NCBI GenBank assembly: GCA_902826615.1 | Contig: CADEFN010000005.1 | Span: 372,001 to 436,000, forward strand | Length of the DNA stretch: 64,000 bases | Direction: 5' to 3' | From: an uncultured Gemmatimonadota bacterium | GTDB lineage: Bacteria > Gemmatimonadota > Gemmatimonadetes > Gemmatimonadales > Gemmatimonadaceae | Shown here: piece after piece, positions 1 through 64,000 of the stretch | Numbering within the stretch: the first letter of the stretch is position 1 | Layout: each line of letters opens with the position of its first letter | Translations under genes and position numbers: made by a program | Notes under the pieces: generated by a model | The model's input: the letters and a program-made list of their open reading frames with translations, nothing else | The model's database searches: none | Told to the model about the DNA's origin: nothing

Positions 1-906
1 GCCGTGCCGCCAGCGGCACAACAGGCGCCTTACGAGTCGTATCTCACGCCAGGTGCGCTCAAGGGAAAACGCTTCGGCGTGCCCGCCTTTGTCATGGCGG
101 GTGACGGCGTGCCCTTTCACGGCATTCCGTCAACGGTGCCAGCGAGCGCATTCGAGAAAGTCCGGACCGCGGCCAGCATGCCCCTGCGACCCGCGACGCG
201 GGAAATGTTCATGAAGGCGGTCGACGCGTTACGTGCCGCCGGGGCCGAAGTGGTGATGGGTGACAGCGTGCTGTCGACCGACTTCGCACGACTCGCGGCG
301 CGCGTGTCGACCTATGCCTTCATGCGCGATGGCACCGATCAGTTTCTCGCCAGGTTTGGTCCCGCCGAGTACCACTCGGCGGCCGACTATCTCAAGGTTG
401 TCGGGACGCCGTTGTATACGTCGTCGATCGGCACGGAGGACCACTTCCGCAACCTTGGTGGCGTGCGTCTGGAGCAGCAGGTGCTCGACGACGGGGCGGT
501 GTCAGAACGGTTGTATCACGCGCCCCGCCGCGCCATGCTGGCCGAGTATGTCGCAACGCTTGATCGCATGAAGCTCGACGGGCTGGTGTATCCTGCCATC
601 CAGATGCCCCCGCCTGACGAGAGCATGCCGCAGGATGGTCGCTTGAGCGAGGGGCCCCATTCGGCCACAAGCTGGGTGAACATGATCGGTGTTCCTGCGG
701 TGGTGGTGCCGGCGGGATTTTATGCCAGTGGGTTGCCGTTCGGGCTGGAGTTTTCGGCGCGCCCGTGGAAGGATGGTGACCTGCTGGGGATTGCCTACGC
801 ATGGGAAGCAGCCGGCACCTGGCGTACGCCGCCTGTGCTGGTGGAGCGGGGGCTGCTGGCGACCATGCCGGCGCGCGAGTCGCGGACGGGGCGCGGGCAA
901 CGCTGA
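1..906 (+). CDS. Amidase signature family protein, C-terminal part (5' truncated by window edge)
   Basis: The reading frame is open from the first base, so the gene begins upstream and about 301 residues are visible. The fragment matches the C-terminal half of the GatA/amidase-signature fold, with the pattern AAGAEVV, a DGLVYPA segment and the late core motif GVPAVVVPAG followed by GLPFGLEF. The catalytic Ser-cis-Ser-Lys triad lies in the N-terminal half and is outside the window. Family members hydrolyse amide bonds of small molecules or act in transamidation. No gatB/gatC neighbour is visible, so a stand-alone amidase is more likely than GatA. The substrate cannot be inferred. Confidence 0.85.
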   Translation, partial: AVPPAAQQAPYESYLTPGALKGKRFGVPAFVMAGDGVPFHGIPSTVPASAFEKVRTAASMPLRPATREMFMKAVDALRAAGAEVVMGDSVLSTDFARLAARVSTYAFMRDGTDQFLARFGPAEYHSAADYLKVVGTPLYTSSIGTEDHFRNLGGVRLEQQVLDDGAVSERLYHAPRRAMLAEYVATLDRMKLDGLVYPAIQMPPPDESMPQDGRLSEGPHSATSWVNMIGVPAVVVPAGFYASGLPFGLEFSARPWKDGDLLGIAYAWEAAGTWRTPPVLVERGLLATMPARESRTGRGQR

Positions 907-1108
907 AAAAGTGCGCGACGCCCGCCTTGTGGGCGAGCGCCGCTGGTCAATCCGGACGGAGCGCAGGCCGGCCCGTGGTGTGTCGGTGATGCGCCCCGTG
1001 ACCTTCAGCACTACATATGCAGCCGCCGACACGCGGTCGGGACGAGGGGGCAAAGAAATCGAGTAAGAAAACGGTTGTAGCTCTGTCCTGTTTGACCAGC
1101 GCGCGTTA

Positions 1109-1158
1109 TCGATGACTGCTGCGTGTCCCATTGAACGACCCGCGTCTGCAGTCATCGA
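1109..1158. promoter_or_regulatory. 11-bp perfect inverted repeat upstream of the cytochrome gene
   Basis: TCGATGACTGC at 1109-1119 is repeated as its exact reverse complement at 1148-1158, with a 28-nt spacer, ending 25 nt before the likely start codon of the cytochrome gene. It could be an operator or a leader hairpin. There is no U-tract, so it does not look like a terminator for the upstream amidase gene. The rest of the 907-1183 gap shows nothing recognisable. Function is inference only. Confidence 0.35.
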
Positions 1159-1183
1159 CAGCACTTCCCCCCTTCGACGTACC

Positions 1184-1600
1184 ATGATGAGATCGCCTTT
1201 CGTCCTCCTCCTGACCGCCGGAACGCTGGCCTGCGCAACGACCAGTTCGACGCCTGTAGCAAGCGCCGCAGCAGTGTCTGCACCAGACGCGCGCCTTATT
1301 ACACAGGGTGATTCCCTGTTCAATAACGGCGCCTGCATTCGATGCCACGGCCGCGCCGGATCTGGTGGAAGCAATGGGCCAAGTCTTGCGAGCGGGCCGT
1401 GGCTGCATGCCGATGGGAGTGTGCCTGCGCTCGCACGGGTGATCACCACGGGAGTTCCGCGCGACTCACTCCGGGACCCCGCGCGTCGCTTTGCGATGAA
1501 CCCGCGTGGCGGCCCGATGAACCTCACCGATGCTCAAGTGAATGCGGTGGCGGCGTATGTGTGGAGCATTTCACGATCCAAGCAGGCGCTCGCGCGCTGA
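1184..1600 (+). CDS. Small c-type cytochrome, exported
   Basis: The 138-aa product starts with MMRSPFVLLL, a short export signal ending near a possible lipobox (TLAC, Cys17, not a strong match). A single haem-c site CIRCH lies at residues 51-55. Candidate axial ligands are Met105 or Met112 in the segment before the C-terminal helix that ends AYVWSIS. Size and layout fit a class I monohaem cytochrome carrying electrons in the periplasm or at the inner membrane. The open frame runs further upstream, but that part has no signal-like character, so I start at the ATG pair at 1184/1187. No oxidase or dehydrogenase is adjacent, so the redox partner is unknown. Confidence 0.85.
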   Translation: MMRSPFVLLLTAGTLACATTSSTPVASAAAVSAPDARLITQGDSLFNNGACIRCHGRAGSGGSNGPSLASGPWLHADGSVPALARVITTGVPRDSLRDPARRFAMNPRGGPMNLTDAQVNAVAAYVWSISRSKQALAR

Positions 1601-1653
1601 CGGCGGCACATCCAACGGCAGAGAGCTGCGAAGTCGCGGCGAGGCTCCAGGTG

Positions 1654-2097
1654 TCATTCCCGAAGGCGAAAGAAGGCGAGCACGTACCCGTCAGCGTCAG
1701 CAACCTCGAAGCCCCACAAGCCCTGATCAATGAACGACAGCTCCTTCACAAACCTGGCGCCACGACCCTGAAACTCCACGAATAACGCGTCGGGATCTAC
1801 CGTATAGACGTAGGCATCCCAGCGCGCCCAGACGTGGCGCGTGTGGTTAGGTTGAGGGAGCACGTCGGGTGTGATGGCCTTGAGCATTATGGACGCGTTC
1901 TCGCGACGCAGACCGGCGTAGTACACGTCTTCGGGTGGCCCCTGAAAGTCGATCCGGAATCCGAGTCGCTCGACGTAGTAGGCAATCGAGGCGTGGAGAT
2001 CCTTCACGATGAAGAACGGGCTGATCGACGTGAGGTTGCCGTGCCCTTCGTCGCCCTGGTCCTGATTCGTCTCGGCGTTGTGTGAGTGCTCGATCAT
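1654..2097 (-). CDS. VOC (glyoxalase/bleomycin-resistance-like) superfamily protein
   Basis: The 147-aa protein opens its domain with SPFFIVKDLHASIAYYVERLGF, here split only for description: the betaalphabetabetabeta unit with the typical YY..LGF helix. It ends with the paired segment LFVEFQGRGA and WGFEVADADGYVLAFF, where D-x-D/N-G-x-x-L is the classic second-module pattern. Members act as dioxygenases, glyoxalases, isomerases or resistance proteins, and the substrate is not predictable here. The first ~20 residues (rich in His, Asn, Glu, Asp) are unlike the family, so an internal start is possible. Convergent with the cytochrome gene. Confidence 0.8.
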   Translation of the reverse strand: MIEHSHNAETNQDQGDEGHGNLTSISPFFIVKDLHASIAYYVERLGFRIDFQGPPEDVYYAGLRRENASIMLKAITPDVLPQPNHTRHVWARWDAYVYTVDPDALFVEFQGRGARFVKELSFIDQGLWGFEVADADGYVLAFFRLRE

Positions 2098-2173
2098 GAC
2101 AGTTCAGGTGACGGGAGTCAGAGGGCGTACACAGCGTCCACGTGCGCTGGTTCCTCCAGCGCGAGTGTTGGCA

Positions 2174-3334
2174 TTACAAGAAGCGCAGCACGGGATGGCT
2201 GGGGTGTGCGCGCTTCACCCTTTCATACCAGCGACAGGCCGCGTAAAGCACCATCACGTTCCCAACGGTCACGGCGTAGAGTAGCCAGAGACTCCAGCGA
2301 TATCCATCTGGTGCCGGCCCATTCCCCATCGGATGATTCTGAAAGAGCCAGGCCATGTCGCCGGGGTTTCTCACAGCCGTCACCGCAATCGCCGAGAGGT
2401 GAATAAGGGGAATGTGCAGAAGGTAGTAGTACAGCGGGACGCGGCCGAATAACACGAGAGCGCGGATGATTCTGCCCTGCGCCCGCTCGAGCCAGGGGAT
2501 GACTGCGACGCCGGGTCCAAGTGTCATGAGCAGGAAGAGCAGCGACGCCGGGTACTTGCTGGTGTTCAGAAAGGCCAGCAGTGCCGGCATGCGTTCCGTG
2601 GACGGACGCCACGGCGAGTCGCCATACAGCTCGAAGTACCGCAGTCCCACAAACAGGGCGATGGCGCCGAACCCCAGCCGCAGACACCAGGTGCGGCGTT
2701 CGCCAGTCGGCAGCTGCATAACGAGTCCGAAGGCGTATCCTGCGGCCATCACGCCCAGCCATGGGATAAGCGCGTACAGCACGACAAGTGGTGTACCGCC
2801 GATGGGTCCGCCGAAATAGAGGACCTGCCAGATCCACCCCGATGGCCCCTCAGTGAGAGGAGCGAGGAGGGGTCCCCAGGCATTGTGCGTGACGACCACA
2901 CCAACGCCGAACACCGCGACTGCTTTGACCGGGAGCCAGATGAGCAGGCCAAGGCCGATCATGGACCACCCGATGACCCAGATCACCCCGGCCAGGAGGT
3001 AGCTCGCATAGTCGGCATTGAAGGTCCAGGCGAGCCGGATGACGGTCAGCTCGAGCAGAATCAGCCACGCACCACGCACCAGCAGGAAGCGCGAAAGCGC
3101 TGGTGTGCCGAGTCGGCGACCGTGAAACCACGCCGCAGTGCCGGCGAGGAAGACAAACAGTGGGGCGCAGAAGTGGGTGACCCAACGGGTAAAAAACACC
3201 GCGGGATCGGGGCCGCCGGGAGGCACGCCGGCATACACCCGCACATGGTCGATTGCCATGAGTACCATGACGGCACCACGCAAGGCGTCAAGCGATTGCA
3301 ACCGCGTTGTGTCAGCCGTGTCGTTGGGGCGCAT
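2174..3334 (-). CDS. DUF1624 / heparan-alpha-glucosaminide acetyltransferase-like membrane protein
   Basis: About 386 aa and ten or more hydrophobic segments. The N-terminus has the family-defining SLDALRG...MAIDHVRVY motif, in which the Asp-His in the first periplasmic loop is thought to be catalytic in HGSNAT-type enzymes. Later signatures include FLAGTAAWFHGRR and a C-terminal YYYLLHIPLIH helix. Relatives transfer acyl groups across the membrane to sugars or are uncharacterised inner-membrane proteins. I start at the ATG at 3334 (MRPNDTADTTRLQSLDALRG). A longer frame to 3373 would add a Cys/His-containing leader that is not needed for the fold. Confidence 0.8.
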   Translation of the reverse strand: MRPNDTADTTRLQSLDALRGAVMVLMAIDHVRVYAGVPPGGPDPAVFFTRWVTHFCAPLFVFLAGTAAWFHGRRLGTPALSRFLLVRGAWLILLELTVIRLAWTFNADYASYLLAGVIWVIGWSMIGLGLLIWLPVKAVAVFGVGVVVTHNAWGPLLAPLTEGPSGWIWQVLYFGGPIGGTPLVVLYALIPWLGVMAAGYAFGLVMQLPTGERRTWCLRLGFGAIALFVGLRYFELYGDSPWRPSTERMPALLAFLNTSKYPASLLFLLMTLGPGVAVIPWLERAQGRIIRALVLFGRVPLYYYLLHIPLIHLSAIAVTAVRNPGDMAWLFQNHPMGNGPAPDGYRWSLWLLYAVTVGNVMVLYAACRWYERVKRAHPSHPVLRFL

Positions 3335-3453
3335 GCTGGTCGGGCTGTGGCAAGCAGAAGCTACGAGCAACACACGGGTTCAGCTGGGGCGAGTCAGTCA
3401 GCGGTGGGTGGAATGCAGCGAGTGGCTATCGAGCTGAAGACGCTCGACGCGGG

Positions 3454-3963
3454 TCAGGCAAGTGGGGCTGATGGCGGCAAGGGTACAACCAGCTCCTGAA
3501 GCGACACCGTCTTTTCAGCGCCGGGCAGTGCGAGGACGCCAACCTCGTGAAAGCCATGCCGGGCATGAAAGCGCGCCGAGGCCTCGTTGACCGGCTTGGA
3601 GTAGTACTCGCACACAATCACCGGGACACCAGCTCCGCAGGCGTGTGCCGTGAGCTCGCGGTACAGTCTGGAGCCCCAGCCCCGCGTCGGCGCGTTAGGA
3701 GAAACGACGATGCGATCGACGTAGAGAAATCGCTCGTAGCGAGCTGCCCACCAGGAATAGACTGCCCCATCGTACGCCGAGCCTTCGGCAAACACGAGCA
3801 GAAAGGCCACGACGCGATCTTCCTCTTCCACCACCCAGTGCAGCGCCGACTGCTGGTCGAGCCGTGCGAGCCGCTCCGGCGTCAGTGGCGAGAGGACGTC
3901 CACAAACTCCTCGTTGAGCTGCAGGATAGTGGGGAAGTCGGCGGGGGTCGCGTTGCGAATCAT
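3454..3963 (-). CDS. GNAT family N-acetyltransferase
   Basis: The 169-aa product has the GNAT order: the N-terminal IRNATPADFPTI beta-alpha unit, central strand VVAFLLVF, then the acetyl-CoA motif A region RIVVSPNAPTRGWGSRLYREL (described as V-x-P-x6-G-x-G-S-x-L-Y), and C-terminal ARFHARHGFHEVG. The pyrophosphate-binding loop R/Q-G-x-G is slightly altered (RGWGS). The likely start at 3963 (MIRNATP) lies 7 nt after the stop of the VOC gene upstream on the same strand, so the two are probably cotranscribed. Acceptor substrate unknown. Confidence 0.85.
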   Translation of the reverse strand: MIRNATPADFPTILQLNEEFVDVLSPLTPERLARLDQQSALHWVVEEEDRVVAFLLVFAEGSAYDGAVYSWWAARYERFLYVDRIVVSPNAPTRGWGSRLYRELTAHACGAGVPVIVCEYYSKPVNEASARFHARHGFHEVGVLALPGAEKTVSLQELVVPLPPSAPLA

Positions 3964-3970
3964 GCGCAAA

Positions 3971-4594
3971 TCATGACTGCTCGACAAAACGGTACGAGCC
4001 GTGGCTGTCGTAGTCGATGCCGTGTTTCTCCTTGAGAGCCTGGATGTGACGCAACTGGGCTTTGGTGTGTGGCCCGACGCCATCGAGTGTGTGGAGCAAT
4101 GTTTCCTCGAGGCAGCTGCTGACACTCATCCGCTTGAACGCCGCGAGATCGAGCAGGAGGGCGGCGAGGCGTTTTTCGAGCCGCACGTCGACGGGCACGC
4201 GTTCGATTACCAGTGGCTCGCCGGCACTGAAGAGATGATGCCCGAAGGAGAGTTCATACCCGTTGAGATCACGCACCCGATAGTCACGCATGCCATAGTC
4301 CCGATCGTCGATCGGCACCACGACCTCGACGCCCTGGGCCTGATGGTACGCATACAGCGCATCGGCGTCACCCACGACAAAGGAGACAGAGCAGCCGCGA
4401 GGGGAGGGCTCACCTTGCTGGAGAAAGATCTGCACGTTCCCAAGGTTGACGCCCGCCATCGTCGGTGGGGTGCCCCAGGTGAAGCCGGTGAAAAAGCCGA
4501 GCCGGGAGGTGTACCACTCGGCGGCAGCGAGGACGTCGGGTACCGCGAGCGAGGGGTGCTGCTGCTCGCACTCAACCTGGAGGGGTGACGTCAT
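3971..4594 (-). CDS. VOC superfamily protein with a C-terminal ribbon-helix-helix-like extension
   Basis: Residues ~13-120 form a VOC module: PSLAVPDVLAAAEWYTSRLGF, IFLQQGEPSPRG, then YRVRDLNGYELSFGH, the usual metal-ligand-bearing second half. Residues ~130-170 (RLEKRLAALLLDLAAFKRMS..CLEETLLHTL) look like a ribbon-helix-helix or short helical dimerisation unit, followed by a helix ending in EKHGIDYDSHGSYRF. That makes the protein (207 aa) longer than typical stand-alone VOC proteins. The role is unknown. It is probably cotranscribed with the following GNAT gene. Confidence 0.75.
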   Translation of the reverse strand: MTSPLQVECEQQHPSLAVPDVLAAAEWYTSRLGFFTGFTWGTPPTMAGVNLGNVQIFLQQGEPSPRGCSVSFVVGDADALYAYHQAQGVEVVVPIDDRDYGMRDYRVRDLNGYELSFGHHLFSAGEPLVIERVPVDVRLEKRLAALLLDLAAFKRMSVSSCLEETLLHTLDGVGPHTKAQLRHIQALKEKHGIDYDSHGSYRFVEQS

Positions 4595-4668
4595 GACAGG
4601 GCGGAAATTGGTGCGCCAGTATCACGCGCGCGCCCGGTCGCGCACAAGTGGCCCGTTACACGCGCTCG

Positions 4669-5250
4669 CTACTGGTTGCGCCTCCAGGCTTCGTAGCGCT
4701 GGACTTCGGCATCCAGCTCCTTGAATGCCTCGGTGGCGCGGAAGCGCGTGTAGAGCTGCTCCTGCGCGCGCAGCTGGTCGAGCAGACGTTTGGACATCTC
4801 GCCGACCGGCAGCTCCATGAGAATGATGGCACGATACAGCGTGCCCTCGGTGCGGAGCACTTGCTGGCGTGGCCTGGTGCCGATGAGCGTCGTGCTCACC
4901 ACGCCCTTGTACACCTGCGTGTACTGATCGAGGAGCTGGGCCCCTTCACGCCCCACTTCTTCCACGAAGCGTTTGTTGAGGGCGCCGTATTTCACCTCGA
5001 GGCCCTGGGCGATGGCGTTACGCGCGTCGGCCTGCGCCTTGTTGATGGCGATCTGCACGTCACGCGAGACGGCTGTCGCAGTGCCGAAGAGATAGTTGTT
5101 GTCGGTCGGCGGCTTGAGGTACCACCCGGGGAGATTGTTGATGGTCTCCTTGCTCGCCGGTGGGGTGAGATCGACGAGGGGTTTCGGGCCTCGGCTGCAA
5201 GCAGCAATCGAGAGCAGGACGGCGAACGAAAATACGATTGGGCGATTCAT
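4669..5250 (-). CDS. LPP20-family lipoprotein (third gene of caspase operon)
   Basis: The 193-aa protein has a lipoprotein signal with lipobox IAAC (Cys18). The core begins NNLPGWYLKPP and FGTATAVSRDVQIAINKAQADARNAIAQ, the pattern of the LPP20 fold first named from Helicobacter, in which a swapped helix packs on a sheet. A long amphipathic C-terminus follows (KRLLDQLRAQEQLYTRFRATEAF). It is expected in the outer membrane or periplasm. It lies 63 bp downstream of the DUF4384 gene on the same strand, with no obvious terminator between, so one operon with the caspase-like gene is likely. Function of the family is largely unknown. Confidence 0.8.
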   Translation of the reverse strand: MNRPIVFSFAVLLSIAACSRGPKPLVDLTPPASKETINNLPGWYLKPPTDNNYLFGTATAVSRDVQIAINKAQADARNAIAQGLEVKYGALNKRFVEEVGREGAQLLDQYTQVYKGVVSTTLIGTRPRQQVLRTEGTLYRAIILMELPVGEMSKRLLDQLRAQEQLYTRFRATEAFKELDAEVQRYEAWRRNQ

Positions 5251-5313
5251 GGGGGGCTCCGCGCGGACCTTCGTGTGAAGTATCGACCGCGTCGTGCGAC
5301 ACCTGAACTCGTG

Positions 5314-6132
5314 TCAGCGCAGGCGCACCGAATAGGGGGCGAAGGCCATGGCGCGCTGCCCGACGGGGACGGTCACGAGCCAGCGCTGCAGGTCGAGCAG
5401 CGTGCCCTGCTGTGGGGGCGGCACGGTGGCACCAGTGACCGCGACGGCCACGAGGAGTTCGTCCCGTTCGGCGCGAGCCAGGTCGCGCGTGACGCGAAAG
5501 CGCAGTCCCCTGGCTCGCCAGGTGGGCTCGGGCACTTCGGCCGACTCCCCGGCCCGCAACTCCACCTGTGCCACGTAGGCGTTGGGGACGAGCGTGATGA
5601 GTGAGTCCCCGTCGAGGGAGAACAGGAATACGCGCGTGTCGCGTGTGCTCTGCACGACGGCCACCAGTTCGTCGTTGTCGCGAAGGTGCGCCGACGACGC
5701 TACGAGCCCGCTGCGAGGCAGCGAGAGCTGCAGCTGAAAGCCGGCATCGGGTTCACCTGTTTCGCGCTGGACCGTGACGGCAAACGAGGCGCGGTAGTAG
5801 AGTTGCTCGCCCGTTCCGGCAAGCGCCACCGGTTCCCAGGCCTCACGGACAAGCCTGACATCAACAGCGCGACCGGCGGCGTCGAGCTGGACAACACTGC
5901 GATAGTCTGACGCGAGGGCACGAGGGGACTCAGTGGTGGTGGCAATCGCCGTGGAGCGCACTCGCACACCGGCCACCTGTCGCACCGCTTCGGCCATGGC
6001 ATCCTCGCGTGCTTGACGACGGGCCATGGCGGGAGTCCGCGCGTCGCTCATCAGCACGCGCTGCTCCACCACCACGGTTTGGGCGCCAAGGGCAGGACCG
6101 GCGAGCCCCACGAGGAGAAGGAGATGGCGCAT
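5314..6132 (-). CDS. Exported DUF4384-domain protein
   Basis: The 272-aa product has a signal peptide (MRHLLLLVGLAGPALGA). Residues ~20-140 resemble an LPP20/FlgT-N-like unit (ARRQAREDAMAEAVRQVAGVRV, an Ala-rich helix preceding the barrel-like strands). Residues ~150-250 contain the DUF4384 pattern, with an FLFSLDGDSLITLVPN-type strand pair and an end near RDELLVAVAVTG. DUF4384 domains are commonly found beside or fused to caspase-fold proteases, which matches the immediate upstream neighbour. Its start codon abuts an octamer GCCTAACG that also contains the stop of the caspase gene, so the two genes are only 2 nt apart. Confidence 0.75.
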   Translation of the reverse strand: MRHLLLLVGLAGPALGAQTVVVEQRVLMSDARTPAMARRQAREDAMAEAVRQVAGVRVRSTAIATTTESPRALASDYRSVVQLDAAGRAVDVRLVREAWEPVALAGTGEQLYYRASFAVTVQRETGEPDAGFQLQLSLPRSGLVASSAHLRDNDELVAVVQSTRDTRVFLFSLDGDSLITLVPNAYVAQVELRAGESAEVPEPTWRARGLRFRVTRDLARAERDELLVAVAVTGATVPPPQQGTLLDLQRWLVTVPVGQRAMAFAPYSVRLR

Positions 6133-6134
6133 GC

Positions 6135-7919
6135 CTAACGACGAGACTGCAGACGGGCGATGATCCGCGTCGAGTCGCGCGCGATCGTGAGCGGGTGCTG
6201 CTCCCGGTCGGCTGCTGCCGCTGCACGCTGGACGGCACGTTCGGTGAAGCTCCCGAGTTCGGTGATGCTGATGGCGCCATCGCGATCGGTGTCGGCGCGG
6301 CCCTGCAACCCCCGCGCGAGGTTCCAGGTGAAGACGCCATGTTGTTCGGCGGGGAGATCCCCGGCTACCTGTGTGCCGCGCGAGGCCAGCAAGACGGCCA
6401 TGTTGCGCCTCACAAGGGCCGGGTGTTCGATGGAGACAGCGGCAGCGCGCGTGCCGGGGACAAGAGCACGCCCGGAGCGAGTGAGGCCCGAGAAACAGGC
6501 GTCGACGATAATGGTGATGGAGCGTGCCGGGAGTCTCGCCAGGTGATCAAACAGGGCGTGCAGGTCGAGGCCGGTCTCTTCAGCGTAGCTGGCGTCACCG
6601 TCGGTCGGGAGGAGGATCGGAGTGCGGGCGTCGGCCGCGAGTACGCCGTGTCCCGCGAAGTAGACCACGATGTCGGAGTTCACGGTGGCCCGGCGTGCCA
6701 GCCAGCCGCGCTCACCCAGCAGACGCCGGAGTTCACTCCCGGTGGCAGTGCTGTCGGTGCGGAGGGCGAGGTGTGCGGCGTCGTCGGGCACACCTAACGT
6801 GCGGGTCACATAGGTGTGCACGAGCCGGGCATCACGCGCCGCATACCGGGCCTCGGGCAGCCGCCGGTACCGCTCGACCCCAATCACCACGGCGAGTGCG
6901 TCGGGATTGAGCGAGGTCGCGGAGGGGGCGTCGTCCACGGTGCGCTCGGCGCTCGTCCCGGCGACTGCGACCGGTGCGGCGGGCTGGACCGGGATGGGAA
7001 TGCGAATGCGCTGCGGAGTGTCTGCTGGCCACACGAGCACGACCAGTTCGGTAGCGACGGATGCTGTGGGTGTGTAGACGGTCAGCCGGACTTCCGTCGA
7101 GTCATCCGGCGCGAGGGGCGGAAGCCAGAGGGTGTCCGGCGTGCCTGCCACGGGGACGAGATGTTCGCTGCGCAGCAGATGCAGCGGCGCGAGCCCCGAA
7201 CTCACTGGGCTGGCATTGCGTATCCAGAGGGAGAGATCGGCAAACTCACGCGGCGCCAGGCGGCCGTCGCCCGAGGCATCGCGCAGGGTAAAGCGCTGCA
7301 GCGTCAGCAGGGGAGCGGGAGCGCCACCACTGCTGCTGCGCTGGCTTGCCTGGCGAGCGACGGTCGCGCCGAGTGCGGCGTGGGCAAGGGAGTCGTCAGG
7401 TGGCGAGAGCCGCAAGCCGGCGTCGTGGCGTCGCCATCCCGTCACGCGTAACGACGTGGCGCTCACCCGTACAACACTCCGGCCATACGAGAGGTACAGG
7501 GTATGACCCTTGGCGTCGCGAGTGATGGCCCATGGGGTGCCAAGCAGACGAGCGACGTCTCCGAGGTCGGTGCCTAACGCGACCAGGGTATCGCGGGTGT
7601 GGTGTTCGGTGCGCAGGCTGAGCTTGAGGGCGCGCCGCGGGTCATGCCACGCCACCACGCGGCCCGTGGTCGGGTCAAAAGTGACCGAGGCACCTTCGTA
7701 TCGCCAATGTTCGAGGCCCTGTGAAGCCAGCCGCTCAATGACCTGTGGTGGACCTTGCACCTGGCGCACCTTCTCGCGCAAATCACCGAGCGAGAAGCGG
7801 GCAGGCACCTGAGCGGCGAGTGCGGCGGCACAGACAAGCGGGAGCACGGCGGCACGCGCCACGATGCGCTCCGTGTGTGTAGCCGCGATGGCGAGTGTGG
7901 CGAGGGAGGGCCGTGGCAT
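6135..7919 (-). CDS. Exported caspase-like (C14) protease with EF-hand loops
   Basis: 594 aa. A hydrophobic export segment at about residues 20-37 is followed by a 300-residue region with no clear family, then a caspase fold from ~340 (LAVVIGVERY). The catalytic dyad is visible: His424 in VVYFAGHG and Cys475 in IIVDACFSG. Two canonical EF-hand-type loops are present: D214-x-S-x-D-G-x-L-x-x-x-E225 before the protease domain and D543-T-D-R-D-G-A-I-S-I-T-E554 near the C-terminus. Calcium dependence, as in metacaspases, is therefore plausible. An export signal on a bacterial orthocaspase suggests action in the periplasm. First gene of the operon with the DUF4384 and LPP20 genes. Confidence 0.85.
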   Translation of the reverse strand: MPRPSLATLAIAATHTERIVARAAVLPLVCAAALAAQVPARFSLGDLREKVRQVQGPPQVIERLASQGLEHWRYEGASVTFDPTTGRVVAWHDPRRALKLSLRTEHHTRDTLVALGTDLGDVARLLGTPWAITRDAKGHTLYLSYGRSVVRVSATSLRVTGWRRHDAGLRLSPPDDSLAHAALGATVARQASQRSSSGGAPAPLLTLQRFTLRDASGDGRLAPREFADLSLWIRNASPVSSGLAPLHLLRSEHLVPVAGTPDTLWLPPLAPDDSTEVRLTVYTPTASVATELVVLVWPADTPQRIRIPIPVQPAAPVAVAGTSAERTVDDAPSATSLNPDALAVVIGVERYRRLPEARYAARDARLVHTYVTRTLGVPDDAAHLALRTDSTATGSELRRLLGERGWLARRATVNSDIVVYFAGHGVLAADARTPILLPTDGDASYAEETGLDLHALFDHLARLPARSITIIVDACFSGLTRSGRALVPGTRAAAVSIEHPALVRRNMAVLLASRGTQVAGDLPAEQHGVFTWNLARGLQGRADTDRDGAISITELGSFTERAVQRAAAAADREQHPLTIARDSTRIIARLQSRR

Positions 7920-7986
7920 CTCTTCGAGTATCGGCCGCTGTTCTTGCCCGGACCTGATTTGGGGGCCAGAAGCGTGAAGAGACGAC

Positions 7987-8010
7987 GGGCCCTGACGGTT
8001 GTCAGGGCCC
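7987..8010 (-). terminator. Hairpin terminator after the amidohydrolase gene
   Basis: A perfect 10-bp stem GGGCCCTGAC/GTCAGGGCCC with a 4-nt loop sits 43 nt past the stop of the minus-strand amidohydrolase gene and 68 nt before the caspase-like gene. No strong U-tract follows, so it may be rho-assisted or act as a processing hairpin. It separates two minus-strand transcription units. Confidence 0.55.
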
Positions 8011-8052
8011 GGGCTTGCCTGGTCGCCAGCTAACCGCCGCGCGCGATGCGGC

Positions 8053-9615
8053 CTATTTGACCGATCGCCGGATCGCCTTGCCCGGAAGCGCGGACCGGAT
8101 CAACTCGGCGTCGCGAATGACCGGGACGCCGTTGACCACGACATGTTTCATTCCTACCGACGTGGCGTTAGGCGCGGTGAAGGTCGCCCGGTCGCGAAAC
8201 GTCGCCAGGTCGAAGACCACAATGTCGGCATCCTTCCCTACCTGGAGCCGCCCCTTCTGGCGCATCTGCGGGACACTCTGTTCGAGAATCTGCGCGGGAA
8301 TGAGTGACACTTTGCGGAGCCCCTCACGCAACTCCACTTTGCGGCGCTCTCGCACGTAGTCGCGGAGGAATCGCGAGAAGGTGCCAGCGCTGCGTGGGTG
8401 AGCAAAGGCGTCGGTGGGGAGTGGCCAGACGTCGTCAAGGATGGTCTTGCCCTGTAAGGTCCATGGCATGCCGTCAGACGCAATCGCGCCACCGGGGAAG
8501 AGCACCGACTGATCGAGGAAGGCCTGGTCGGCGGCACTCGTCTCGGGCCGCATGAAGTGAATCACCACCCACTCGCCGGGTGTCTTCGCCTGGGCCTGGG
8601 TCAGGGTGGAATCACTGAAAGGGACTCCGGCGAGTTCGAGATCGCTGGCCTTTGCCCCACCCATGCGTTCGCGCCAGTTGCCGCGGAAGATTTCGGCGCC
8701 CACCACGGTCGACCCTGCTGCATATGGGTAGGCCTCGGTGGTGATCTTCAGCCCGCGTTGCTGGGCGCCTCGAATGAGTTCGGCGATGGCCGGGATGTCA
8801 CGGGTGCTGTTGCTGTTGAGGTGCGAGATGTGCATGTGCGCGCCCGTGGAGGCGGCGAGTGCAACGAGTTCCTGAAAGGCCTCGAACGACGATTGCGGCT
8901 CGATCACACTCAGGTGTCGCACATGCGTGAACGTCGGGACGTTCCAGGTTTTAGCGAGTTTGGCAATTTCGTAGTGCTCCTTGCGTCCCGAGCCCGGGGC
9001 GTAGCCGGCGAGAATACCGATCCCGAGCGCGCCTTCCTTGAGTCCTTGCTCCACCCGTGAGACAATCCGCCTGGTTTCATCCGCCGTGGCGATGGTGTGC
9101 TGCCACCCGGTGCGTCGCTGCGCCTCCTGGAAATAGGAGATGGCGCCATCGGGCTCCATCTGCTCCTTCTCCGCGATGCGTCCAAAGACCCACGCGGCAG
9201 AGAAGCCATAGTTGATCGGGCGTCCTTCGCGGGCGGCCGCGTCGTAAGCCTTGCCGACGGGAAGGGTGCCCGCCTCGAGTTCGAGCGCGGTGGTAACACC
9301 GTCAAACGCCTGCATGCGCGCGGCCGCGATCTGCTGGCCATGTGCGTGCAGATCAATAAAGCCCGGGGCAACGATCTGCCCCTTTGCGTCGAGCGTTTCC
9401 CGTCCGCGAAGGGGAGAGGCCGAGATGGCCGTGATGCGGCCGGCCGTCACACCGATCCAGCGGATGCCATCGAGCCCGCTTTCGGGATCGATGACGCGAC
9501 CGCCGGCAATCACCAGGTCGAAGGGGCGTGGCTGCGCGGCGAGTGGAGCGGCAGCCAGGAGGGCGCACAGGAGCAGTCGATGCATTCGCGATTGAGGCAT
9601 ATGAGGGAGAGTCAT
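8053..9615 (-). CDS. Exported D-aminoacylase / N-acyl-amino-acid deacylase-type amidohydrolase
   Basis: About 520 aa of the metal-dependent amidohydrolase superfamily. Visible: strand DLVIAGGRVIDPESGLD, metal motif GFIDLHAHG, conserved HVRHLS and HISHLNS histidines, a substrate-site segment around ASDGMPW, and the closing GRLQVGKDADIVVFDL strand that rebuilds the small beta domain. A signal peptide (HRLLLCALLAAAPLAAQ) indicates periplasmic location, probably for trimming acylated amino acids or peptides. The ATG at 9615 overlaps the PPK2 stop (TGATG), implying coupling. Alternative starts at 9600 or 9585 fit the signal peptide better. Confidence 0.8.
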   Translation of the reverse strand: MTLPHMPQSRMHRLLLCALLAAAPLAAQPRPFDLVIAGGRVIDPESGLDGIRWIGVTAGRITAISASPLRGRETLDAKGQIVAPGFIDLHAHGQQIAAARMQAFDGVTTALELEAGTLPVGKAYDAAAREGRPINYGFSAAWVFGRIAEKEQMEPDGAISYFQEAQRRTGWQHTIATADETRRIVSRVEQGLKEGALGIGILAGYAPGSGRKEHYEIAKLAKTWNVPTFTHVRHLSVIEPQSSFEAFQELVALAASTGAHMHISHLNSNSTRDIPAIAELIRGAQQRGLKITTEAYPYAAGSTVVGAEIFRGNWRERMGGAKASDLELAGVPFSDSTLTQAQAKTPGEWVVIHFMRPETSAADQAFLDQSVLFPGGAIASDGMPWTLQGKTILDDVWPLPTDAFAHPRSAGTFSRFLRDYVRERRKVELREGLRKVSLIPAQILEQSVPQMRQKGRLQVGKDADIVVFDLATFRDRATFTAPNATSVGMKHVVVNGVPVIRDAELIRSALPGKAIRRSVK

Positions 9616-10424
9616 CACTTCTGCAGCTTTGCTTTGAGGGCCAGCACTTCCTTGCTGGCGCGCGGATACCGCAGGTCCATCTTCTGCAGTGCTTCGTTGA
9701 TCACGCGTGTGACGAGGTAGTTGCGCGTGGTCGTGTTGTCACTCGGCACCAGGTACCAGGGTGCCCACGGCGTGCTGCACTTGCGCAGCGCGTCTCGATA
9801 GGCGGCCGTGTAGTCCTTCCACAACGCCCGGTCTTCGAGATCGCCCGCGCGAAACTTCCAGTTCTTGGCCGGATCGGTAAGTCGCTCGAGAAACTCCTCA
9901 CGCTGCTCGTCGTGACTGATGTGCAGACAGAACTTGAGGATCGTGACACCATTTTCGCTCAGGTGCCGCTCGAAGTCGTTGATCTGCCGATAGCGCTGTT
10001 TCCAGACCGCTGGTGGCACAAGGTTCTTCACCCGCGCGACGAGGACATCTTCGTAATGCGAACGATTGAAGATCCCGATCATCCCCCGGGCGGGGACCGC
10101 TTGATGGACCCGCCAGAGGAAGTCGTGCGAGAGCTCGAGCGCGGTGGGCGCCTTGAAACTCGTGACCGCACAGCCCTGGGGATTACAGGCGCCAAAAACC
10201 GTTCGGATGGTGCCGTCCTTGCCTGACGCGTCGCGGCCCTGCAACACGACGAGGAGGGCTCGGCGGGAATCGGCGTAGAAGGCATTTTGCAATGCCTCGA
10301 GTTTCTTCAGTTCTCCGGCGAGCGCTTCCTTGAGGGCGTCTCCGCGGGGCAAGCCGCGTGGTGGGTTGGCATCGCGATCAGAGAGTTGAAGTGGACGCGA
10401 CGGGGAAATGGGGCGGAGGATCAT
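9615..10424 (-). CDS. Polyphosphate kinase 2 family protein
   Basis: 269 aa with the PPK2 P-loop kinase core: Walker A GRDASGKDG, lid-associated NPQGCAVTSFKAPT, Walker-B-like GMIGIFNRSHYEDVLV, and late RWYLVPSDN-type segment (here PWYLVPSDNTTTRN). These enzymes use polyphosphate to phosphorylate nucleoside mono- or diphosphates, or the reverse. Class I (NDP) versus III (NMP/NDP) cannot be set by eye. I start at ATG 10424 (MILRPISP); the longer frame adds an untypical leader. It is divergent from the DUF2490 gene and upstream of the amidohydrolase with overlapping stop/start. Confidence 0.88.
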   Translation of the reverse strand: MILRPISPSRPLQLSDRDANPPRGLPRGDALKEALAGELKKLEALQNAFYADSRRALLVVLQGRDASGKDGTIRTVFGACNPQGCAVTSFKAPTALELSHDFLWRVHQAVPARGMIGIFNRSHYEDVLVARVKNLVPPAVWKQRYRQINDFERHLSENGVTILKFCLHISHDEQREEFLERLTDPAKNWKFRAGDLEDRALWKDYTAAYRDALRKCSTPWAPWYLVPSDNTTTRNYLVTRVINEALQKMDLRYPRASKEVLALKAKLQK

Positions 10425-10528
10425 GATGCAGGGTGACAGGAAGTGGGCGCGAACGTACGTTGCGCACCGGCGTGCAGCCAGATCGGAGAGGGCTGAACGC
10501 ATTGGTTCGAGACCCCCATCCCGGCCCC

Positions 10529-11299
10529 ATGTTCGCTCGTGTGACCCGTGCGGCGCTCTTCGCCACTGCCGCTTTCTGTATCACCGCGGTGCCGTTGCGA
10601 TTGCGGGCGCAGCGGGAGACCCGGGAGAACCTCAACACGTGGTTCAGCTGGTTCGGCGACATCGAACTTGCCGACAAGTGGGCCATCGACTTCGACGTCT
10701 CGGCGCGACGCAGTGATGGCGTCAACGAAACCGCGCAATACCTCTGGCGGGCCTCGGTCCGGCGCAATCTCCTGCCCAACCTGCGTGTGGGCATCGGGTA
10801 TGCCGGCACCGACACCCATCCGTATGGCAAACTCCCGATTGCCTTTCGTGCGCCCGAACACCGGCTCTTCCAGAATGTGCAGTTCACGCACCCCATCTCC
10901 CGGGTGCAGATGACACACCGCTATCGCTTCGAGCAGCGGTGGGCGGGGCGGGTGGCACTCGACGATGGCGAGGAGCGGGTGCAGAACTGGGTTCGCACCA
11001 ACCGGGGGCGCTATCTGGTTCGGGCAACCATTCCACTGCAAGGCGCCACGCTCGATGCCGGGGAGTGGTACGTCAACGCCGGAGACGAGTTGTTCATGAA
11101 CTGGGGCGCCAACATCCAGGGGAACGTCTTCGACCAGAACCGGATACAGGTCACCATCGGGAAGCGGCTCACCGGCAACGCCCGCTTCGAAGCGGGCTAC
11201 ATGGAGCAACTCACGCAGCGGCCCAATGGGCGTCAGCTGGAGCGGAACCACACGATCACGAGCTTCGTGACCACCTCGTTCCCCCGCCGCAAGCGATAG
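10529..11299 (+). CDS. DUF2490 outer-membrane beta-barrel protein
   Basis: 256 aa. Signal peptide (LFATAAFCITAVPLRLRAQ) followed by alternating strands typical of DUF2490: NTWFSWFGDIELADKWAIDF, LWRASVRRNLLPNLRVGIGY, THRYRFEQRW, then VNAGDELFMNWG and a final strand HTITSFVTTSF ending near an aromatic residue. Such proteins form small outer-membrane barrels of unknown role. The start at 10529 is chosen because it begins the signal peptide. The longer open frame upstream overlaps the divergent promoter region with the PPK2 gene. Confidence 0.8.
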   Translation: MFARVTRAALFATAAFCITAVPLRLRAQRETRENLNTWFSWFGDIELADKWAIDFDVSARRSDGVNETAQYLWRASVRRNLLPNLRVGIGYAGTDTHPYGKLPIAFRAPEHRLFQNVQFTHPISRVQMTHRYRFEQRWAGRVALDDGEERVQNWVRTNRGRYLVRATIPLQGATLDAGEWYVNAGDELFMNWGANIQGNVFDQNRIQVTIGKRLTGNARFEAGYMEQLTQRPNGRQLERNHTITSFVTTSFPRRKR

Positions 11300-11393
11300 C
11301 TACAAAAAAATGGGCAAAAGGCGGCTGACATTGTATTTGTGTATGTGAGGGCGTTTGGCTAACCTCGTTTCACCCCAGCAAGACCACCGGGGT

Positions 11394-11400
11394 GGAGGAG
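11394..11400 (+). promoter_or_regulatory. Shine-Dalgarno site fixing the PurK-like start
   Basis: GGAGGAG ends 3 nt before the ATG at 11404, an unusually strong site for this window. It argues against the GTG at 11392 as start codon. Confidence 0.6.
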
Positions 11401-11403
11401 CCG

Positions 11404-12597
11404 ATGTCACACACCAACGGGCAAGAGCGCAAACTGGCGGTCGTCGGAGACGGGCACCTGGCCCGTCTGGTGACCATCCTCGCACGCGACCTGAAGTTGA
11501 GCGCACGCACCCTGTCGCCAGTTGATCTCGGCGACATCATCCGCGATCCCACCAACGCGGCGGCGCGTGCAAAGGCCATGCTGCACGATGCAAACACCGT
11601 CATTCTGGCAACTGAACACTGTCCCGCCGACGCCCTTCGGCAGCTGGCCAAGCATGCCACGGTGGTTCCGTCACCTGACCTGGTCGCCATTACCCAGGAC
11701 CGCGGGGAGGAACGTGAGTGGCTGGAACGCCGGGGCCTGCACACCACCGCCTGGCGACGTGTGACCGGTGCGCAGCAACTGCTCGAAGTGCTTCGCGAGT
11801 TTGGGGGTGAAGCGTTCATCAAGCCCTGCCGGCGTAGCGAGGAGAGTGGGCGTCCCATCTATGTGCGACGTGCCGAGCATGCGGTGCAGGCATGGCGTCA
11901 GCTTGGGTCGGTGCCGGTCATCGTCGAGGAGGTGGCCACCGTTGAACTCGAACTCGCGGTGCTGGTCGCCCGTGGCAAGGCGGGTGAGTTGGCGGTCTAT
12001 CCGCCCGTCATGAGTCAGCGACAATCGACGGAACTGCGCTGGTCCGTGACGCCTGCTCCCGTCCCGGCCGAAATCGCCGAACGGGCGCAGAGCATGGGAC
12101 GTCGCGTGGCGGAAGGGCTCGAGTTGGTGGGTGTCGCCACTCTCGAGGTGTTCTGGCTGAGCGACGGGCGGCTGGCGGCAAACGAAATTGTGCTTGGACC
12201 ACATCTGGCGCATGCGGCTGACGCGGCGGCATTCCGGACAGGGCAATGTGAGCAGCTGGTGCGGATCGCCACCGGTCAGCCGGTGGCCCCGGTCACGTCG
12301 CTGCGTCCGGCGGCGAGTGCGCCCATCACCGGCGCCATGTGGTCGGCCGGGCACGTCCCCGACTTCGAACGGCTGCGGTCCATGCCCGGGGTGCAAGTCT
12401 CCTTCTACGGGGGCCGCGCTCCACAGCGCGACCGCATCCTCGGTCACCTTTCGGCGCTTGGCAATACTCCGGAGGAGGCGGTGTCGTTACTCCTGTCAGC
12501 GCAACGTCTCGCGGCGGCCGATGCCGACCGCGGGCGTGTCAACCGAACAGCGTCTGCTGGGCCAGCGACGAAATTTGTCGCACCACGGGATGAGTGA
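11404..12597 (+). CDS. Divergent PurK-like ATP-grasp protein
   Basis: 397 aa in PurK order: an N-terminal Rossmann-like unit (KLAVVGDGHLARLVTILARDLKL), ATP-grasp core (GGEAFIKPCR, PVIVEEV, VELELAVLVAR) and C-terminal small domain. PurK makes N5-carboxyaminoimidazole ribonucleotide in purine synthesis. Here the dinucleotide-like loop is GDGHLA instead of G-G-G-Q-L-G, and the late substrate/metal loop reads NEIVLGPHLAHAADAA where true PurK has NE-I-A-P-R-x-H-N-S-G-H. Those losses suggest a paralogue with altered function. No purE lies next to it. Its last 59 bp overlap the convergent LysR gene. Confidence 0.75.
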   Translation: MSHTNGQERKLAVVGDGHLARLVTILARDLKLSARTLSPVDLGDIIRDPTNAAARAKAMLHDANTVILATEHCPADALRQLAKHATVVPSPDLVAITQDRGEEREWLERRGLHTTAWRRVTGAQQLLEVLREFGGEAFIKPCRRSEESGRPIYVRRAEHAVQAWRQLGSVPVIVEEVATVELELAVLVARGKAGELAVYPPVMSQRQSTELRWSVTPAPVPAEIAERAQSMGRRVAEGLELVGVATLEVFWLSDGRLAANEIVLGPHLAHAADAAAFRTGQCEQLVRIATGQPVAPVTSLRPAASAPITGAMWSAGHVPDFERLRSMPGVQVSFYGGRAPQRDRILGHLSALGNTPEEAVSLLLSAQRLAAADADRGRVNRTASAGPATKFVAPRDE

Positions 12598-13438
12598 TCT
12601 TTCGCTCGACTGAAATCGCGTAGAAGCGCTCCTTCACCGCCTCAATACGCCCAACCGGTTTCACGTCATACCGGCTGACAATTTCATCCTGAATGGCGGT
12701 AGGCCCGGCAAACAATCCGATGCCGCCCTGTCCGAACATCTTCAGCAGGGCAGAGTCCTCGATTTCGGCGACCACCATGGGACGCAGATTGTTGCTGTCG
12801 AACCATGACATCAGGCTGCGGTGGAGCTGCGTTCCACTGGTAGGCAGAATGAGCGGGGCGCCATCGAGTGAGGCCGGGAAGCGCTTCTTGTAGAGCGCGG
12901 CAAGGGTTGGCGCCCCGAAGATGGTGACGTCGGTTTCGCCGAGGAGGTGGTTGTACGCCCGCACGCGGGTGGTGCCGCCGATGGGGGCATCGGAGATGAC
13001 CAGGTCCACGCTGTGCATGGCCAGATCGCCGAGCAGACGATCGAGTCCATCTTCGCGTATGATCAGTCGCACCGGCTCGCTGGCCCGGAGCGCGGGCTCG
13101 AGCAGCCGGTAGATGATCGCCTTGGGCACCTGGTCAGCCACACCAACCACCAGACGCTGCGGTTGTCCGGTGACCTTGCCCGCCAGCGTCTCCTGCATCT
13201 CGCGTCCGAGGACGAAGATCTCATCCGCGTAGCGATACACCAAACGTCCGATGTCGGTGAGGGCGAGATTGCGCCCGCGTTTCACAAAGAGCTTCTCACC
13301 TAACGAGCGTTCGAGCATCCGGATCTGGGCACTCACCGCGGGCTGGGTAAGGTTCAGTTCCTGGCACGCCTTGGTCACGCTTCCGGTGCGCGCGACGGTC
13401 CAGAAGTAGAGCAGGTGGTGGTAGTTGAGCCAGGCCAT
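12539..13438 (-). CDS. nhaR: LysR-family transcriptional regulator, NhaR-like
   Basis: 299 aa. The N-terminal winged helix-turn-helix reads WLNYHHLLYFWTVARTGSV, the pattern typical of NhaR rather than general LysR proteins, followed by LNLTQPAVSAQIRMLE as recognition helix. The periplasmic-binding-protein-like effector domain runs from ~90 (LVVGVADQVPKAI). NhaR activates Na+/H+ antiporter genes in response to sodium, but no nhaA is present in this window, so the target is unknown. Its 3' end overlaps the convergent PurK-like gene. Start at ATG 13438 is set by homology; a GTG at 13483 is possible. Confidence 0.82.
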   Translation of the reverse strand: MAWLNYHHLLYFWTVARTGSVTKACQELNLTQPAVSAQIRMLERSLGEKLFVKRGRNLALTDIGRLVYRYADEIFVLGREMQETLAGKVTGQPQRLVVGVADQVPKAIIYRLLEPALRASEPVRLIIREDGLDRLLGDLAMHSVDLVISDAPIGGTTRVRAYNHLLGETDVTIFGAPTLAALYKKRFPASLDGAPLILPTSGTQLHRSLMSWFDSNNLRPMVVAEIEDSALLKMFGQGGIGLFAGPTAIQDEIVSRYDVKPVGRIEAVKERFYAISVERKITHPVVRQISSLAQQTLFG

Positions 13439-13574
13439 GGAGGCAGGAATGGTGGTGCCGCGGGTGTGTGAGCTGTTCTGCACGCGTGAAATACGCGCGC
13501 CGCTGATTTCTCTCGCAATGTCTCAGCGAAGGTTGCCACCGGGCATGTTATCCATAGGCTTTCTGTATATCCAG

Positions 13575-14582
13575 TCAGGGAGTCGCATTTCCGGCCCGCA
13601 CGAGCCGGTCGCGGACCGCCTCCCACGCGTCGCCCGAGGGCGGTGATTCGACAAACGCCACCGCGATACTCTCGTCATCCAGCAAGTGCAGCACGTTATA
13701 AAGCTCGCGTGCATATCCAACGGCGTCGGCGGGCATCACCCGCAGGAGGGGGTTGGCCGGAAGTTGCGGGCGCGCTCGAACGACGAGCGCCACACGGATC
13801 CCACGTGCCACCATCGCCTGCGCCTCGATCAGGGTCTCGCCCAGGCGATCGGCGTCGAAGGGTTTGAGTGTGGTACCGGGGGCGTAGTGCCGGGCAATCA
13901 TCCCCGGCGATGGTCGCACTTCGCCGTCGTTGTACTCGGGGGCATCACCCAGCTCGGGCAGGATGACGCGCAGGGCGTCGCGACTGGTGCCTCCCGGACG
14001 CAACTGCCGCGGCGGGGAGGTTGTGAGGTCGACAACGGTGGACTCGATGCCGATGGTTGTCGGCCCGGCGTCGAGAATGAGGTCGACGGCGTCGCCAAGA
14101 CCGGCGGCGACATGGTCAGCCGTTGTAGGGGATACCCGCATGAAGAGGTTGGCACTCGGCGCAGCCAGTGGAGTTCCCGCCGCGCGAATAAGGGCACGGG
14201 CCACGGCATGCGCCGGCACCCGTACACCAACCGTGTCGGAGCCTCCAGTGACGATGTCAGGCACAAGCGGCTGCCGATGCAGCACCATGGTCAGTGGCCC
14301 TGGCCAGAAGTGCGCGGCGAGCTCCATGGCGATCGGCGGAATATCGCGAGCGACGCGCGGGAGGTCGGCGGCATCGGCCAGATGCACGATGAGTGGATTG
14401 AATGACGGCCGCCCCTTGGCCGTAAAAACACGTTTGACGGCCGTCTCGTCGAGGGCATCGGCCGCCAGCCCGTAGACGGTTTCGGTGGGCATGGCCACCA
14501 GCCCTCCCCTCCGGATCACCTCAGCGGCGCGCGCGATGACGTCGGGTGAGGGCGCGAGGGGATCGACGGCGAGACGTTCCAC
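13575..14582 (-). CDS. Threonylcarbamoyl-AMP synthase (Sua5/YrdC/YwlC family)
   Basis: 335 aa, the longer Sua5-type architecture. The catalytic domain holds PTETVYGLAADA, KGRPSFNPLIVH (ATP/carbamoyl-binding K-x-R-x7-H), WPGPLTMVL and a PSAN loop followed by SPTTADHV. The C-terminal Sua5 domain follows an ARHYAPGTTL linker. The enzyme forms threonylcarbamoyl-AMP from Thr, bicarbonate and ATP for the t6A37 modification of ANN-decoding tRNAs. Essential in most bacteria. It starts 4 nt after the stop of the prolyl oligopeptidase gene on the same strand. Confidence 0.92.
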   Translation of the reverse strand: MERLAVDPLAPSPDVIARAAEVIRRGGLVAMPTETVYGLAADALDETAVKRVFTAKGRPSFNPLIVHLADAADLPRVARDIPPIAMELAAHFWPGPLTMVLHRQPLVPDIVTGGSDTVGVRVPAHAVARALIRAAGTPLAAPSANLFMRVSPTTADHVAAGLGDAVDLILDAGPTTIGIESTVVDLTTSPPRQLRPGGTSRDALRVILPELGDAPEYNDGEVRPSPGMIARHYAPGTTLKPFDADRLGETLIEAQAMVARGIRVALVVRARPQLPANPLLRVMPADAVGYARELYNVLHLLDDESIAVAFVESPPSGDAWEAVRDRLVRAGNATP

Positions 14583-14585
14583 AGC

Positions 14586-16751
14586 TCAGCGTGTACCGGC
14601 GATGGACCAGGCAAAGGCCCAGAGGTCGGCGTACTCTGCGATGAGTTTGTCTGTGGGGCGGTACCCATGGGAGCCCTGGGTTTCCACACGCAGCAGCACG
14701 GGTTTGTCGCATCCCTGTGCGCGCTGCAACTCCGCAGCAAACTTGTAGGAGTGGCTGGGCACCACACGGTCGTCGTGGTCGGCGGTGGTGATGAGGGTCG
14801 CCGGGTAGCAGGTGCCTTCTTTCAGCCGGTGCAGCGGGGAGTAGGCCTTGAGGTACTCGAAGGCGTCGGCGTCATCCGCCGAGCCGTACTCCGTTGCCCA
14901 GGCCGCTCCGCCGGTGAACTTGTGATACCGGAGCATGTCGAGCACCCCGACCTGCGGAATGGCGACGGCAAAGAGTTCGGGGCGCTGGGTCATGGCGGCG
15001 CCCACAAGCAGTCCTCCGTTGGAGCCGCCATTGATCACGAGGTGCGCCGGGGTGGTCCACCGCTGGTCGATGAGGTACTCCGCCGCCGCAATGAAGTCGT
15101 CAAAGACATTCTGCTTGCGTTGCAGCATGCCGGCGCGGTGCCAGGCCTCTCCGTACTCGCTGCCGCCCCGCAGGGCCGCGGTCACGTAGACCCCACCGCG
15201 ATCGAGCCAGCCCAGGGCGGCCACCGAGAAGGACGGAGGGACCGGCACGGCGAAACCACCGTAGCCGTACAGGATGGTGGGATGCTGCCCATCGAGGGCA
15301 ATGCCCTTGCGGGCGGTGATGAACAGGGGCACCCGGGTGCCGTCTTTTGACGGTGCGAAGACCCGCCGCGTTTCGAACTGCGAAAGATCTGTTGAGAGTT
15401 TGGGCGCCTCGAAGGGGACGCTCTTTTTCGAGCGCGCGTCGTAGCGGAACACCGTGCCGGGGTACAGCGGGGACGTGAAGACGTAGCTGAACGCCGCGTG
15501 GTGGGCGGAGGCACTGATCCCGCCCACGGTACCTAACGATGGGAGTGTCACCGGCCCGATTCGCGCGCCGGTGAGGGCGTGGAGGGAGAGCTCGCTGGTA
15601 ACATCCACCAGGCGGTTGACCACGAGTGCGGACGAAGTGAGGGCGACGGCGTCGATGGCGTGGGGCCCCTCGGGGATGATGGTTTTCCACTGACTGCGAG
15701 CGGGGCGCGCGAGATCGATGGTGACCACTCGGCGTCGCGGGGCATCGAGATCGGTGCGCACGTAGAGCGTGGTCCCCACATTGCCGATGACGGTATACTC
15801 ACCGTCGTCGGTTTCCACGATCGGTTGCAGGGGTGCGGTGACGACCGGTTTGGCTGGCGTGCCAAGATCGGCTACCAGCAAACGGTTCCGTGCGTCAGCC
15901 CCCTTGCTCAGGTAGACAAAGAGGTAGCGTCCGTCGTCGGATGTGGTGCCGTGGATGAACCAGGAGGGAAGGTCCTTCCGTTCGTGGATCAGCAGATCGG
16001 CACTCTGCGGTGTGCCAACGGTGTGGTAGTACAGCGCGTGGTGTTCCAGCGGGGCGCTGAGACGCGTGGCTTCTTCGCGGGCGGGGTATCGCGAATAGAA
16101 GAATCCCTTGCCATCGGCGGTCCACGCGAGACCCGAAAACCGCACCCAGCGCAGCACCTCCGGCAGGTCGGTGCCGTCGCGGACACGCCGGATACGCACG
16201 TCCTCCCAGTCGGCACCGCCCTGCGACAAACCGTATGCAACATGACGGGCATCGGGGGAGGGCTCGAACTGGGAGAGGGCCACCGATCCGTCGGGCGACA
16301 ACGCGTTGGGATCGATGATCACCTTGGCCGGTGTCTCGGGGGCGGAGCGGGCGACGACCTCGAACTGCTTTTGCAGACCCGAATTGCGACGATAAAACAT
16401 CACGCCGTTCTTCAAGCGTGTTGGGAGCGTGACCCGCGGGTAGTTCCAGAGCGCGGTGAGGCGGCGGTGAAAGGCCTCGCGATCGGGAAGCGCGGCAAGC
16501 CGGGATTCCGTGAAGGCGTTCTGGCGCGAAATCCACTCCACGGTTGCCGGGCTGCCCAAGTCCTCGAGCCAGCGATAGGGGTCGCCGATGTGCACACCGT
16601 GCAGGGTGTCCGCAACGTCACCGCGGCGTGTTTCGGGGTACGCCACGCGCTGCGCTTGGGTGGATGGAGCCATGAAGAAAACCAGAAGTGCGATGCCGCG
16701 TTTCAAGCGCCGGAAGTGCGCCGGCGCTTGGGAGGGTGCTGGGGGGGTCAC
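14586..16751 (-). CDS. Prolyl oligopeptidase (family S9A), exported
   Basis: 721 aa, the normal length for S9A. An N-terminal signal (IALLVFFMAPSTQA) precedes the start of the mature enzyme (YPETRRGDVADTLHG...DPYRWLED). A seven-bladed propeller spans roughly 80-440 and an alpha/beta hydrolase domain follows. The catalytic triad is visible: Ser577 in GGSNGG, an Asp near 660 in TTADHDDRVVP and His695 in TQGSHGY. It cleaves short proline-containing peptides. The signal suggests the periplasm, where it may work with other exported peptidases in this region. Confidence 0.93.
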   Translation of the reverse strand: MTPPAPSQAPAHFRRLKRGIALLVFFMAPSTQAQRVAYPETRRGDVADTLHGVHIGDPYRWLEDLGSPATVEWISRQNAFTESRLAALPDREAFHRRLTALWNYPRVTLPTRLKNGVMFYRRNSGLQKQFEVVARSAPETPAKVIIDPNALSPDGSVALSQFEPSPDARHVAYGLSQGGADWEDVRIRRVRDGTDLPEVLRWVRFSGLAWTADGKGFFYSRYPAREEATRLSAPLEHHALYYHTVGTPQSADLLIHERKDLPSWFIHGTTSDDGRYLFVYLSKGADARNRLLVADLGTPAKPVVTAPLQPIVETDDGEYTVIGNVGTTLYVRTDLDAPRRRVVTIDLARPARSQWKTIIPEGPHAIDAVALTSSALVVNRLVDVTSELSLHALTGARIGPVTLPSLGTVGGISASAHHAAFSYVFTSPLYPGTVFRYDARSKKSVPFEAPKLSTDLSQFETRRVFAPSKDGTRVPLFITARKGIALDGQHPTILYGYGGFAVPVPPSFSVAALGWLDRGGVYVTAALRGGSEYGEAWHRAGMLQRKQNVFDDFIAAAEYLIDQRWTTPAHLVINGGSNGGLLVGAAMTQRPELFAVAIPQVGVLDMLRYHKFTGGAAWATEYGSADDADAFEYLKAYSPLHRLKEGTCYPATLITTADHDDRVVPSHSYKFAAELQRAQGCDKPVLLRVETQGSHGYRPTDKLIAEYADLWAFAWSIAGTR

Positions 16752-16882
16752 AGTGCGAAGCTAGCCATGGATGTCGGCCGAGGCCAAGAAGACGAACCGG
16801 TCCGCCGAGCCACGGGACGCGGGGGCGGGAGCATCTGGAACAAGTGCGCGGGAACGGCAGAAGTCGTTGTGTGATTTCTCAC

Positions 16883-17503
16883 ATGTATGGCCATAATCGT
16901 AACTTGGCCCCACCTCTTTCCCGTCTTCCGCTGACTCTTTCAGTCGCACCCGATCGCTTTGTGGCGGCGCAAACCCTCGATGAATTCATCGACGTGGCCC
17001 TCACCAACCAGGATTTCTGGCGTGGTGCTCGCCGCCTTGCCAAGGTGTCACCGGACGTTCAGCCGAGGCTCGACGCGATCGGTACACCGTGGCGATTGCT
17101 CGCCCTGACCGAGGACTGGTGCCTGGACGCCGTGAACACCCTCCCGGTGGTCCAGCGTTTGGTGGAAATGTCACCGCGCCTGGAACTCCGGGTGCTGCCG
17201 CGCGACGCCAATCCCGACCTGATGGACACCCACATGACCGGCGCGAGCCGCTCGATCCCCGTGGTCATGCTCCTTGATGAGGCCGGGCTCGAATACGGGT
17301 GGTGGGGCCCCCGGCCGTCCCAGCTCCAGCAGTGGTACCTCGAGGTGGGCCGGGCCATGGAGAAAGGGGCAAAAAACCTGAGCGTCCGACAGTGGTACGC
17401 TCGCGATCGGGGTGCCTCTACGGTGGCCGAGATCCTCTCGCTCATCGAGCGGGGGGAAGACCTGAGATCCAGGGGCTCCACGGGCGTGCCGCCAACCGAG
17501 TAG
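16883..17503 (+). CDS. Thioredoxin-fold protein with a single active-site cysteine
   Basis: 206 aa. The core carries TEDWCLDAVNTLPVVQRL, the W-C-x-D-A signature of the thioredoxin-like group that keeps only the first Cys of CXXC, and the conserved cis-Pro segment SIPVVMLLDE. Relatives are annotated only as thioredoxin family proteins; possible roles are thiol-disulfide reduction through a monothiol mechanism or chaperone binding. Start at ATG 16883 (MYGHNRN) is by protein context. It diverges from the oligopeptidase gene with a 131-bp shared upstream region. Confidence 0.78.
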   Translation: MYGHNRNLAPPLSRLPLTLSVAPDRFVAAQTLDEFIDVALTNQDFWRGARRLAKVSPDVQPRLDAIGTPWRLLALTEDWCLDAVNTLPVVQRLVEMSPRLELRVLPRDANPDLMDTHMTGASRSIPVVMLLDEAGLEYGWWGPRPSQLQQWYLEVGRAMEKGAKNLSVRQWYARDRGASTVAEILSLIERGEDLRSRGSTGVPPTE

Positions 17504-17555
17504 CTTTCGCCCCGACGGTGCCCGTGGGGGTGCCGCCCTTCATCATGGAACGTAT

Positions 17556-17741
17556 ATGTCGAATTCGTCCGCCACACCGAATTTTTCGCAGGGCTGGGGC
17601 ATCGCCGCTCTGATTACTGCCATGGCCGTGGGCTCCTTTCTCCTGGCTGGCTACATCAAGCAGCAGACGTTTCATTCGCCTAACGATCCGACCGCGCCGT
17701 CGGGCGGGGCGGCACCCGCTCCGGCAGCCGAGGCCCACTAG
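17556..17741 (+). CDS. Small single-pass membrane protein, unknown function
   Basis: 61 aa with one hydrophobic helix at about residues 14-33 (GIAALITAMAVGSFLLAGY) and a Pro/Ala-rich tail ending PAAEAH. No family recognised. It lies 52 nt after the thioredoxin-like gene on the same strand. An octamer GCCTAACG encodes Pro-Asn in its tail. Confidence 0.55.
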   Translation: MSNSSATPNFSQGWGIAALITAMAVGSFLLAGYIKQQTFHSPNDPTAPSGGAAPAPAAEAH

Positions 17742-17872
17742 GGTTTCGGGACATGGCGGAGGGGGCCGCACCGGGTCTTGTGCAGTGTCCCGTGTGACGA
17801 ATGGGGGATCGAACGACGAGTGTGTCCTTGGCATGAGTCCACTTGCCGCTGACCTTGTTGCCCCGATCCAGC

Positions 17873-18379
17873 ATGCCACTACGCCAGTCTTTCCGAATCG
17901 CGCTTTTCATGCTCCCGTTTGCGGGAGTGGTTCAGGCGCAACGCGGCGGGAGTCCGCCCAACTTCGATGGGCCACGCGGCTTCCTGACGGCGTCTCTCTC
18001 CGACGGCGAACCGGTCTCTTTTTTCCTCGAGATTTCGCGCGAAATCGGTCTGCGGGACCGGCAACGGCGCGACCTCATCGAGCTGCGGCGTCGGCTGCGC
18101 GAGCAGAACAAGCCGTTTGTGGCGCGTCTTGATTCCCTGCGCCGCCTGGCTGGCTTCGAGCTCGGAGACCGGGCCAATGTGTCTCGGCGTGACGCCGAGG
18201 CGCTGGAGCGATTCACTGAGTGGGCGCGGCCCGTGACCGACTCGATCCGCATGAACAATGATGTGGCGCGGGCGGAGGCCCGGACCCTGCTGGATTCCGA
18301 CCAGCGGCGACGCGCGGACTCCATCGCAATGTCGCTTCAGGATCCTCCCCGTCGCGGGCGCCGGCGTCCGCGGGGCTGA
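17873..18379 (+). CDS. Exported helical protein, Spy/CpxP-like character
   Basis: 168 aa. A signal peptide (IALFMLPFAGVVQA) is followed by a charged helical stretch, EISREIGLRDRQRRDLIELRR split across two helices, RLREQNKPFVARLDSLRRL and LLDSDQRRRADSI. The spacing of these Arg/Leu-rich helices is like periplasmic Spy/CpxP heavy-metal or folding-stress proteins, but the LTxxQ repeats of true members are not clear. It ends in a very basic RRGRRRPRG tail. The next gene starts 2 nt after its stop, so they are cotranscribed. Confidence 0.65.
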   Translation: MPLRQSFRIALFMLPFAGVVQAQRGGSPPNFDGPRGFLTASLSDGEPVSFFLEISREIGLRDRQRRDLIELRRRLREQNKPFVARLDSLRRLAGFELGDRANVSRRDAEALERFTEWARPVTDSIRMNNDVARAEARTLLDSDQRRRADSIAMSLQDPPRRGRRRPRG

Positions 18380-18381
18380 CC

Positions 18382-19125
18382 GTGGCCTCGGCTGCAGCGG
18401 CCCGCTCGTGGTGGCCTTCGCGACGCACCTGGCTCACCTTCCTAGTGTGGATGACGGCTGCTGCCGTGTTGTTGTCTGTCGGCTACTACGGTGTGTTTGG
18501 TTTCCGCGGTGATCCCGATGGGGCGGCTCGGGTGGCCAACGCACAGGTGGCTGCGGAACTGGAAACGGACGAGCGGGTGCTGGCGCAGGTGCCGGTCTAT
18601 CAGCGTGAGTGGTGGGATTACTACCGGCATACCTATGGTGTCCTGGTGGCGACAAACCGCCGTCTGCTCTTTGCGGGAATGCCGCCGGAGGCGGTCTTAC
18701 ATCGCGACGATGGCCCGCCGCAGGTGGTTGAGGCGAGTTTTCCCCTCGCCCGCGGTATCTCGGTCACACGAGGTCGCGGCTTTCTGGGTCGCGACCGCGT
18801 GGTCGAGCTGAACGCGGCAGGCGCACGCGCGCGGCTGGCGGTGGTGGCTCGGGACGAGGACCGGCTGCAGGCGGTTCTCGACGAAGTGACACGAGCCCAG
18901 GCGGCGTTGCGGGCGGTTTCCGACGCCGAACGACGAGCGGTCGAGGCGGCGGCTGCGGCGGCGCGGCGCCCGGTGCGTCATCTGGTGCAGCGTGGTGAGG
19001 CACTCGACTACATCGCCCGGCGTTATGGTGTCACCGCGGACTCATTGGCGCGCTGGAATGGCCTCACAACATCGCGCATTACGGTGGGTAGCCGTCTTCT
19101 TGTGCGCCCGGGGAGGGAATCATGA
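18382..19125 (+). CDS. Membrane-anchored protein with C-terminal LysM domain
   Basis: 247 aa with a GTG start. A TM helix lies near residues 17-38 (WLTFLVWMTAAAVLLSVGYY). A middle domain with PH-like strand pattern follows (YGVLVATNRRLLFAGMP, ISVTRGRGFLGRDRVVEL), then an Ala/Arg-rich helix, and a LysM motif at about 197-242 (HLVQRGEALDYIARRYGV...LARWNGL...ITVGSRLLV). LysM binds peptidoglycan, so the protein probably sits in the inner membrane reaching the cell wall. Coupled by ATGA overlap to the next gene. Confidence 0.7.
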   Translation: MASAAAARSWWPSRRTWLTFLVWMTAAAVLLSVGYYGVFGFRGDPDGAARVANAQVAAELETDERVLAQVPVYQREWWDYYRHTYGVLVATNRRLLFAGMPPEAVLHRDDGPPQVVEASFPLARGISVTRGRGFLGRDRVVELNAAGARARLAVVARDEDRLQAVLDEVTRAQAALRAVSDAERRAVEAAAAAARRPVRHLVQRGEALDYIARRYGVTADSLARWNGLTTSRITVGSRLLVRPGRES

Positions 19126-19775
19126 CGTTGCGTGAGATCCAGGTAACACGACGCGCGCGGTATGCGGTCGCGGGTGATCCGTCGTCCGCGCGCGAACTCT
19201 GGATTGTGCTGCATGGCTACGGGCAGCTGGCGAGCGGGTTTGTGACAAACTTTTCGCATCTTGTCACGGCAGACCGGGCCATCGTCGCGCCTGAAGCTCT
19301 CAACCGGTACTACGTCGAACCCCAGGGGCATCAGGGTTCACACGCCGAAGTGCCGGTGGGTACCACCTGGATGACCCGCGAGCATCGGGTGGCCGAGATT
19401 GCCGACTACGTGGGGTACCTGGATGCGGTCGCGGCTGCCGAACGGGCGCCCGGCGCCCGTCTGGTGACGGTTGGTTTCTCGCAGGGCGTAGCGACGTTGT
19501 GCCGGTGGATTGCGTTAGGCACCGTGCAGGCGGACCGGGTGGTGGCGTGGGCCGGTGGATGGCCCACCGATCTCGACCCGGGGGCACATCGTGACCGCTT
19601 CCCGTCGGCGGGGGTGGAGGTGGTGCTGGGGAGTCGCGACCAGTTTGCGAGCTGGGTGGACGCGGAGGCCCAGGTGGAACGGCTGCGTGCCAGCGGATTG
19701 CCGGCCACCCTGACCTCGTTCACCGGTGGGCACCGGCTCGACCGGGACACCCTGACTGCCCTGGCGGCGCGTTAG
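19122..19775 (+). CDS. Alpha/beta-hydrolase, phospholipase/carboxylesterase family
   Basis: 217 aa. The fold opens with ELWIVLHGYGQLA, whose HG-Y-G is the oxyanion region. The nucleophile elbow is GFSQG, and the C-terminal histidine lies in FTGGHRLD. This matches the small carboxylesterase/lysophospholipase family (Abhydrolase_2). Its start overlaps the LysM gene stop, and its TAG stop overlaps the TAA stop of the convergent Hsp15 gene by 3 nt. Confidence 0.82.
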   Translation: MTLREIQVTRRARYAVAGDPSSARELWIVLHGYGQLASGFVTNFSHLVTADRAIVAPEALNRYYVEPQGHQGSHAEVPVGTTWMTREHRVAEIADYVGYLDAVAAAERAPGARLVTVGFSQGVATLCRWIALGTVQADRVVAWAGGWPTDLDPGAHRDRFPSAGVEVVLGSRDQFASWVDAEAQVERLRASGLPATLTSFTGGHRLDRDTLTALAAR

Positions 19776-20167
19776 GTGTCGCGTCCGCGCCAGCGGTCAA
19801 TGGCGCGCCGGTCGCGTTTGCTGGGGCGCCCCTCACTCATGAGCCCCGGTCCGGTCGCCTTGAGCTGTGCCGCCAGTTTCTCGCGTGCGAGCACACTCTC
19901 CGGAGTTTCTTCATACAGCTTTTGCGCCACCGTGGCGGGGCCACGCTGCTCACTCAGCCCCCTTACCACGATCTCCTGCGCATAGGGCGGACGGCTGACG
20001 CGAATCCGATCATTGAGCTTCACCAGTCGCGCCCGTTTGGCAGGCTCATCGTTCACCTCGACGCGGCCGATATCGATGGCATCGGCGGCGAGTGCGCGCG
20101 TTTTGAAGAAACGTGCTGCCCACAACCACTTGTCGAGCCGAACAGGTTCCATGGGAGTGTGTGCCAT
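19772..20167 (-). CDS. hslR: S4-domain RNA-binding protein, Hsp15 family
   Basis: 131 aa. The S4 domain covers residues 9-70 (VRLDKWLWAARFFKTRALAADAI..GRVEVN), with KWLWAARFFKTR the usual Hsp15 signature. A basic C-terminal tail (SEGRPSKRDRRAIDRWRG) matches the family. Hsp15 binds the 50S subunit carrying stalled nascent peptidyl-tRNA and helps recycling. Monocistronic, divergent from the hybrid kinase. Confidence 0.88.
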   Translation of the reverse strand: MAHTPMEPVRLDKWLWAARFFKTRALAADAIDIGRVEVNDEPAKRARLVKLNDRIRVSRPPYAQEIVVRGLSEQRGPATVAQKLYEETPESVLAREKLAAQLKATGPGLMSEGRPSKRDRRAIDRWRGRDT

Positions 20168-20239
20168 GAGTCACAGCCTCGTACACACTACTACCCGAGA
20201 CTGTCGAAGTGAACGTCACGCGAATTTCGGGGCGTGGCG

Positions 20240-21535
20240 ATGGAGGGTTCAGGGGCAAGGGTGGGACAAGTTGTCGCGATCAAAACGAAGGTTTCCGTCT
20301 CACTGCTGCGCCATGCAATGCCGCCGTCCATGACCCTTTCACGCGCCGACCTGCCGGTGTCGCCCACGACCAACGAAGCGCTGGCCCGGGCGGCCGAGCG
20401 CGTTGAGGCCATTGTGCGGCTGGCCGGGGGGGTCGCCCACGACTTCAACAACTTGCTGACGGTGATTGGTGCCAACGCGCACCATCTGGAGCAGGTACTG
20501 GGCGGTAATTCACCGCATGCCGCCGAAGCCGCCGAAATTTCCGAAGCCGCACGCCGCGCCGCGACCCTGACCCACCAGCTCCTGGCGTTCAGCCGCCAGC
20601 TCGTGCTGCAGCCGCGACCGACGGACCTGACCGATGTGCTCGACGCACGCTGGCACTCCCTGGTGGAGATCGGGGGATCGCGGGTGCAGTTGCGACGCAC
20701 CGTGGAGTCTTCGTTAGGCACGGTGATCGTCGACCCGCATCTGATCGGGCAGGCCCTGACCCATGTGGTCCGGAATGCGGTGGAAGCCATGCCCCATGGC
20801 GGTGTGGTCGACCTCGTCATCAGCAACGCCGATGTCGACAGCGACTTTGCGGCACAACATCACCCCATGCCGCGTGATGCCTATGTGCTCATCGAAGTGC
20901 GTGACACGGGGCGCGGCATGGACGCCACCACGCTCGCTCGCGCCCTCGAACCCTTCTTTTCCACCAAGGGAACGAAACATGGGCGCGGCATGGGACTGCC
21001 CGCCGTGTATGGCATTGTGAAGCAGAGCGGCGGATTCATCTGGCTCGACAGCGCCGAAAATCAGGGGACCAGCTGCCGCATCTATCTGCCCAGGGCCGCG
21101 ACCCCGTCGCCCATGCAGGGGCTCCGTCAGCCGGCGCGCACCGTCAGCAGTGGTGGTCGCGAAACCGTGCTGGTGGTGGAGGATGAAGAACTCGTCCGTC
21201 TCCTGACACGGCGCACCCTCGAACGGAGCGGCTATCGCGTCTTCGATGCGCCTAACGCCGATGCCGCGCTGGCCCTGGTGCGCGACCACGGTGTGCAGCC
21301 CGATCTGCTGGTCACCGACATCGTCATGCCGGGGATGGATGGACGTGCCCTGGCGAGTGTGCTCAGTCAGCAGCTGCCGGGGCTCGCCGTGGTGCTCATG
21401 TCAGGGTACTTCGACCAACGCGACGGCGGGGCGTCGATTGCGGGCGAGCCATGGGCCTTCCTGCCGAAGCCGTTTACGCTGGCCGACCTGAGAACGGCGG
21501 TCCGCGACGCCCTCACCCTCGAACGGGCCCTCTGA
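20240..21535 (+). CDS. Hybrid histidine kinase with receiver domain, no obvious sensor
   Basis: 431 aa from ATG 20240; later ATGs such as 20330 are possible. DHp helix with LAGGVAHDFNNLLTVIGA (phospho-acceptor His near 67), then the ATPase with N-box HVVRNAVEAM, G1 DTGRGMD and G2 GRGMGLPAVYGIV, then a receiver domain starting VLVVEDEELVRLL with phospho-acceptor Asp near 360 (VTDIVMPGMDG) and conserved LPKPF Lys. No TM or PAS sensor is present, so it is cytoplasmic and the input is unknown. The HDFNNLL class usually works in His-Asp relays with separate regulators. Confidence 0.85.
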   Translation: MEGSGARVGQVVAIKTKVSVSLLRHAMPPSMTLSRADLPVSPTTNEALARAAERVEAIVRLAGGVAHDFNNLLTVIGANAHHLEQVLGGNSPHAAEAAEISEAARRAATLTHQLLAFSRQLVLQPRPTDLTDVLDARWHSLVEIGGSRVQLRRTVESSLGTVIVDPHLIGQALTHVVRNAVEAMPHGGVVDLVISNADVDSDFAAQHHPMPRDAYVLIEVRDTGRGMDATTLARALEPFFSTKGTKHGRGMGLPAVYGIVKQSGGFIWLDSAENQGTSCRIYLPRAATPSPMQGLRQPARTVSSGGRETVLVVEDEELVRLLTRRTLERSGYRVFDAPNADAALALVRDHGVQPDLLVTDIVMPGMDGRALASVLSQQLPGLAVVLMSGYFDQRDGGASIAGEPWAFLPKPFTLADLRTAVRDALTLERAL

Positions 21536-21740
21536 CAATCCGGTAGCGTGTGCCGGGCGTAGACACGGCGATGCCTCTCGCCGACCCCGCCCGCACATGT
21601 CCACCGAAGTCCTGCGCCTGACACTCACCGGATCGTTCTTCTCCCGCATGCGGGGAGACGACTCGGCGCGGCGCATGCCGGAGCGGCAAGTCCACGTTGC
21701 GCGGGTGCGGGAGGGGGATCAGGTTCAGGGGCGTTCCACC

Positions 21741-22367
21741 ATGCCCTCACCCCGCCCCACCGCGATGCCCACCGCGCCCCAACCGCCCACGCCAGGTGAC
21801 CTCGAGGTCATGTCGCGTGTGTCCGCCGGGGATGAACGGGCCCTCGCGCAGTTGTACGATCGCTACTCGACATTTGCCTATTCGCTCGCCGCCGCCATTG
21901 TGCGCGATGCGTCGGACGCCGAAGAAGTTGTGGCCGAGGCGTTTTCACAGGTCTGGCGGACCGCCGCCGGATTCGACGCCGGGCGGGGGAGTGTGGTGGC
22001 CTGGATTTCCACGATTGTGCGGACCCGCTCACTCGACTTGATCCGGTCGCAGAAACGCCGGGCGAAAATGCTCGATCAGGCCGCTGCGATGACCGAAGAG
22101 GGCGCGTCCCCCGGGTTGTCGAGTGGGGCTCCGGATGCCGATCGGGGCGTGGAAGTGTCGGAGGTGCAGGCTCTGGTGCGGCGTTCGCTGGCGGAATTGC
22201 CGGCGCCGCAGCGTCAGGTGCTGGAACTGGCCTACTTTGGCGGGCTCTCGCAAAGCGAAATTGCTGACAAGCTCAAGGAGCCGTTAGGCACGGTGAAAAC
22301 ACGCATGCGTGCCGGCATGGAGAAGATGCGCCAGAACCTCGGCCCCGTCCTGGGAGGTCTGCGATGA
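21741..22367 (+). CDS. ECF-type RNA polymerase sigma factor (SigK-like)
   Basis: 208 aa. Region 2 (LYDRYSTFAYSLAAAIV...AEEVVAEAFSQVWR...WISTIVRTRSLDLIR) and region 4 (LAELPAPQRQVLELAYFGGLSQSEIADKLKEPLGTVKTRM) are complete. A short acidic/Ser-rich linker joins them. The VWRTAAGFD / RSLDLIRSQKRR pattern resembles the SigK/ECF19 type, usually paired with RskA anti-sigma factors. The ORF extends to 21597 but the Pro-rich start at 21741 is closest to the family. The next gene overlaps by ATGA and is a very short anti-sigma. Confidence 0.88.
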   Translation: MPSPRPTAMPTAPQPPTPGDLEVMSRVSAGDERALAQLYDRYSTFAYSLAAAIVRDASDAEEVVAEAFSQVWRTAAGFDAGRGSVVAWISTIVRTRSLDLIRSQKRRAKMLDQAAAMTEEGASPGLSSGAPDADRGVEVSEVQALVRRSLAELPAPQRQVLELAYFGGLSQSEIADKLKEPLGTVKTRMRAGMEKMRQNLGPVLGGLR

Positions 22368-22585
22368 TCGCCCTGGTGCAGCGTGGCGATGCAGCCTCCT
22401 ATGTGCTCGGCGCGATCGGCGGCGAGGAAGCGCTCGCCTTCGAACGGCTGATGGCCGCGGACACGTCGCTGGCCCTCGAGGTGGACGCCTTGCGCGAGGT
22501 CGCGGCGTTGCTGGCGTATGCGGCACCGATGGCGCCGGTGCCGGGTGGATTGCGGGGGAGGGTGGTGAAAGCTGTCACGGGTTAG
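22364..22585 (+). CDS. Short anti-sigma factor domain, no membrane helix
   Basis: 73 aa. YVLGAIGGEEALAFERLMAAD matches the N-terminal sigma-binding domain of RskA-type anti-sigma factors, which normally continue with a TM helix and an extracytoplasmic domain. Here the frame stops after VVKAVTG and immediately meets the convergent dehydratase gene. Either a truncation has removed the sensor part or this lineage uses a soluble regulator. Translationally coupled to the sigma gene. Confidence 0.7.
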   Translation: MIALVQRGDAASYVLGAIGGEEALAFERLMAADTSLALEVDALREVAALLAYAAPMAPVPGGLRGRVVKAVTG

Positions 22586-23550
22586 GTGGCGAGCACCTCG
22601 CGCAGCGTCGCGGCATCGATGTTGCCCCCACTCGCCACAATCCCTACACGCTGACCGGCCAGCATGGGGGCCAGTTTGCGGAGACCAGCCAGCCCACCGG
22701 CTCCCGAGCCTTCGACCAGCGTGTGGGTGGTACGAAGCAGCGCTCGCAACGCGTCGGCGATTTCGGCGTCGGTGACCGTGATGAATCCGGCGAGGCCCTC
22801 CAGGAGGGCCGGAAAGGTGAGGGCGTAGGCACTGCGGGTCGCGAGCCCGTCGGCAAAGGTGTCGGCGCGGTCGGTCGTGAGCATTCGCCCCGCGTGGTAG
22901 CTGTCATGAGAGGCCGGGGCGCCCGCGGCTTGCACCGCGTACACCTTGATGTCGGGCTTGAGTGCTCGCGCCGCCGTCATGGCCCCCACGGCCTGCGAGC
23001 CGCCACCGACCACCACCACGATGGCATCGAGGTCGGGCGCCTGCTCGATCAATTCGACGGACAAGGTCGCGGCGCCCTCGAGGATCCTCGGATCGTTTGT
23101 CGAGTGGGCGAGAGCCGCCCCTTCACTCGTCACGATGCGCTGCGCAATGTTGACCGCGGCGTCGTAGTCGTGCCCCTCCTCGATGACGGTGGCGCCGAAC
23201 GCCCGCATCCCGGCATTTTTGTCGGGGTTGTTGCCGACTGGTACGCAGATGGTCGCGCGCACCCCGAACAGGTGGCCGGCCCAGGCCAGCCCCAGCCCAT
23301 GGTTGCCCCGGGTCGCGGCCACCACTCCCCGCTGACGGGCCTCGTCAGGCAGCGCCGTCATGAAAGCCATGCCGTTGCGCGCCTTGAACGAGCCCGTCGG
23401 GTTGAAGTTTTCGTGTTTGACCGTCGCGCGGATGCCATGTCCCACCCACTCATCGAGCAGGGGGTAGGTGCGGACTGGTGAGACGGGCACGTATGGGGCG
23501 ATCCGTGTATGCGCGGCGCGCACACCCTCGATGGTGATGGGCCAGGTCAT
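22582..23550 (-). CDS. Threonine dehydratase-like PLP enzyme
   Basis: 322 aa, fold type II PLP enzyme without a C-terminal ACT domain. The PLP-Lys motif is NPTGSFKARN, a G-G-G-S-Q phosphate loop is visible as VVVGGGSQAVG, and GSGAGGLAG lies near the end. It resembles catabolic or serine/threonine dehydratases (pyridoxal-dependent, giving 2-oxobutyrate or pyruvate and ammonia). A racemase in the same fold cannot be excluded. ATG 23550 is chosen; upstream frame to 23745 overlaps the start of the divergent barrel gene and has no family match. Confidence 0.85.
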   Translation of the reverse strand: MTWPITIEGVRAAHTRIAPYVPVSPVRTYPLLDEWVGHGIRATVKHENFNPTGSFKARNGMAFMTALPDEARQRGVVAATRGNHGLGLAWAGHLFGVRATICVPVGNNPDKNAGMRAFGATVIEEGHDYDAAVNIAQRIVTSEGAALAHSTNDPRILEGAATLSVELIEQAPDLDAIVVVVGGGSQAVGAMTAARALKPDIKVYAVQAAGAPASHDSYHAGRMLTTDRADTFADGLATRSAYALTFPALLEGLAGFITVTDAEIADALRALLRTTHTLVEGSGAGGLAGLRKLAPMLAGQRVGIVASGGNIDAATLREVLAT

Positions 23551-23688
23551 GGGTTGGTCGGGGCGAAAGTCGTCGAGGTCATTGTGGCTGGCGCGCAGAA
23601 TGTACGCGCATGAAACTCCGATCGGGGACGGGCGTAGAAAAGGTGCAGGCAGCAGCTCAGGAATTGGTCCTCGAACGAGCGTATTGAT

Positions 23689-24429
23689 ATGGCAACGGGT
23701 CGTGTGTGGTTGACGGCGGCAGGCGTCGCCCTGATGGTGCCCCAACTGGTACTGGCACAGGTGTTTCGTGTCGGTGGCAACGAAGATCGTGACACGGGGC
23801 CGAGGCGCTCGCCGGTGTTCGGTGGTGGCAGTGTCGTGTACGGGCGCCCCACGGGCGATTTCGCTGACTATGTCCGCCAGGGATTCGGCGTGGACGGGTT
23901 CGGTCGCTTCAAGGTGGATCGCCGGGGAATCTTTTCGTTAGGTCTGGAAGGGGGCTGGATGCAGTATGGTCGCGAGACCTTCCGGGCGCCGCTCTCCTCC
24001 ACGGTAGGTCGCATCAATGTCGACGTCACCACCTCAAACAACATCGTCTTCCTTGGCTTCGGGCCGCAGCTCATGGTGCCGAGTGGCCCGGTTCGGCCTT
24101 ACGTCTCCGGAAGCGTGGGTTTCTCGTACTTCTTCACCGAGTCGTCGGTGGAGGGATCGAACAACAACAATTTCAGCTTCGCGGAAACGACAAACTTCGA
24201 CGACTTCGTTTTTGCGACCACCGGTGGTGCGGGTGTGTACATCCCGATCGGGCGAACGCGTGAGGCGGGGCTCGATATCGGGGTGCGGTATCACAACAGC
24301 GGTGAGGCGCAGTACCTGCGAGAAGACTCCATCGTGGACCGTCCCGGGACCACGCCGCTGATCAACCCAATCCAGAGTCAGACCAAGCTGCTGAGTTATC
24401 GGATCGGGATGGTGATCGGGTTGCGATAG
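23689..24429 (+). CDS. Outer-membrane beta-barrel protein (porin-family-like)
   Basis: 246 aa. Signal peptide (VWLTAAGVALMVPQLVLA) and repeating amphipathic strands: VFGGGSVVYG, GRFKVDRRGIFSLGLEGG, IVFLGFGPQLMVP, VRPYVSGSVGFSYFF, ending with SYRIGMVIGLR. OmpW/OprF-like small barrels have this pattern. An Asn-rich loop (GSNNNNFSFAETTNFDDF) is unusual. A strong terminator follows 12 nt downstream. Confidence 0.75.
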   Translation: MATGRVWLTAAGVALMVPQLVLAQVFRVGGNEDRDTGPRRSPVFGGGSVVYGRPTGDFADYVRQGFGVDGFGRFKVDRRGIFSLGLEGGWMQYGRETFRAPLSSTVGRINVDVTTSNNIVFLGFGPQLMVPSGPVRPYVSGSVGFSYFFTESSVEGSNNNNFSFAETTNFDDFVFATTGGAGVYIPIGRTREAGLDIGVRYHNSGEAQYLREDSIVDRPGTTPLINPIQSQTKLLSYRIGMVIGLR

Positions 24430-24441
24430 ACGATGGTGAGA

Positions 24442-24468
24442 CGAGGGAGCCCAAGGGCTCCCTCGTTT
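24442..24468 (+). terminator. Intrinsic terminator after the barrel gene
   Basis: An 11-bp perfect GC-rich stem (CGAGGGAGCCC/GGGCTCCCTCG) with a 2-nt apparent loop is followed by TTT. This is the clearest intrinsic terminator in the window. Confidence 0.8.
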
Positions 24469-24505
24469 GCTTGCTGCCGGCAGTGCCTCGCACCAGCTTT
24501 GCGGA

Positions 24506-25804
24506 GTGAATTCTCCCTCCACCGCGCGTCCGGGCAGGACCAGTGCTGAAGGCGTTCGCGCGGTAGCGGCCCTCGTGGTCGGCTTCGGCATTGGCGCCGC
24601 GCTGAATGTCTGGAGTCCCTCGATGGCACAGGGTGTCCTGCAGGTCACGGACCCCATCGGGACACTCTGGGTCAACGGGATTCGCATGACGGTGATTCCA
24701 CTCGTCGTGTCTCTCCTGATCACTGGAGTCACGCAAACCCGTGCGACAGGCGACGTCGCTCGTATCGGTGGGCGGGCCGTGCTGGTGTTTCTCGCCATGC
24801 TCGCCGGGATCGCCGCCGTTACCGGAGTGCTGGCGCCGATCGTGTACCGCTACCTGACGGTCGATCCTTCTGCTGCGGCTGCGTTGCGGGCGTCGGTGGG
24901 GGGGGCGGCCACCACGGTTCCCGACCTCCCCTCGTTCACGAGCTGGCTGACCAACCTCGTGCCGGTCAATCCGGTGAAGGCGGCAACCGATGGGGCGATG
25001 CTGCCGTTGATCGTGTTCACGATCGCCTTCGCGCTGGCCATGCGATTTCTGGCTGAACGCGAACGCGTGGCCCTGACGAGTTTCTTCCGCAGTATGTCGG
25101 AGGCGATGCTCGTGCTCGTCCGCTGGGTCCTTGCGCTCGCCCCGTTAGGCATCGGGGCACTCGCCGTCTCACTCGGTGTGCGTCTGGGCGTCAGCGCCGC
25201 CGGAGCGGTGGGGTTCTACCTGGCGTCGCACCTGGCGCTGATCGTCGTGGCCATCGGCATCATCTATGTCGTGGCGCTTGTCTTTGGGGGCGCACCGTTC
25301 GGCACCTTTGTGCGGGCCATTCTCCCGGCACAAGCCATCGCCGCCAGCACGCGCTCCACCCTGGCGGCGATTCCCGTGATGCTCGAAGCCGCCGAAACAA
25401 AACTCGGCGTGCCCCGCGAGACGAGCGGGTTCGTGATCCCCTTTGCGGTCTCGATTTTCCGGCTCAACCTGGCCGTCTCATGGATTGTCGGCGGGTTGTT
25501 CATCGCCAAACTCTACGGCACCGACTTCCCGCTGTCGTCGGTGGTGACGATCGGAGTGGCGGCGGTGCTGATGAGTTTCAGTGTGCCGGGGATTCCCAGT
25601 GGCAGCCTCTTCATCATCGCCCCTGTTTTTCCGCAGGTAGGGTTACCGCCAGAGGGCGTGGGGATCCTGATCGCATTGGACGCACTCCCCGATGTGCTCA
25701 AGACCACGCTGAACGCGACGGGTCAGATGACGGCGGTGTCGATTGTGGGCGGGAGCGGACGCAAGACGCGAGAGCCGACAGGCACAGACGAGTTGGGGAG
25801 TTAA
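24506..25804 (+). CDS. DAACS-family dicarboxylate/amino-acid:cation symporter
   Basis: About 432 aa with eight hydrophobic segments and two re-entrant loops. Hallmarks include NPVKAATDGAMLPLIVFTIAF, STRSTLAAIPVMLEAAE (the Ser-rich HP1 region), GFVIPFAVSIFRLN (TM7) and PSGSLFIIAPVFPQVGLP (HP2). These carriers couple Na+ or H+ to uptake of glutamate, aspartate or C4-dicarboxylates. I choose GTG 24506 because the TTG at 24467 lies in the preceding terminator tail. The stop overlaps that of the convergent exonuclease gene (TTAA). Confidence 0.85.
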   Translation: MNSPSTARPGRTSAEGVRAVAALVVGFGIGAALNVWSPSMAQGVLQVTDPIGTLWVNGIRMTVIPLVVSLLITGVTQTRATGDVARIGGRAVLVFLAMLAGIAAVTGVLAPIVYRYLTVDPSAAAALRASVGGAATTVPDLPSFTSWLTNLVPVNPVKAATDGAMLPLIVFTIAFALAMRFLAERERVALTSFFRSMSEAMLVLVRWVLALAPLGIGALAVSLGVRLGVSAAGAVGFYLASHLALIVVAIGIIYVVALVFGGAPFGTFVRAILPAQAIAASTRSTLAAIPVMLEAAETKLGVPRETSGFVIPFAVSIFRLNLAVSWIVGGLFIAKLYGTDFPLSSVVTIGVAAVLMSFSVPGIPSGSLFIIAPVFPQVGLPPEGVGILIALDALPDVLKTTLNATGQMTAVSIVGGSGRKTREPTGTDELGS

Positions 25805-26625
25805 CGATCGCGCGCCAGGTACTGGGCTTTGGCGACGAGCCCTGTGGCGCCCACCTCGCGGGCGACGCGTTCGAAGTCCATTGACGGGCCCTTCCAGCGC
25901 AGCTCATCAACCGACGTGAACACCGGGGCGTCTGTGCGAAGGGTCGCCAGCTGCTTGAAGAGCAGGGCGTCCGTGCGCTGCGCCCCCAGGACGTCGTCGG
26001 GGAACACCTCGATCGCCCCATGCTTCGTGATGAGTCGAGCCGCTGTCTTGGCGCCGATCCCTGCAATGCCAGGATAGCCGTCGGCGCTGTCTCCCACCAG
26101 GGCGAGATAGTCGGCGATGTACTGCGGGGCGACGCCGAACTTTTCCTGCACCCCGGCGGCATTCCGCACCTGTCCACTGCGGCGATCGACCTGGACCACG
26201 CGATCTCCAACGACGCACTGCGCCAGGTCCTTGTCGGGGGTCCATATGGAGACTTGCGCCACGCGGGGGTCGGCCGCCGCTCGCCAGGCCGCGCTGGCGA
26301 GGGCGTCGTCTGCCTCGAACTCCACCATGGGCCACACCGCGACACCCATCGCCGTCAGTGCGCGCTCCAGTGGGTGAAACTGTGCCCAGAGTGCGGGGTC
26401 GATCCCTTCACCCGTCTTGTAGCCGGCATAGAGCTGATTGCGGAACGACTCGATGACATGATCGGTGGCCACGCCAATGTGTGTCGCGCCTCCCTCCAGC
26501 ATCTGCACCACCGTACCCAGCACACCAGCCACCGCCCCCATGGGCGCGTCTCCCTGCGAGCCACGTTTGTTCCCGTAGAAGTGGCGGAAGAGCTCATAGG
26601 TGCCATCAACAAGATGGATCTGCAT
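25801..26625 (-). CDS. 5'-3' exonuclease (PolI N-terminal/flap-nuclease family)
   Basis: 274 aa. The nuclease core is visible: LVDGTYELFR, EFEADDALAS (metal-binding acidic cluster), IWTPDKDLAQCV and ALVGDSADGYPGIAGIGAKTAARLI, the H3TH DNA-binding motif. It is a stand-alone relative of the DNA polymerase I 5'-nuclease domain, removing flaps or RNA primers. Start at ATG 26625 (MQIHLVDG) fits the family exactly. Confidence 0.88.
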   Translation of the reverse strand: MQIHLVDGTYELFRHFYGNKRGSQGDAPMGAVAGVLGTVVQMLEGGATHIGVATDHVIESFRNQLYAGYKTGEGIDPALWAQFHPLERALTAMGVAVWPMVEFEADDALASAAWRAAADPRVAQVSIWTPDKDLAQCVVGDRVVQVDRRSGQVRNAAGVQEKFGVAPQYIADYLALVGDSADGYPGIAGIGAKTAARLITKHGAIEVFPDDVLGAQRTDALLFKQLATLRTDAPVFTSVDELRWKGPSMDFERVAREVGATGLVAKAQYLARDR

Positions 26626-26777
26626 TGGTGCGGGTCGGTGAGAATGGTGTGCCTGGTGGCTGAGGACGATACTGACTGGAGGCGCCGGTCGTCCATGACC
26701 GTGACCTCTGTGGACTCGCAACACTTCCGCGTGCAGGGGGCGGCATGCGGGGTTGGCCACGTCCCTTTCGACATTCC

Positions 26778-27419
26778 GTGAACACACGCACGTTCGACAA
26801 AGCCGAACTCTTCGCCAAGGGTTACTCCGTGGTGATCGGCGTTGTGTTCGGGCCGATCATCGCCGTCGCGGCCTCCCTCACGGGGGTCCGCGGAACGATG
26901 CTGGCGGTCGCAGGGGTGCTGGGTGCCGTTGTGGTCGGGTTCGTGGTCCACAGAGGGTCTCTCGGGTTCGCCCGAGGGGCGGGAGCCGGGTTTCTTGCCT
27001 TTCTTCAACCGTCCGGCAAATCATCGCCCTACACCACCGAGTACTCGCAGGGGCTGGCCCTCGAGGCACGAGACGACATCGTGGGGGCGATCGAGTGGTT
27101 TGATCGCGAACTCACCCGGCGGCCCGCTGATGCGCGGCTCCTGGCTGGGGCGGCCGACCTGCATGCGCGGCATGGCGGGCATCTCCGCGCCGAGGGGATG
27201 TATCTGGAGGCACGACGCGTGACAACACACTCGCAACAAGAGCTGTATTGCACGCAGCGTGTGATTGATCTGCGGCTTGGCCCGCTCAATGACTCGGCAC
27301 GGGCCCTTCCCGAATTGCGCCGGCTGGTCGACCGCTTTCCCGACACCCGTGAAGCCAGGGGAGCGCTGATCGCACTGGCGCAGCTGAAAGCAGAGGGAGT
27401 GGTTCCACCTCGCAGCTGA
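26778..27419 (+). CDS. Membrane protein with TPR-like C-terminal domain
   Basis: 213 aa with a GTG start. Two hydrophobic segments (VVIGVVFGPIIAVAASL, MLAVAGVLGAVVVGFVV) precede a soluble tail with tetratricopeptide-like helices: GLALEARDDIVGAIEWFDREL, RLLAGAADLHARHGGHL, YCTQRVIDL and LPELRRLVDRFPDTREARGAL. TPR tails scaffold protein complexes. No partner is obvious. Divergent from the exonuclease gene. Confidence 0.65.
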   Translation: MNTRTFDKAELFAKGYSVVIGVVFGPIIAVAASLTGVRGTMLAVAGVLGAVVVGFVVHRGSLGFARGAGAGFLAFLQPSGKSSPYTTEYSQGLALEARDDIVGAIEWFDRELTRRPADARLLAGAADLHARHGGHLRAEGMYLEARRVTTHSQQELYCTQRVIDLRLGPLNDSARALPELRRLVDRFPDTREARGALIALAQLKAEGVVPPRS

Positions 27420-27527
27420 CGCACGGGTGAGCACGCTCGCGGAGCGCGCCACCCGCCAGCGGATCGCGTGTCAGGATATCCGCGACAGGTGCAGGCGCTG
27501 GCGGAGAGCGTCGCTGTCGCGTATCTC

Positions 27528-27550
27528 AGACAGGTCCCCAACACCTGTCT
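27528..27550 (+). promoter_or_regulatory. Leader hairpin just before the sortilin-like gene
   Basis: AGACAGGT/ACCTGTCT is a perfect 8-bp inverted repeat with a 7-nt loop, ending 3 nt before the ATG at 27554. In an mRNA it would occlude the initiation site, or it could be a protein-binding operator. No Shine-Dalgarno site is visible in the gap. Confidence 0.35.
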
Positions 27551-27553
27551 CCC

Positions 27554-30460
27554 ATGTTTCGGTATTCCCGGATCCTCGCTGCCGCGCTGCTGTCGGGCGT
27601 GTTGCCTGCCGCCACGGCCGTTGCCCAGGGTAGCTCGCCCTTTCGCGAGATGCAGTGGCGCCATATCGGCCCATTTCGCGGCGGCCGCACCAAGGCCGCT
27701 GTAGGCGTACCGCAGCAACCCAACACCTTCTACATCGGGGTGGTCAACGGCGGCGTCTTCAAGACCACCGATTTCGGGCGCACATGGAATCCGATCTTCG
27801 ACGGTGAGTCGTCAGGCAGTGTTGGTGCAATCGCCGTGGCACCCTCGGACCCGAATATCCTCTACGTCGGTTCTGGTGAAGGGCTGCAGCGTCCCGATCT
27901 CTCGACAGGCAACGGCCTCTACAAGTCGACCGACGCCGGACGCACCTGGCAGCATCTCGGTCTGCGCGACGGGCAGCAGATTACGCAGATCGTGGTTGAC
28001 CCACGGAATCCCGACCGACTTTTTGTCGCGGTACTAGGCCACCCCTACGGGCCTAACGCGGAACGCGGTCTCTATCGCTCGGTGGATGGTGGGCGGTCGT
28101 TCCGGAAGATTCTTGGCCCCGATGACAACACGGGTGCGATTGATGTCGTGATGGCGCCGAACGACCCCAACACGTTGTATGCAGCGCTGTGGGAGTCGCG
28201 GCAGGCGCCGTGGGAGAATGGGGTCTGGCAGGGGCCGGGAACGGGGTTGTTCAAGTCCACCGATGGCGGGGACACCTGGTCCCGCATCATGACCGGACTC
28301 CCGACGGTGGCCGAGGGACTTGGCCGCATCGGCATCGCGATCGCGCCGTCGCGTCCCACGCGGCTCTTCGTGACCATCGACGCGGGAGAAAAAAGCGGCA
28401 TCTACCGCTCCGATGATGCCGGGGTGACGTGGGCAAAAACATCAAACGACGAGCGCGTCCACAACCGCGGCTCCGACTTTGCCGAGGTGAAGGTGGATCC
28501 GAAAAACGCGGATGTGGTGTACAGCGGCAGCATCGTCACCTGGAAGTCGACCGATGCCGGTGTGACCTGGAAGATGATTCGCGGTGCACCAGGCGGTGAC
28601 GACTATCATCGCATCTGGATCAACCCTGACAATCCGGAGATCATCCTGATTGCCGCGGACCAGGGGGCGATCATTACGGTGAATGGTGGGGAGAGCTGGA
28701 GCAGCTGGTACAATCAGCCCACCGCGCAGTTGTATCACGTGACCACCGACAACTCCTGGCCATACCGGGTGTGCGGCGGGCAGCAGGAGTCGGGGTCGGC
28801 CTGTGTGCAGAGCCGGGGCAACGATGGGCAGATCACCTTCCGTGAGTGGCGTCCGGTGGGCGTGGAGGAGTATGGCTACGTCGCCCCCGATCCGCTCGAC
28901 CCCAACATCATGTACGGTGGCAAGGTCACGCGTTTCGACTATCGCACCGGACAGACGCAGCAAGTGGCGCCCAAGCCCTTCCGGGACCCCAACTATCGAA
29001 TGCTGCGTACGGCGCCGATCCTGTTCTCACCCGTCAATCTCCGCAAACTCTATTTTGGCGCGAACACCATCTGGGAAACGGTCGATGGCGGCAACAACTG
29101 GCGGGAGATCTCACCAGATCTCACGCGTCGCGATTCGGTGGTGCCTCGCAACGTGGGGAAGTACGCCACCGAGCGGTCAGCAATGGCGCGGCATCCCGGT
29201 GTGGTGTACACCATCGCGCCCAGCTACCGGAAGGAGAACATCATCTGGGCCGGGAGTGATGACGGGCTGATTCATCTGACCATGAATGGCGGAAGGACGT
29301 GGAAGAATGTCACGCCGCCCGAGATCACCCCATGGGCCAAGGTCTCGTTGATGGATGCGGGGCACTTCGACACGCTCACGGCGTACGCAGCCATCAACAC
29401 CCTGCGTCTCGACGACCTGCGTCCGCACATCTTCCGCACGCGCGATGGAGGGCGCTCGTGGACTCGCATCGTGAGCGGCATCGACAGTGGTGCCACGATC
29501 AATGTGGTGCGTGAGGATCCGAAGAAACGCGGGCTGCTTTTCGCGGGTAGTGAAACCCAGGTGTGGGTGTCGTTCAACGATGGCGAGAGCTGGCAGTCGC
29601 TGCGAGTGAACATGCCGGCGACGTCGATTCGCGACCTGGTCATCAAGGATGACGATCTCGTGATCGGAACCCACGGGCGCGGCTTCTGGATCCTCGACGA
29701 CATCACGCCGCTGCGTGAGATGGCGGAGAATCCCACGGCAAAGCCGTCGCACCTCTTTGCACCGCAGCTGGCGACCCGGGTGCGTTACTCCATGTACACC
29801 GACACGCCACTCCCGCCAGACGAACCGCGGGCGCTGAATCCCCCGGACGGCGCCATCCTGCACTATCACCTGTCGCGTCCCGCGACCTCGATGACACTTG
29901 AGGTGCTCGACGCGACGGGAAGGGTTGTGCGCTCTTACAACAAGGGCGTCAATCCCGATCCCGATCCACGCCGCGAGGGGCACTGGCCCGACTGGTGGAT
30001 TCGCCCATCGCCCGTGCTGAGTGCGGAACCAGGACTGCATCGCTTTGTTTGGGATCTGCGGTACCCGCGACCCAAGGCGCAAAACTTCTCCTTCCCGATC
30101 AGCGCCATTCCCGGGCAGACGGTGCCGGAACCGCTGGGGCCCTTTGTGGCGCCGGGCCGGTATACGGTGAGGCTCACGGTGGACGGTACGGTGATGACGC
30201 AGAGCCTTGTGGTTCGCATGGACCCGCGGGTGAAGACGCCGGCACTGGAGATCAAGGCGCAAAGCACACTCGCCTGGCGGTTGTGGGACGGGGTGAATCG
30301 CGCGGCCGATGCCATGGCGGCAGCGCCGGGGAATCGTGCGCTCGGCACGGTGCGTCAGCGGCTCACGCAGTTGCTGGGAACGGTGGACGAGGTCGACCGG
30401 CTGCCCACCGCGAGTGTGCGGGCGGAGGCGGAGCGGCTTCTCCGGGAGATCCCGCGGTAG
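27554..30460 (+). CDS. Exported VPS10/sortilin-type beta-propeller protein
   Basis: 968 aa. Signal peptide (ILAAALLSGVLPAATAVA) then a ten-bladed-type propeller with repeated Asp-box-like motifs (KTTDFGRTWNP, KSTDAGRTWQ, RSVDGGRSFRK, KSTDGGDTWS, RSDDAGVTWA, ETVDGGNNWRE, MNGGRTWKN, TRDGGRSWTR). This matches the VPS10/sortilin-like glycosyl-hydrolase-type propellers common in Bacteroidetes and Gemmatimonadota. The last ~180 residues (DATGRVVRSYNKG...FVWDLRYP) form an immunoglobulin-like C-terminal region. The protein is probably periplasmic or outer-membrane; an enzymatic role is unproven. Confidence 0.85.
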   Translation: MFRYSRILAAALLSGVLPAATAVAQGSSPFREMQWRHIGPFRGGRTKAAVGVPQQPNTFYIGVVNGGVFKTTDFGRTWNPIFDGESSGSVGAIAVAPSDPNILYVGSGEGLQRPDLSTGNGLYKSTDAGRTWQHLGLRDGQQITQIVVDPRNPDRLFVAVLGHPYGPNAERGLYRSVDGGRSFRKILGPDDNTGAIDVVMAPNDPNTLYAALWESRQAPWENGVWQGPGTGLFKSTDGGDTWSRIMTGLPTVAEGLGRIGIAIAPSRPTRLFVTIDAGEKSGIYRSDDAGVTWAKTSNDERVHNRGSDFAEVKVDPKNADVVYSGSIVTWKSTDAGVTWKMIRGAPGGDDYHRIWINPDNPEIILIAADQGAIITVNGGESWSSWYNQPTAQLYHVTTDNSWPYRVCGGQQESGSACVQSRGNDGQITFREWRPVGVEEYGYVAPDPLDPNIMYGGKVTRFDYRTGQTQQVAPKPFRDPNYRMLRTAPILFSPVNLRKLYFGANTIWETVDGGNNWREISPDLTRRDSVVPRNVGKYATERSAMARHPGVVYTIAPSYRKENIIWAGSDDGLIHLTMNGGRTWKNVTPPEITPWAKVSLMDAGHFDTLTAYAAINTLRLDDLRPHIFRTRDGGRSWTRIVSGIDSGATINVVREDPKKRGLLFAGSETQVWVSFNDGESWQSLRVNMPATSIRDLVIKDDDLVIGTHGRGFWILDDITPLREMAENPTAKPSHLFAPQLATRVRYSMYTDTPLPPDEPRALNPPDGAILHYHLSRPATSMTLEVLDATGRVVRSYNKGVNPDPDPRREGHWPDWWIRPSPVLSAEPGLHRFVWDLRYPRPKAQNFSFPISAIPGQTVPEPLGPFVAPGRYTVRLTVDGTVMTQSLVVRMDPRVKTPALEIKAQSTLAWRLWDGVNRAADAMAAAPGNRALGTVRQRLTQLLGTVDEVDRLPTASVRAEAERLLREIPR

Positions 30461-30535
30461 AAGGTGGCGTTGGCCCGCGCCTGCGCCCCGTCCTCGATTC
30501 AGGGCGTGGCGCGGCGGAGCCGATACTGGAAGGGG

Positions 30536-31072
30536 ATGAGCCGCATCACCGTCATTCCACCCAAGCCAAGCGCCGCTGAATCGCTGCGAGCGCGGGGCGC
30601 CGAGATGATCGGCGCCACGTCCCGCGTCTGTGCTGAGGCGCTGGAAACCACGCCCTGGTCACACCGACTCTCGTGGAAGGAAGAGCAGGGCATTGGCGAG
30701 TTCCTCCACTTCTATCGACTGCCAGCGGGCACCGTGCTGTTCCACGAAGGCGACCACGACGCCTTTGTTGGGATCGTTGTCGAAGGCGCACTCGAGATAC
30801 GCAAATCCGATCGTGCCGAACACGAACATGTGGTCGCACGACTTGGTGCCGGAAAGATGGTCGGCGAAATGTCGCTGATTGATGGTGCGCCTCGTTCCGC
30901 GACCGCCATCGCCGCAACGGACGTGCGCATTCTTGTCCTCACGCGCGACGACTTCGATCGAATGAGCCAGCAGCGTCCCGAACTTGCCCTCAAGTACGCC
31001 CTGATGATCGCCGAGGCGGTGAGTCAGCTCTTGCGGCAAACGACGGGTGCCCTGGTGGATTATCTGCCCTGA
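30536..31072 (+). CDS. Cyclic nucleotide-binding (cNMP) domain protein
   Basis: 178 aa. A single CRP-type effector-binding domain spans ~55-150: LPAGTVLFHEGDHDAFVGIVVEGALEI, GKMVGEMSLIDGAPRSATAIAATDVRILVL. The phosphate-binding cassette FGEMSL-type is present as VGEMSL with RSA. There is no helix-turn-helix, so it is not a transcription factor. It may bind cNMP in an unknown effector. A purine-rich AAGGGG precedes the ATG at 30536. Convergent with arfB. Confidence 0.8.
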   Translation: MSRITVIPPKPSAAESLRARGAEMIGATSRVCAEALETTPWSHRLSWKEEQGIGEFLHFYRLPAGTVLFHEGDHDAFVGIVVEGALEIRKSDRAEHEHVVARLGAGKMVGEMSLIDGAPRSATAIAATDVRILVLTRDDFDRMSQQRPELALKYALMIAEAVSQLLRQTTGALVDYLP

Positions 31073-31199
31073 TTTAGTTCAGATACTGTATGGCGCGTGA
31101 CGACACTGGGCCCCGGATCGGCGGTCGCTGACGCTCCCTTGTCCGGGGAACGTGACACCCTCGCTGCCTCGTCCGCGGAGTCGCCCGACACGGCGAGAG

Positions 31200-31637
31200 T
31201 CAGTCCCAGTCGCGCGAGCGGCGCTGTGCCTTCTTGTTCGACTCCTTCTTCTTGTCGTCCAGACGCGCCTGCTTGGCTCCCCGCGACGGTTTGGTCTTCC
31301 GGCGCACTTTGGGTACGATCAGCGCCTGCCTGACGAGTGCCGCCAGCCGACCTTCGGCCAACTCGCGGTTCTGACGCTGGCTTCGCGTGTCGCTGGCCAC
31401 CACACGCAGCACGCCGGCGGTATCGAGCCGGCTGGCCAGCTTGGCGGCCACGCGTGCCCGCTCCCCGTCCGATAGCACCCGTGAGCTTCCCGGGACCCAG
31501 GCGACCTCCACCCGGGTGGAGGAGGTGTTCACGTGCTGGCCGCCGGCCCCCCCAGCTCGGGAGGCACGCACCTCCAGCTCATCCTCGGGAATGGCCCGGG
31601 TGGCGTCGATCATGAGGTGTGCGGCGAGATCATCCAT
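31200..31637 (-). CDS. arfB: Alternative ribosome-rescue peptidyl-tRNA hydrolase ArfB (YaeJ)
   Basis: 145 aa. The release-factor GGQ motif is present as SRAGGAGGQHVNTSSTRVEV, followed by a Lys/Arg-rich tail (KVRRKTKPSRGAKQARLDDKKKE) that inserts into the mRNA channel of stalled ribosomes. This length and tail set it apart from RF1/RF2. Divergent from pilS with 149 bp between starts. Confidence 0.92.
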   Translation of the reverse strand: MDDLAAHLMIDATRAIPEDELEVRASRAGGAGGQHVNTSSTRVEVAWVPGSSRVLSDGERARVAAKLASRLDTAGVLRVVASDTRSQRQNRELAEGRLAALVRQALIVPKVRRKTKPSRGAKQARLDDKKKESNKKAQRRSRDWD

Positions 31638-31725
31638 TGAGCAGTCGGCGGTTCAAGACCCCGTAAAATGCACTGATCGGAGCCGAAAGGATTACCACCG
31701 AGGGCCGGGGTCGTCCTATGGTGTG

Positions 31726-31768
31726 GCACTTTGCATGAGGGGGGACCCCCCTCTCGATGGCAAAGTGC
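31726..31768. promoter_or_regulatory. 43-nt imperfect hairpin in the arfB-pilS intergenic region
   Basis: Perfect 9-bp outer arms GCACTTTGC (31726-31734) and GCAAAGTGC (31760-31768), with nested GGGGGG and CCCCCC stretches around an ACC-containing turn, form a long stem. Genes on both sides point away, so it is not a normal terminator. It could be an operator, attenuator or REP-like element. It covers a possible upstream pilS ATG at 31757, which favours the ATG at 31787. Confidence 0.5.
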
Positions 31769-31786
31769 AAGACCAGGCCTTGCCCG

Positions 31787-33460
31787 ATGGCATATCGATC
31801 TGACACACGGCTGGACTTCATCGACCCGCACCGCGTGGTGCGCGGGGTCTATATCGGCCGTCTGGTCATCAGTGTCGCCATCTATATGGCGGCGGTCTAC
31901 TCGTGGAACCAGGCCGATCGCGCCGACACACTGCTCGCCAGCCTGCTCATCGTTGTCACGCTGGTGTGGACCGCGCTCTCCGCCGCGTGGAGCGAGATCT
32001 CGAAGCGGCCGATTTCACCGAACTTCCTGACGGCGCAAGTGACGTTCGACTTGTTGCTGGTCACCGCGGTGGTGCACGTCACCGCCGACGGGGCGTCGCA
32101 GTTCGCTGCCGCGTACATCCTCGTCTTCGCCTACGCATCGCTGGTGCTGAGCACAACGCGGTCACTCGCCATGGCGGCGCTGGGCTGTGTGTTGCTCTTC
32201 GTCGAGCGGTTGTTCCTCTCCCCGCTTATCAACAACGCGGCGCTCTTCCTGCAGCTCTCGATCTTTGCTGCAGTGGCGCTGACGTCCGGGTACATCGGCG
32301 CGCGGTTGCGCGAGGCCCGTGCCGGCGCCGAGGCCCTCGTCGCCCAGCTGACCAAAGCGCGACTGCAGGCCAGTGACATTCTCAAGAACATTCGCAGCGG
32401 AATTGTGACGGTGGACCGGCAGGGGCGGCTGCTCTACGCCAATCCGGCGGCGTCCACCCTGCTGGGTCTCGACCTCGAGGAGCGCCTGGGCGCCCCGGTG
32501 CTGGAGGAGATGGACGCGGTGGCACCAGTGCTCGCGCGAGCGCTGGAACGGGCGGCCAGCGATCGCACCCGCACCTCACGATCCGAAGGGACCATCTCGG
32601 TGAATGGCCGCACCTTCCCGATCGGCCTCAATACGACGTTGTCTGCGGACTACACAAACGAGCCCGAAAGTGAGGGGACGGCGACGGCGATCTTCCAGGA
32701 CATTTCCGATCAGAAGAAACTCGACACCCTGCACATGCGCGCCGAGCGTCTGGAAGCGGTGGCCGAGTTGAGTGCATCGTTGGCGCACGAAATCAAGAAT
32801 CCCCTCGCCGCCGTGCGGTCTGCGGTGGAGCAGCTGGCTCGCTCCAAGCGTGCGACGCCTGACGAGCAGACGCTGGGTGCATTGATCGTGCGTGAGTCGG
32901 ACCGGTTGTCGCGGCTGCTGAGCGAATTTCTGGATTTTGCGAGAGTCCGCGTGACCCGCCTCGTCCCGGTGGACCTGGCCAGTGTGGCGCGTGATGCGGC
33001 CGGGCTGGCGGCGGCCCACCCCGACCGGCCGGTGGATGTCGATGTGTCGGCGATGGTGCCCGACGCGCCGGTGATTGTGGAAGGTGACGAGGACCTGCTG
33101 TACCGCGCGGTCTTCAACCTCACCCTCAATGCGGTGCAGGCGTCGCCAGGCACAGGCAAGGTGCAAGTGGCGCTGGCGCCGTTGACCACGTCAGATGCTC
33201 CTGCCGGTTTGTCGTTTGATCGCGGGGGTGTGGCCATCCGGGTGTCCGACGAGGGGCCCGGGATTCCCGAGGAAATTCGCGACCGGTTGTTCGACCCGTT
33301 TTTCACCACCAAACCCGGTGGCAGTGGACTCGGCCTTTCAGTGGTCCACCGCGCGATCGAGGCCCACAAGGGCTTTGTGTTTGTCGATTCCGATACCCGC
33401 GGCACCCGTGTGACGGTGCTGCTTCCCAGTTTCCAGAATGACCCAGGAGAAGCCCTGTGA
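31787..33460 (+). CDS. pilS: PilS-like sensor histidine kinase
   Basis: 557 aa. Six predicted TM segments from ~20 to 171 (for example VYIGRLVISVAIYMAAVY, LLIVVTLVWTALSAAW, LQLSIFAAVALTSGYI) match the PilS sensor region. A PAS domain runs ~195-310 (ILKNIRSGIVTVDRQGRLLYANPAA), then the DHp helix SASLAHEIKNPLAAVRS (His334) and ATPase boxes NLTLNAVQAS, DEGPGIPEEI and GGSGLGLSVVHRAI. PilS responds to PilA levels in the inner membrane and phosphorylates PilR. Start at 31787; the ATG at 31757 is less likely. It overlaps pilR by ATGA-type 4 nt. Confidence 0.88.
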   Translation: MAYRSDTRLDFIDPHRVVRGVYIGRLVISVAIYMAAVYSWNQADRADTLLASLLIVVTLVWTALSAAWSEISKRPISPNFLTAQVTFDLLLVTAVVHVTADGASQFAAAYILVFAYASLVLSTTRSLAMAALGCVLLFVERLFLSPLINNAALFLQLSIFAAVALTSGYIGARLREARAGAEALVAQLTKARLQASDILKNIRSGIVTVDRQGRLLYANPAASTLLGLDLEERLGAPVLEEMDAVAPVLARALERAASDRTRTSRSEGTISVNGRTFPIGLNTTLSADYTNEPESEGTATAIFQDISDQKKLDTLHMRAERLEAVAELSASLAHEIKNPLAAVRSAVEQLARSKRATPDEQTLGALIVRESDRLSRLLSEFLDFARVRVTRLVPVDLASVARDAAGLAAAHPDRPVDVDVSAMVPDAPVIVEGDEDLLYRAVFNLTLNAVQASPGTGKVQVALAPLTTSDAPAGLSFDRGGVAIRVSDEGPGIPEEIRDRLFDPFFTTKPGGSGLGLSVVHRAIEAHKGFVFVDSDTRGTRVTVLLPSFQNDPGEAL

Positions 33461-34836
33461 CTGACCCGAACTCCGGCGGACCCAGCGTCCTCGTAGTGGA
33501 TGACGAAGCCGGCATCCTCGATTCGCTCCGCATCCTGCTCAAGAACGAAGGCTTCACGCCGCATGTCGCGTTAGGCGGACGGCAGGGCCTCGACCAGATT
33601 GCGAATCTGGCGCCCGATGTGGTGCTGAGCGATATCCGCATGCCGTCCGTGGGTGGCCTGGAGATCCTGAGCGCCGCACGTCAGAAGGATCCGGATACAC
33701 CCGTGATCCTCATGACCGCGCAAGCCACACTGCAGTCGGCCATGCAGGCGGTGAACGAAGGGGCGTACTACTACATCCAGAAGCCGTTCCGCAACGACGA
33801 ACTGCTGGCCATCCTGCGCCGCGCCACGGAGCATCGCACCCTGCGTGTGGAGAACAAGGTGCTCAAGCAGGAGATCAAGCGGCGCGAGCGTGGCGGACCC
33901 GGTCGCCCCGTGGGCAAAAGCCGCGCGTGGCTCGACGTACTGCGGCTTGCCGAAACGGTCGCACCCACCGAGTCGACGGTGCTCATTCAGGGCGAGTCAG
34001 GCACAGGAAAGGAAGTCATCTCTCGTTATGTGCACGACCTCTCGGCGCGTTCCGAAGGGCCGTTCCTCTCCATCAACTGTGGTGCACTTCCCGAGAGCCT
34101 CCTCGAAAGCGAGCTCTTTGGTCACGTGAAGGGTTCATTCACCGGTGCACACAAGGACAAGACGGGTCTCTTTGCCGCTGCCGCCAAGGGCACCTTCTTC
34201 CTCGACGAAATTGGCGAGACGACCCCGGCGACGCAGGTGAAACTCCTGCGTGTGTTGCAGCATCGTGAAGTGATTCCGGTGGGCGCAACCGACGCACAGC
34301 CGATCGACACCCGCCTGGTGGCCGCCACCAACCGCGACCTCGAGGACGAAATCCGCCGCGGCAACTTCCGGCGCGATGTGTACTACCGCCTCAACGTCAT
34401 CTCGATCTATCTCCCGCCATTGCGTGAACGGCAGGAGGACGTGGCATTGCTCGCCGACACCTTCCTGCTCAAGCAGGCAGCGGTACGCGGGCAGGATCCC
34501 AAGACACTCTCCGACGCGGCACTCAATGCGTTGTCGTGTTACTCCTGGCCCGGTAACGTCCGCGAGCTGGAAAACGCACTCGAGCGCGCCGTGATTCTCA
34601 CCAACGGCGACGTGGTGGATGTCGACCATCTCCCCGACAAGATTGTCACCCATACGCCGGAACGCGTGGTGGATCCACGGGAGACGCCCAACCCCACGCT
34701 CGACATGATCGAAAAGGCCTACATCATGTGGGTGCTCCAGTCCGAAGGCGGCAACAAGACCCGCGCCGCTGAAACGTTAGGCATCGATCCGTCCACGCTC
34801 CACCGGAAGCTGCAGCGCTTTGGAGGCGAGGCGTGA
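33457..34836 (+). CDS. pilR: PilR-like sigma-54-dependent response regulator
   Basis: 459 aa. Receiver domain with phospho-acceptor Asp59 (VLSDIRMPSVGG), AAA+ domain with Walker A GESGTGKE (179-186), sigma-54-contact loop GSFTGA (226-231), Walker B FFLDEI, arginine-finger RRDVYYRLNV and a C-terminal Fis-type helix-turn-helix (NKTRAAETLGIDPSTLHRKLQRFG). It activates sigma-54 promoters of pilin genes. Coupled to the kinase upstream and to the glycosyltransferase gene downstream. Confidence 0.93.
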   Translation: MTDPNSGGPSVLVVDDEAGILDSLRILLKNEGFTPHVALGGRQGLDQIANLAPDVVLSDIRMPSVGGLEILSAARQKDPDTPVILMTAQATLQSAMQAVNEGAYYYIQKPFRNDELLAILRRATEHRTLRVENKVLKQEIKRRERGGPGRPVGKSRAWLDVLRLAETVAPTESTVLIQGESGTGKEVISRYVHDLSARSEGPFLSINCGALPESLLESELFGHVKGSFTGAHKDKTGLFAAAAKGTFFLDEIGETTPATQVKLLRVLQHREVIPVGATDAQPIDTRLVAATNRDLEDEIRRGNFRRDVYYRLNVISIYLPPLRERQEDVALLADTFLLKQAAVRGQDPKTLSDAALNALSCYSWPGNVRELENALERAVILTNGDVVDVDHLPDKIVTHTPERVVDPRETPNPTLDMIEKAYIMWVLQSEGGNKTRAAETLGIDPSTLHRKLQRFGGEA

Positions 34837-36395
34837 GTGATCGCCCCGCCACGCGGCTGGACACCCTGGCACCGCTGATCCTCGCGGTGCTGGCGGCGTC
34901 GTGTGTGGTGGCGGCCATCGAACCATGGCCGGTGGGAGTGTTCCAGGACGACGGCATTTACGCGGTGCTGGCCAAGTCGCTCGCCACGGGAGAAGGGTAC
35001 CGTTTTCTCCAGATGCCGGGGGCGCCTAACGCCACACACTATCCTCCGGGGTACCCGCTCCTGCTGGCCGCCCTGTGGAAGGTCTACCCGCAATTCCCGG
35101 CCAATGTGACGCTCTTCAAGTTTGCCAACGCAGCGTTGCTTGGTGTGGCCGCGGCACTCAGCTGGCGGCTGGCACGTCGCGGTGGTCTGGGCCCCGCAGG
35201 ATCGGCGGGCGGGGTGGCCTTGTTTACCGCCTGCAGCCCGGTGGTGTTGCTGAGTGTGATGGTGTTGTCGGAACCGATGTTCATGGCCTGTCTCGTGCCC
35301 GTGCTGCTGCTCGCCGAGCGAGTGGCGGCAGGTCGCGATGAAACGCGCTGGACACCGCTGGCCGCAGGAGTCGCCATCGGGGCGCTGGCCATGGTCCGCA
35401 CGTTAGGCGCGCTGGTGCTTCCGGCCCTGATTCTCCCGCTGCTCTGGCGTCGGCAATGGCGTCAGGCACTCATGGTGTGCATCGGGGGCGTCGCAGTGCT
35501 GTTCCCCTGGCAGCTCTGGGTGGGTGCACATGCCGCCGAGGTACCAGCTGTCTTCCTCGGCAAGTATGGCTCCTACACCGGGTGGCTCACCGATGCCGTC
35601 CGCGCCGAAGGACTCCCGTGGGTGTTGTCCGTCGTGCGCCACAACTCGGCAAAGTTGCTCTACGAAAGCTGGACCCATACCGGCACCATCCTCGGTGCGC
35701 TTCCGCTGCGAGTGGCCGCCACGGTGGCCATTCTCGCGCTCTTCTTCCCGGGGCTCTGGGTCGCCTTCCTGCGGCTGCGAGTGACGGCGTTGTTTGTCAT
35801 GGCGTATGTCAGCATCGTGCTCGCCTGGCCCTTTGCGCCGGCGCGATTCCTTTGGGGCGTTTGGCCGGTCATCGGAGTGGTCCTTGCACTCGGCGCGCAG
35901 TGGTGGTGGGTGCGCGCGTCGGCATTCCGCGCGCCGCGCCTCACGCAATCGCTGGTAGCGGCTTGCCTGGGTGCGTTGCTCTTTGGTTACGGCCGCTTCA
36001 ACCTGCAGTCGACGCAGGAGAAGTGGTGGACGCAGGTCCAGGGAAGTGTCGCCATGCGGGCCAAACCGATGGCCGAGTGGGTGAACGCCAACACCCGCCC
36101 TGACGCCGTGCTGGCGACGGATGATGATCTGCTGGTCTATCTGTACACCGGGCGCCGGACGGTGCCTAACGGTCGCTTCACGGCGCAGGAACACCTGGTC
36201 CCGCAGACCCCGGCCTTTGCAGTCACGAGTCTGCGCGATGTGTTGCGTACGTACGAGGTGGACTACGTGCTGGCCAACACCGAATACGCGACCTATGCCG
36301 TGCGCGGGCTCATCCAATCGGCCCCGCCTGAACTGCGCATTGTAACGGCGCTCAAGCGTGGGGCGGTCTTCGCACCGCTCTCGGGATCGCCGTGA
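34833..36395 (+). CDS. GT-C type (ArnT/PMT-like) glycosyltransferase, copy 1
   Basis: 520 aa, about ten TM segments. The first periplasmic loop after TM1 has PWPVGVFQDDGIY, the acidic pair expected of GT-C enzymes using polyprenyl-phosphate sugars, and later THYPPGYPLLLAALW. A soluble C-terminal region of ~100 residues starts near KPMAEWVNANTRPDAVLATDDDLL. It is a clear paralogue of the gene at 37834. Fused to pilR by 4-nt overlap; pilin or a cell-surface protein is a likely acceptor, by context only. Confidence 0.75.
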   Translation: MSDRPATRLDTLAPLILAVLAASCVVAAIEPWPVGVFQDDGIYAVLAKSLATGEGYRFLQMPGAPNATHYPPGYPLLLAALWKVYPQFPANVTLFKFANAALLGVAAALSWRLARRGGLGPAGSAGGVALFTACSPVVLLSVMVLSEPMFMACLVPVLLLAERVAAGRDETRWTPLAAGVAIGALAMVRTLGALVLPALILPLLWRRQWRQALMVCIGGVAVLFPWQLWVGAHAAEVPAVFLGKYGSYTGWLTDAVRAEGLPWVLSVVRHNSAKLLYESWTHTGTILGALPLRVAATVAILALFFPGLWVAFLRLRVTALFVMAYVSIVLAWPFAPARFLWGVWPVIGVVLALGAQWWWVRASAFRAPRLTQSLVAACLGALLFGYGRFNLQSTQEKWWTQVQGSVAMRAKPMAEWVNANTRPDAVLATDDDLLVYLYTGRRTVPNGRFTAQEHLVPQTPAFAVTSLRDVLRTYEVDYVLANTEYATYAVRGLIQSAPPELRIVTALKRGAVFAPLSGSP

Positions 36396-37837
36396 CCGCC
36401 TTGCCGTCGTCGCCGGTGCCGGTGTGGCTCCCTCTCGCCCTGGTGGCGCTGGGGATCGTGGCGTATGCCAACGCGTTAGGCAACGGCTTTGTCCTCGACG
36501 ACCGTGGCATCATTCTCCAGCACCCCCTCGTGCAGCACCCAGGCACCGTGTGGCGGGCCTTTGCGTCGCCGTACTGGCCGGAGAGTGTGGGAGGCGGGCA
36601 GTATCGTCCCCTCGGACTCCTCTCGTTTGCCCTCGACTGGCGTCTCGCCGCTAACTCACCGGCCTGGTTTCATGGTGTGAATGTGTTGTGGCATGGCGGT
36701 GTGGTCGCACTCGTCTTTGCCGTCGCACGCAAGCTGCTCCCACTCGCGGGCGCAATCGTCGCGGCTGGATTGTTTGCGGTGCACCCGGTGCATGTCGAAG
36801 CCGTCGCCAATGTGGTCGGTCGGCTCGAACTCATGGCTGCTGCCGGTGTGTTGGCCACCTTGCTGCTTCATGCACGTGGATCCTGGTGGGCGCCGGTCAC
36901 TCTCGCCGCCGCGCTGCTCAGCAAGGAACACGCGGTGATGACACCATTCCTGCTGGCACTCTTCGACCTGACCCGTTCTCCACTGCAGGCGCCGGCCGCT
37001 CGCCGACGCAAGCTTTACGGGGCATATGCGGCAACTGTGGCCCTTTGGGCTGTTGTGATGCTTCTCGCCTTGAGGGGAACCAGTCTCTCCACCACATCGG
37101 CGGTGTACGCCGACAGCGGCCTCGTCACACGGTTGCTGACGGTGCTGAGTGTCGTGCCGCACTACGCTCGGCTCCTCGTTGCGCCCTGGCGTCTCTCGGC
37201 GGATTACGAACCCGATGTCTTGCAGCCCGTAGCGGGTGTCACCGCGAGTGTTCTGCTGGGCATTGTGATCGTGCTGGCGACCCTGATCATCACGGTGCGT
37301 ACCTGGCGCAGGGAGCCGGTGCTCGCTGCCTGCATTGCCCTGGTACCGCTGACCCTGGCTCCAGTCTCGAATGTGGCGATGGTCACGGGAGTGGCACTCG
37401 CTGAACGCACCTTGTATCTTCCGAGTGTTGGAGTAGTGCTGATCGTCGGCTGGTTGATGAGCCGTCCCGTGGTGCCCCTTCGGACCGCCGCGATTGCCGC
37501 GACACTGCTGGGTGCTGTCTTCTCGGTCCGCACGTGGACGCGCACACCGGTCTGGCGCGATGCACGTGCCTTCGCGATCACCCTGGTCGAAGAACACCCC
37601 GAGTCGTACCGCGGGCATTGGGTTGCCGGGCGAGTGCTGGGCAGTAGTGGGGATACCCAGGCGGCGGCACGTGAACTCGGAATCGCCAGACGCATCTACG
37701 GCCGCGATGTGCAACTGCTGCGAGAGTCGGCGAACGTGATTGCAACACTTGGCGACACGTCGCACGCGATCGCGCTGCGTGACTCGGCGGCACAAATTGA
37801 ACGCCAGCGCGACATGAGCGTCGGGCTCACACCATGA
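36392..37837 (+). CDS. TMTC-like (DUF1736-type) protein O-mannosyltransferase-like membrane protein
   Basis: 481 aa, ten or so TM segments. N-terminal pattern NGFVLDDRGIILQHP (acidic pair in first loop), YRPLGLLSFALDW, and HPVHVEAVANVVGRLELMA match TMTC/POMT-type GT-C transferases. SKEHAVMTPFLLALFDL also fits. A short TPR-like C-terminus follows (ESYRGHWVAGRVLGSSGDTQAAARELGIA), much shorter than eukaryotic TMTCs. Sits between two paralogous glycosyltransferase genes in the same overlap-coupled operon. Confidence 0.8.
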   Translation: MTALPSSPVPVWLPLALVALGIVAYANALGNGFVLDDRGIILQHPLVQHPGTVWRAFASPYWPESVGGGQYRPLGLLSFALDWRLAANSPAWFHGVNVLWHGGVVALVFAVARKLLPLAGAIVAAGLFAVHPVHVEAVANVVGRLELMAAAGVLATLLLHARGSWWAPVTLAAALLSKEHAVMTPFLLALFDLTRSPLQAPAARRRKLYGAYAATVALWAVVMLLALRGTSLSTTSAVYADSGLVTRLLTVLSVVPHYARLLVAPWRLSADYEPDVLQPVAGVTASVLLGIVIVLATLIITVRTWRREPVLAACIALVPLTLAPVSNVAMVTGVALAERTLYLPSVGVVLIVGWLMSRPVVPLRTAAIAATLLGAVFSVRTWTRTPVWRDARAFAITLVEEHPESYRGHWVAGRVLGSSGDTQAAARELGIARRIYGRDVQLLRESANVIATLGDTSHAIALRDSAAQIERQRDMSVGLTP

Positions 37838-39420
37838 CCGCCGTGTCGCATCCCGAACCCGCCACACTGCGTGTGCCGAAGACCGCCCTGATTTCCGAGC
37901 GGCTGGCCGTCGCGCTGCTTGCCGTCTTTGTCTGCACGGTGGCGCTGCTCACCGTGACGCCATGGCCAGTGGGCGCATTTCAGGACGATGCCACCTACAC
38001 CGTGCTGGCCAAGTCACTCGCCGAGGGTCATGGCTTCCGGATGCTCAACCTCCCCGGCGAGCCTAACGCGACGCACTTCCCGCCGGGATATCCCCTGGTG
38101 CTGGCGGCGCTCTGGAAACTCTCGCCCCGTTTTCCGGACAACATCGTTCTTTTCAAGTTTGCCAACGCGTTCTTTTTGGCCGCTGCAGCCGTTGGGGCCT
38201 ACTGGTTCACGAGGCGGCGATTTGGCGCGGGGCAGGGGACGGCGACCGCACTCGCCTTGGTCGGCACCCTGTCCATTGTGGTGATCCTGATTACCGGGGT
38301 CATCATGTCCGAGCCCCTTTTCATGGCGGTGCTTTTTCCGGCGCTGCTCTGGTCGGAGCGGGCGGTCGAAAGCGGCAAGTGGCGCGATGCGGCCCTGGCT
38401 GGCGCCCTGCTGGGGGTCCTCACCCTGGTGCGCACGATCGGCGTCTTTGCCATCCCCGCGGTTGGGCTCGTGCTACTCCTCAGGCGCCAGTGGCTCAGCA
38501 TCGTGGCCCTGGGCGTGGGATCGGCGCTTTTTGTGGGTCCCTGGCAACTCTGGGTGGGGGCCCACCAGCACGAGATTGCCCCGGTTATGGTCGGGAAGTT
38601 CGGCTCCTATGGCCAGTGGCTGGTGGACGGCTACCGGGCTGGCGGCGTGGACTTTGCCTTGGGGGTCATTCAGAAGAACGCCGCCGAGCTCTACGGTATG
38701 CTGAGTTACGGCTTTATGCCCGTTGAGACGGCGTGGCCCCGCGTGATTGTGATGGCAGCGATGGTGGGCTTCGGCCTTCTGGGGACAAAACGATTCTATC
38801 GCAGTGCTCCTGCCTCATTGGTTTTTCTGGGACTTTATACATTGGTGGTCATGTTGTGGCCCTTTGAACCTTCCCGATTCCTCCTCGCAGTGTGGCCAAT
38901 GTGGCCGCTCCTGCTGGGATGCGGCGTGTTGGCCGCCTGGGAGGCTACGGCGGGTCCGCAGTTTCGGCTGGTGGGCAGACCCGTTGTCGCCATGCTCGCG
39001 CTCGCAGTCGCGGGAGGGTGGGGCTACTACAACAGCGTCGGTTACACGCGCAAATGGTGGGTCACCGCTCAGCGCGATGCCGGCGAGCGGGCCAAGCCGA
39101 TCGTGGAGTGGGCGGCACGTTACACCGCTCCAACCGATGTGCTTTCCACCGAAGATGACCTGATCGTTTATCTGTACGCAGGTCGCAAGGCAGTACCCAC
39201 GTCGACATTCACCGCGTTGCAGCGGCTCACGCCGCTCACCGATGCGCAGGACGTGCAAGTGGTCCGCGAGATCTTCGCGGCGTACAACCCGAGCTGGTTC
39301 ATCGTCGGGTCGCAACAGGGGGATCGCACGGCGCGCGCCCTGATGGCCGATTCCACCGAGGGAATGCGTTACGTCGGCCGCACCCCCCATGTCCAGATCT
39401 TTCAAAGAACACTTCCATGA
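37834..39420 (+). CDS. GT-C type (ArnT/PMT-like) glycosyltransferase, copy 2
   Basis: 528 aa, paralogue of the gene at 34833: shared blocks include PWPVGAFQDDATYTVLAKSL, EPNATHFPPGYPLVLAALWK and the C-terminal EDDLIVYLYAGRKAVPT. Two copies flanking a TMTC-like gene imply local duplication and divergence, perhaps for successive sugar additions. An octamer GCCTAACG falls at the same Pro-Asn position in both copies. Overlap-coupled on both sides. Confidence 0.75.
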   Translation: MTAVSHPEPATLRVPKTALISERLAVALLAVFVCTVALLTVTPWPVGAFQDDATYTVLAKSLAEGHGFRMLNLPGEPNATHFPPGYPLVLAALWKLSPRFPDNIVLFKFANAFFLAAAAVGAYWFTRRRFGAGQGTATALALVGTLSIVVILITGVIMSEPLFMAVLFPALLWSERAVESGKWRDAALAGALLGVLTLVRTIGVFAIPAVGLVLLLRRQWLSIVALGVGSALFVGPWQLWVGAHQHEIAPVMVGKFGSYGQWLVDGYRAGGVDFALGVIQKNAAELYGMLSYGFMPVETAWPRVIVMAAMVGFGLLGTKRFYRSAPASLVFLGLYTLVVMLWPFEPSRFLLAVWPMWPLLLGCGVLAAWEATAGPQFRLVGRPVVAMLALAVAGGWGYYNSVGYTRKWWVTAQRDAGERAKPIVEWAARYTAPTDVLSTEDDLIVYLYAGRKAVPTSTFTALQRLTPLTDAQDVQVVREIFAAYNPSWFIVGSQQGDRTARALMADSTEGMRYVGRTPHVQIFQRTLP

Positions 39421-40202
39421 CTATCCCGACCGCTCCGACCTTTGGCAGCCCCGAGACCGCCACGCCGCGCATGCGAGGGCGTACGCCGCTCGCTCCCGAG
39501 GATTTGGTACTCTCGGTGCTGATTCCGGTCTATAACGAGCGCAACACCATCCGCTTGATTCTCGATCAGGTGCACTCGGTGCCGGTTCGCAAGCAGGTGA
39601 TCTGTGTGAACGATTGCTCCACCGATGGCACCACCGACATCCTGAACCAGCTGAAGGACGAGGGGATGATCGATGTGCTGATTCATCAGCCGGTGAATCG
39701 CGGGAAGGGCTTTGCGATTCGAACGGCGCTGAATGCGAGCACCGGGAACGTGGTCATCGTCCAGGACGCCGACCTCGAGTACGATCCAGCCGACTGGCCG
39801 CAGCTGCTCGAGCCGATCATCGAAGGAAAGGCCGATGCCGTTTTCGGGTCGCGATTCCTGAGTGGGCCGCACCGCGTGCTGTACTACTGGCACTCAGTGG
39901 GCAACATGCTGCTCACCCTCACGAGCAACATGTTCACGAATCTGAACCTCACCGACATGGAGACCTGCTACAAGGCCATCCGCGGTGAGGTCGCACGTTC
40001 ACTGGTGCTGACGTCGGACCGATTCGGGTTCGAGCCCGAAGTCACGGCCCGGCTCTCCGCAGCCCGCGTGCGCATCTATGAGGTGCCGATCAGCTATTCG
40101 GGTCGCACCTACGCTGAAGGGAAGAAGATCAATTGGAAGGATGGCGTGGCCGCCTTCTGGCACATCGTGCGCTTCAATCTCTTTCCGCCTAAGGGGAAGT
40201 AG
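39417..40202 (+). CDS. GT2 polyprenyl-phosphate sugar synthase-like glycosyltransferase
   Basis: 261 aa without TM segments. Typical GT2: LSVLIPVYNERNTIRLIL, CVNDCSTDGTTDI, RGKGFAIRTALNA, and VVIVQDADLEYDP (DXD). SGPHRVLYYWHSVGNMLLT and TDMETCYKAIRGEV match dolichol/undecaprenyl-phosphate hexose synthases (DPM1-like). It would charge the polyprenyl phosphate with a sugar for the GT-C enzymes encoded upstream. Last gene of the pilS operon before pilA. Confidence 0.82.
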   Translation: MTIPTAPTFGSPETATPRMRGRTPLAPEDLVLSVLIPVYNERNTIRLILDQVHSVPVRKQVICVNDCSTDGTTDILNQLKDEGMIDVLIHQPVNRGKGFAIRTALNASTGNVVIVQDADLEYDPADWPQLLEPIIEGKADAVFGSRFLSGPHRVLYYWHSVGNMLLTLTSNMFTNLNLTDMETCYKAIRGEVARSLVLTSDRFGFEPEVTARLSAARVRIYEVPISYSGRTYAEGKKINWKDGVAAFWHIVRFNLFPPKGK

Positions 40203-40282
40203 CGGTCGGGCAGGCGCAGCATGTAGTTGAGCGCACGGCAGAGAAGTCCAACCGATGTGCAGTTCACCTGCCATCTGTACTC

Positions 40283-40329
40283 TGCCGTCTGGCGTTAGCC
40301 GTCTGCCGTCTGGCACCTGCCGTCGGCAG
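40283..40329 (+). repeat. Short tandem-like direct repeats upstream of pilA
   Basis: TGCCGTCTGGC occurs at 40283-40293 and 40304-40314, and a variant TGCCGTCGGCA at 40319-40329. Roughly 21- and 15-nt phasing could mean a multimeric regulator binds one face of DNA, or the repeats may be slippage remnants. Confidence 0.45.
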
Positions 40330-40604
40330 TTCCCCCCTTGTGAGCCTGCGCACATCGCGGCTCCCCCTCGTTAAAACCGCGTTACCTGCTCCGGCAAACA
40401 GGCGTCATATGGTCGCCTGATTGCGGGAACGACACGTTCGTGCAGCGGGTGAGTCAGTCGGTGGAAGGGAAGCGGCGATGGGTTGGGCGTGTGGCAGACT
40501 GCAAGACAGCGCGCAAAAGCAGAATGCAGCACGCGGTCTGTTCGCAGTCCAACGAAACGTCCAAGTTGTTGTCGCACAACGAGTTCGCTACATCGCTCGG
40601 CTTC

Positions 40605-40620
40605 TGGTCCACCACTTGCC
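40605..40620 (+). promoter_or_regulatory. Candidate sigma-54 promoter for pilA
   Basis: TGGTCC-ACCAC-TTGCC: the GG and GC dinucleotides are separated by exactly 10 nt as required for -24/-12 elements (consensus TGGCAC-N5-TTGC). It lies 71 nt upstream of the pilA start and would give a ~60-nt leader. The neighbouring operon encodes PilR. Two mismatches in the -24 box keep confidence moderate. Confidence 0.5.
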
Positions 40621-40690
40621 TTACCTCATTCTCGAAGACGGACCGCAACTCAGCACCACAACCTCTCTCAACGGGCACCGGAGAAACACC

Positions 40691-41101
40691 ATGCGTAACA
40701 CCACTCGGAAGGGCTTCACCCTGATCGAACTCCTCATCGTTGTCGTTATCATCGGCATCCTGGCCGCGATCGCGATCCCGAAGTTCGCCAACACGAAGGA
40801 AAAGGCGTACCTCGCTTCGATGAAGTCTGACCTCCGCAACATGGCGACGACGCAGGAGTCGTACTTCGCCGACAACCAGGTCTACACCGCTGGTTCCGCT
40901 CAGAACCTCTCCGGTGGTACCACCTCGCTCAGCGGCTTCGTGCCCTCGGCTGGTGTGACGGTTGCTGCGGCTGCGACGGGCGGCACGGGCTGGAGCTCGA
41001 CCGCGACGCACTCGGCCACCACCAAGACCTGCGCCATCTTCGTCGGCGTCGCTGCGGTTCCGCCTGCGACGGTCGAAGCCGAGCCGAAGTGCACGCCGTA
41101 A
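40691..41101 (+). CDS. pilA: Major type IV pilin PilA
   Basis: 136 aa type IVa prepilin with a short leader (MRNTTRKG) cleaved before Phe9, and Glu at mature position 5 in FTLIELLIVVVIIGILAAIAIP. The C-terminal part is Ser/Thr-rich: 19 of 49 residues between 66 and 114. Two cysteines (114, 134) can close the D-region loop. The Ser/Thr density offers O-glycosylation sites, in line with the adjacent glycosyltransferase operon. GGAG lies 10 nt before the ATG. A strong hairpin follows. Confidence 0.93.
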   Translation: MRNTTRKGFTLIELLIVVVIIGILAAIAIPKFANTKEKAYLASMKSDLRNMATTQESYFADNQVYTAGSAQNLSGGTTSLSGFVPSAGVTVAAAATGGTGWSSTATHSATTKTCAIFVGVAAVPPATVEAEPKCTP

Positions 41102-41125
41102 TCGGCTGACGCTCAAGCTTGGTGC

Positions 41126-41163
41126 CCAGGGGGCGGTGGTCCACACGGACCGCCGCCCTCTGG
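41126..41163 (+). terminator. Hairpin after pilA
   Basis: A 17-bp stem with two G-U pairs (CCAGGGGGCGGTGGTCC / GGACCGCCGCCCTCTGG) and an ACAC loop, 24 nt after the pilA stop. No U-tract follows, so it may stabilise a monocistronic pilA mRNA more than terminate fully. Confidence 0.6.
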
Positions 41164-41251
41164 CGCATTCCGGCACTTGTTTGCAACAGAATGGTAGGAT
41201 CGGCAAGGAAACGATGATACACGCGCAGCCACGCGGACCTAACGTGGCTCC

Positions 41252-41599
41252 ATGCGAAGTGACCATCCCCGCCGACGCCACGGCCTGACCCTCGTCGAAG
41301 TTCTCGTCGCCCTCCTCCTCTTTGCTTCGGCGGCGCTTACCACCGCCGCAGTGCATGGCGCCACAGCGCGCCTCTCCAGTGAAGCGGTCATACGACGCCG
41401 ACTGGCCGACAACGCCGCCAGCACCCTCGACTCGCTCCGCAGCATCCCATGCTCGGCGGTCGCCTCGGCCACGGCCACCACACCACAGGGCACCCTGCGC
41501 TGGGTCGTGTCGGCCGCCGCGCGAACACTCGCGCTCGACCTCGTCGTCACACCAGCGCGTGGCGCGCCATGGTCTGCATCAACGGTCATCCCATGCTGA
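41252..41599 (+). CDS. Minor prepilin, PilV-like
   Basis: 115 aa. A short basic leader ends in G and the mature N-terminus is LTLVEVLVALLLFASAA with Glu5, so it is a prepilin-peptidase substrate. The rest is short (mature part ~100 aa) with two cysteines (near residues 67 and 115) that could form a disulfide. First of three minor-pilin genes between pilA and pilM; overlaps the next gene by 7 nt. Confidence 0.8.
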   Translation: MRSDHPRRRHGLTLVEVLVALLLFASAALTTAAVHGATARLSSEAVIRRRLADNAASTLDSLRSIPCSAVASATATTPQGTLRWVVSAAARTLALDLVVTPARGAPWSASTVIPC

Positions 41600-42486
41600 G
41601 ACCACGCCCACCCCGAACGGGCGCGACCCTCATCGAACTGGTCGTGGCGCTTACGGTCTTTGGCTTCATCGCGACAACCTGCCTGGCGTCGCTCAGCACC
41701 GCCGCCCGATCCTACGAACGCGCCACCCTCACTACCGATCAGCGCACTCAGCTCGCCGCCGCCACCCAAGTGAGCAACGCGCTGCTCGCCGGAGTATCCC
41801 CGTCGGATGGCGACATCATCACCGCCACCGACACCGCTGTGCGCTATTGGGGCACGATCGCGAGTGGTGTCGCGTGCCGAACTGCCGGGGCAGACGTGTG
41901 GATCCCTCACGGCGCACTCGCGACCCAAACCACCCTTGGTGCGGCCGCCTCAACGCCGCAACCCGGCGACATGGCTGTGGTCTGGGACGAAGGACCCTCT
42001 CCACTCCCCTCCGACGACAACTGGACACGTCATCGGGTGCTCGCCGCGTCAACGTCAGCCGGAGGGTGCGTCGGGGGACCACTGGCACACCCCGTCCGCG
42101 ACGCCAGCGCACCAGCATGGCGCCTCAACCTCGCGCCACCCATCGACACCCTGCGGACCGGCGCGCCCCTCCACCTCCTCCGCGCGCAACGGCTTGCCCT
42201 CTACAATTCCGCGGGGGAATGGTCGTTAGGCTACAGCGAAACAACACCCGCCGGCCCCTGGAGCGTCATCCAGCCAGCCGCGGGACCACTCGGCACTCCA
42301 ACCGCGCCTGGCCAGGGATTGGCCATGGTCTGGGTGGATTCCACAGGGCTCCCGGGCACCACGCAACCGGCCGCACTTCAGGTGACACTCCGCGCGCCAA
42401 CCCGCGTCGCCCTCCGCACACCCACAGGACCGCGCGCACCTACCGATTCGGCGCTGCGTTTCCTCGCACTGCACAATCGCCAATGA
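41593..42486 (+). CDS. Minor prepilin, PilW-like
   Basis: 297 aa from ATG 41593. Leader PRPPRTG then ATLIELVVALTVFGFIA (Glu5), a prepilin N-terminus; the longer frame upstream is antipilin-like noise. The body is a Gly/Pro/Ser-rich globular domain with two Cys pairs at most. PilW-class minor pilins prime pilus assembly. ATGA-coupled to the next gene. Confidence 0.8.
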   Translation: MLRPRPPRTGATLIELVVALTVFGFIATTCLASLSTAARSYERATLTTDQRTQLAAATQVSNALLAGVSPSDGDIITATDTAVRYWGTIASGVACRTAGADVWIPHGALATQTTLGAAASTPQPGDMAVVWDEGPSPLPSDDNWTRHRVLAASTSAGGCVGGPLAHPVRDASAPAWRLNLAPPIDTLRTGAPLHLLRAQRLALYNSAGEWSLGYSETTPAGPWSVIQPAAGPLGTPTAPGQGLAMVWVDSTGLPGTTQPAALQVTLRAPTRVALRTPTGPRAPTDSALRFLALHNRQ

Positions 42487-43601
42487 CGCGCCTGCGACGC
42501 CGGCGTGGTCTCGCCCTGCTCTGGACCCTCGCCACACTCATCCTGCTCAGCATCCTTGCCACCGGCGCCTTTCACATGGCGCTCGGTGATGCCCGACGCG
42601 CCAACGACGCGCAGCGGGCCACGGCGGTTGAGCAGGCCGCCAATGCTGCCGTCTATCAGCTCGCCGCCCTGTGGCCCGGAACCGACCTCGATTCCGTCCC
42701 CATCGGTGACACCCTGCCCGTGGCCATTCGTACACGTGGCACAGTTACCACGGTTACACGTGCCCTCCGTTCGAGCACCACTACCTGGTGGGTCACCGGC
42801 ACCGCCTTCAGCCCCGACTCCACGTCACACGAGAGCACCCTGCGTCGCGTGGCCCTGGCGGCGCGCGTAGTGCCCCCAACGCTGCCAACCGATGCCGTCC
42901 TCACTGCGCGCGATTCGGTGGAGGTCATCGGGAGCGGCGAGGTCGCAGGCCGAGACACAGTAGCTGGCGCACTTGGTGCTGGATGTACTCCTGGCGCCAC
43001 GACCGCGGGTATTGCGACCCCTGACAGCACACACCTCGTGTTCGGCAGCGTCACCGGGGCACCTCCCGTCTGGCAGCATCCCTCCGTGGCGTCCCCTGCA
43101 CTCTATTTGACCTTTGGTGCAGAATCGTGGGCCGATCTCACCATGCGCGCACAGATCGTTCTGCCCGGCGGGACGACGCTCACGCCAGCGCCGAGTGTGA
43201 GCGCGGGCGTGTGCAACCGTGGAACCCCGGGCAACTGGGGAGACCCGTTAGGCGGCGGCCCCTGCGCACGCTGGGCCCCCCTCATCTGGGTGCGAGGTGA
43301 TGTGACGCTCAACGGCGGAGCGGCGCAGGGCCTTCTGCTCGTGGACGGCACCGTAACCATTGCCGGTGGCGCCGAGTTTCACGGCGTGATCGCGGCCAGG
43401 AATGATCTGCGGTCGGGTGCCGGAGGTGGGGTGGTCCTTGGTGCGGTGCTGGTCGCCGATTCGGCGGCCTACACAGGGAACCACTCACTCATCGGGCCGG
43501 GGCTGCGTCTGCAGCGCGCGTCGTGCCTGGTGTCGGCGGTCCTTCGTCGTCACGCCCCACTGCGCCCCGTACGGCTGCGTCCCTGGGCGGTCATGCCCTG
43601 A
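42483..43601 (+). CDS. PilX-like pilus assembly protein with beta-helix-like C-terminus
   Basis: 372 aa. N-terminus RRRGLALLWTLATLILLSILATGAF lacks the usual Glu5, as in PilX/GspK-type proteins. Residues ~260-350 show short strand repeats (LIWVRGDVTLNGGAAQGLLLVDGTV, TIAGGAEFHGVIAARNDL, GGGVVLGAVLVAD), like the polymer-forming/bactofilin-type beta-helix added to some PilX proteins. Probably a pilus-tip or priming component. Last of the minor-pilin cluster; pilM follows after 203 bp. Confidence 0.72.
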   Translation: MTRLRRRRGLALLWTLATLILLSILATGAFHMALGDARRANDAQRATAVEQAANAAVYQLAALWPGTDLDSVPIGDTLPVAIRTRGTVTTVTRALRSSTTTWWVTGTAFSPDSTSHESTLRRVALAARVVPPTLPTDAVLTARDSVEVIGSGEVAGRDTVAGALGAGCTPGATTAGIATPDSTHLVFGSVTGAPPVWQHPSVASPALYLTFGAESWADLTMRAQIVLPGGTTLTPAPSVSAGVCNRGTPGNWGDPLGGGPCARWAPLIWVRGDVTLNGGAAQGLLLVDGTVTIAGGAEFHGVIAARNDLRSGAGGGVVLGAVLVADSAAYTGNHSLIGPGLRLQRASCLVSAVLRRHAPLRPVRLRPWAVMP

Positions 43602-43804
43602 ACGGGGCGGCGAGTCACCCTTGCTTGGTGATATGACGCACGACTTGGGAAAAACGCAACGTGTGACGCAGTCTGCTGTTACCCCATGCCCACGGCGGTC
43701 GTGTGATGGGCAGAAATCCCGGAGTTCCGGTCACCACGTCAGCCATCGGCGATACACCGACGTGGGTATGCACGCAGAGGCTTCGCCGCTCACCATCACT
43801 CGTT

Positions 43805-44848
43805 ATGGCGCTCTTCGGTCGAAAGAAGACGACGGTTGGACTCGACATCGGCTCAGGGCTCATCAAGATCGCGGTCATCGACCATGGTCGTGGTGAACCC
43901 GAGCTCTCCAAGGTGGTAATCGCGCCGTTGCTCGCCGACGCCATTGTCGAAGGCGAAGTCATGGACCCGGGCATCGTCACCGACGCCATTCGCGGCGCCA
44001 TGGAACAGGCGGGCCTCAAGTCACGCGAAGTCGTGACCGCCGTCGGCGGCCGAGACGTGATCATCAAGAAGATCCAGATCGAGCGGGTGAAGGAACAGCA
44101 GGCACGCGAGCTGATGCGCTGGGAGGCGGAGCAGCACGTGCCCTTCGACATGGAGTCGGTCGAGCTGGACTTCCAGATCCTCGATCCCGATGCCGATGGC
44201 ATGGAGATGCAGGTGCTGCTCGTCGCCGCCAAGCGCGATCTGATCGAAAACAAGATGCGCCTCCTCACCGACGCCGGCCTGGCCCCGTCGATTGTGGACG
44301 TCGACGCCTTCGCCCTGCACAATGCCTTTGAGATCAATCACCCCGACGCAATGAGCGGCGTGGTCGGGCTGATCAACATCGGGCACGAAGTCACCAACAT
44401 CAACATCCTCGACGAGGGTGTGCCGATCCTGACCCGCGACCTGACCGTGGGCACGCGCCGCTTCCGCGAAGATCTGCAGCGTGAGCGCGGCCTCGGCGCC
44501 GAAGAAGCGGCCTCACTCCTCCAGGGCTACGACCGCTCGGCGCATCTCGATGCGGTCATCGAAAGCCGCGGCGAGGAAATCGCCGTCGGTGTGGAACGCG
44601 CGGCGGCCTTTTTGGCCTCGTCGTCCCGCAATGGCAGCCAGCTGCGGGCCGTGTACCTCTGCGGCGGTGGTGCTCGCGTTCCGGGGCTCGCCCAGGCGTT
44701 AGGCACCCGTCTCCGTCTCCCGGTCGAGCAGGCCAATCCGCTGGCCAACCTGCGCGTGCGCGAAGGCGCACTCGACAACCTCATCACCGATGAGATCGCC
44801 CCGCTCCTGATGCTCCCGATCGGCCTCGCGCTGCGCAAGGCTGCCTGA
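43805..44848 (+). CDS. pilM: Type IV pilus inner-membrane platform protein PilM
   Basis: 347 aa, actin-like ATPase fold: TVGLDIGSGLIKIAVID (phosphate 1), VGLINIGHEVTNINIL (phosphate 2) and YLCGGGARVPGLAQAL (adenosine). PilM binds the N-terminal tail of PilN on the cytoplasmic face and helps align the pilus. Start at ATG 43805 (MALFGRKK) matches the family. First gene of pilMNOPQ; the 203-bp gap upstream probably carries its promoter. Confidence 0.93.
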   Translation: MALFGRKKTTVGLDIGSGLIKIAVIDHGRGEPELSKVVIAPLLADAIVEGEVMDPGIVTDAIRGAMEQAGLKSREVVTAVGGRDVIIKKIQIERVKEQQARELMRWEAEQHVPFDMESVELDFQILDPDADGMEMQVLLVAAKRDLIENKMRLLTDAGLAPSIVDVDAFALHNAFEINHPDAMSGVVGLINIGHEVTNINILDEGVPILTRDLTVGTRRFREDLQRERGLGAEEAASLLQGYDRSAHLDAVIESRGEEIAVGVERAAAFLASSSRNGSQLRAVYLCGGGARVPGLAQALGTRLRLPVEQANPLANLRVREGALDNLITDEIAPLLMLPIGLALRKAA

Positions 44849-44867
44849 TTCCACGAGCCGACTCAAG

Positions 44868-45602
44868 ATGATTCAGATCAATCTGCTGCCCGGCGCAGCC
44901 AAGAAAAGCAGGACCGGCGCGAACTTCTCCTTCAAGAACCTGGGGAGCGGTTTTGTCGCCAAGGTGCGCGATCCATACCTCCTCGGTGCGGTCGCCAGCA
45001 TGCTCATCGCCATCACGGCGATTGCATCCATGCATGTGACCCAGAAAGCGAGGGCCGACGATCTCGGTATTCGCGAGACGGTGGCCATGCGCGACTCCAC
45101 ACGCTTTGCGATGATCCTCAAGGATCGCCGCCGCGCCACCGCCAAACGCGATTCCGTACTCAAGCAGCTGGCGATCATCCGTTCGATCGACAACGATCGC
45201 TACGTCTGGCCGCACATCATGGACGAAGTCTCGCGCTCGCTGCCGCCCTACACCTGGCTCAAGTCGATCGCCCAGACCTCGGCGGTCACCTCGCCGGTGG
45301 CGAACGAGGAGATCACCGATCCCAAAAAGCAGGGCACCCCGGCCAGTCGCAAGAAGGATCCGGAGCCGACCAACGAGCCCATGCGCTTCCGCATGATCGG
45401 CAACACGGTCGACATCCAGGCCCTGACGCGTTTCATGAAGCTGCTCGAGACATCGCCGTTCATCCAGAACGTGCAGCTCGCCAAGTCCGAACTGGTGATG
45501 CTCGATGGCAAGGAAGTCACCGAGTTCCAGCTCGATGCCGATTACGAACGGCCCGACAAGTCCGTGATCACAACCGCCCCCGTTTCGCTGTCGGTGAGGT
45601 AA
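44868..45602 (+). CDS. pilN: Type IV pilus alignment protein PilN
   Basis: 244 aa. The conserved cytoplasmic INLLPG motif is at the very N-terminus (MIQINLLPG), one TM near 43-62 (LGAVASMLIAITAIASMHV), then a periplasmic coiled coil (DRRRATAKRDSVLKQLAIIRSID) and a ferredoxin-like domain. It is longer than typical PilN (~180 aa) because of an insertion with a Pro/Lys-rich loop (KKQGTPASRKKDPEPTNEP). It pairs with PilO. Confidence 0.88.
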   Translation: MIQINLLPGAAKKSRTGANFSFKNLGSGFVAKVRDPYLLGAVASMLIAITAIASMHVTQKARADDLGIRETVAMRDSTRFAMILKDRRRATAKRDSVLKQLAIIRSIDNDRYVWPHIMDEVSRSLPPYTWLKSIAQTSAVTSPVANEEITDPKKQGTPASRKKDPEPTNEPMRFRMIGNTVDIQALTRFMKLLETSPFIQNVQLAKSELVMLDGKEVTEFQLDADYERPDKSVITTAPVSLSVR

Positions 45603-45605
45603 CCC

Positions 45606-46220
45606 ATGGCTTTCCCTCCGAAATCCCAGCGCGACCAGCTCCTCATGCTGACGGTCCTCATCGCCGCAGCACTGGTCTCCGCCTATTGGAACTTTGTGTA
45701 TCTGCCCAAGCGCACCGAGATCACCGATCTCGCCGTCCGGGTCGACACACTCGAACTGCATAACAAGTCTGCCCGCGCCGAAGCCGCCAAGGGTAACGGT
45801 GAGGCGCTCAAGGCCGAGGCCGAACAGTTCTCGCGCGACCTCGAGGTCATGCGTCAGCTGGTACCGACAGGCAACGAAGTGCCGGCGCTCCTGGAGCAGG
45901 TGTCCACCGCCGCACGTCGCGCCGGTCTCGATATCTCGGCCGTCACGCCGCAGCCGGTGCTCGAAGGTGAGCAGTTCGACACCTACCGGTACAAGATCGC
46001 GGTGACCGGTGGCTACCACTCGGTGGCCGAGTTCCTGTCCAACGTCGGTTCACTCACGCGGATTGTCGCGCCGGTGAACCTCACGCTGGCGCCTGCCGGC
46101 AATCCGAACCTCGAAGCGGTGCAGCGTCGTCCCGCGGGGTCGTCGGCCATCGACACGAAGTTCGAAATCCAGACCTACGTCGCGAGAACATCGAACGTGG
46201 TCAAGGGAGGCAAATTATGA
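45606..46220 (+). CDS. pilO: Type IV pilus alignment protein PilO
   Basis: 204 aa. N-terminal TM (LLMLTVLIAAALVSAYWNFVYLP, described in parts), a coiled coil starting RTEITDLAVRVDTLELHN, then EVPALLEQVSTAARRAGL and a ferredoxin-like fold (YRYKIAVTGGYHSVAEFLSNVGSL). It heterodimerises with PilN in the periplasm. A GGAGG-like site precedes the next gene inside its 3' end. Confidence 0.9.
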   Translation: MAFPPKSQRDQLLMLTVLIAAALVSAYWNFVYLPKRTEITDLAVRVDTLELHNKSARAEAAKGNGEALKAEAEQFSRDLEVMRQLVPTGNEVPALLEQVSTAARRAGLDISAVTPQPVLEGEQFDTYRYKIAVTGGYHSVAEFLSNVGSLTRIVAPVNLTLAPAGNPNLEAVQRRPAGSSAIDTKFEIQTYVARTSNVVKGGKL

Positions 46221-46984
46221 ATCCGATGATCAAGAAGGTGCTCCTCGGTGCCGGGGCGATTGCCGTCGCATTCGGCGTCAAGGTCGGCAAGCGCATCCTC
46301 CGTCGTGAGGCCGGCTATGCGGCGGCCGTTGGCGTCGTTGCCACGGTGGACGCCGCGGCGCAGGCCATGTCCAAGGACAGCACGGCCGCACCCAAACCCG
46401 ACAGCGCAGCAGCTCCCAAGCCCGATAGCAGCAAGGCGACGGTCGTAAACGCCCCGGCGCCCGGCACGCAGATCGCGGCACAGGCCGGCAAGCTTCACGA
46501 GTCGGCGGAGCGCGCGGTCGCTGCGGCCAATGCCCGCACCGAGGCGTCGTCCACTCTTCCGGCAGAGGCGCAGCAGCCCGCCTCGGCGCCCGTCGCGGTG
46601 ACCAAGACCGACTCCGCCGCTGGCAAAGCCGAGGTGAAGTCGGCCGGTGCACAGTTCGAGCGCGAGACCTTCCTGTATGACAAGGGCGGACGCCGCGACC
46701 CGTTCATCTCCCTGATGAGCACCAGCGAGCTGCGTCCTCTCATCTCCGACTTGCGTCTGGTGGCCATCGCGTACGATGCCGCGGGCAAGAACTCGGTGGC
46801 GGTGTTGCACGACATCTCCACCAAGGACAAACAGCAGTACCGTATTCGCACCGGCCAGTCGTTAGGCCGCATGCGGGTGTCCGGCATCACGCCCCGTGGC
46901 GTGGTCTTTACGATCGAAGAATTCGGTTACAGCCGCCAGGAAACGCTGGCGATGGGCGATTCCAACAAAGAGAGGAAGCAATGA
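46217..46984 (+). CDS. pilP: PilP-like pilotin/alignment protein, atypical N-terminus
   Basis: 255 aa. The C-terminal ~100 residues (GGRRDPFISL...LRLVAIAYD...SVAVLHDI...YRIRTGQSLGRMRVSGI) match the PilP beta-sandwich that binds the PilQ secretin. The N-terminus has a hydrophobic helix (VLLGAGAIAVAFGVKVG) but no lipobox cysteine, unlike classical PilP, and a ~110-residue Ala/Pro/Lys-rich linker (repeated PKPDS units) that can span the periplasm. Strong SD AGGGAGG before the ATG. Confidence 0.82.
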   Translation: MNPMIKKVLLGAGAIAVAFGVKVGKRILRREAGYAAAVGVVATVDAAAQAMSKDSTAAPKPDSAAAPKPDSSKATVVNAPAPGTQIAAQAGKLHESAERAVAAANARTEASSTLPAEAQQPASAPVAVTKTDSAAGKAEVKSAGAQFERETFLYDKGGRRDPFISLMSTSELRPLISDLRLVAIAYDAAGKNSVAVLHDISTKDKQQYRIRTGQSLGRMRVSGITPRGVVFTIEEFGYSRQETLAMGDSNKERKQ

Positions 46985-48996
46985 GGCGTGTCTGTTCGCT
47001 GGTCGCACTGACGACCATCGCGCTGCTGGGCAGCGCTCGCGAGGCGCGAGCGGCGCGCAGCGAGGGCGTGGCAAACCCGGTGATCGACCCCGCGAGTGCG
47101 GTGACCGCGCTCTCCCTGGTCCCCGGCGCCGGCAAGGCTGAAGTGATCGTGTCCATCTCCGGACCGGTCCAGGTACAGGACTTCACGGTGCCGTCACCGC
47201 ACCGCATCGTACTCGACCTCACCGGCGCGCGTCTCGCGCCGCTGTCGCGAGCCTACGATCGCGTGTCGCGTGGTGGGATCAGCAACATCCGGCTCTCGCA
47301 GTACCGCAGCGATGTGGTCCGCGTGGTGCTCGATCTCGACAAGGATCGCCCCTACGAAGTGACACAGGAGAACGGGACGATTCGCATCGCCCTCTCGACG
47401 GAGGTGCAGTTCGCCGCTTGGCACTCGACCGGGCAGATGCTGGCCGAACGTGTGGCCGAAGCCGCCGAGAAGCGTGAGACGGTCGAAGCCGCAGGCGTCG
47501 TGGAAAACACGAAGCCCGCTGCCGAGCCGGTGGTGCAGAAGCCAACCGAAACGCCCGCACCCACGGTTGAAGACGCCGTGGCGCTCAAGCCGGCCGCCAG
47601 CGAGCCGCGCATGACGGCCGTCCGTGCCGACCTGCCGCAGCAGCAGGCCCGCATCACGGTGACCTACGCCGGTGCCGATATCCGCGACGTGCTCGCGGCC
47701 TTCGCTACGTTCTCGCAGCGCACCATCGTGGTGGGCAAGGACGTGGCCGGGACCATCACTGCGGAAATCAAGGACCAGCCATGGGATGTCGCCCTCAAGG
47801 CGCTCCTCGAGGCGCAGGGTCTCGCCGCCGTCGAAGAGTCGTCAGGCATCATCACGGTGGACAGCTACAAGAACATCCTGGAGAAGCAGGCCAGCGAGCC
47901 GGTGCAGACCCAGATCGTGATGATCAACTACGTGAACGCGCTCTCGTTGCAGCCGACGGTGCAAGGTCTGCTCTACAAGGACTGTGCGCAGGGGGCAGGT
48001 GGTCAGGGCGGTGCGCAGGGTGGTGGTGGCCAGGGTGGTGGAACCGCAGGTGTTCCGCCGGGCTGCCTGGTGCGTGGCACCGTGGCCGCCGACAGCGCGA
48101 CCAACTCGCTCATCGTGACCGAAGTGGCGTCGCGTATGCCGATGCTCATGACGTATGTGAAGGGGCTCGACATCCGCACACCGCAGGTGGCCCTCAAGGC
48201 CAAGATCATCTCGGTGCAGCGCACCAACATCGAGCAGCTCGGCCTGAGCTACGACATCGGGTCGCGCAACACCTTCCTCAACACCCTCCTCCCGCGTATT
48301 CCCGAAGGCGCCAACTCGCCGTCGCAGTTCGAGTCGCAGGTGGAACTTGGCGGTGACGCCATCGCCGGTGTGGCCAACGCCACGCGCAAGTACAAGCAGG
48401 GGAGCGCGATCAACCTGATCTTCTCCACCGCGCTCGGGAAATACTCGCTCACCTCGTTCCTCGCCGCCCTTCGCGAGACCCAGCTCTCCGATGTGCAGGC
48501 CGAGCCGAGCATGGTGACGCTGGACAATCGTGAAGCCAAGCTGACCGTCGGCCAGGAAACGCCGGTGCGTGTCATCGACGCCGGATCACTCGGCCAGGTC
48601 GGTGCCCCAGCTCGTGCCAACGTACAGTTCCGCGAGACCGGTATCATCCTCAAGGTCACCCCGCATATCACGAGCAACCGGCAGATCCGCATGAAGATGG
48701 AAGCGGAGCAGTCGGAACTGCGCATCGTCGGCGGCGACCTCGGCTTCATCATCGACAAACGCAACGCGCAGACGCAGTTGCTGGTGAACGACGGCGAGAC
48801 GGCCGTGATCGGCGGGCTCACGCAGACGCAAGTCACCAGGACCAAGTCCGGTATCCCGTTCCTGTCCGACCTGCCGCTGATCGGACGCTTCTTCTCGCAG
48901 AGCGAGAGTCGCGAAGAGAAGCGCGACCTGCTGATCATGATCACACCGACCATCATTGACGAAGGTGAGGCTGTGCGCCCGCCGGAGAGCAAGTAA
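46981..48996 (+). CDS. pilQ: Type IV pilus secretin PilQ
   Basis: 671 aa. Signal peptide, AMIN domain ~35-140 (VIVSISGPVQVQDFTVPSPHRIVLDLTGARL in parts), Pro/Glu-rich linker, N0 domain (ITVTYAGADIRDVLAAFATFS), N1 domain interrupted by a Gly/Gln-rich loop (GGQGGAQGGGG) near residues 340-355, and the C-terminal secretin core ending GGLTQTQ...GIPFLSDLPLIGRFF. It forms the outer-membrane channel for the pilus. A strong SD (GAGAGGAAG) precedes its ATG. Confidence 0.93.
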   Translation: MRRVCSLVALTTIALLGSAREARAARSEGVANPVIDPASAVTALSLVPGAGKAEVIVSISGPVQVQDFTVPSPHRIVLDLTGARLAPLSRAYDRVSRGGISNIRLSQYRSDVVRVVLDLDKDRPYEVTQENGTIRIALSTEVQFAAWHSTGQMLAERVAEAAEKRETVEAAGVVENTKPAAEPVVQKPTETPAPTVEDAVALKPAASEPRMTAVRADLPQQQARITVTYAGADIRDVLAAFATFSQRTIVVGKDVAGTITAEIKDQPWDVALKALLEAQGLAAVEESSGIITVDSYKNILEKQASEPVQTQIVMINYVNALSLQPTVQGLLYKDCAQGAGGQGGAQGGGGQGGGTAGVPPGCLVRGTVAADSATNSLIVTEVASRMPMLMTYVKGLDIRTPQVALKAKIISVQRTNIEQLGLSYDIGSRNTFLNTLLPRIPEGANSPSQFESQVELGGDAIAGVANATRKYKQGSAINLIFSTALGKYSLTSFLAALRETQLSDVQAEPSMVTLDNREAKLTVGQETPVRVIDAGSLGQVGAPARANVQFRETGIILKVTPHITSNRQIRMKMEAEQSELRIVGGDLGFIIDKRNAQTQLLVNDGETAVIGGLTQTQVTRTKSGIPFLSDLPLIGRFFSQSESREEKRDLLIMITPTIIDEGEAVRPPESK

Positions 48997-49015
48997 CCCT
49001 ACCCGGAGCCTAACG

Positions 49016-51469
49016 ATGAAGATGACTATTCGTCGCGCTGCCCCGGGGCTGCTCGCGGCCGCCATGGCCGCGGGTTGCGCGTCGACCGAGATTGCCTCGT
49101 CCACATCCGATCGGATTGTGCCGAGCGTCGCGGTGGCGATCCAGGGAAAGATCGGCAGCGAGGGCGTGGACTCCGTGTCCGTGCGTCTCCCGCTGCAGGT
49201 CCTCGTGAGCGCGAAAGACAATGCGGCGCTGACCACCGTGGTCACCCGCGTCTTTGCTGATACCCAGACCGTGGGCCGCGACTCCGCGTCCTTTGCGGTC
49301 GCCAGCAGCCAGTACAGCAAGACCATCAATATCCCGCTGTCGGGTGTGCGCCCGGGCCAGATCATCACGGTGCGTACGATCGTGAGCGATGGCGCCGGTA
49401 ACGCCGCATCTGACGAAGCCCAGGCGATTGCCTTCGACCCGAATGTGCCGCGCATTGCGCTGGTGCAGCCGCAGCCGAATGTGATCATCTCGGGGACCTA
49501 CAGCTTCGAAGTCGGCGTCATCGACACCACCGGACTCACCAAGGTGGGCTACCGCGCCACCGCTCCGGGTTTCTCACGCGCCGACTCCACGCTGTTCCCG
49601 GTGCCGTACCCCAAGGGCGACACGGTGAGCTACACCTTCCAGGTGCCGGCGAGCCTTGCCGCGGGAACCAACATTCTCATCACGCCGTTCGCGGAGAATC
49701 GCGACGCACTCCGCGGACAGGGCCAGCCCTACACCGTACGTGTGGCGCCGCAGGGCCCGGATCTCCTCGCGCCCATCGTGTACCAGACCATTCCACCCCG
49801 CCTCGAGACCCCGGACTCCGTGGACCTTCAGGCACGGGATGCCGACGGACTGGTGCGTGTGATCGGGTTCATCGCTCGCAGTCAGTCGGGTACGGTGCTC
49901 TATCGGTCCGCTGACACGCTCACTGCACCGGCGCAGCAGGTGACACGTCGCAAGGCGTGGAAGGCGCCGATCTCGTTGCGCGGGCAAACCATGCTCATCA
50001 CCGCCTACGCCATCGACGCCTCCGGCAAGATCGGCTATGCGGTTCCCACGGGCGCCAGTGTGCCGGTGTCGGCCGATTCCCTGGGCCGACGCGATCAAAC
50101 GGTGTACGCCTTTGGTCTCACCTATGCGCTGCCTCCGGGTTCGCTGGGTGCAGACATCGTGGCTGACACCACCCGGTCCACCGTGTTTGTCTCGAACATC
50201 AACAGGAACGAGGTCGAGGCCTACACGTACGGTGAAGCGTTGCAGCGGCAGAATCCCGTCGCCGTGGGCGCGCAGCCGTGGGGGATGGTCATCGATAATT
50301 CCAACTCGTTGCTGCTGGTCGCCAACTCGGCCGGTACCAACGTGTCCAAGGTGTCGCTTGACACGCGGACGGAAACAGGCCGCGTGAAGACGTCCAACGA
50401 GTACGTGTACGACGTGACGTACAACAAGGACGAAACCAGTCAGGGCTTCAAGTACAAGGTGGCACCGCCCATCGACTACTCCGATCGTCCCCAGTACATC
50501 GCGCAGTCGGCCAGTGGTGCGCTCTACTACTCCACCAAGCCGACCAACACCGCCACACCAGGCACGCTGCGTCGCATCGACAACTTCCTCGATGCCCGCG
50601 CAGAACCGCGCCAGATCTGGCAGTACGGTTCGTTCCTCAAGAACCACTACGTGATCATCAACGCCGACCACGTGGACGTGATCGAAGGTGAGAACGGTGT
50701 GTCCGATCGCATCATCATTTGCGACCACACACCCGGGCAGAATCCCAGCACCGGGGTGTGCGTGAATGCTGTGACGGTCGAAGCAGCGGTCGCATCGCTC
50801 AAACAGGCACCGATCAACGCCAATGTGGTGGCGATCAAGGATATGGACCCCGCCTCGCTCGCCCTGCCCGACACGAACTTCGTAGCCGTCGGCGGCGACC
50901 GTCGTCGTGTGGCCTTTGGTGAAGGCAACACGCGGAATCGCGCCGGTCGTGTCCTGATGGTCTTCGATCCTACCGGTACGCCGGCGGAAGGCGCGCAGTA
51001 TTCGGCGCCCATCGAAGTCACCGACCTCACAAGCAACGCGTCGGACAAGGTCTTCGGGCTCGACATCAATGCCAACTCGTCCAACCTGGGTGTGCATGGC
51101 GTCGAAACCTTCTTTGCCGATTCGTCGCTGCGGTTGCAGGGCAAATACGCCACCTTCAACTCGGGTGCGGGCATTGCCTTCCATCCAAAGAACATCAACG
51201 AGAAGACGGCGGATTCCCTGGCACGGGTGGCGTTTGTCGCCTCGGGTGACCAGTCGATTCAGATTGTCGACTCGTACAGCTACCGGTTGCGCGGCCGCAT
51301 TCCGATCCGCACCAACCTCTACGGTCCGCTGCGGGCCATTCTGCCGACAGCGTCCGAGCTGGCGTCCGATCCCGACCTGGTGGTGAAGCTCTTTGGTCTC
51401 ACCGAAGAAGGACTGGTGATGATCGACGTGCGGACACGTGATATCGACAACGCCACACGAAGACCTTGA
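49016..51469 (+). CDS. Large exported lipoprotein with Ig-like and beta-propeller parts, unknown function
   Basis: 817 aa. Signal ending MAAGC (Cys21), so probably lipidated. The first ~330 residues show Ig/cadherin-like strands (VRTIVSDGAGNAASDEAQ, YSFEVGVIDTTGLTKVGYRA). From ~350 there is a propeller-like region with YVTN-type strands (STVFVSNINRNEVEAYTYG, NSLLLVANSAGTNVSKVSL, VAFVASGDQSIQIVDSYSYR). No family recognised. It lies 19 nt after pilQ in the same direction, and the octamer GCCTAACG fills the gap right before its ATG. Position suggests a pilus- or secretin-associated outer-membrane lipoprotein. Confidence 0.7.
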   Translation: MKMTIRRAAPGLLAAAMAAGCASTEIASSTSDRIVPSVAVAIQGKIGSEGVDSVSVRLPLQVLVSAKDNAALTTVVTRVFADTQTVGRDSASFAVASSQYSKTINIPLSGVRPGQIITVRTIVSDGAGNAASDEAQAIAFDPNVPRIALVQPQPNVIISGTYSFEVGVIDTTGLTKVGYRATAPGFSRADSTLFPVPYPKGDTVSYTFQVPASLAAGTNILITPFAENRDALRGQGQPYTVRVAPQGPDLLAPIVYQTIPPRLETPDSVDLQARDADGLVRVIGFIARSQSGTVLYRSADTLTAPAQQVTRRKAWKAPISLRGQTMLITAYAIDASGKIGYAVPTGASVPVSADSLGRRDQTVYAFGLTYALPPGSLGADIVADTTRSTVFVSNINRNEVEAYTYGEALQRQNPVAVGAQPWGMVIDNSNSLLLVANSAGTNVSKVSLDTRTETGRVKTSNEYVYDVTYNKDETSQGFKYKVAPPIDYSDRPQYIAQSASGALYYSTKPTNTATPGTLRRIDNFLDARAEPRQIWQYGSFLKNHYVIINADHVDVIEGENGVSDRIIICDHTPGQNPSTGVCVNAVTVEAAVASLKQAPINANVVAIKDMDPASLALPDTNFVAVGGDRRRVAFGEGNTRNRAGRVLMVFDPTGTPAEGAQYSAPIEVTDLTSNASDKVFGLDINANSSNLGVHGVETFFADSSLRLQGKYATFNSGAGIAFHPKNINEKTADSLARVAFVASGDQSIQIVDSYSYRLRGRIPIRTNLYGPLRAILPTASELASDPDLVVKLFGLTEEGLVMIDVRTRDIDNATRRP

Positions 51470-51494
51470 CCAGCTAGTGATTCTGTGATTCTTT

Positions 51495-51524
51495 CGCGGG
51501 CCCGGCATGTTTGCCGGGCTCGCG
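51495..51524 (+). terminator. Terminator at the end of the pil operon
   Basis: Twelve-bp stem (CGCGGGCCCGGC / GCCGGGCTCGCG, one G-U) with an ATGTTT loop, 26 nt after the lipoprotein stop and just before aroC. Confidence 0.7.
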
Positions 51525-51540
51525 TCATTTCCCCCATCGC

Positions 51541-52746
51541 ATGATTCGCTTCACGACGGCAGGTGAGTCGCACGGCCCCGCACTGGTCAGCATCCTCGAG
51601 GGTGTACCGGCGGGGCTGGCACTGCTTGCCGGTGACGTCAACGCCGAACTTGCGCGCCGCCAGCAGGGGTACGGACGCGGTCGCCGCATGCAGATCGAGC
51701 AGGACGCCATCGAGTTCATCTCGGGCGTGCGGGCAGGGGAAACGTTAGGCGCCCCGATTGCCATGCTCATCCGGAATCGTGACTGGAAGAACTGGCAGGA
51801 GATCATGGATCCGGCCCCGGCGGAGAGTGATCCCGACCTGCGCCGCCGCGCCGTCACACGCCCGCGACCGGGGCACGCCGACCTCACCGGGTTGCTCAAG
51901 TACGACCGTGATGATGCCCGGGACATTCTGGAACGGGCCTCGGCGCGCGAGACCACGGCCCGGGTGGCGGCGGGGGCCATCTGCCGCCACTTGCTGCGCG
52001 CCTTTGGCGTTGGCATCGGGAGTCACCTGGTGCACCTCGGGGGAATCGACGCCACGGCGCCGGTGCCGCTGCCAGAGCCGCTGAATGGGGCAGCCGACTC
52101 CTCGCCGCTGCGCACCCTCGATCCCGCGGCCGAGCAGCGTATGATCGCCGCGATCGACGCCGCCAAGGCGGCCGGCAACACGTTAGGCGGGATCTGCGAG
52201 ATCGTGGTCACCGGTCTTCCGGTTGGTCTTGGCTCACACGTCTCGTGGGATCGCAAACTCGACGGACGCCTTGCGGCCGCGATCATGTCCATTCCCGCCG
52301 TGAAGGGCGTGGAAATCGGATTGGGATTCGAGGCGGCCCGCCGCACCGGCGCCGAAGTGCACGACGAAATCGAACGTGCTCCCGCTCTGACACGCTCGGC
52401 AGGAGTACGGCGGCTCACGAACCGCGCTGGCGGGCTCGAAGGAGGGATGACCACTGGAGAACCCCTCGTCGTGCGCGTTGCCATGAAGCCCATCTCCACC
52501 CTCATGCGACCACTCGCCACCGTCGATGTCGCATCGGGTGATGCCGCTGCCGCTGTGGCCGAGCGCTCTGATGTTACCGCCGTCCCGGCGATGGGGGTGA
52601 TCGCCGAAGCCATGGTGGCTCTCGTCCTGGCCGACGCATGGATGGAAAAGTTTGGCGGCGACTCGATGACAGAAACTCGGCGCAACTTCGACGGATATCT
52701 CTCGCAGGTTTCCGAACGCATTGGGCGTGACAGACGCCAAACGTGA
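51541..52746 (+). CDS. aroC: Chorismate synthase
   Basis: 401 aa. Signature TAGESHGPALVSILEGVPAG at the N-terminus (active-site His), RPGHADLTGLLKY (second His and FMN site), RASARETTARVAAGAI and late GGMTTGEPLVVRVAMKP are all present. It converts EPSP to chorismate with reduced FMN, the last step of the shikimate pathway. Start at ATG 51541 is exact for the family. It overlaps aroK. Confidence 0.96.
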   Translation: MIRFTTAGESHGPALVSILEGVPAGLALLAGDVNAELARRQQGYGRGRRMQIEQDAIEFISGVRAGETLGAPIAMLIRNRDWKNWQEIMDPAPAESDPDLRRRAVTRPRPGHADLTGLLKYDRDDARDILERASARETTARVAAGAICRHLLRAFGVGIGSHLVHLGGIDATAPVPLPEPLNGAADSSPLRTLDPAAEQRMIAAIDAAKAAGNTLGGICEIVVTGLPVGLGSHVSWDRKLDGRLAAAIMSIPAVKGVEIGLGFEAARRTGAEVHDEIERAPALTRSAGVRRLTNRAGGLEGGMTTGEPLVVRVAMKPISTLMRPLATVDVASGDAAAAVAERSDVTAVPAMGVIAEAMVALVLADAWMEKFGGDSMTETRRNFDGYLSQVSERIGRDRRQT

Positions 52747-53272
52747 GGGCTTCCATATCGCGCTGGTGGGGATCCCCGGCGCCGGGAAAAGTGATATCGC
52801 GCGCCGCGTCGCCAGCGCGCTCGGGCGTCCCGTGCTCGACTTCGACTCCGAGATCGAACGACGACTCGGAAAGACCATCTCCGAGGTGTTCGCCACCGAG
52901 GGAGAGGAGTTCTTCCGGGAGCAGGAGGCGATGATCACGAGGGAACTCCTGACGGCCCCACCGACTATCCTGTCCCCGGGTGGCGGCTGGGTGACTCGGC
53001 CGGCCGTGGTAGAGTTGATCAGGGGGATTACCCGATTGGTCTGGCTCCAGGTCTCACCCAAGGCGGCGGTTCGACGGATGGGCACACGCGTCGCCTCGCG
53101 TCCGCTATTAATGAAGGGCGATCCGAGAGACGTTTTGACGGCTCTGAGCCAGGATCGGGAGCGGTTTTATGCCGAGTCAGACGCCGCTATTGATACGGAA
53201 GTGCTTACACCACAACAGGTTACGGATAAGGTGGTTCAGCTTGCCACACGCTGGGACGGGCAGGTAGGTTAG
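52727..53272 (+). CDS. aroK: Shikimate kinase
   Basis: 181 aa. P-loop GIPGAGKSD, shikimate-binding acidic FDSEIE and FFREQEA, and the GGG motif SPGGGWV followed by the lid RMGTRVASRPLL. It phosphorylates shikimate at the 3-OH. GTG 52727 is the likely start, overlapping the 3' end of aroC by 20 nt. The second half uses more AT-rich codons (including CTA TTA) than its neighbours. Confidence 0.9.
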   Translation: MTDAKREGFHIALVGIPGAGKSDIARRVASALGRPVLDFDSEIERRLGKTISEVFATEGEEFFREQEAMITRELLTAPPTILSPGGGWVTRPAVVELIRGITRLVWLQVSPKAAVRRMGTRVASRPLLMKGDPRDVLTALSQDRERFYAESDAAIDTEVLTPQQVTDKVVQLATRWDGQVG

Positions 53273-53275
53273 GAA

Positions 53276-53698
53276 ATGGACGCCCGATACACGCAGATTC
53301 TCGCCCAGCTGAAGCGGCGATTCGATCGTGCCGAGCACGTTGCCGAGGTTCAGGAGTATCTGTCGTCAGAAGGATTCGATGCGGGACAGATTGGTACCAT
53401 CGTTTCGGCATGGCTCTCGGATATTGTGCGCAGTCGGCTCGATAACGCGACGGCCGCGAACTGGTCGGTGCGGGTCCAGGGTCCTCAGGAACGCGGGCGA
53501 TTTGCCCCGGAGGCATGGGGATACCTGATGGGATGCCGAGCCTCAGGAGTGTTGGGAGCGTTCGATCTGGAGCAGGTGATCGAACGCCTGCTGGCACAGA
53601 TAGAAGGACAAGTCGGCCTGGAAGACGCCAGGGCCGTCGTCGACAACGGATTCTCTGATGGACTCGGACCCTTCGGTGGGCCGTCCATCGTGCATTGA
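53276..53698 (+). CDS. smg: Smg/DUF494 family protein
   Basis: 140 aa. Acidic helical protein with E-V-Q-E-Y-L-x-x-E-G-F (VQEYLSSEGFDAGQIGTIVSAWL), FAPEAWGYLMGC and a C-terminal helix pair (LEQVIERLLAQ..), matching Smg. Biochemical function is unknown; in many bacteria smg sits next to topA, exactly as here. Three nt after aroK. Confidence 0.82.
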   Translation: MDARYTQILAQLKRRFDRAEHVAEVQEYLSSEGFDAGQIGTIVSAWLSDIVRSRLDNATAANWSVRVQGPQERGRFAPEAWGYLMGCRASGVLGAFDLEQVIERLLAQIEGQVGLEDARAVVDNGFSDGLGPFGGPSIVH

Positions 53699-53706
53699 AG
53701 GAACTC

Positions 53707-56232
53707 ATGGCAGCCAAGAAGCGGTCCACAACCAAGAAGGCGTTAGGCGTGCGGCGCGTCGTCGGGCGAGGAGCCTCGGCGGCGGCGAAGAAAGGCACGA
53801 AACGCACGGCGGCAAAAGCACCGGCCCGGGCGCGTACCACCCGTTCCGCTCCGGTGGAGGAAACACCAGACGAACAGGCCGGTACGGGTGCCGCGCTTGT
53901 CATCGTGGAGTCGCCGGCCAAGGCCAAAACCATCGGCAAGTATCTTGGCCGTGGCTTTCGCGTAAAGGCCACCATCGGCCATGTGCGAGACCTCCCCGAG
54001 AAAAAGCTCGGCATCGATGTCGCGCAGGGGTTCGAACCCGAGTACGTGACCATCGAGGGCAAGGAAAAAACGCTCGCCGATCTCAAGGCGGCGGCACAGG
54101 ATGCCAGCGAAATCTTCATCGCCACCGACCCTGATCGCGAAGGGGAGGCGATCGGATGGCACGTCGCCGAGCACTTCACCGGCGCGCGCAGCAAGGTGCG
54201 GGCTCCGATCCATCGCGTGCTCTTTCACGAGATCACCAAGGATGGCATCAAGGCGGCGATGGCCAAGCCACGCGCCATCGATACCAAACTCTTCGAAGCG
54301 CAACAGGCACGCCGCATTCTCGACCGCCTGGTGGGCTACAAGGCATCGCCCATTCTGTGGAAGGTGGTCAAGAAGGGATTGTCGGCCGGCCGCGTGCAGA
54401 CCGTGGCGCTGCGGCTCATTGTGGAGCGCGAGCGCGAAATCCGCGCCTTCAAGCCGCAGGAATACTGGAGCATTGCCGCCGAACTCGAGAAAGGCGGGCA
54501 GAAGTTCGGCGCCAAACTGCACGCGATCGATGACAAGAAGGTGGATGTGCACACCGAGGCGCACGCCACCGGGATTGTCAGCGACGTGCAGGCCGCGGCC
54601 GAGCGACTGGCCAAAGACCTCGCCCGAGGTGCACGCGGCCCGTTAGGCATCTTCCCGCTCAGCGACGTCAAGCGTCGCGAACGGCGCAAGAATCCTGGCG
54701 CACCGTTCACCACGTCCACCCTGCAGCAGGAAGCGGCAAAGAAGTGCGGGTTCGGCTCCAAACGGACAATGCGTCTGGCGCAGGATCTCTACGAAGGCAT
54801 CGAGCTGGGCAAGGATGAGGGCGCGGTAGGCCTTATCACCTACATGCGTACAGACTCCACCCGGGTGGCGGAAAGTGCCGCCCTCCAGGCGCGCGACGTG
54901 ATCAAGTCGTTGCATGGCGCCGAGTACCTCGCCAGCGGGCCGCAGCTCTATGGCTCCGACAAGAAGCAGGCGGCCAATGCCCAGGACGCACACGAAGCCG
55001 TGCGCCCCACCGATCCGGCGCGTCATCCGGACCAGGTCCGCAAGTTTCTCAAGGAAGACCAGTTCAAGCTGTATCAGCTGGTCTGGCAGCGCTTCATGGC
55101 TTCGCAGATGGCCCCCGCCGTCTTTGATACCACCACCCTCGATTTCGACGTCCCCGGTGCGAAGGCGCGATACCTCTTCAGGGCCACCGGGAGTGTCATC
55201 AAGTTTCCTGGGTTCCTCGCGTTGTATCGCGAGGCGCGTGAGGAGGGCGATGGCAAGGCGCTCGAAGATGAGCAGGCCCTGCCGGTCGCTGTGGTCGGAG
55301 ACAAGATCCCCCTCCACACCCTGAACCCCAACCAGCACTTCACCGAACCACCCCCGCGTTTTTCCGAGGCCAGTCTGGTCAAGGAACTCGAGCGGCTGGG
55401 GATCGGGCGCCCGTCCACCTACGCGTCCATCATTTCCACCCTCGTGGACCGGCGGTATTCGCTGCTCGAACAGCGGCGCTTTTTCCCGACATCGTTAGGC
55501 GAAAGTGTCGAGCGGGTCATGGTCAAGCAGTTCCCGGACATCTTCAACGTCACATTCACGTCGGAGATGGAAGGCGAACTGGACAAGATCGAGGACGGCG
55601 CGCTCCCCTGGCGTCGAGTGCTGAAGGATTTCTACGGACCATTCGAGACATCACTCGAAGACGTCGATGTCGCTGGCCTCATTGCCGAGGCACATGACGT
55701 CTCCGCCCTCGCCACTGAGAAGTGCCCCAAGTGTGGCGGCAAACTCATGGCCAAGGGAGGCTTCTTCGGGCCGTTTGTCGCCTGTGAGAACCATCCCAAG
55801 AACTGCGACTACACTCGGCCCATCTCCGGCGAGCGCAAGCCCGCCCAGATGACCGACTACAAATGCCATGAGTGCGAGGCGCCCATGGTGATCCGGCATG
55901 GCCGCAGCGGGGACTTCCTCGGCTGCTCCAAGTTTCCGAAGTGCCGAGGGACTCGTTCGCTGCCGACCGGCGTCATGTGCCCCAAGGACGGCGGAGAGCT
56001 CGCACAACGAAGGTCGAAGGCGCGGGGGAAGATTTTCTTCGGGTGCGAGAAGTATCCAGCGTGCGACTTTGTCTGCTGGGACAAGCCGGTCAAGGAGAAG
56101 TGCCCCGAATGCGGCTACGAGGGTGCGGAGGCCAAGTCCAACAAGACACGTGGGGAGTTCCGGAAATGCCTCAAGTGCCAGAATGAGTGGGACGTGGTCC
56201 AGGCGCCCGAACCCGTGGCAGTCGAGGCATAG
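53707..56232 (+). CDS. topA: DNA topoisomerase I
   Basis: 841 aa. A Lys/Arg/Ala-rich N-terminal extension of ~55 residues (residues 1-55) precedes Toprim (LVIVESPAKAKTIGKYLG, ATDPDREGEAIGWH). The active-site tyrosine lies in LITYMRTDSTRVAE (Tyr379 from this start). Four C-terminal zinc-ribbon repeats are visible from ~675 (CPKCGGKL..., YKCHECEAP..., CPKDGGEL..., CPECGYEG...). It relaxes negative supercoils. ATG 53707 with upstream AAGGA is favoured over TTG 53695. Confidence 0.95.
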   Translation: MAAKKRSTTKKALGVRRVVGRGASAAAKKGTKRTAAKAPARARTTRSAPVEETPDEQAGTGAALVIVESPAKAKTIGKYLGRGFRVKATIGHVRDLPEKKLGIDVAQGFEPEYVTIEGKEKTLADLKAAAQDASEIFIATDPDREGEAIGWHVAEHFTGARSKVRAPIHRVLFHEITKDGIKAAMAKPRAIDTKLFEAQQARRILDRLVGYKASPILWKVVKKGLSAGRVQTVALRLIVEREREIRAFKPQEYWSIAAELEKGGQKFGAKLHAIDDKKVDVHTEAHATGIVSDVQAAAERLAKDLARGARGPLGIFPLSDVKRRERRKNPGAPFTTSTLQQEAAKKCGFGSKRTMRLAQDLYEGIELGKDEGAVGLITYMRTDSTRVAESAALQARDVIKSLHGAEYLASGPQLYGSDKKQAANAQDAHEAVRPTDPARHPDQVRKFLKEDQFKLYQLVWQRFMASQMAPAVFDTTTLDFDVPGAKARYLFRATGSVIKFPGFLALYREAREEGDGKALEDEQALPVAVVGDKIPLHTLNPNQHFTEPPPRFSEASLVKELERLGIGRPSTYASIISTLVDRRYSLLEQRRFFPTSLGESVERVMVKQFPDIFNVTFTSEMEGELDKIEDGALPWRRVLKDFYGPFETSLEDVDVAGLIAEAHDVSALATEKCPKCGGKLMAKGGFFGPFVACENHPKNCDYTRPISGERKPAQMTDYKCHECEAPMVIRHGRSGDFLGCSKFPKCRGTRSLPTGVMCPKDGGELAQRRSKARGKIFFGCEKYPACDFVCWDKPVKEKCPECGYEGAEAKSNKTRGEFRKCLKCQNEWDVVQAPEPVAVEA

Positions 56233-56251
56233 CTGACCGTCGTGAGAAGAG

Positions 56252-56288
56252 AAGGGGCGTGGCGCTGACGAGGCGCCACGCCCTTTAT
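56252..56288 (+). terminator. Intrinsic terminator after topA
   Basis: Fourteen-bp stem (core GGGCGTGGCGC / GCGCCACGCCC) with a 7-nt loop, followed by TTTAT. It overlaps the leader of trmFO, so full termination or attenuation is possible. Confidence 0.75.
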
Positions 56289-56297
56289 ACTTGTACG

Positions 56298-57644
56298 ATG
56301 GCATCCGACCAGACCGTGGACGTGGTAGGTGGAGGGCTCGCCGGCAGCGAGGCAGCCTGGCAGCTTGCCGAGCGCGGGCACCAGGTCCGACTTCATGAAA
56401 TGCGGCCGGTCAAAACCACGGAGGCGCACAAAACCGATCGCCTCGCCGAGCTGGTGTGCTCCAACACCTTCAAGAGCACGGAGCTCTCCAACGCGCACGG
56501 CCTGCTCAAGGCCGAAATGCGCCTGCTCGGATCGATGGTGCTGCAGGCCGCCGACGAGGCGCGAGTGGCAGCAGGAAGTGCGTTGGCCGTGGATCGGGAT
56601 GTGTTCGCGGCCGCGGTCACCGCGCGCATCGCGTCACACCCACGGATCACCGTGGTGCGGGAGGAAGTCACCGCGATTCCGGATCAGGCCATCATTGCCA
56701 CCGGTCCGCTCACGTCTCCGGATCTCGCCGCTGCCATGCGCGCTGAACTGGGCACCGAGGGGCTCGCCTTCTACGATGCGATTGCACCCATCGTCGATGT
56801 CGATAGTGTCGATCACAGCATCGCCTTTCGCGCTGCGCGCTACGACAAGGAGACGATGGAGGGTGCGAGCAGTGAAGGGGCGTATCTCAACTGCCCCTTC
56901 AATCGCGAAGAGTACGACGCCTTTGTCGAGGCCCTCGCGACGGCCGATCAATACCATGGGCATGAGTTCGACGCGGTGCCCTACTTCGAAGGCTGCATGC
57001 CGGTCGAAGAGATGGTGAAACGAGGTCGCGAGACCCTGCGCTTCGGACCCATGAAGCCCGTCGGTCTCAGCGATCCTCGCACGGGTCGACGTCCCTGGGC
57101 CGTGGCGCAGCTGCGCATGGAAGATCGTGGGGGACGGATGTGGAACCTCGTCGGATTCCAGACACGCCTTCGCATCCCCGAACAACAGCGTGTGTTGCGA
57201 ATGATTCCCGGACTCGCCGGTGCCGAGTTTCTGCGCTACGGATCGATCCATCGCAACTCGTACCTCAACACACCGGCAGCGCTCACACCGCATCTCTCGC
57301 TCAAGCGCGACGCGCGGGTACTCTTCGCCGGACAGATCACTGGTGTGGAGGGCTACACCGAGAGCACCGCCACCGGACTCCTGGCGGGTCGCAATATGAG
57401 CCGCATGCTCAACGGTGCCGACCCGATGGTTCCACCAGAACACACCATGCTCGGCGCGTTGTATCGCTACCTGCGAGATGCAGACCCGAAGTACTTCCAG
57501 CCGATGAACGCCAACTTCGGGTTGCTGGATGAACTTGCCGAACCCGTGCGGGACAAACGTGTCAAGCGAGAGCGACTTGCTGAACGTGCACTCGGCGCCA
57601 TGCGGGAGTGGTCGGCATCCTTCGATTCCGCGCTCCACACATGA
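56298..57644 (+). CDS. trmFO: Folate/FAD-dependent tRNA (uracil-54) C5-methyltransferase TrmFO
   Basis: 448 aa. FAD-binding VVGGGLAGSEAAWQLAERG at the N-terminus, HKTDRLAELVCSNTFKS (active cysteine region), EGASSEGAYLNCPFN, PVGLSDPRTGRRPWAVAQLR and GVEGYTESTATGLLAG. It makes ribothymidine in the T-loop of tRNA using methylene-THF and NAD(P)H. Start at ATG 56298. Overlaps the xer gene by ATGA. Confidence 0.94.
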   Translation: MASDQTVDVVGGGLAGSEAAWQLAERGHQVRLHEMRPVKTTEAHKTDRLAELVCSNTFKSTELSNAHGLLKAEMRLLGSMVLQAADEARVAAGSALAVDRDVFAAAVTARIASHPRITVVREEVTAIPDQAIIATGPLTSPDLAAAMRAELGTEGLAFYDAIAPIVDVDSVDHSIAFRAARYDKETMEGASSEGAYLNCPFNREEYDAFVEALATADQYHGHEFDAVPYFEGCMPVEEMVKRGRETLRFGPMKPVGLSDPRTGRRPWAVAQLRMEDRGGRMWNLVGFQTRLRIPEQQRVLRMIPGLAGAEFLRYGSIHRNSYLNTPAALTPHLSLKRDARVLFAGQITGVEGYTESTATGLLAGRNMSRMLNGADPMVPPEHTMLGALYRYLRDADPKYFQPMNANFGLLDELAEPVRDKRVKRERLAERALGAMREWSASFDSALHT

Positions 57645-58570
57645 CCGACGTCGTGCGTCCGGCACTGGTGCTGGATTTCCTCGCCCATCTGGAGAAGGAG
57701 CGCCAGGTTTCGCCACATACCCTGGCGGCGTATGGCCGCGATCTCGATGGCTTTACGAGTTTTGTCGGGAGTCAGGGGGGAGGCGATGACGCGCTGCTGG
57801 CGGTCGACCGCCTGACGATGCGCGGGTTCATGGGGGCGCTGGCGCGTCGCGGGCTCTCCAAACGATCGATTGCAAGAGCGTTGTCGGCGATCCGTGCGTT
57901 TTACCGTTTTCTGCAGCGCGAGGACCTGATCGAGGGGAACCCCGGTCGCGCCGTGCATGCCCCGAAGTTCGAGAAGTACCTTCCCGCGTATCTCGATCGC
58001 ACCCAGGCCGACTCGCTCTTTGCGGCAGCGCTTGCACGGGCGATGGAAGGCAACTTCGCGGACGTCCGCAACCTTGCGATTCTGGAATTGTTTTACGCCA
58101 CGGGTATCCGTCTCAGTGAGCTGCATGGCGTCAACCGCGTCGATATCGATCTCCTGTCGCAGCAGCTCAAGGTGCGTGGCAAGGGACGCAAGGAACGCAT
58201 CGTACCATTTGGCAGCCATGCGGCCCTCGCGTTGCGCAACTACGAGTCGAAACGCGACGAACTTCTGCGGACGGTGGCAGGGCGGGGTGATCGCGGGGCA
58301 TTTTTCCTGAGCAAGACCGGCAAACGCCTCAGCCGCCGCGGCGTGCAGCTGGTGGTCACGAAGTACCTGGGCAAGGTGGATGAGAACGCAGGGCTCAGTA
58401 CCCACTCCCTGCGTCACTCCTTTGCGACCCACCTGCTCGATGCCGGGGCCGATCTGCGGGCCGTGCAGGAACTGCTGGGCCACGCGTCGGTATCCACCAC
58501 CCAGATTTACACACACACCTCGGTTGAACGCCTCAAGGAGGCGTACCGCAAAGCACATCCCAGGGCGTAA
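57641..58570 (+). CDS. xerC: Tyrosine recombinase XerC/XerD type
   Basis: 309 aa. SAM-like N-terminal core-binding domain (ALVLDFLAHLEKERQVSPHTLAAYGRDL in parts) and a catalytic domain with Arg157 (GIRLSELHG), Lys near 181 (GKGRKERIVP), HSLR H255/R258, His281 (LLGHASVSTTQIYTH) and Tyr290. It resolves chromosome dimers at dif. XerC versus XerD not certain. In Bacillus the same slot is codV. No mobile element surrounds it. Confidence 0.92.
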   Translation: MTDVVRPALVLDFLAHLEKERQVSPHTLAAYGRDLDGFTSFVGSQGGGDDALLAVDRLTMRGFMGALARRGLSKRSIARALSAIRAFYRFLQREDLIEGNPGRAVHAPKFEKYLPAYLDRTQADSLFAAALARAMEGNFADVRNLAILELFYATGIRLSELHGVNRVDIDLLSQQLKVRGKGRKERIVPFGSHAALALRNYESKRDELLRTVAGRGDRGAFFLSKTGKRLSRRGVQLVVTKYLGKVDENAGLSTHSLRHSFATHLLDAGADLRAVQELLGHASVSTTQIYTHTSVERLKEAYRKAHPRA

Positions 58571-58597
58571 CCCTCGTCTCGCTCCCAACACCTGCCA

Positions 58598-59137
58598 ATG
58601 CTGAAGTTTCACGCCACCACCATCCTCTGCGTTCGCCGCGACAAACAGATAGCGTTAGGCGGCGATGGCCAGGTCACCATGGGTAACACCATCACCAAGG
58701 CCAATGCCCAGAAGGTGCGCGTGCTGGCCGGTGGCCGAGTGGTCGCGGGCTTCGCCGGCGCAGCGGCCGACGCCTTTACACTCTTCGAGCGGTTCGAGGA
58801 AAAGCTCGAGCGTCACCCTGGCAACCTCTCCAGAGCCGTTGTGGAACTGGCCAAGGAGTGGCGCAGCGACCGGGTGCTCCGCCGTCTCGAGGCCCTGCTC
58901 GCCGTCGCGGACCGCGATCACAGCTTTCTCATTTCTGGGAACGGCGACATCATCGAGCCCGATGATGGCATTCTCGCCATCGGCTCCGGCGGCTCGTTTG
59001 CGCTGGCCGCGGCGCGCGCGCTGGTGGCCAACACCACACTGTCGCCCGCCGAAGTGGTGCGACGTTCGCTGATGATCGCGGGCGACATCTGCATCTATAC
59101 CAATCAGAACATCACCGTCGTCGAGCCCACTGCCTGA
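58598..59137 (+). CDS. hslV: ATP-dependent protease peptidase subunit HslV
   Basis: 179 aa. Proteasome-like fold with ATTILCVRR (putative nucleophile Thr7/Thr8), [11 protein letters not shown] and the late [25 protein letters not shown]. Unusually it starts MLKFHATT: six residues precede the nucleophile position, as in Bacillus CodW (SSFHATT). Either processing exposes Thr7, or the extra residues persist. Next to hslU. Confidence 0.94.
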
Positions 59138-59138
59138 C

Positions 59139-60581
59139 ATGCCGTCGCGCCGCACCGAAGCCGCATTCGCCCGCCTCGCCGATCTCACGCCCAGGCAGAT
59201 CGTCGCCGAACTCGATCGCTACATCGTCGGACAACACGCCGCCAAGAAGTCGGTCGCGATCGCCCTGCGCAATCGCTGGCGCCGGCAGCGCGCCCCGGAG
59301 GCCATCCGCGAAGAGATCTCGCCCAACAACATCATCCTCATCGGCCCCACCGGCGTCGGCAAAACCGAAATCGCTCGGCGCCTGGCCAAACTTGCCGGTG
59401 CGCCCTTCATCAAGGTGGAGGCGTCCAAGTTCACCGAGGTGGGATACGTGGGGCGTGATGTGGAGTCGATGGTGCGTGACCTGGTGGAGAGTGCCATCGA
59501 TCTCGTCCGCACCGAACGGGAAGGGGATATCCAGGGCGTGGCCCTCGAAAAGGTCGAGGACCGATTGCTCGACCATCTCCTCCCGGTCCCGGCGTCGGCC
59601 AAGTCGGCGGACGGAGACAAACCCGCCGAAGCCGCCGGCGTTTTCGTCGTCTCACCAACGGGCGCGGTGCAGCAGGAGCATGACACCGAACGTGAGCGCT
59701 ATCAGCGCACTCGCGAGAAGCTCAAGACCCTGCTCAAGGACAAGCAACTCGAGGATCGCGAGATCGAAGTGGAAGTCACCCAGAGTGCCTCTCCGGGCAT
59801 CGATGTGATGACCCCCGGAGCGCCCGGTGGCATGGAGTCGATCTCGAGTATGCTCAAGGATATGCTCCCCAAACGCACCAAGAAGCGTCCGATGAAGGTG
59901 TCGGAGGCGCGGCGGGTGCTGCTGGAGCAGGAGCTGGAGAAACTCATCGACAAGGACGACCTCGTCACCGATGCACTGGCACGGGTCGAGAAGATGGGCA
60001 TCGTCTTTCTCGACGAAATCGACAAGATCGCCAGCGGTCGGGGCCAGTCGAGCGGGCCCGACGTGTCGCGCGAAGGAGTGCAGCGTGACCTGCTCCCGAT
60101 TGTCGAGGGCTCCAACGTGCAGACCAAACATGGCATGGTCAAAACCGACCATGTCTTGTTCATCGCTGCGGGTGCCTTTCACGTGGCCAAGCCCAGTGAT
60201 CTCATTCCCGAGCTGCAAGGTCGTTTCCCGATCCGCGTGGAGCTCACCGCGCTCAGCGAAGAGGATTTCGTCCGGATCATGACGGAACCGGAGAACGCCC
60301 TGACCAAACAATACGCAGCGCTGGTCGAGTCCGAAGGGGCGTCGCTCACCTTTACCGACGACGGCATCCGCGAAATCGCCCGCCTGGCCACACTCGCCAA
60401 TGTCCGCATGGAGAACATCGGCGCTCGGCGCCTCCACACGGTGATGACCACCTTGCTCGAGGATGTGCTGTTCGCCTTACCCGACAGTGGCCTCCAGCCG
60501 GTGATCGTCGACGCGGAACTCGTGCGGACCCGTCTCAAGGCCGTGCTCGAAGACGAAGACCTGCGAAAGTACATTCTCTAA
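59139..60581 (+). CDS. hslU: ATP-dependent protease ATPase subunit HslU
   Basis: 480 aa. N-terminal LTPRQIVAELDRYIVGQ, Walker A GPTGVGKTE, pore motif GYVGRD, Walker B IVFLDEIDK, sensor regions and the C-terminal LRKYIL tail that docks in HslV. The intermediate I-domain with the charged EREGDIQGVALEKVED region is present. It starts 1 nt after the hslV stop. Confidence 0.96.
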   Translation: MPSRRTEAAFARLADLTPRQIVAELDRYIVGQHAAKKSVAIALRNRWRRQRAPEAIREEISPNNIILIGPTGVGKTEIARRLAKLAGAPFIKVEASKFTEVGYVGRDVESMVRDLVESAIDLVRTEREGDIQGVALEKVEDRLLDHLLPVPASAKSADGDKPAEAAGVFVVSPTGAVQQEHDTERERYQRTREKLKTLLKDKQLEDREIEVEVTQSASPGIDVMTPGAPGGMESISSMLKDMLPKRTKKRPMKVSEARRVLLEQELEKLIDKDDLVTDALARVEKMGIVFLDEIDKIASGRGQSSGPDVSREGVQRDLLPIVEGSNVQTKHGMVKTDHVLFIAAGAFHVAKPSDLIPELQGRFPIRVELTALSEEDFVRIMTEPENALTKQYAALVESEGASLTFTDDGIREIARLATLANVRMENIGARRLHTVMTTLLEDVLFALPDSGLQPVIVDAELVRTRLKAVLEDEDLRKYIL

Positions 60582-60583
60582 GA

Positions 60584-60626
60584 GCGGAAGCACGAGAGGC
60601 ACGGGAAGCACGGGAAGCACGAGAGC
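60584..60626. repeat. Short degenerate repeats after hslU
   Basis: GAAGCACG recurs three times between 60588 and 60621 with G-A-rich spacing (also GAGGCACG). It is not a CRISPR array (no unique spacers of fixed length). Possibly slippage or a transcription-end feature. Confidence 0.35.
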
Positions 60627-60637
60627 TCGCCGATCCC

Positions 60638-61255
60638 TCAGCCTGGCGGGGCCCCGTCGCGCACGGGCGGAGCGTGCGGGGTTTCCCTCATGCGCGTAAG
60701 CATGCCGCGCGCTGAGCCTGTCCAGCCGTCGTCAGCTGTGTAGGTGCGCAGGAACGCGTCCAGGTGCATCGCTGCACGCGTGTAATCACCGAGTTGGTAT
60801 GCGCTCGCCCCGGCGTGATAGAGCGCCATGTAGTGAGTCGGCCAGAAGAAGGCGACCAGTTCCATGATCGGGCCCGCCGACTTGTCGTCGCCCATGTCGG
60901 CGACCGGATGCCCGATATCGAACACGATTCCCGCGGCCACGTGCCGTTCGTTCGGCGGCAACGTGAAGATCAGCGTGCGGGCGCTGTCGGTGCGTCCGGC
61001 CAGGGCCAGACATGCGGCGGTCAGACCAACGCCCTGTGTGCTGGAGAGGTCCGGCGGGTCCTGCTGCAGCACCGCGAGCACTTCGACGGTGTTGCAGTGT
61101 GGGCGCACGCGCTCGAACCAGGGCGGCCGGTTGGTTGCCGCTGGCTGCGTGGCAACCGGCAGCGGTGCCGGGGCCAACCAGGCTCGCGCCACCAGCCACC
61201 CAGCGAGGGCGGAGAGCAGTGAGAACACGATCGAGCGCAGCACCTTGAATGGCAT
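60638..61255 (-). CDS. Membrane-anchored hypothetical protein with TPR-like end
   Basis: 205 aa. TM near residues 5-27 (VLRSIVFSLLSALAGWLVARA in parts), then a periplasmic/cytoplasmic domain with NTVEVLAVLQQDPPDLSS, TAACLALAGRTDSART and YHAGASAYQLGDYTRAAMHLDAFL, which looks like a TPR helix pair. No family recognised. Convergent with hslU. Confidence 0.6.
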   Translation of the reverse strand: MPFKVLRSIVFSLLSALAGWLVARAWLAPAPLPVATQPAATNRPPWFERVRPHCNTVEVLAVLQQDPPDLSSTQGVGLTAACLALAGRTDSARTLIFTLPPNERHVAAGIVFDIGHPVADMGDDKSAGPIMELVAFFWPTHYMALYHAGASAYQLGDYTRAAMHLDAFLRTYTADDGWTGSARGMLTRMRETPHAPPVRDGAPPG

Positions 61256-61354
61256 AACGACTGGGGTGAGGTCATACTGGAGACGAGACGCCGCCTGACG
61301 AGTTACACACCCTCGGTCAACTTGCCCTTTCCCCGGCCGCCGTTCGTCACTGCA

Positions 61355-61637
61355 TCAGTTGTCGGGCTGGATGCGAATGCCGAAGGTCAGCCCGCTCGTG
61401 TGTTCGGCGATGCCCGAGCCGTGTAGCAGCGGGCGGTACTCGCTGAAGGCGGCGAAGCGTTTGTAGTTGAGCGATAGGCCGGCTCCCGCTGTGAGTACAC
61501 TACCGAACGAACGCGTGGAGAATTCTTGCGACGTGACGTCGGTGTCGTTGAGGCCAGTTACCAGCGTCACGCGACGGTGCCCACGAGATGGACAGCGGAA
61601 GCGTTGTGAGCGCTGCGAGCAGACATGTCAGACGCAT
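61355..61637 (-). pseudogene. Frame-broken remnant of an outer-membrane barrel gene
   Basis: The segment ending at 61355 encodes strands GSVLTAGAGLSLNYKRFAAFSEY and a final GLTFGIRIQPD, a barrel C-terminus with terminal-strand character, as a 71-aa open frame from 61570. A signal-peptide-like sequence (MRLTCLLAALTTLPLSISWA) starts at 61637 but in a different frame. The pieces together suggest a deleted and frameshifted porin-like gene rather than two genes. A sequencing error is an alternative. Confidence 0.5.
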
Positions 61638-61811
61638 CGTGGTATCCTCGGTTAGGGTCCAGAAGGTGGGTCACCGGGGTGCCGGGTCGGGTTTACCGCC
61701 GCCGCCCAGCGCCGCCCCCAATCGCAGTCGCGTCTCGCGTCGACCGTCGCGGCCCCCTCCCGCCGACCGTGCACTCCACTACCTTTCGCCCCTTCCGTTT
61801 GTCACAAGCCC

Positions 61812-62723
61812 ATGTCCCACCGCGACTTCCTCGCCATTCCCGACTTCAGCACCGAAGAGCTGCACGCACTCTTCGCGCTGGCCGAGCGCATGCGGACCGG
61901 TGGCTACGACAAGAAGCCGCTCGCCGGGAAATCCCTGGCCATGATCTTCATGAAGGCGTCGACGCGGACGCGCGTATCGTTTGAGGTGGGGGCCTGGCAG
62001 CTCGGCGGGCATGCCCTCTTCCTCTCGCCGCGTGATGTGCAGCTCGGCCGTGGCGAGCCAATCGCCGACACCGCGCGCGTCCTCTCCCGGTATGTCGACG
62101 GGATCATGATCCGCACCTACAAGCACAATGAGGTGCAGGAACTGGCCGCGCACGCCACCGTACCCGTCATCAACGGGTTGACCGACCTGCTCCACCCCTG
62201 TCAGATCCTGGCGGACCTGCTCACCGTGCGACAACACTTGGGAAGCGTTCGTGGCCGGGTGGTGGCCTGGGTGGGTGACGGCAACAATATGGCCAACTCC
62301 TGGATCAATGCCGCGTGGCGTCTTGGCTTTGAGCTGCGCCTGGCCTGCCCGGAAGGATACGAGCCTAACGCCGACATCCTGGCGCGTGCCCGGGAAAAGG
62401 TGCCCGTGCAGGTCGTGCGCCATCCGGCCGACGCCGTGCGTGGAGCCCACGTGGTCAACACCGACGTCTGGGCGTCCATGGGGCAGGAAGAGGAGCAGGA
62501 GTCACGTGCCAACGCCTTTGCCGGCTACACCGTGGACGCGGCGCTCATGCAGCTCGCGCAGCCCGACGCCATCTTTCTGCATTGCCTCCCGGCCCATCGT
62601 GGTGAAGAGGTGACAGCCGATGTCATCGACGGACCGCAGAGCCGCGTGTGGGACGAGGCCGAAAATCGCTTGCACATCCAGAAGGCCATCATGGCCGTGC
62701 TCATGGGAGGAGAAACCGTATGA
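61812..62723 (+). CDS. argF: Ornithine carbamoyltransferase
   Basis: 303 aa. Carbamoyl-phosphate site KASTRTRVSFE, HPCQILADL, DGNNMANSW and the ornithine motif HCLPAHRGEEV. It makes citrulline in arginine synthesis. Its TGA stop overlaps the start of the peroxiredoxin gene by ATGA, so both are translated from one mRNA. Confidence 0.94.
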   Translation: MSHRDFLAIPDFSTEELHALFALAERMRTGGYDKKPLAGKSLAMIFMKASTRTRVSFEVGAWQLGGHALFLSPRDVQLGRGEPIADTARVLSRYVDGIMIRTYKHNEVQELAAHATVPVINGLTDLLHPCQILADLLTVRQHLGSVRGRVVAWVGDGNNMANSWINAAWRLGFELRLACPEGYEPNADILARAREKVPVQVVRHPADAVRGAHVVNTDVWASMGQEEEQESRANAFAGYTVDAALMQLAQPDAIFLHCLPAHRGEEVTADVIDGPQSRVWDEAENRLHIQKAIMAVLMGGETV

Positions 62724-63181
62724 CCCTCGCGACGGGTGATCTCGCACCGGACTTCACCGTGCCTGACGACAACGGCGTCGACGTATCACTTTCGCAGTTT
62801 GTCGGGCGCAATGTGGTGCTCTACTTCTATCCCCGCGCCGATACCCCTGGTTGAACCGTGGAGGCGTGCGAATTTCGCGACGCCTTCCCCCGGTTCGGGG
62901 GACTCGATGCAGTCATCCTCGGCGCCAGCCCCGACACCGTGGCCGCCCAGGCGAAGTTCAAGGCCAAGTTCCAGCTTCCGTTCACACTCCTCGCCGACGC
63001 CGACCATGTGCTCGCCGAGCGCTACGGGGTCTGGAAGGAGAAGACCATGTACGGAAAGGCGTCGATGGGCGTGGAGCGCACCACCTTCGTCATCGGTCGC
63101 GACGGCCGGATCACGCATGTATTCCCGAAGGTCAAGGCCGCTGGCCACGCCGCCGAGGTAGCACAAGCGCTGGAGGGGTAG
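62720..63181 (+). CDS. bcp: Bcp/PrxQ-type peroxiredoxin with in-frame TGA at the peroxidatic position (probable selenoprotein)
   Basis: The frame from ATG 62720 reads APDFTVPDDNGVDVSLSQF and YFYPRADTPG, then TGA at 62852-62854, then TVEACEFRDAF and on to TFVIGRDGRITHVF with a normal stop at 63181 (153 residues). In Bcp the residue after TPG is the peroxidatic Cys; here it is codon 45, the same number as Cys45 of E. coli Bcp, and the resolving-Cys position (Cys50) is kept. A stop placed exactly there points to selenocysteine insertion; a hairpin follows the TGA. Strong SD GGGAGGAG. No selenocysteine genes are in this window. Confidence 0.8.
62861..62886 (+). promoter_or_regulatory. Candidate bacterial SECIS hairpin downstream of the TGA
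   Basis: Starting 6 nt after the TGA, GAGGCGT pairs with ACGCCTT and an inner GCG/CGC closes an AATTT loop, with one bulged G. The apical loop is about 17 nt from the TGA, inside the known bacterial range. The stem lies wholly in the coding sequence. Confidence 0.5.
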
Positions 63182-63273
63182 CGCGGACCGACCGCTGCCC
63201 CTGCTACGCTCGTTGCTCCGTCCCTGCCAACACGGCAGATTACTGCCTCAACTTCCAATCGGCGGGGTTCCTG

Positions 63274-64000
63274 ATGGGTTCGAGTGAGGCCGGAGCACTC
63301 AAGCGCACACCGTTTCACGACATACACGTCGCCCTGGGGGCCAAAATGGTCCCTTTTGCCGGCTACGAAATGCCCGTCCAGTACCCGACCGGGATAACCG
63401 TGGAGCACAAGGCGGTCCGTGAAGCCTGCGGCCTCTTCGACGTCGCCCACATGGGTGAGTTCCTGGTGCGCGGCCCCGGTGCCGTGGACTTCGTCAACTA
63501 CGTCACCACCAATAACGTCGCCGCCCTGACCGTGGGCCAGGCCCATTACTCCGGGATCCTCAACGAGCGCGGCACCTTCGAGGATGACTGCCTGGTGTAT
63601 CGCGAGGCGGATGGGCTGATGATGGTGGTGAATGCGTCGAACGCTGCCAAGGATTTTGCGCACATCAGCCGGCATCTCGCGCGCTTCGACTGCACCCTCA
63701 CGGATGTGAGTGACGAGATCGCACTCCTGGCGTTGCAGGGCCCGAAGGCCGCCGCCATTCTGCAGCCGCTGACCGACGTCGCGTTAGGCAGCGTGGGGTA
63801 CTATCACTTCGCGCGCGGCACGGTGGCCGGGGTGCGCGATGTGATCGTGTCGCGCACCGGCTACACCGGCGAAGATGGATTCGAGCTCTACTTCCCCAAC
63901 GCCCACGCCGCCACCATCTGGAATGCGCTGATGGCCACCGGTGGTGTGACACCCACAGGGCTCGGCTGCCGCGATTCGTTGCGCCTCGAGATGGGGATGG
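63274..64000 (+). CDS. gcvT: Glycine cleavage system T protein (aminomethyltransferase), partial
   Basis: From ATG 63274 the frame is open to the window end (242 codons). [28 protein letters not shown], the GcvT N-terminus, then [35 protein letters not shown] and [13 protein letters not shown]. The protein moves the aminomethyl carbon of glycine from H-protein lipoate to tetrahydrofolate. The C-terminus lies beyond the window. No glycine riboswitch is visible in the 92 bp upstream. Confidence 0.94.

Follow-up and report, generated by a model that had tools for sequence, protein, structure and literature searches.

An orthocaspase with a predicted export segment is encoded beside DUF4384 and LPP20-family partners in Gemmatimonadota and other phyla

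The window analyzed here is a stretch of 64,000 nucleotides from an uncultured Gemmatimonadaceae bacterium (contig CADEFN010000005.1, positions 372,001 to 436,000). Between positions 4669 and 7919, three consecutive genes on the minus strand encode, in 5' to 3' order, a caspase homologue, a DUF4384 protein and an LPP20-family lipoprotein (Table 1), at the place and with the 2-nt gap and the order that an earlier note, made from the sequence alone, had given them. Because a strong hairpin parts them from an upstream amidohydrolase gene, the three genes probably constitute a transcription unit of their own, of which the hairpin is probably the boundary. The hairpin has no T-run and is hence no textbook terminator, and no sigma-70 promoter was recognized in a scan of the locus. 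The amidohydrolase was considered as a further member of the unit and rejected, both on account of the hairpin and because its position 5' of the caspase gene, seen in G004 (L035), is not shared by G002 (L033). An alternative GTG start of the caspase gene at codon 20 (window position 7862) has a GGAG 6 nt upstream, and the export segment of the protein is retained with either this start or the ATG at 7919.

Table 1. Coordinates of genes, domains and other features of the caspase locus (window positions).
Feature	Position	Strand	Remarks
Strong hairpin between upstream amidohydrolase gene and caspase gene	7987..8010	-	region -47.6 kcal/mol, z -3.3
Caspase gene, 594 aa, family C14	6135..7919	-	ATG at 7919; PF00656 match
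N-terminal export segment of caspase, hydrophobic stretch then AALAA/Q	7809..7919	-	conserved within same genus
BamE-like pattern of two helix-strand repeats, residues 48-92 and 119-163	7431..7778	-	structure model
Ig-like/CARDB-type domain, residues 205-309, holds loop 1	6993..7307	-	structure model
Loop 1 DASGDGRLAPRE, residues 214-225	7245-7280	-	start of Ig/CARDB-like domain
Caspase domain, residues 335-594	6138..6917	-	H424, C475, D363/D473
EF-type loop 2 DTDRDGAISITE, residues 543-554	6258..6293	-	between two helices
DUF4384 protein gene, 272 aa, predicted exported	5314..6132	-	2 nt past caspase stop codon
SHS2-like N-domain of DUF4384 protein, residues 18-123	5764-6081	-	model and profile
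Ig-like DUF4384 domain, residues 126-272	5317-5757	-	model
LPP20-family lipoprotein gene, 193 aa	4669..5250	-	63 nt beyond DUF4384 protein gene

The caspase matched the Pfam family Peptidase_C14 (PF00656) over residues 342-578 with an E-value of 4.6e-12. An AlphaFold2 model built on 18 sequences had a mean pLDDT of 75.7, mostly above 80 across the caspase domain, and compared well with metacaspase-4 (Z 23.2 over 222 residues, rmsd 2.6) and with MALT1 (Z 22.8). The catalytic dyad is H424/C475; both residues were kept in 140 of 143 related caspase domains, the other three being truncated or poorly aligned. Together with D363 and D473, the dyad residues were invariant across 32 diverse caspase domains. 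From knowledge of metacaspases and MALT1, we take D363 and D473 to be the positions that make the S1 pocket acidic, and cleavage after Arg or Lys is predicted on the basis of their invariance. The NCBIfam model for EACC1-associated caspases was not reached (77.2 bits vs the curated cut-off of 140). The best reading of these features is that of an orthocaspase of predicted basic specificity, sited in the envelope.

This siting is suggested by the N-terminus, where a hydrophobic stretch ends in AALAAQ; the signal segment and the His-Cys dyad reported in the earlier note were thus both recovered. Partner-bearing relatives of the caspase from other clades carry a lipobox (L158, L120), as do several out-group caspases. 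The protease accordingly appears, from its sequence features, to be extracytoplasmic and exported to the periplasm, and nothing in the sequence pointed to the cytoplasmic location that had been named as counter-evidence. Two further kinds of domain precede the protease domain in the model. For the BamE-like repeats, a single caspase homologue matched PF04355 below the cut-off (E 1.2e-4) and the window caspase gave no match, while CARDB was matched by 7 of 18 caspase homologues (best E 2.2e-7).

The earlier note had also credited the protease with two canonical calcium loops, a description that proved slightly overstated. Both loops exist, and loop 2 (DTDRDGAISITE) is canonical, having the EF ligands D1, D3, D5 and E12 and, in the AlphaFold2 model, flanking predicted helices at residues 529-541 and 552-569; its Pfam EF-hand score was sub-threshold (18.3 vs 25.9 bits). 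Loop 1 (DASGDGRLAPRE), where the Ig/CARDB-like domain starts and position 3 is Ser, is accordingly not a helix-loop-helix EF hand. A CARDB domain structure with two metal ions exists, going by the title of PDB entry 3IDU. Loops of the loop 2 type were present in 109 of the 143 caspase domains, among them two caspases of the same genome that have no detectable signal (L040 and L041). Hence, judged by its sequence distribution, loop 2 is a feature of the caspase clade and no adaptation to the periplasm. Several members of genera g13 and g33 have lost it and keep the module; of the losses that the earlier note had named as counter-evidence, that of the C-terminal loop thus occurs in several homologues, and that of the dyad does not. 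As a hallmark of the module the calcium loops were therefore rejected. Calcium binding by loop 2 is plausible, and any calcium at this position may have a structural or modulatory part that is common to the caspase clade.

These observations bear on the function first proposed for the locus, a periplasmic protease triggered by calcium and serving self-killing or defence. An EF-type loop with all four ligands between two helices fits this proposal, as does the requirement of metacaspases for calcium (PMC5756287). The generic occurrence of the loop and its loss in g13 and g33 argue against it, orthocaspases have been described as calcium-independent (PMC5756287), and MaOC1, an orthocaspase that was assayed, is independent of calcium as well (PMC7475262). 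The calcium trigger is thereby weakened. No result pointed to self-killing or defence: the loci that were read showed no defence genes, PADLOC matched nothing beyond a generic caspase model, and the DUF4384 protein had no match in phage records, on which grounds a role in defence or conflict was rejected; caspases on plasmids all had less than 60% identity. We regard a calcium-triggered protease for self-killing or defence as decidedly improbable. Elsewhere in the same genome, a caspase joined to an nSTAND1 NTPase (L042:4667-7777) has the typical layout of an intracellular conflict system, and another (L041:7708-9540) has, unusually, a copper-binding plastocyanin/azurin domain at its C-terminus.

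Of the two partners, the DUF4384 protein has a signal segment (MRHLLLLVGLAGPALGAQ) and was modeled with a pLDDT of 88. Its own match to PF14326 was below the cut-off (E 8.8e-5, 22.9 vs 27 bits); all 24 aligned family members matched this profile, with a best E-value of 7.9e-16. Comparison with PDB structures, including Foldseek, covered the Ig-like half of the model only and identified residues 126-272 as an Ig-like sandwich (Z up to 8.9), an arrangement that is common. For the N-domain, the secondary structure predicted from the model, read without superposition, gave the element order strand-helix-hairpin-strand-strand, which is compatible with a beta-hairpin inserted after the helix and before the second core strand. 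The same order has been described for FlgP, in which the hairpin insert is the basis of rings (PMC12222027). The best PDB match of the N-domain profile was, at a borderline E-value of 0.0048, a lipoprotein chain of 9HMF, an entry for the Campylobacter jejuni flagellar motor scaffold. FlgT_N was matched below the cut-off, at best with E 1.6e-4 in one family member and with 0.039 in the window protein. Homology of the N-domain to the SHS2 domain of FlgP/FlgT is thus a borderline assignment. The third protein matched LPP20 (PF02169) above the Pfam cut-off (27.9 vs 25.9 bits), has the lipobox IAAC with Cys18, and belongs to a family whose profile matched Helicobacter pylori Lpp20 (5OK8, E 8.8e-5); it is expected to reside in the outer membrane. 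A close mutual relationship between LPP20 and the DUF4384 N-domain was rejected, the hhalign probability being only 3-5%. Of the earlier note's reading, a caspase outside the cytoplasm is supported whose conserved unit also encodes an exported DUF4384 protein and a lipoprotein of outer-membrane type.

We then compared the locus with other genomes. Of 395 genomes searched in the phylum, 28 had relatives of the DUF4384 protein and 29 had relatives of LPP20, namely the same 28 and one more (Fisher p about 5e-42 for co-occurrence, a statistic that ignores the tree). All three genes occurred together at most loci read in the phylum. In a broad collection of 78 caspase loci, both partners lay within 8 kb at 22, of which 9 were Gemmatimonadota records, while the DUF4384 protein alone was present at 13 and LPP20 alone at 1. 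Outside the phylum, 13 of the 67 caspase loci not labelled Gemmatimonadota had both partners within this distance (two of them, L171 and L181, overlap on one contig). These 13 loci belonged to alpha- and betaproteobacteria, Ignavibacteriales, Krumholzibacteriota and Neomarinimicrobiota, and conservation of the unit was thus observed within and beyond the phylum. That the three genes are loose neighbors without a common function could be argued from the altered gene order and the insertions at some loci (L033, L110). The co-occurrence of the partners and the recurrence of the trio across phyla make this barely credible.

The module also occurs in several variants, and the accessory domains of the caspase differ among them. 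Some genomes have both partners without an adjacent caspase (L121, L122). In most proteobacterial cases, and likewise in G042, a TPR lipoprotein, sometimes with a GNA1162/LpoB-like region, is encoded between the partners. The extended cluster of G042 (L120:4977-15755) comprises genes for a TPR-trypsin protein, a DUF4384 protein, a GNA1162-like TPR lipoprotein, LPP20 and two caspases, one of which has an FGE-sulfatase domain. In G022 (L038:1-5035), a gene for a Ser/Thr protein kinase comes before the module, whose caspase is without N-terminal repeats. In G023, which has no FlgI, a lone LPP20 gene is followed by one for an exported protein of 580 aa without a Pfam match (L039:9217-10959).

A flagellar accessory is one alternative: like FlgP and FlgT, LPP20 and the SHS2-DUF4384 protein would encircle the motor as a ring or disk at the outer membrane, and the caspase would trim or remodel this structure. 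FlgI was above the cut-off in 105 of the 395 genomes and in 21 of the 28 with partner genes (p 3.6e-8). At the level of genera, counting eight with partner genes, the hypergeometric p was about 5e-5; neither value takes the tree into account. FlgI was likewise present in all 17 sampled genomes in which the caspase of the window lineage was read, two of these caspases being cut at the N-terminus by a contig end. In G016, G234 and G325, moreover, flgI is 7-18 kb away from the cassette, whose neighbors are chemotaxis or flagellar genes, and the genome of the window, which is flagellated, has no other LPP20 or FlgT_N-like protein. Against this stand the window cassette itself, which is not near flgI (located on another contig), the absence of the module from most flagellated genomes of the phylum, and G003 (74% complete, outside the sample of 395), where the module is present and FlgI was not found. 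In addition, genomes that lack FlgI (g33 genomes and G310) have a form of the module in which the BamE-like repeats are missing, whereas g33 members with FlgI are without the module. On these last two grounds, flagella are no general requirement for the module. Its link to flagella is suggestive and not general, and we consider a flagellar accessory unlikely.

Taken together, the results lend good support to the idea of an exported caspase module linked to the outer membrane. The features computed for it are the conserved gene order, the intact dyad, the S1 acids, the domain layout and the export features. We favor, with some reserve, a conserved cell-envelope protease module in which an exported orthocaspase is held or regulated by FlgP/LPP20-type partners and cuts envelope substrates. 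The two partners would form an outer-membrane-associated scaffold, possibly oligomeric, which could position or restrain the caspase by way of the Ig-like and BamE-like domains; the enzyme would then cleave envelope substrates after Arg or Lys. Against this reading count the borderline FlgP/FlgT homology, the low hhalign probability, the variable gene order and caspase accessory domains, and the genomes in which no caspase adjoins the two partners. The export features, the Ig-like domains and the predicted basic specificity would also suit a protease that matures surface or secreted proteins, comparable in role, though not in family, to gingipains, PorU and other exported proteases of clan CD. 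Neither a linked secretion system nor an obvious substrate gene was seen at the locus, and the partners suggest a scaffold, so that a maturation protease seems quite unlikely. Of similarly low probability is a more specific proposal, namely that SHS2-DUF4384 and LPP20 build a ring or disk beneath the outer membrane which recruits the caspase and activates it on the oligomer. If true, the protein family that provides the flagellar FlgP/FlgT rings would also supply bacteria with an envelope platform for caspase activation.

The earlier reading is thus partly supported, and the observation on which it was built is confirmed. In the open-licence papers searched, a unit of exported caspase, DUF4384 protein and LPP20 was not found. 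Bacterial caspase homologues are mostly discussed as intracellular enzymes of death or signaling; the cross-phylum unit would place such a homologue in the envelope, next to proteins related to outer-membrane ring formers. It gives a concrete candidate complex for purification, points to a likely compartment for substrates, and allows the calcium response of bacterial caspases with EF-type loops to be tested directly.

Several known systems resemble parts of the module. With orthocaspases of family C14, such as MaOC1 of Microcystis, the window caspase shares the HC dyad, the caspase fold and the expected Arg/Lys specificity; it differs in its predicted export and N-terminal BamE-like and Ig-like domains, and in having its partners, including an LPP20 lipoprotein, encoded by separate genes. 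DUF4384 has already been reported fused to some orthocaspases (PMC6426788, PMC8283722), in line with the association with caspase-fold proteins stated in the earlier note, and a caspase that ends in a DUF4384-like region, the same pairing in one chain, is encoded in the genome of the window (L127, region G000:C6:85150). In the window, by contrast, the pair is made up of two proteins, both predicted to be exported, and the DUF4384 protein carries an SHS2-like domain in addition. Eukaryotic metacaspases resemble the window caspase in the caspase fold and in having an acidic loop with possible calcium binding; in the window caspase, the candidate site is an EF-type loop. Finally, FlgP, FlgT and Lpp20 constitute an SHS2-like family that includes outer-membrane disk or ring proteins (PMC12222027). 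The window LPP20 falls within the Lpp20 family, and for the DUF4384 partner the model predicts an SHS2-like domain into which a beta-hairpin is inserted, at a borderline sequence match; unlike FlgP and FlgT, this partner adds an Ig-like domain and is encoded next to a protease gene.
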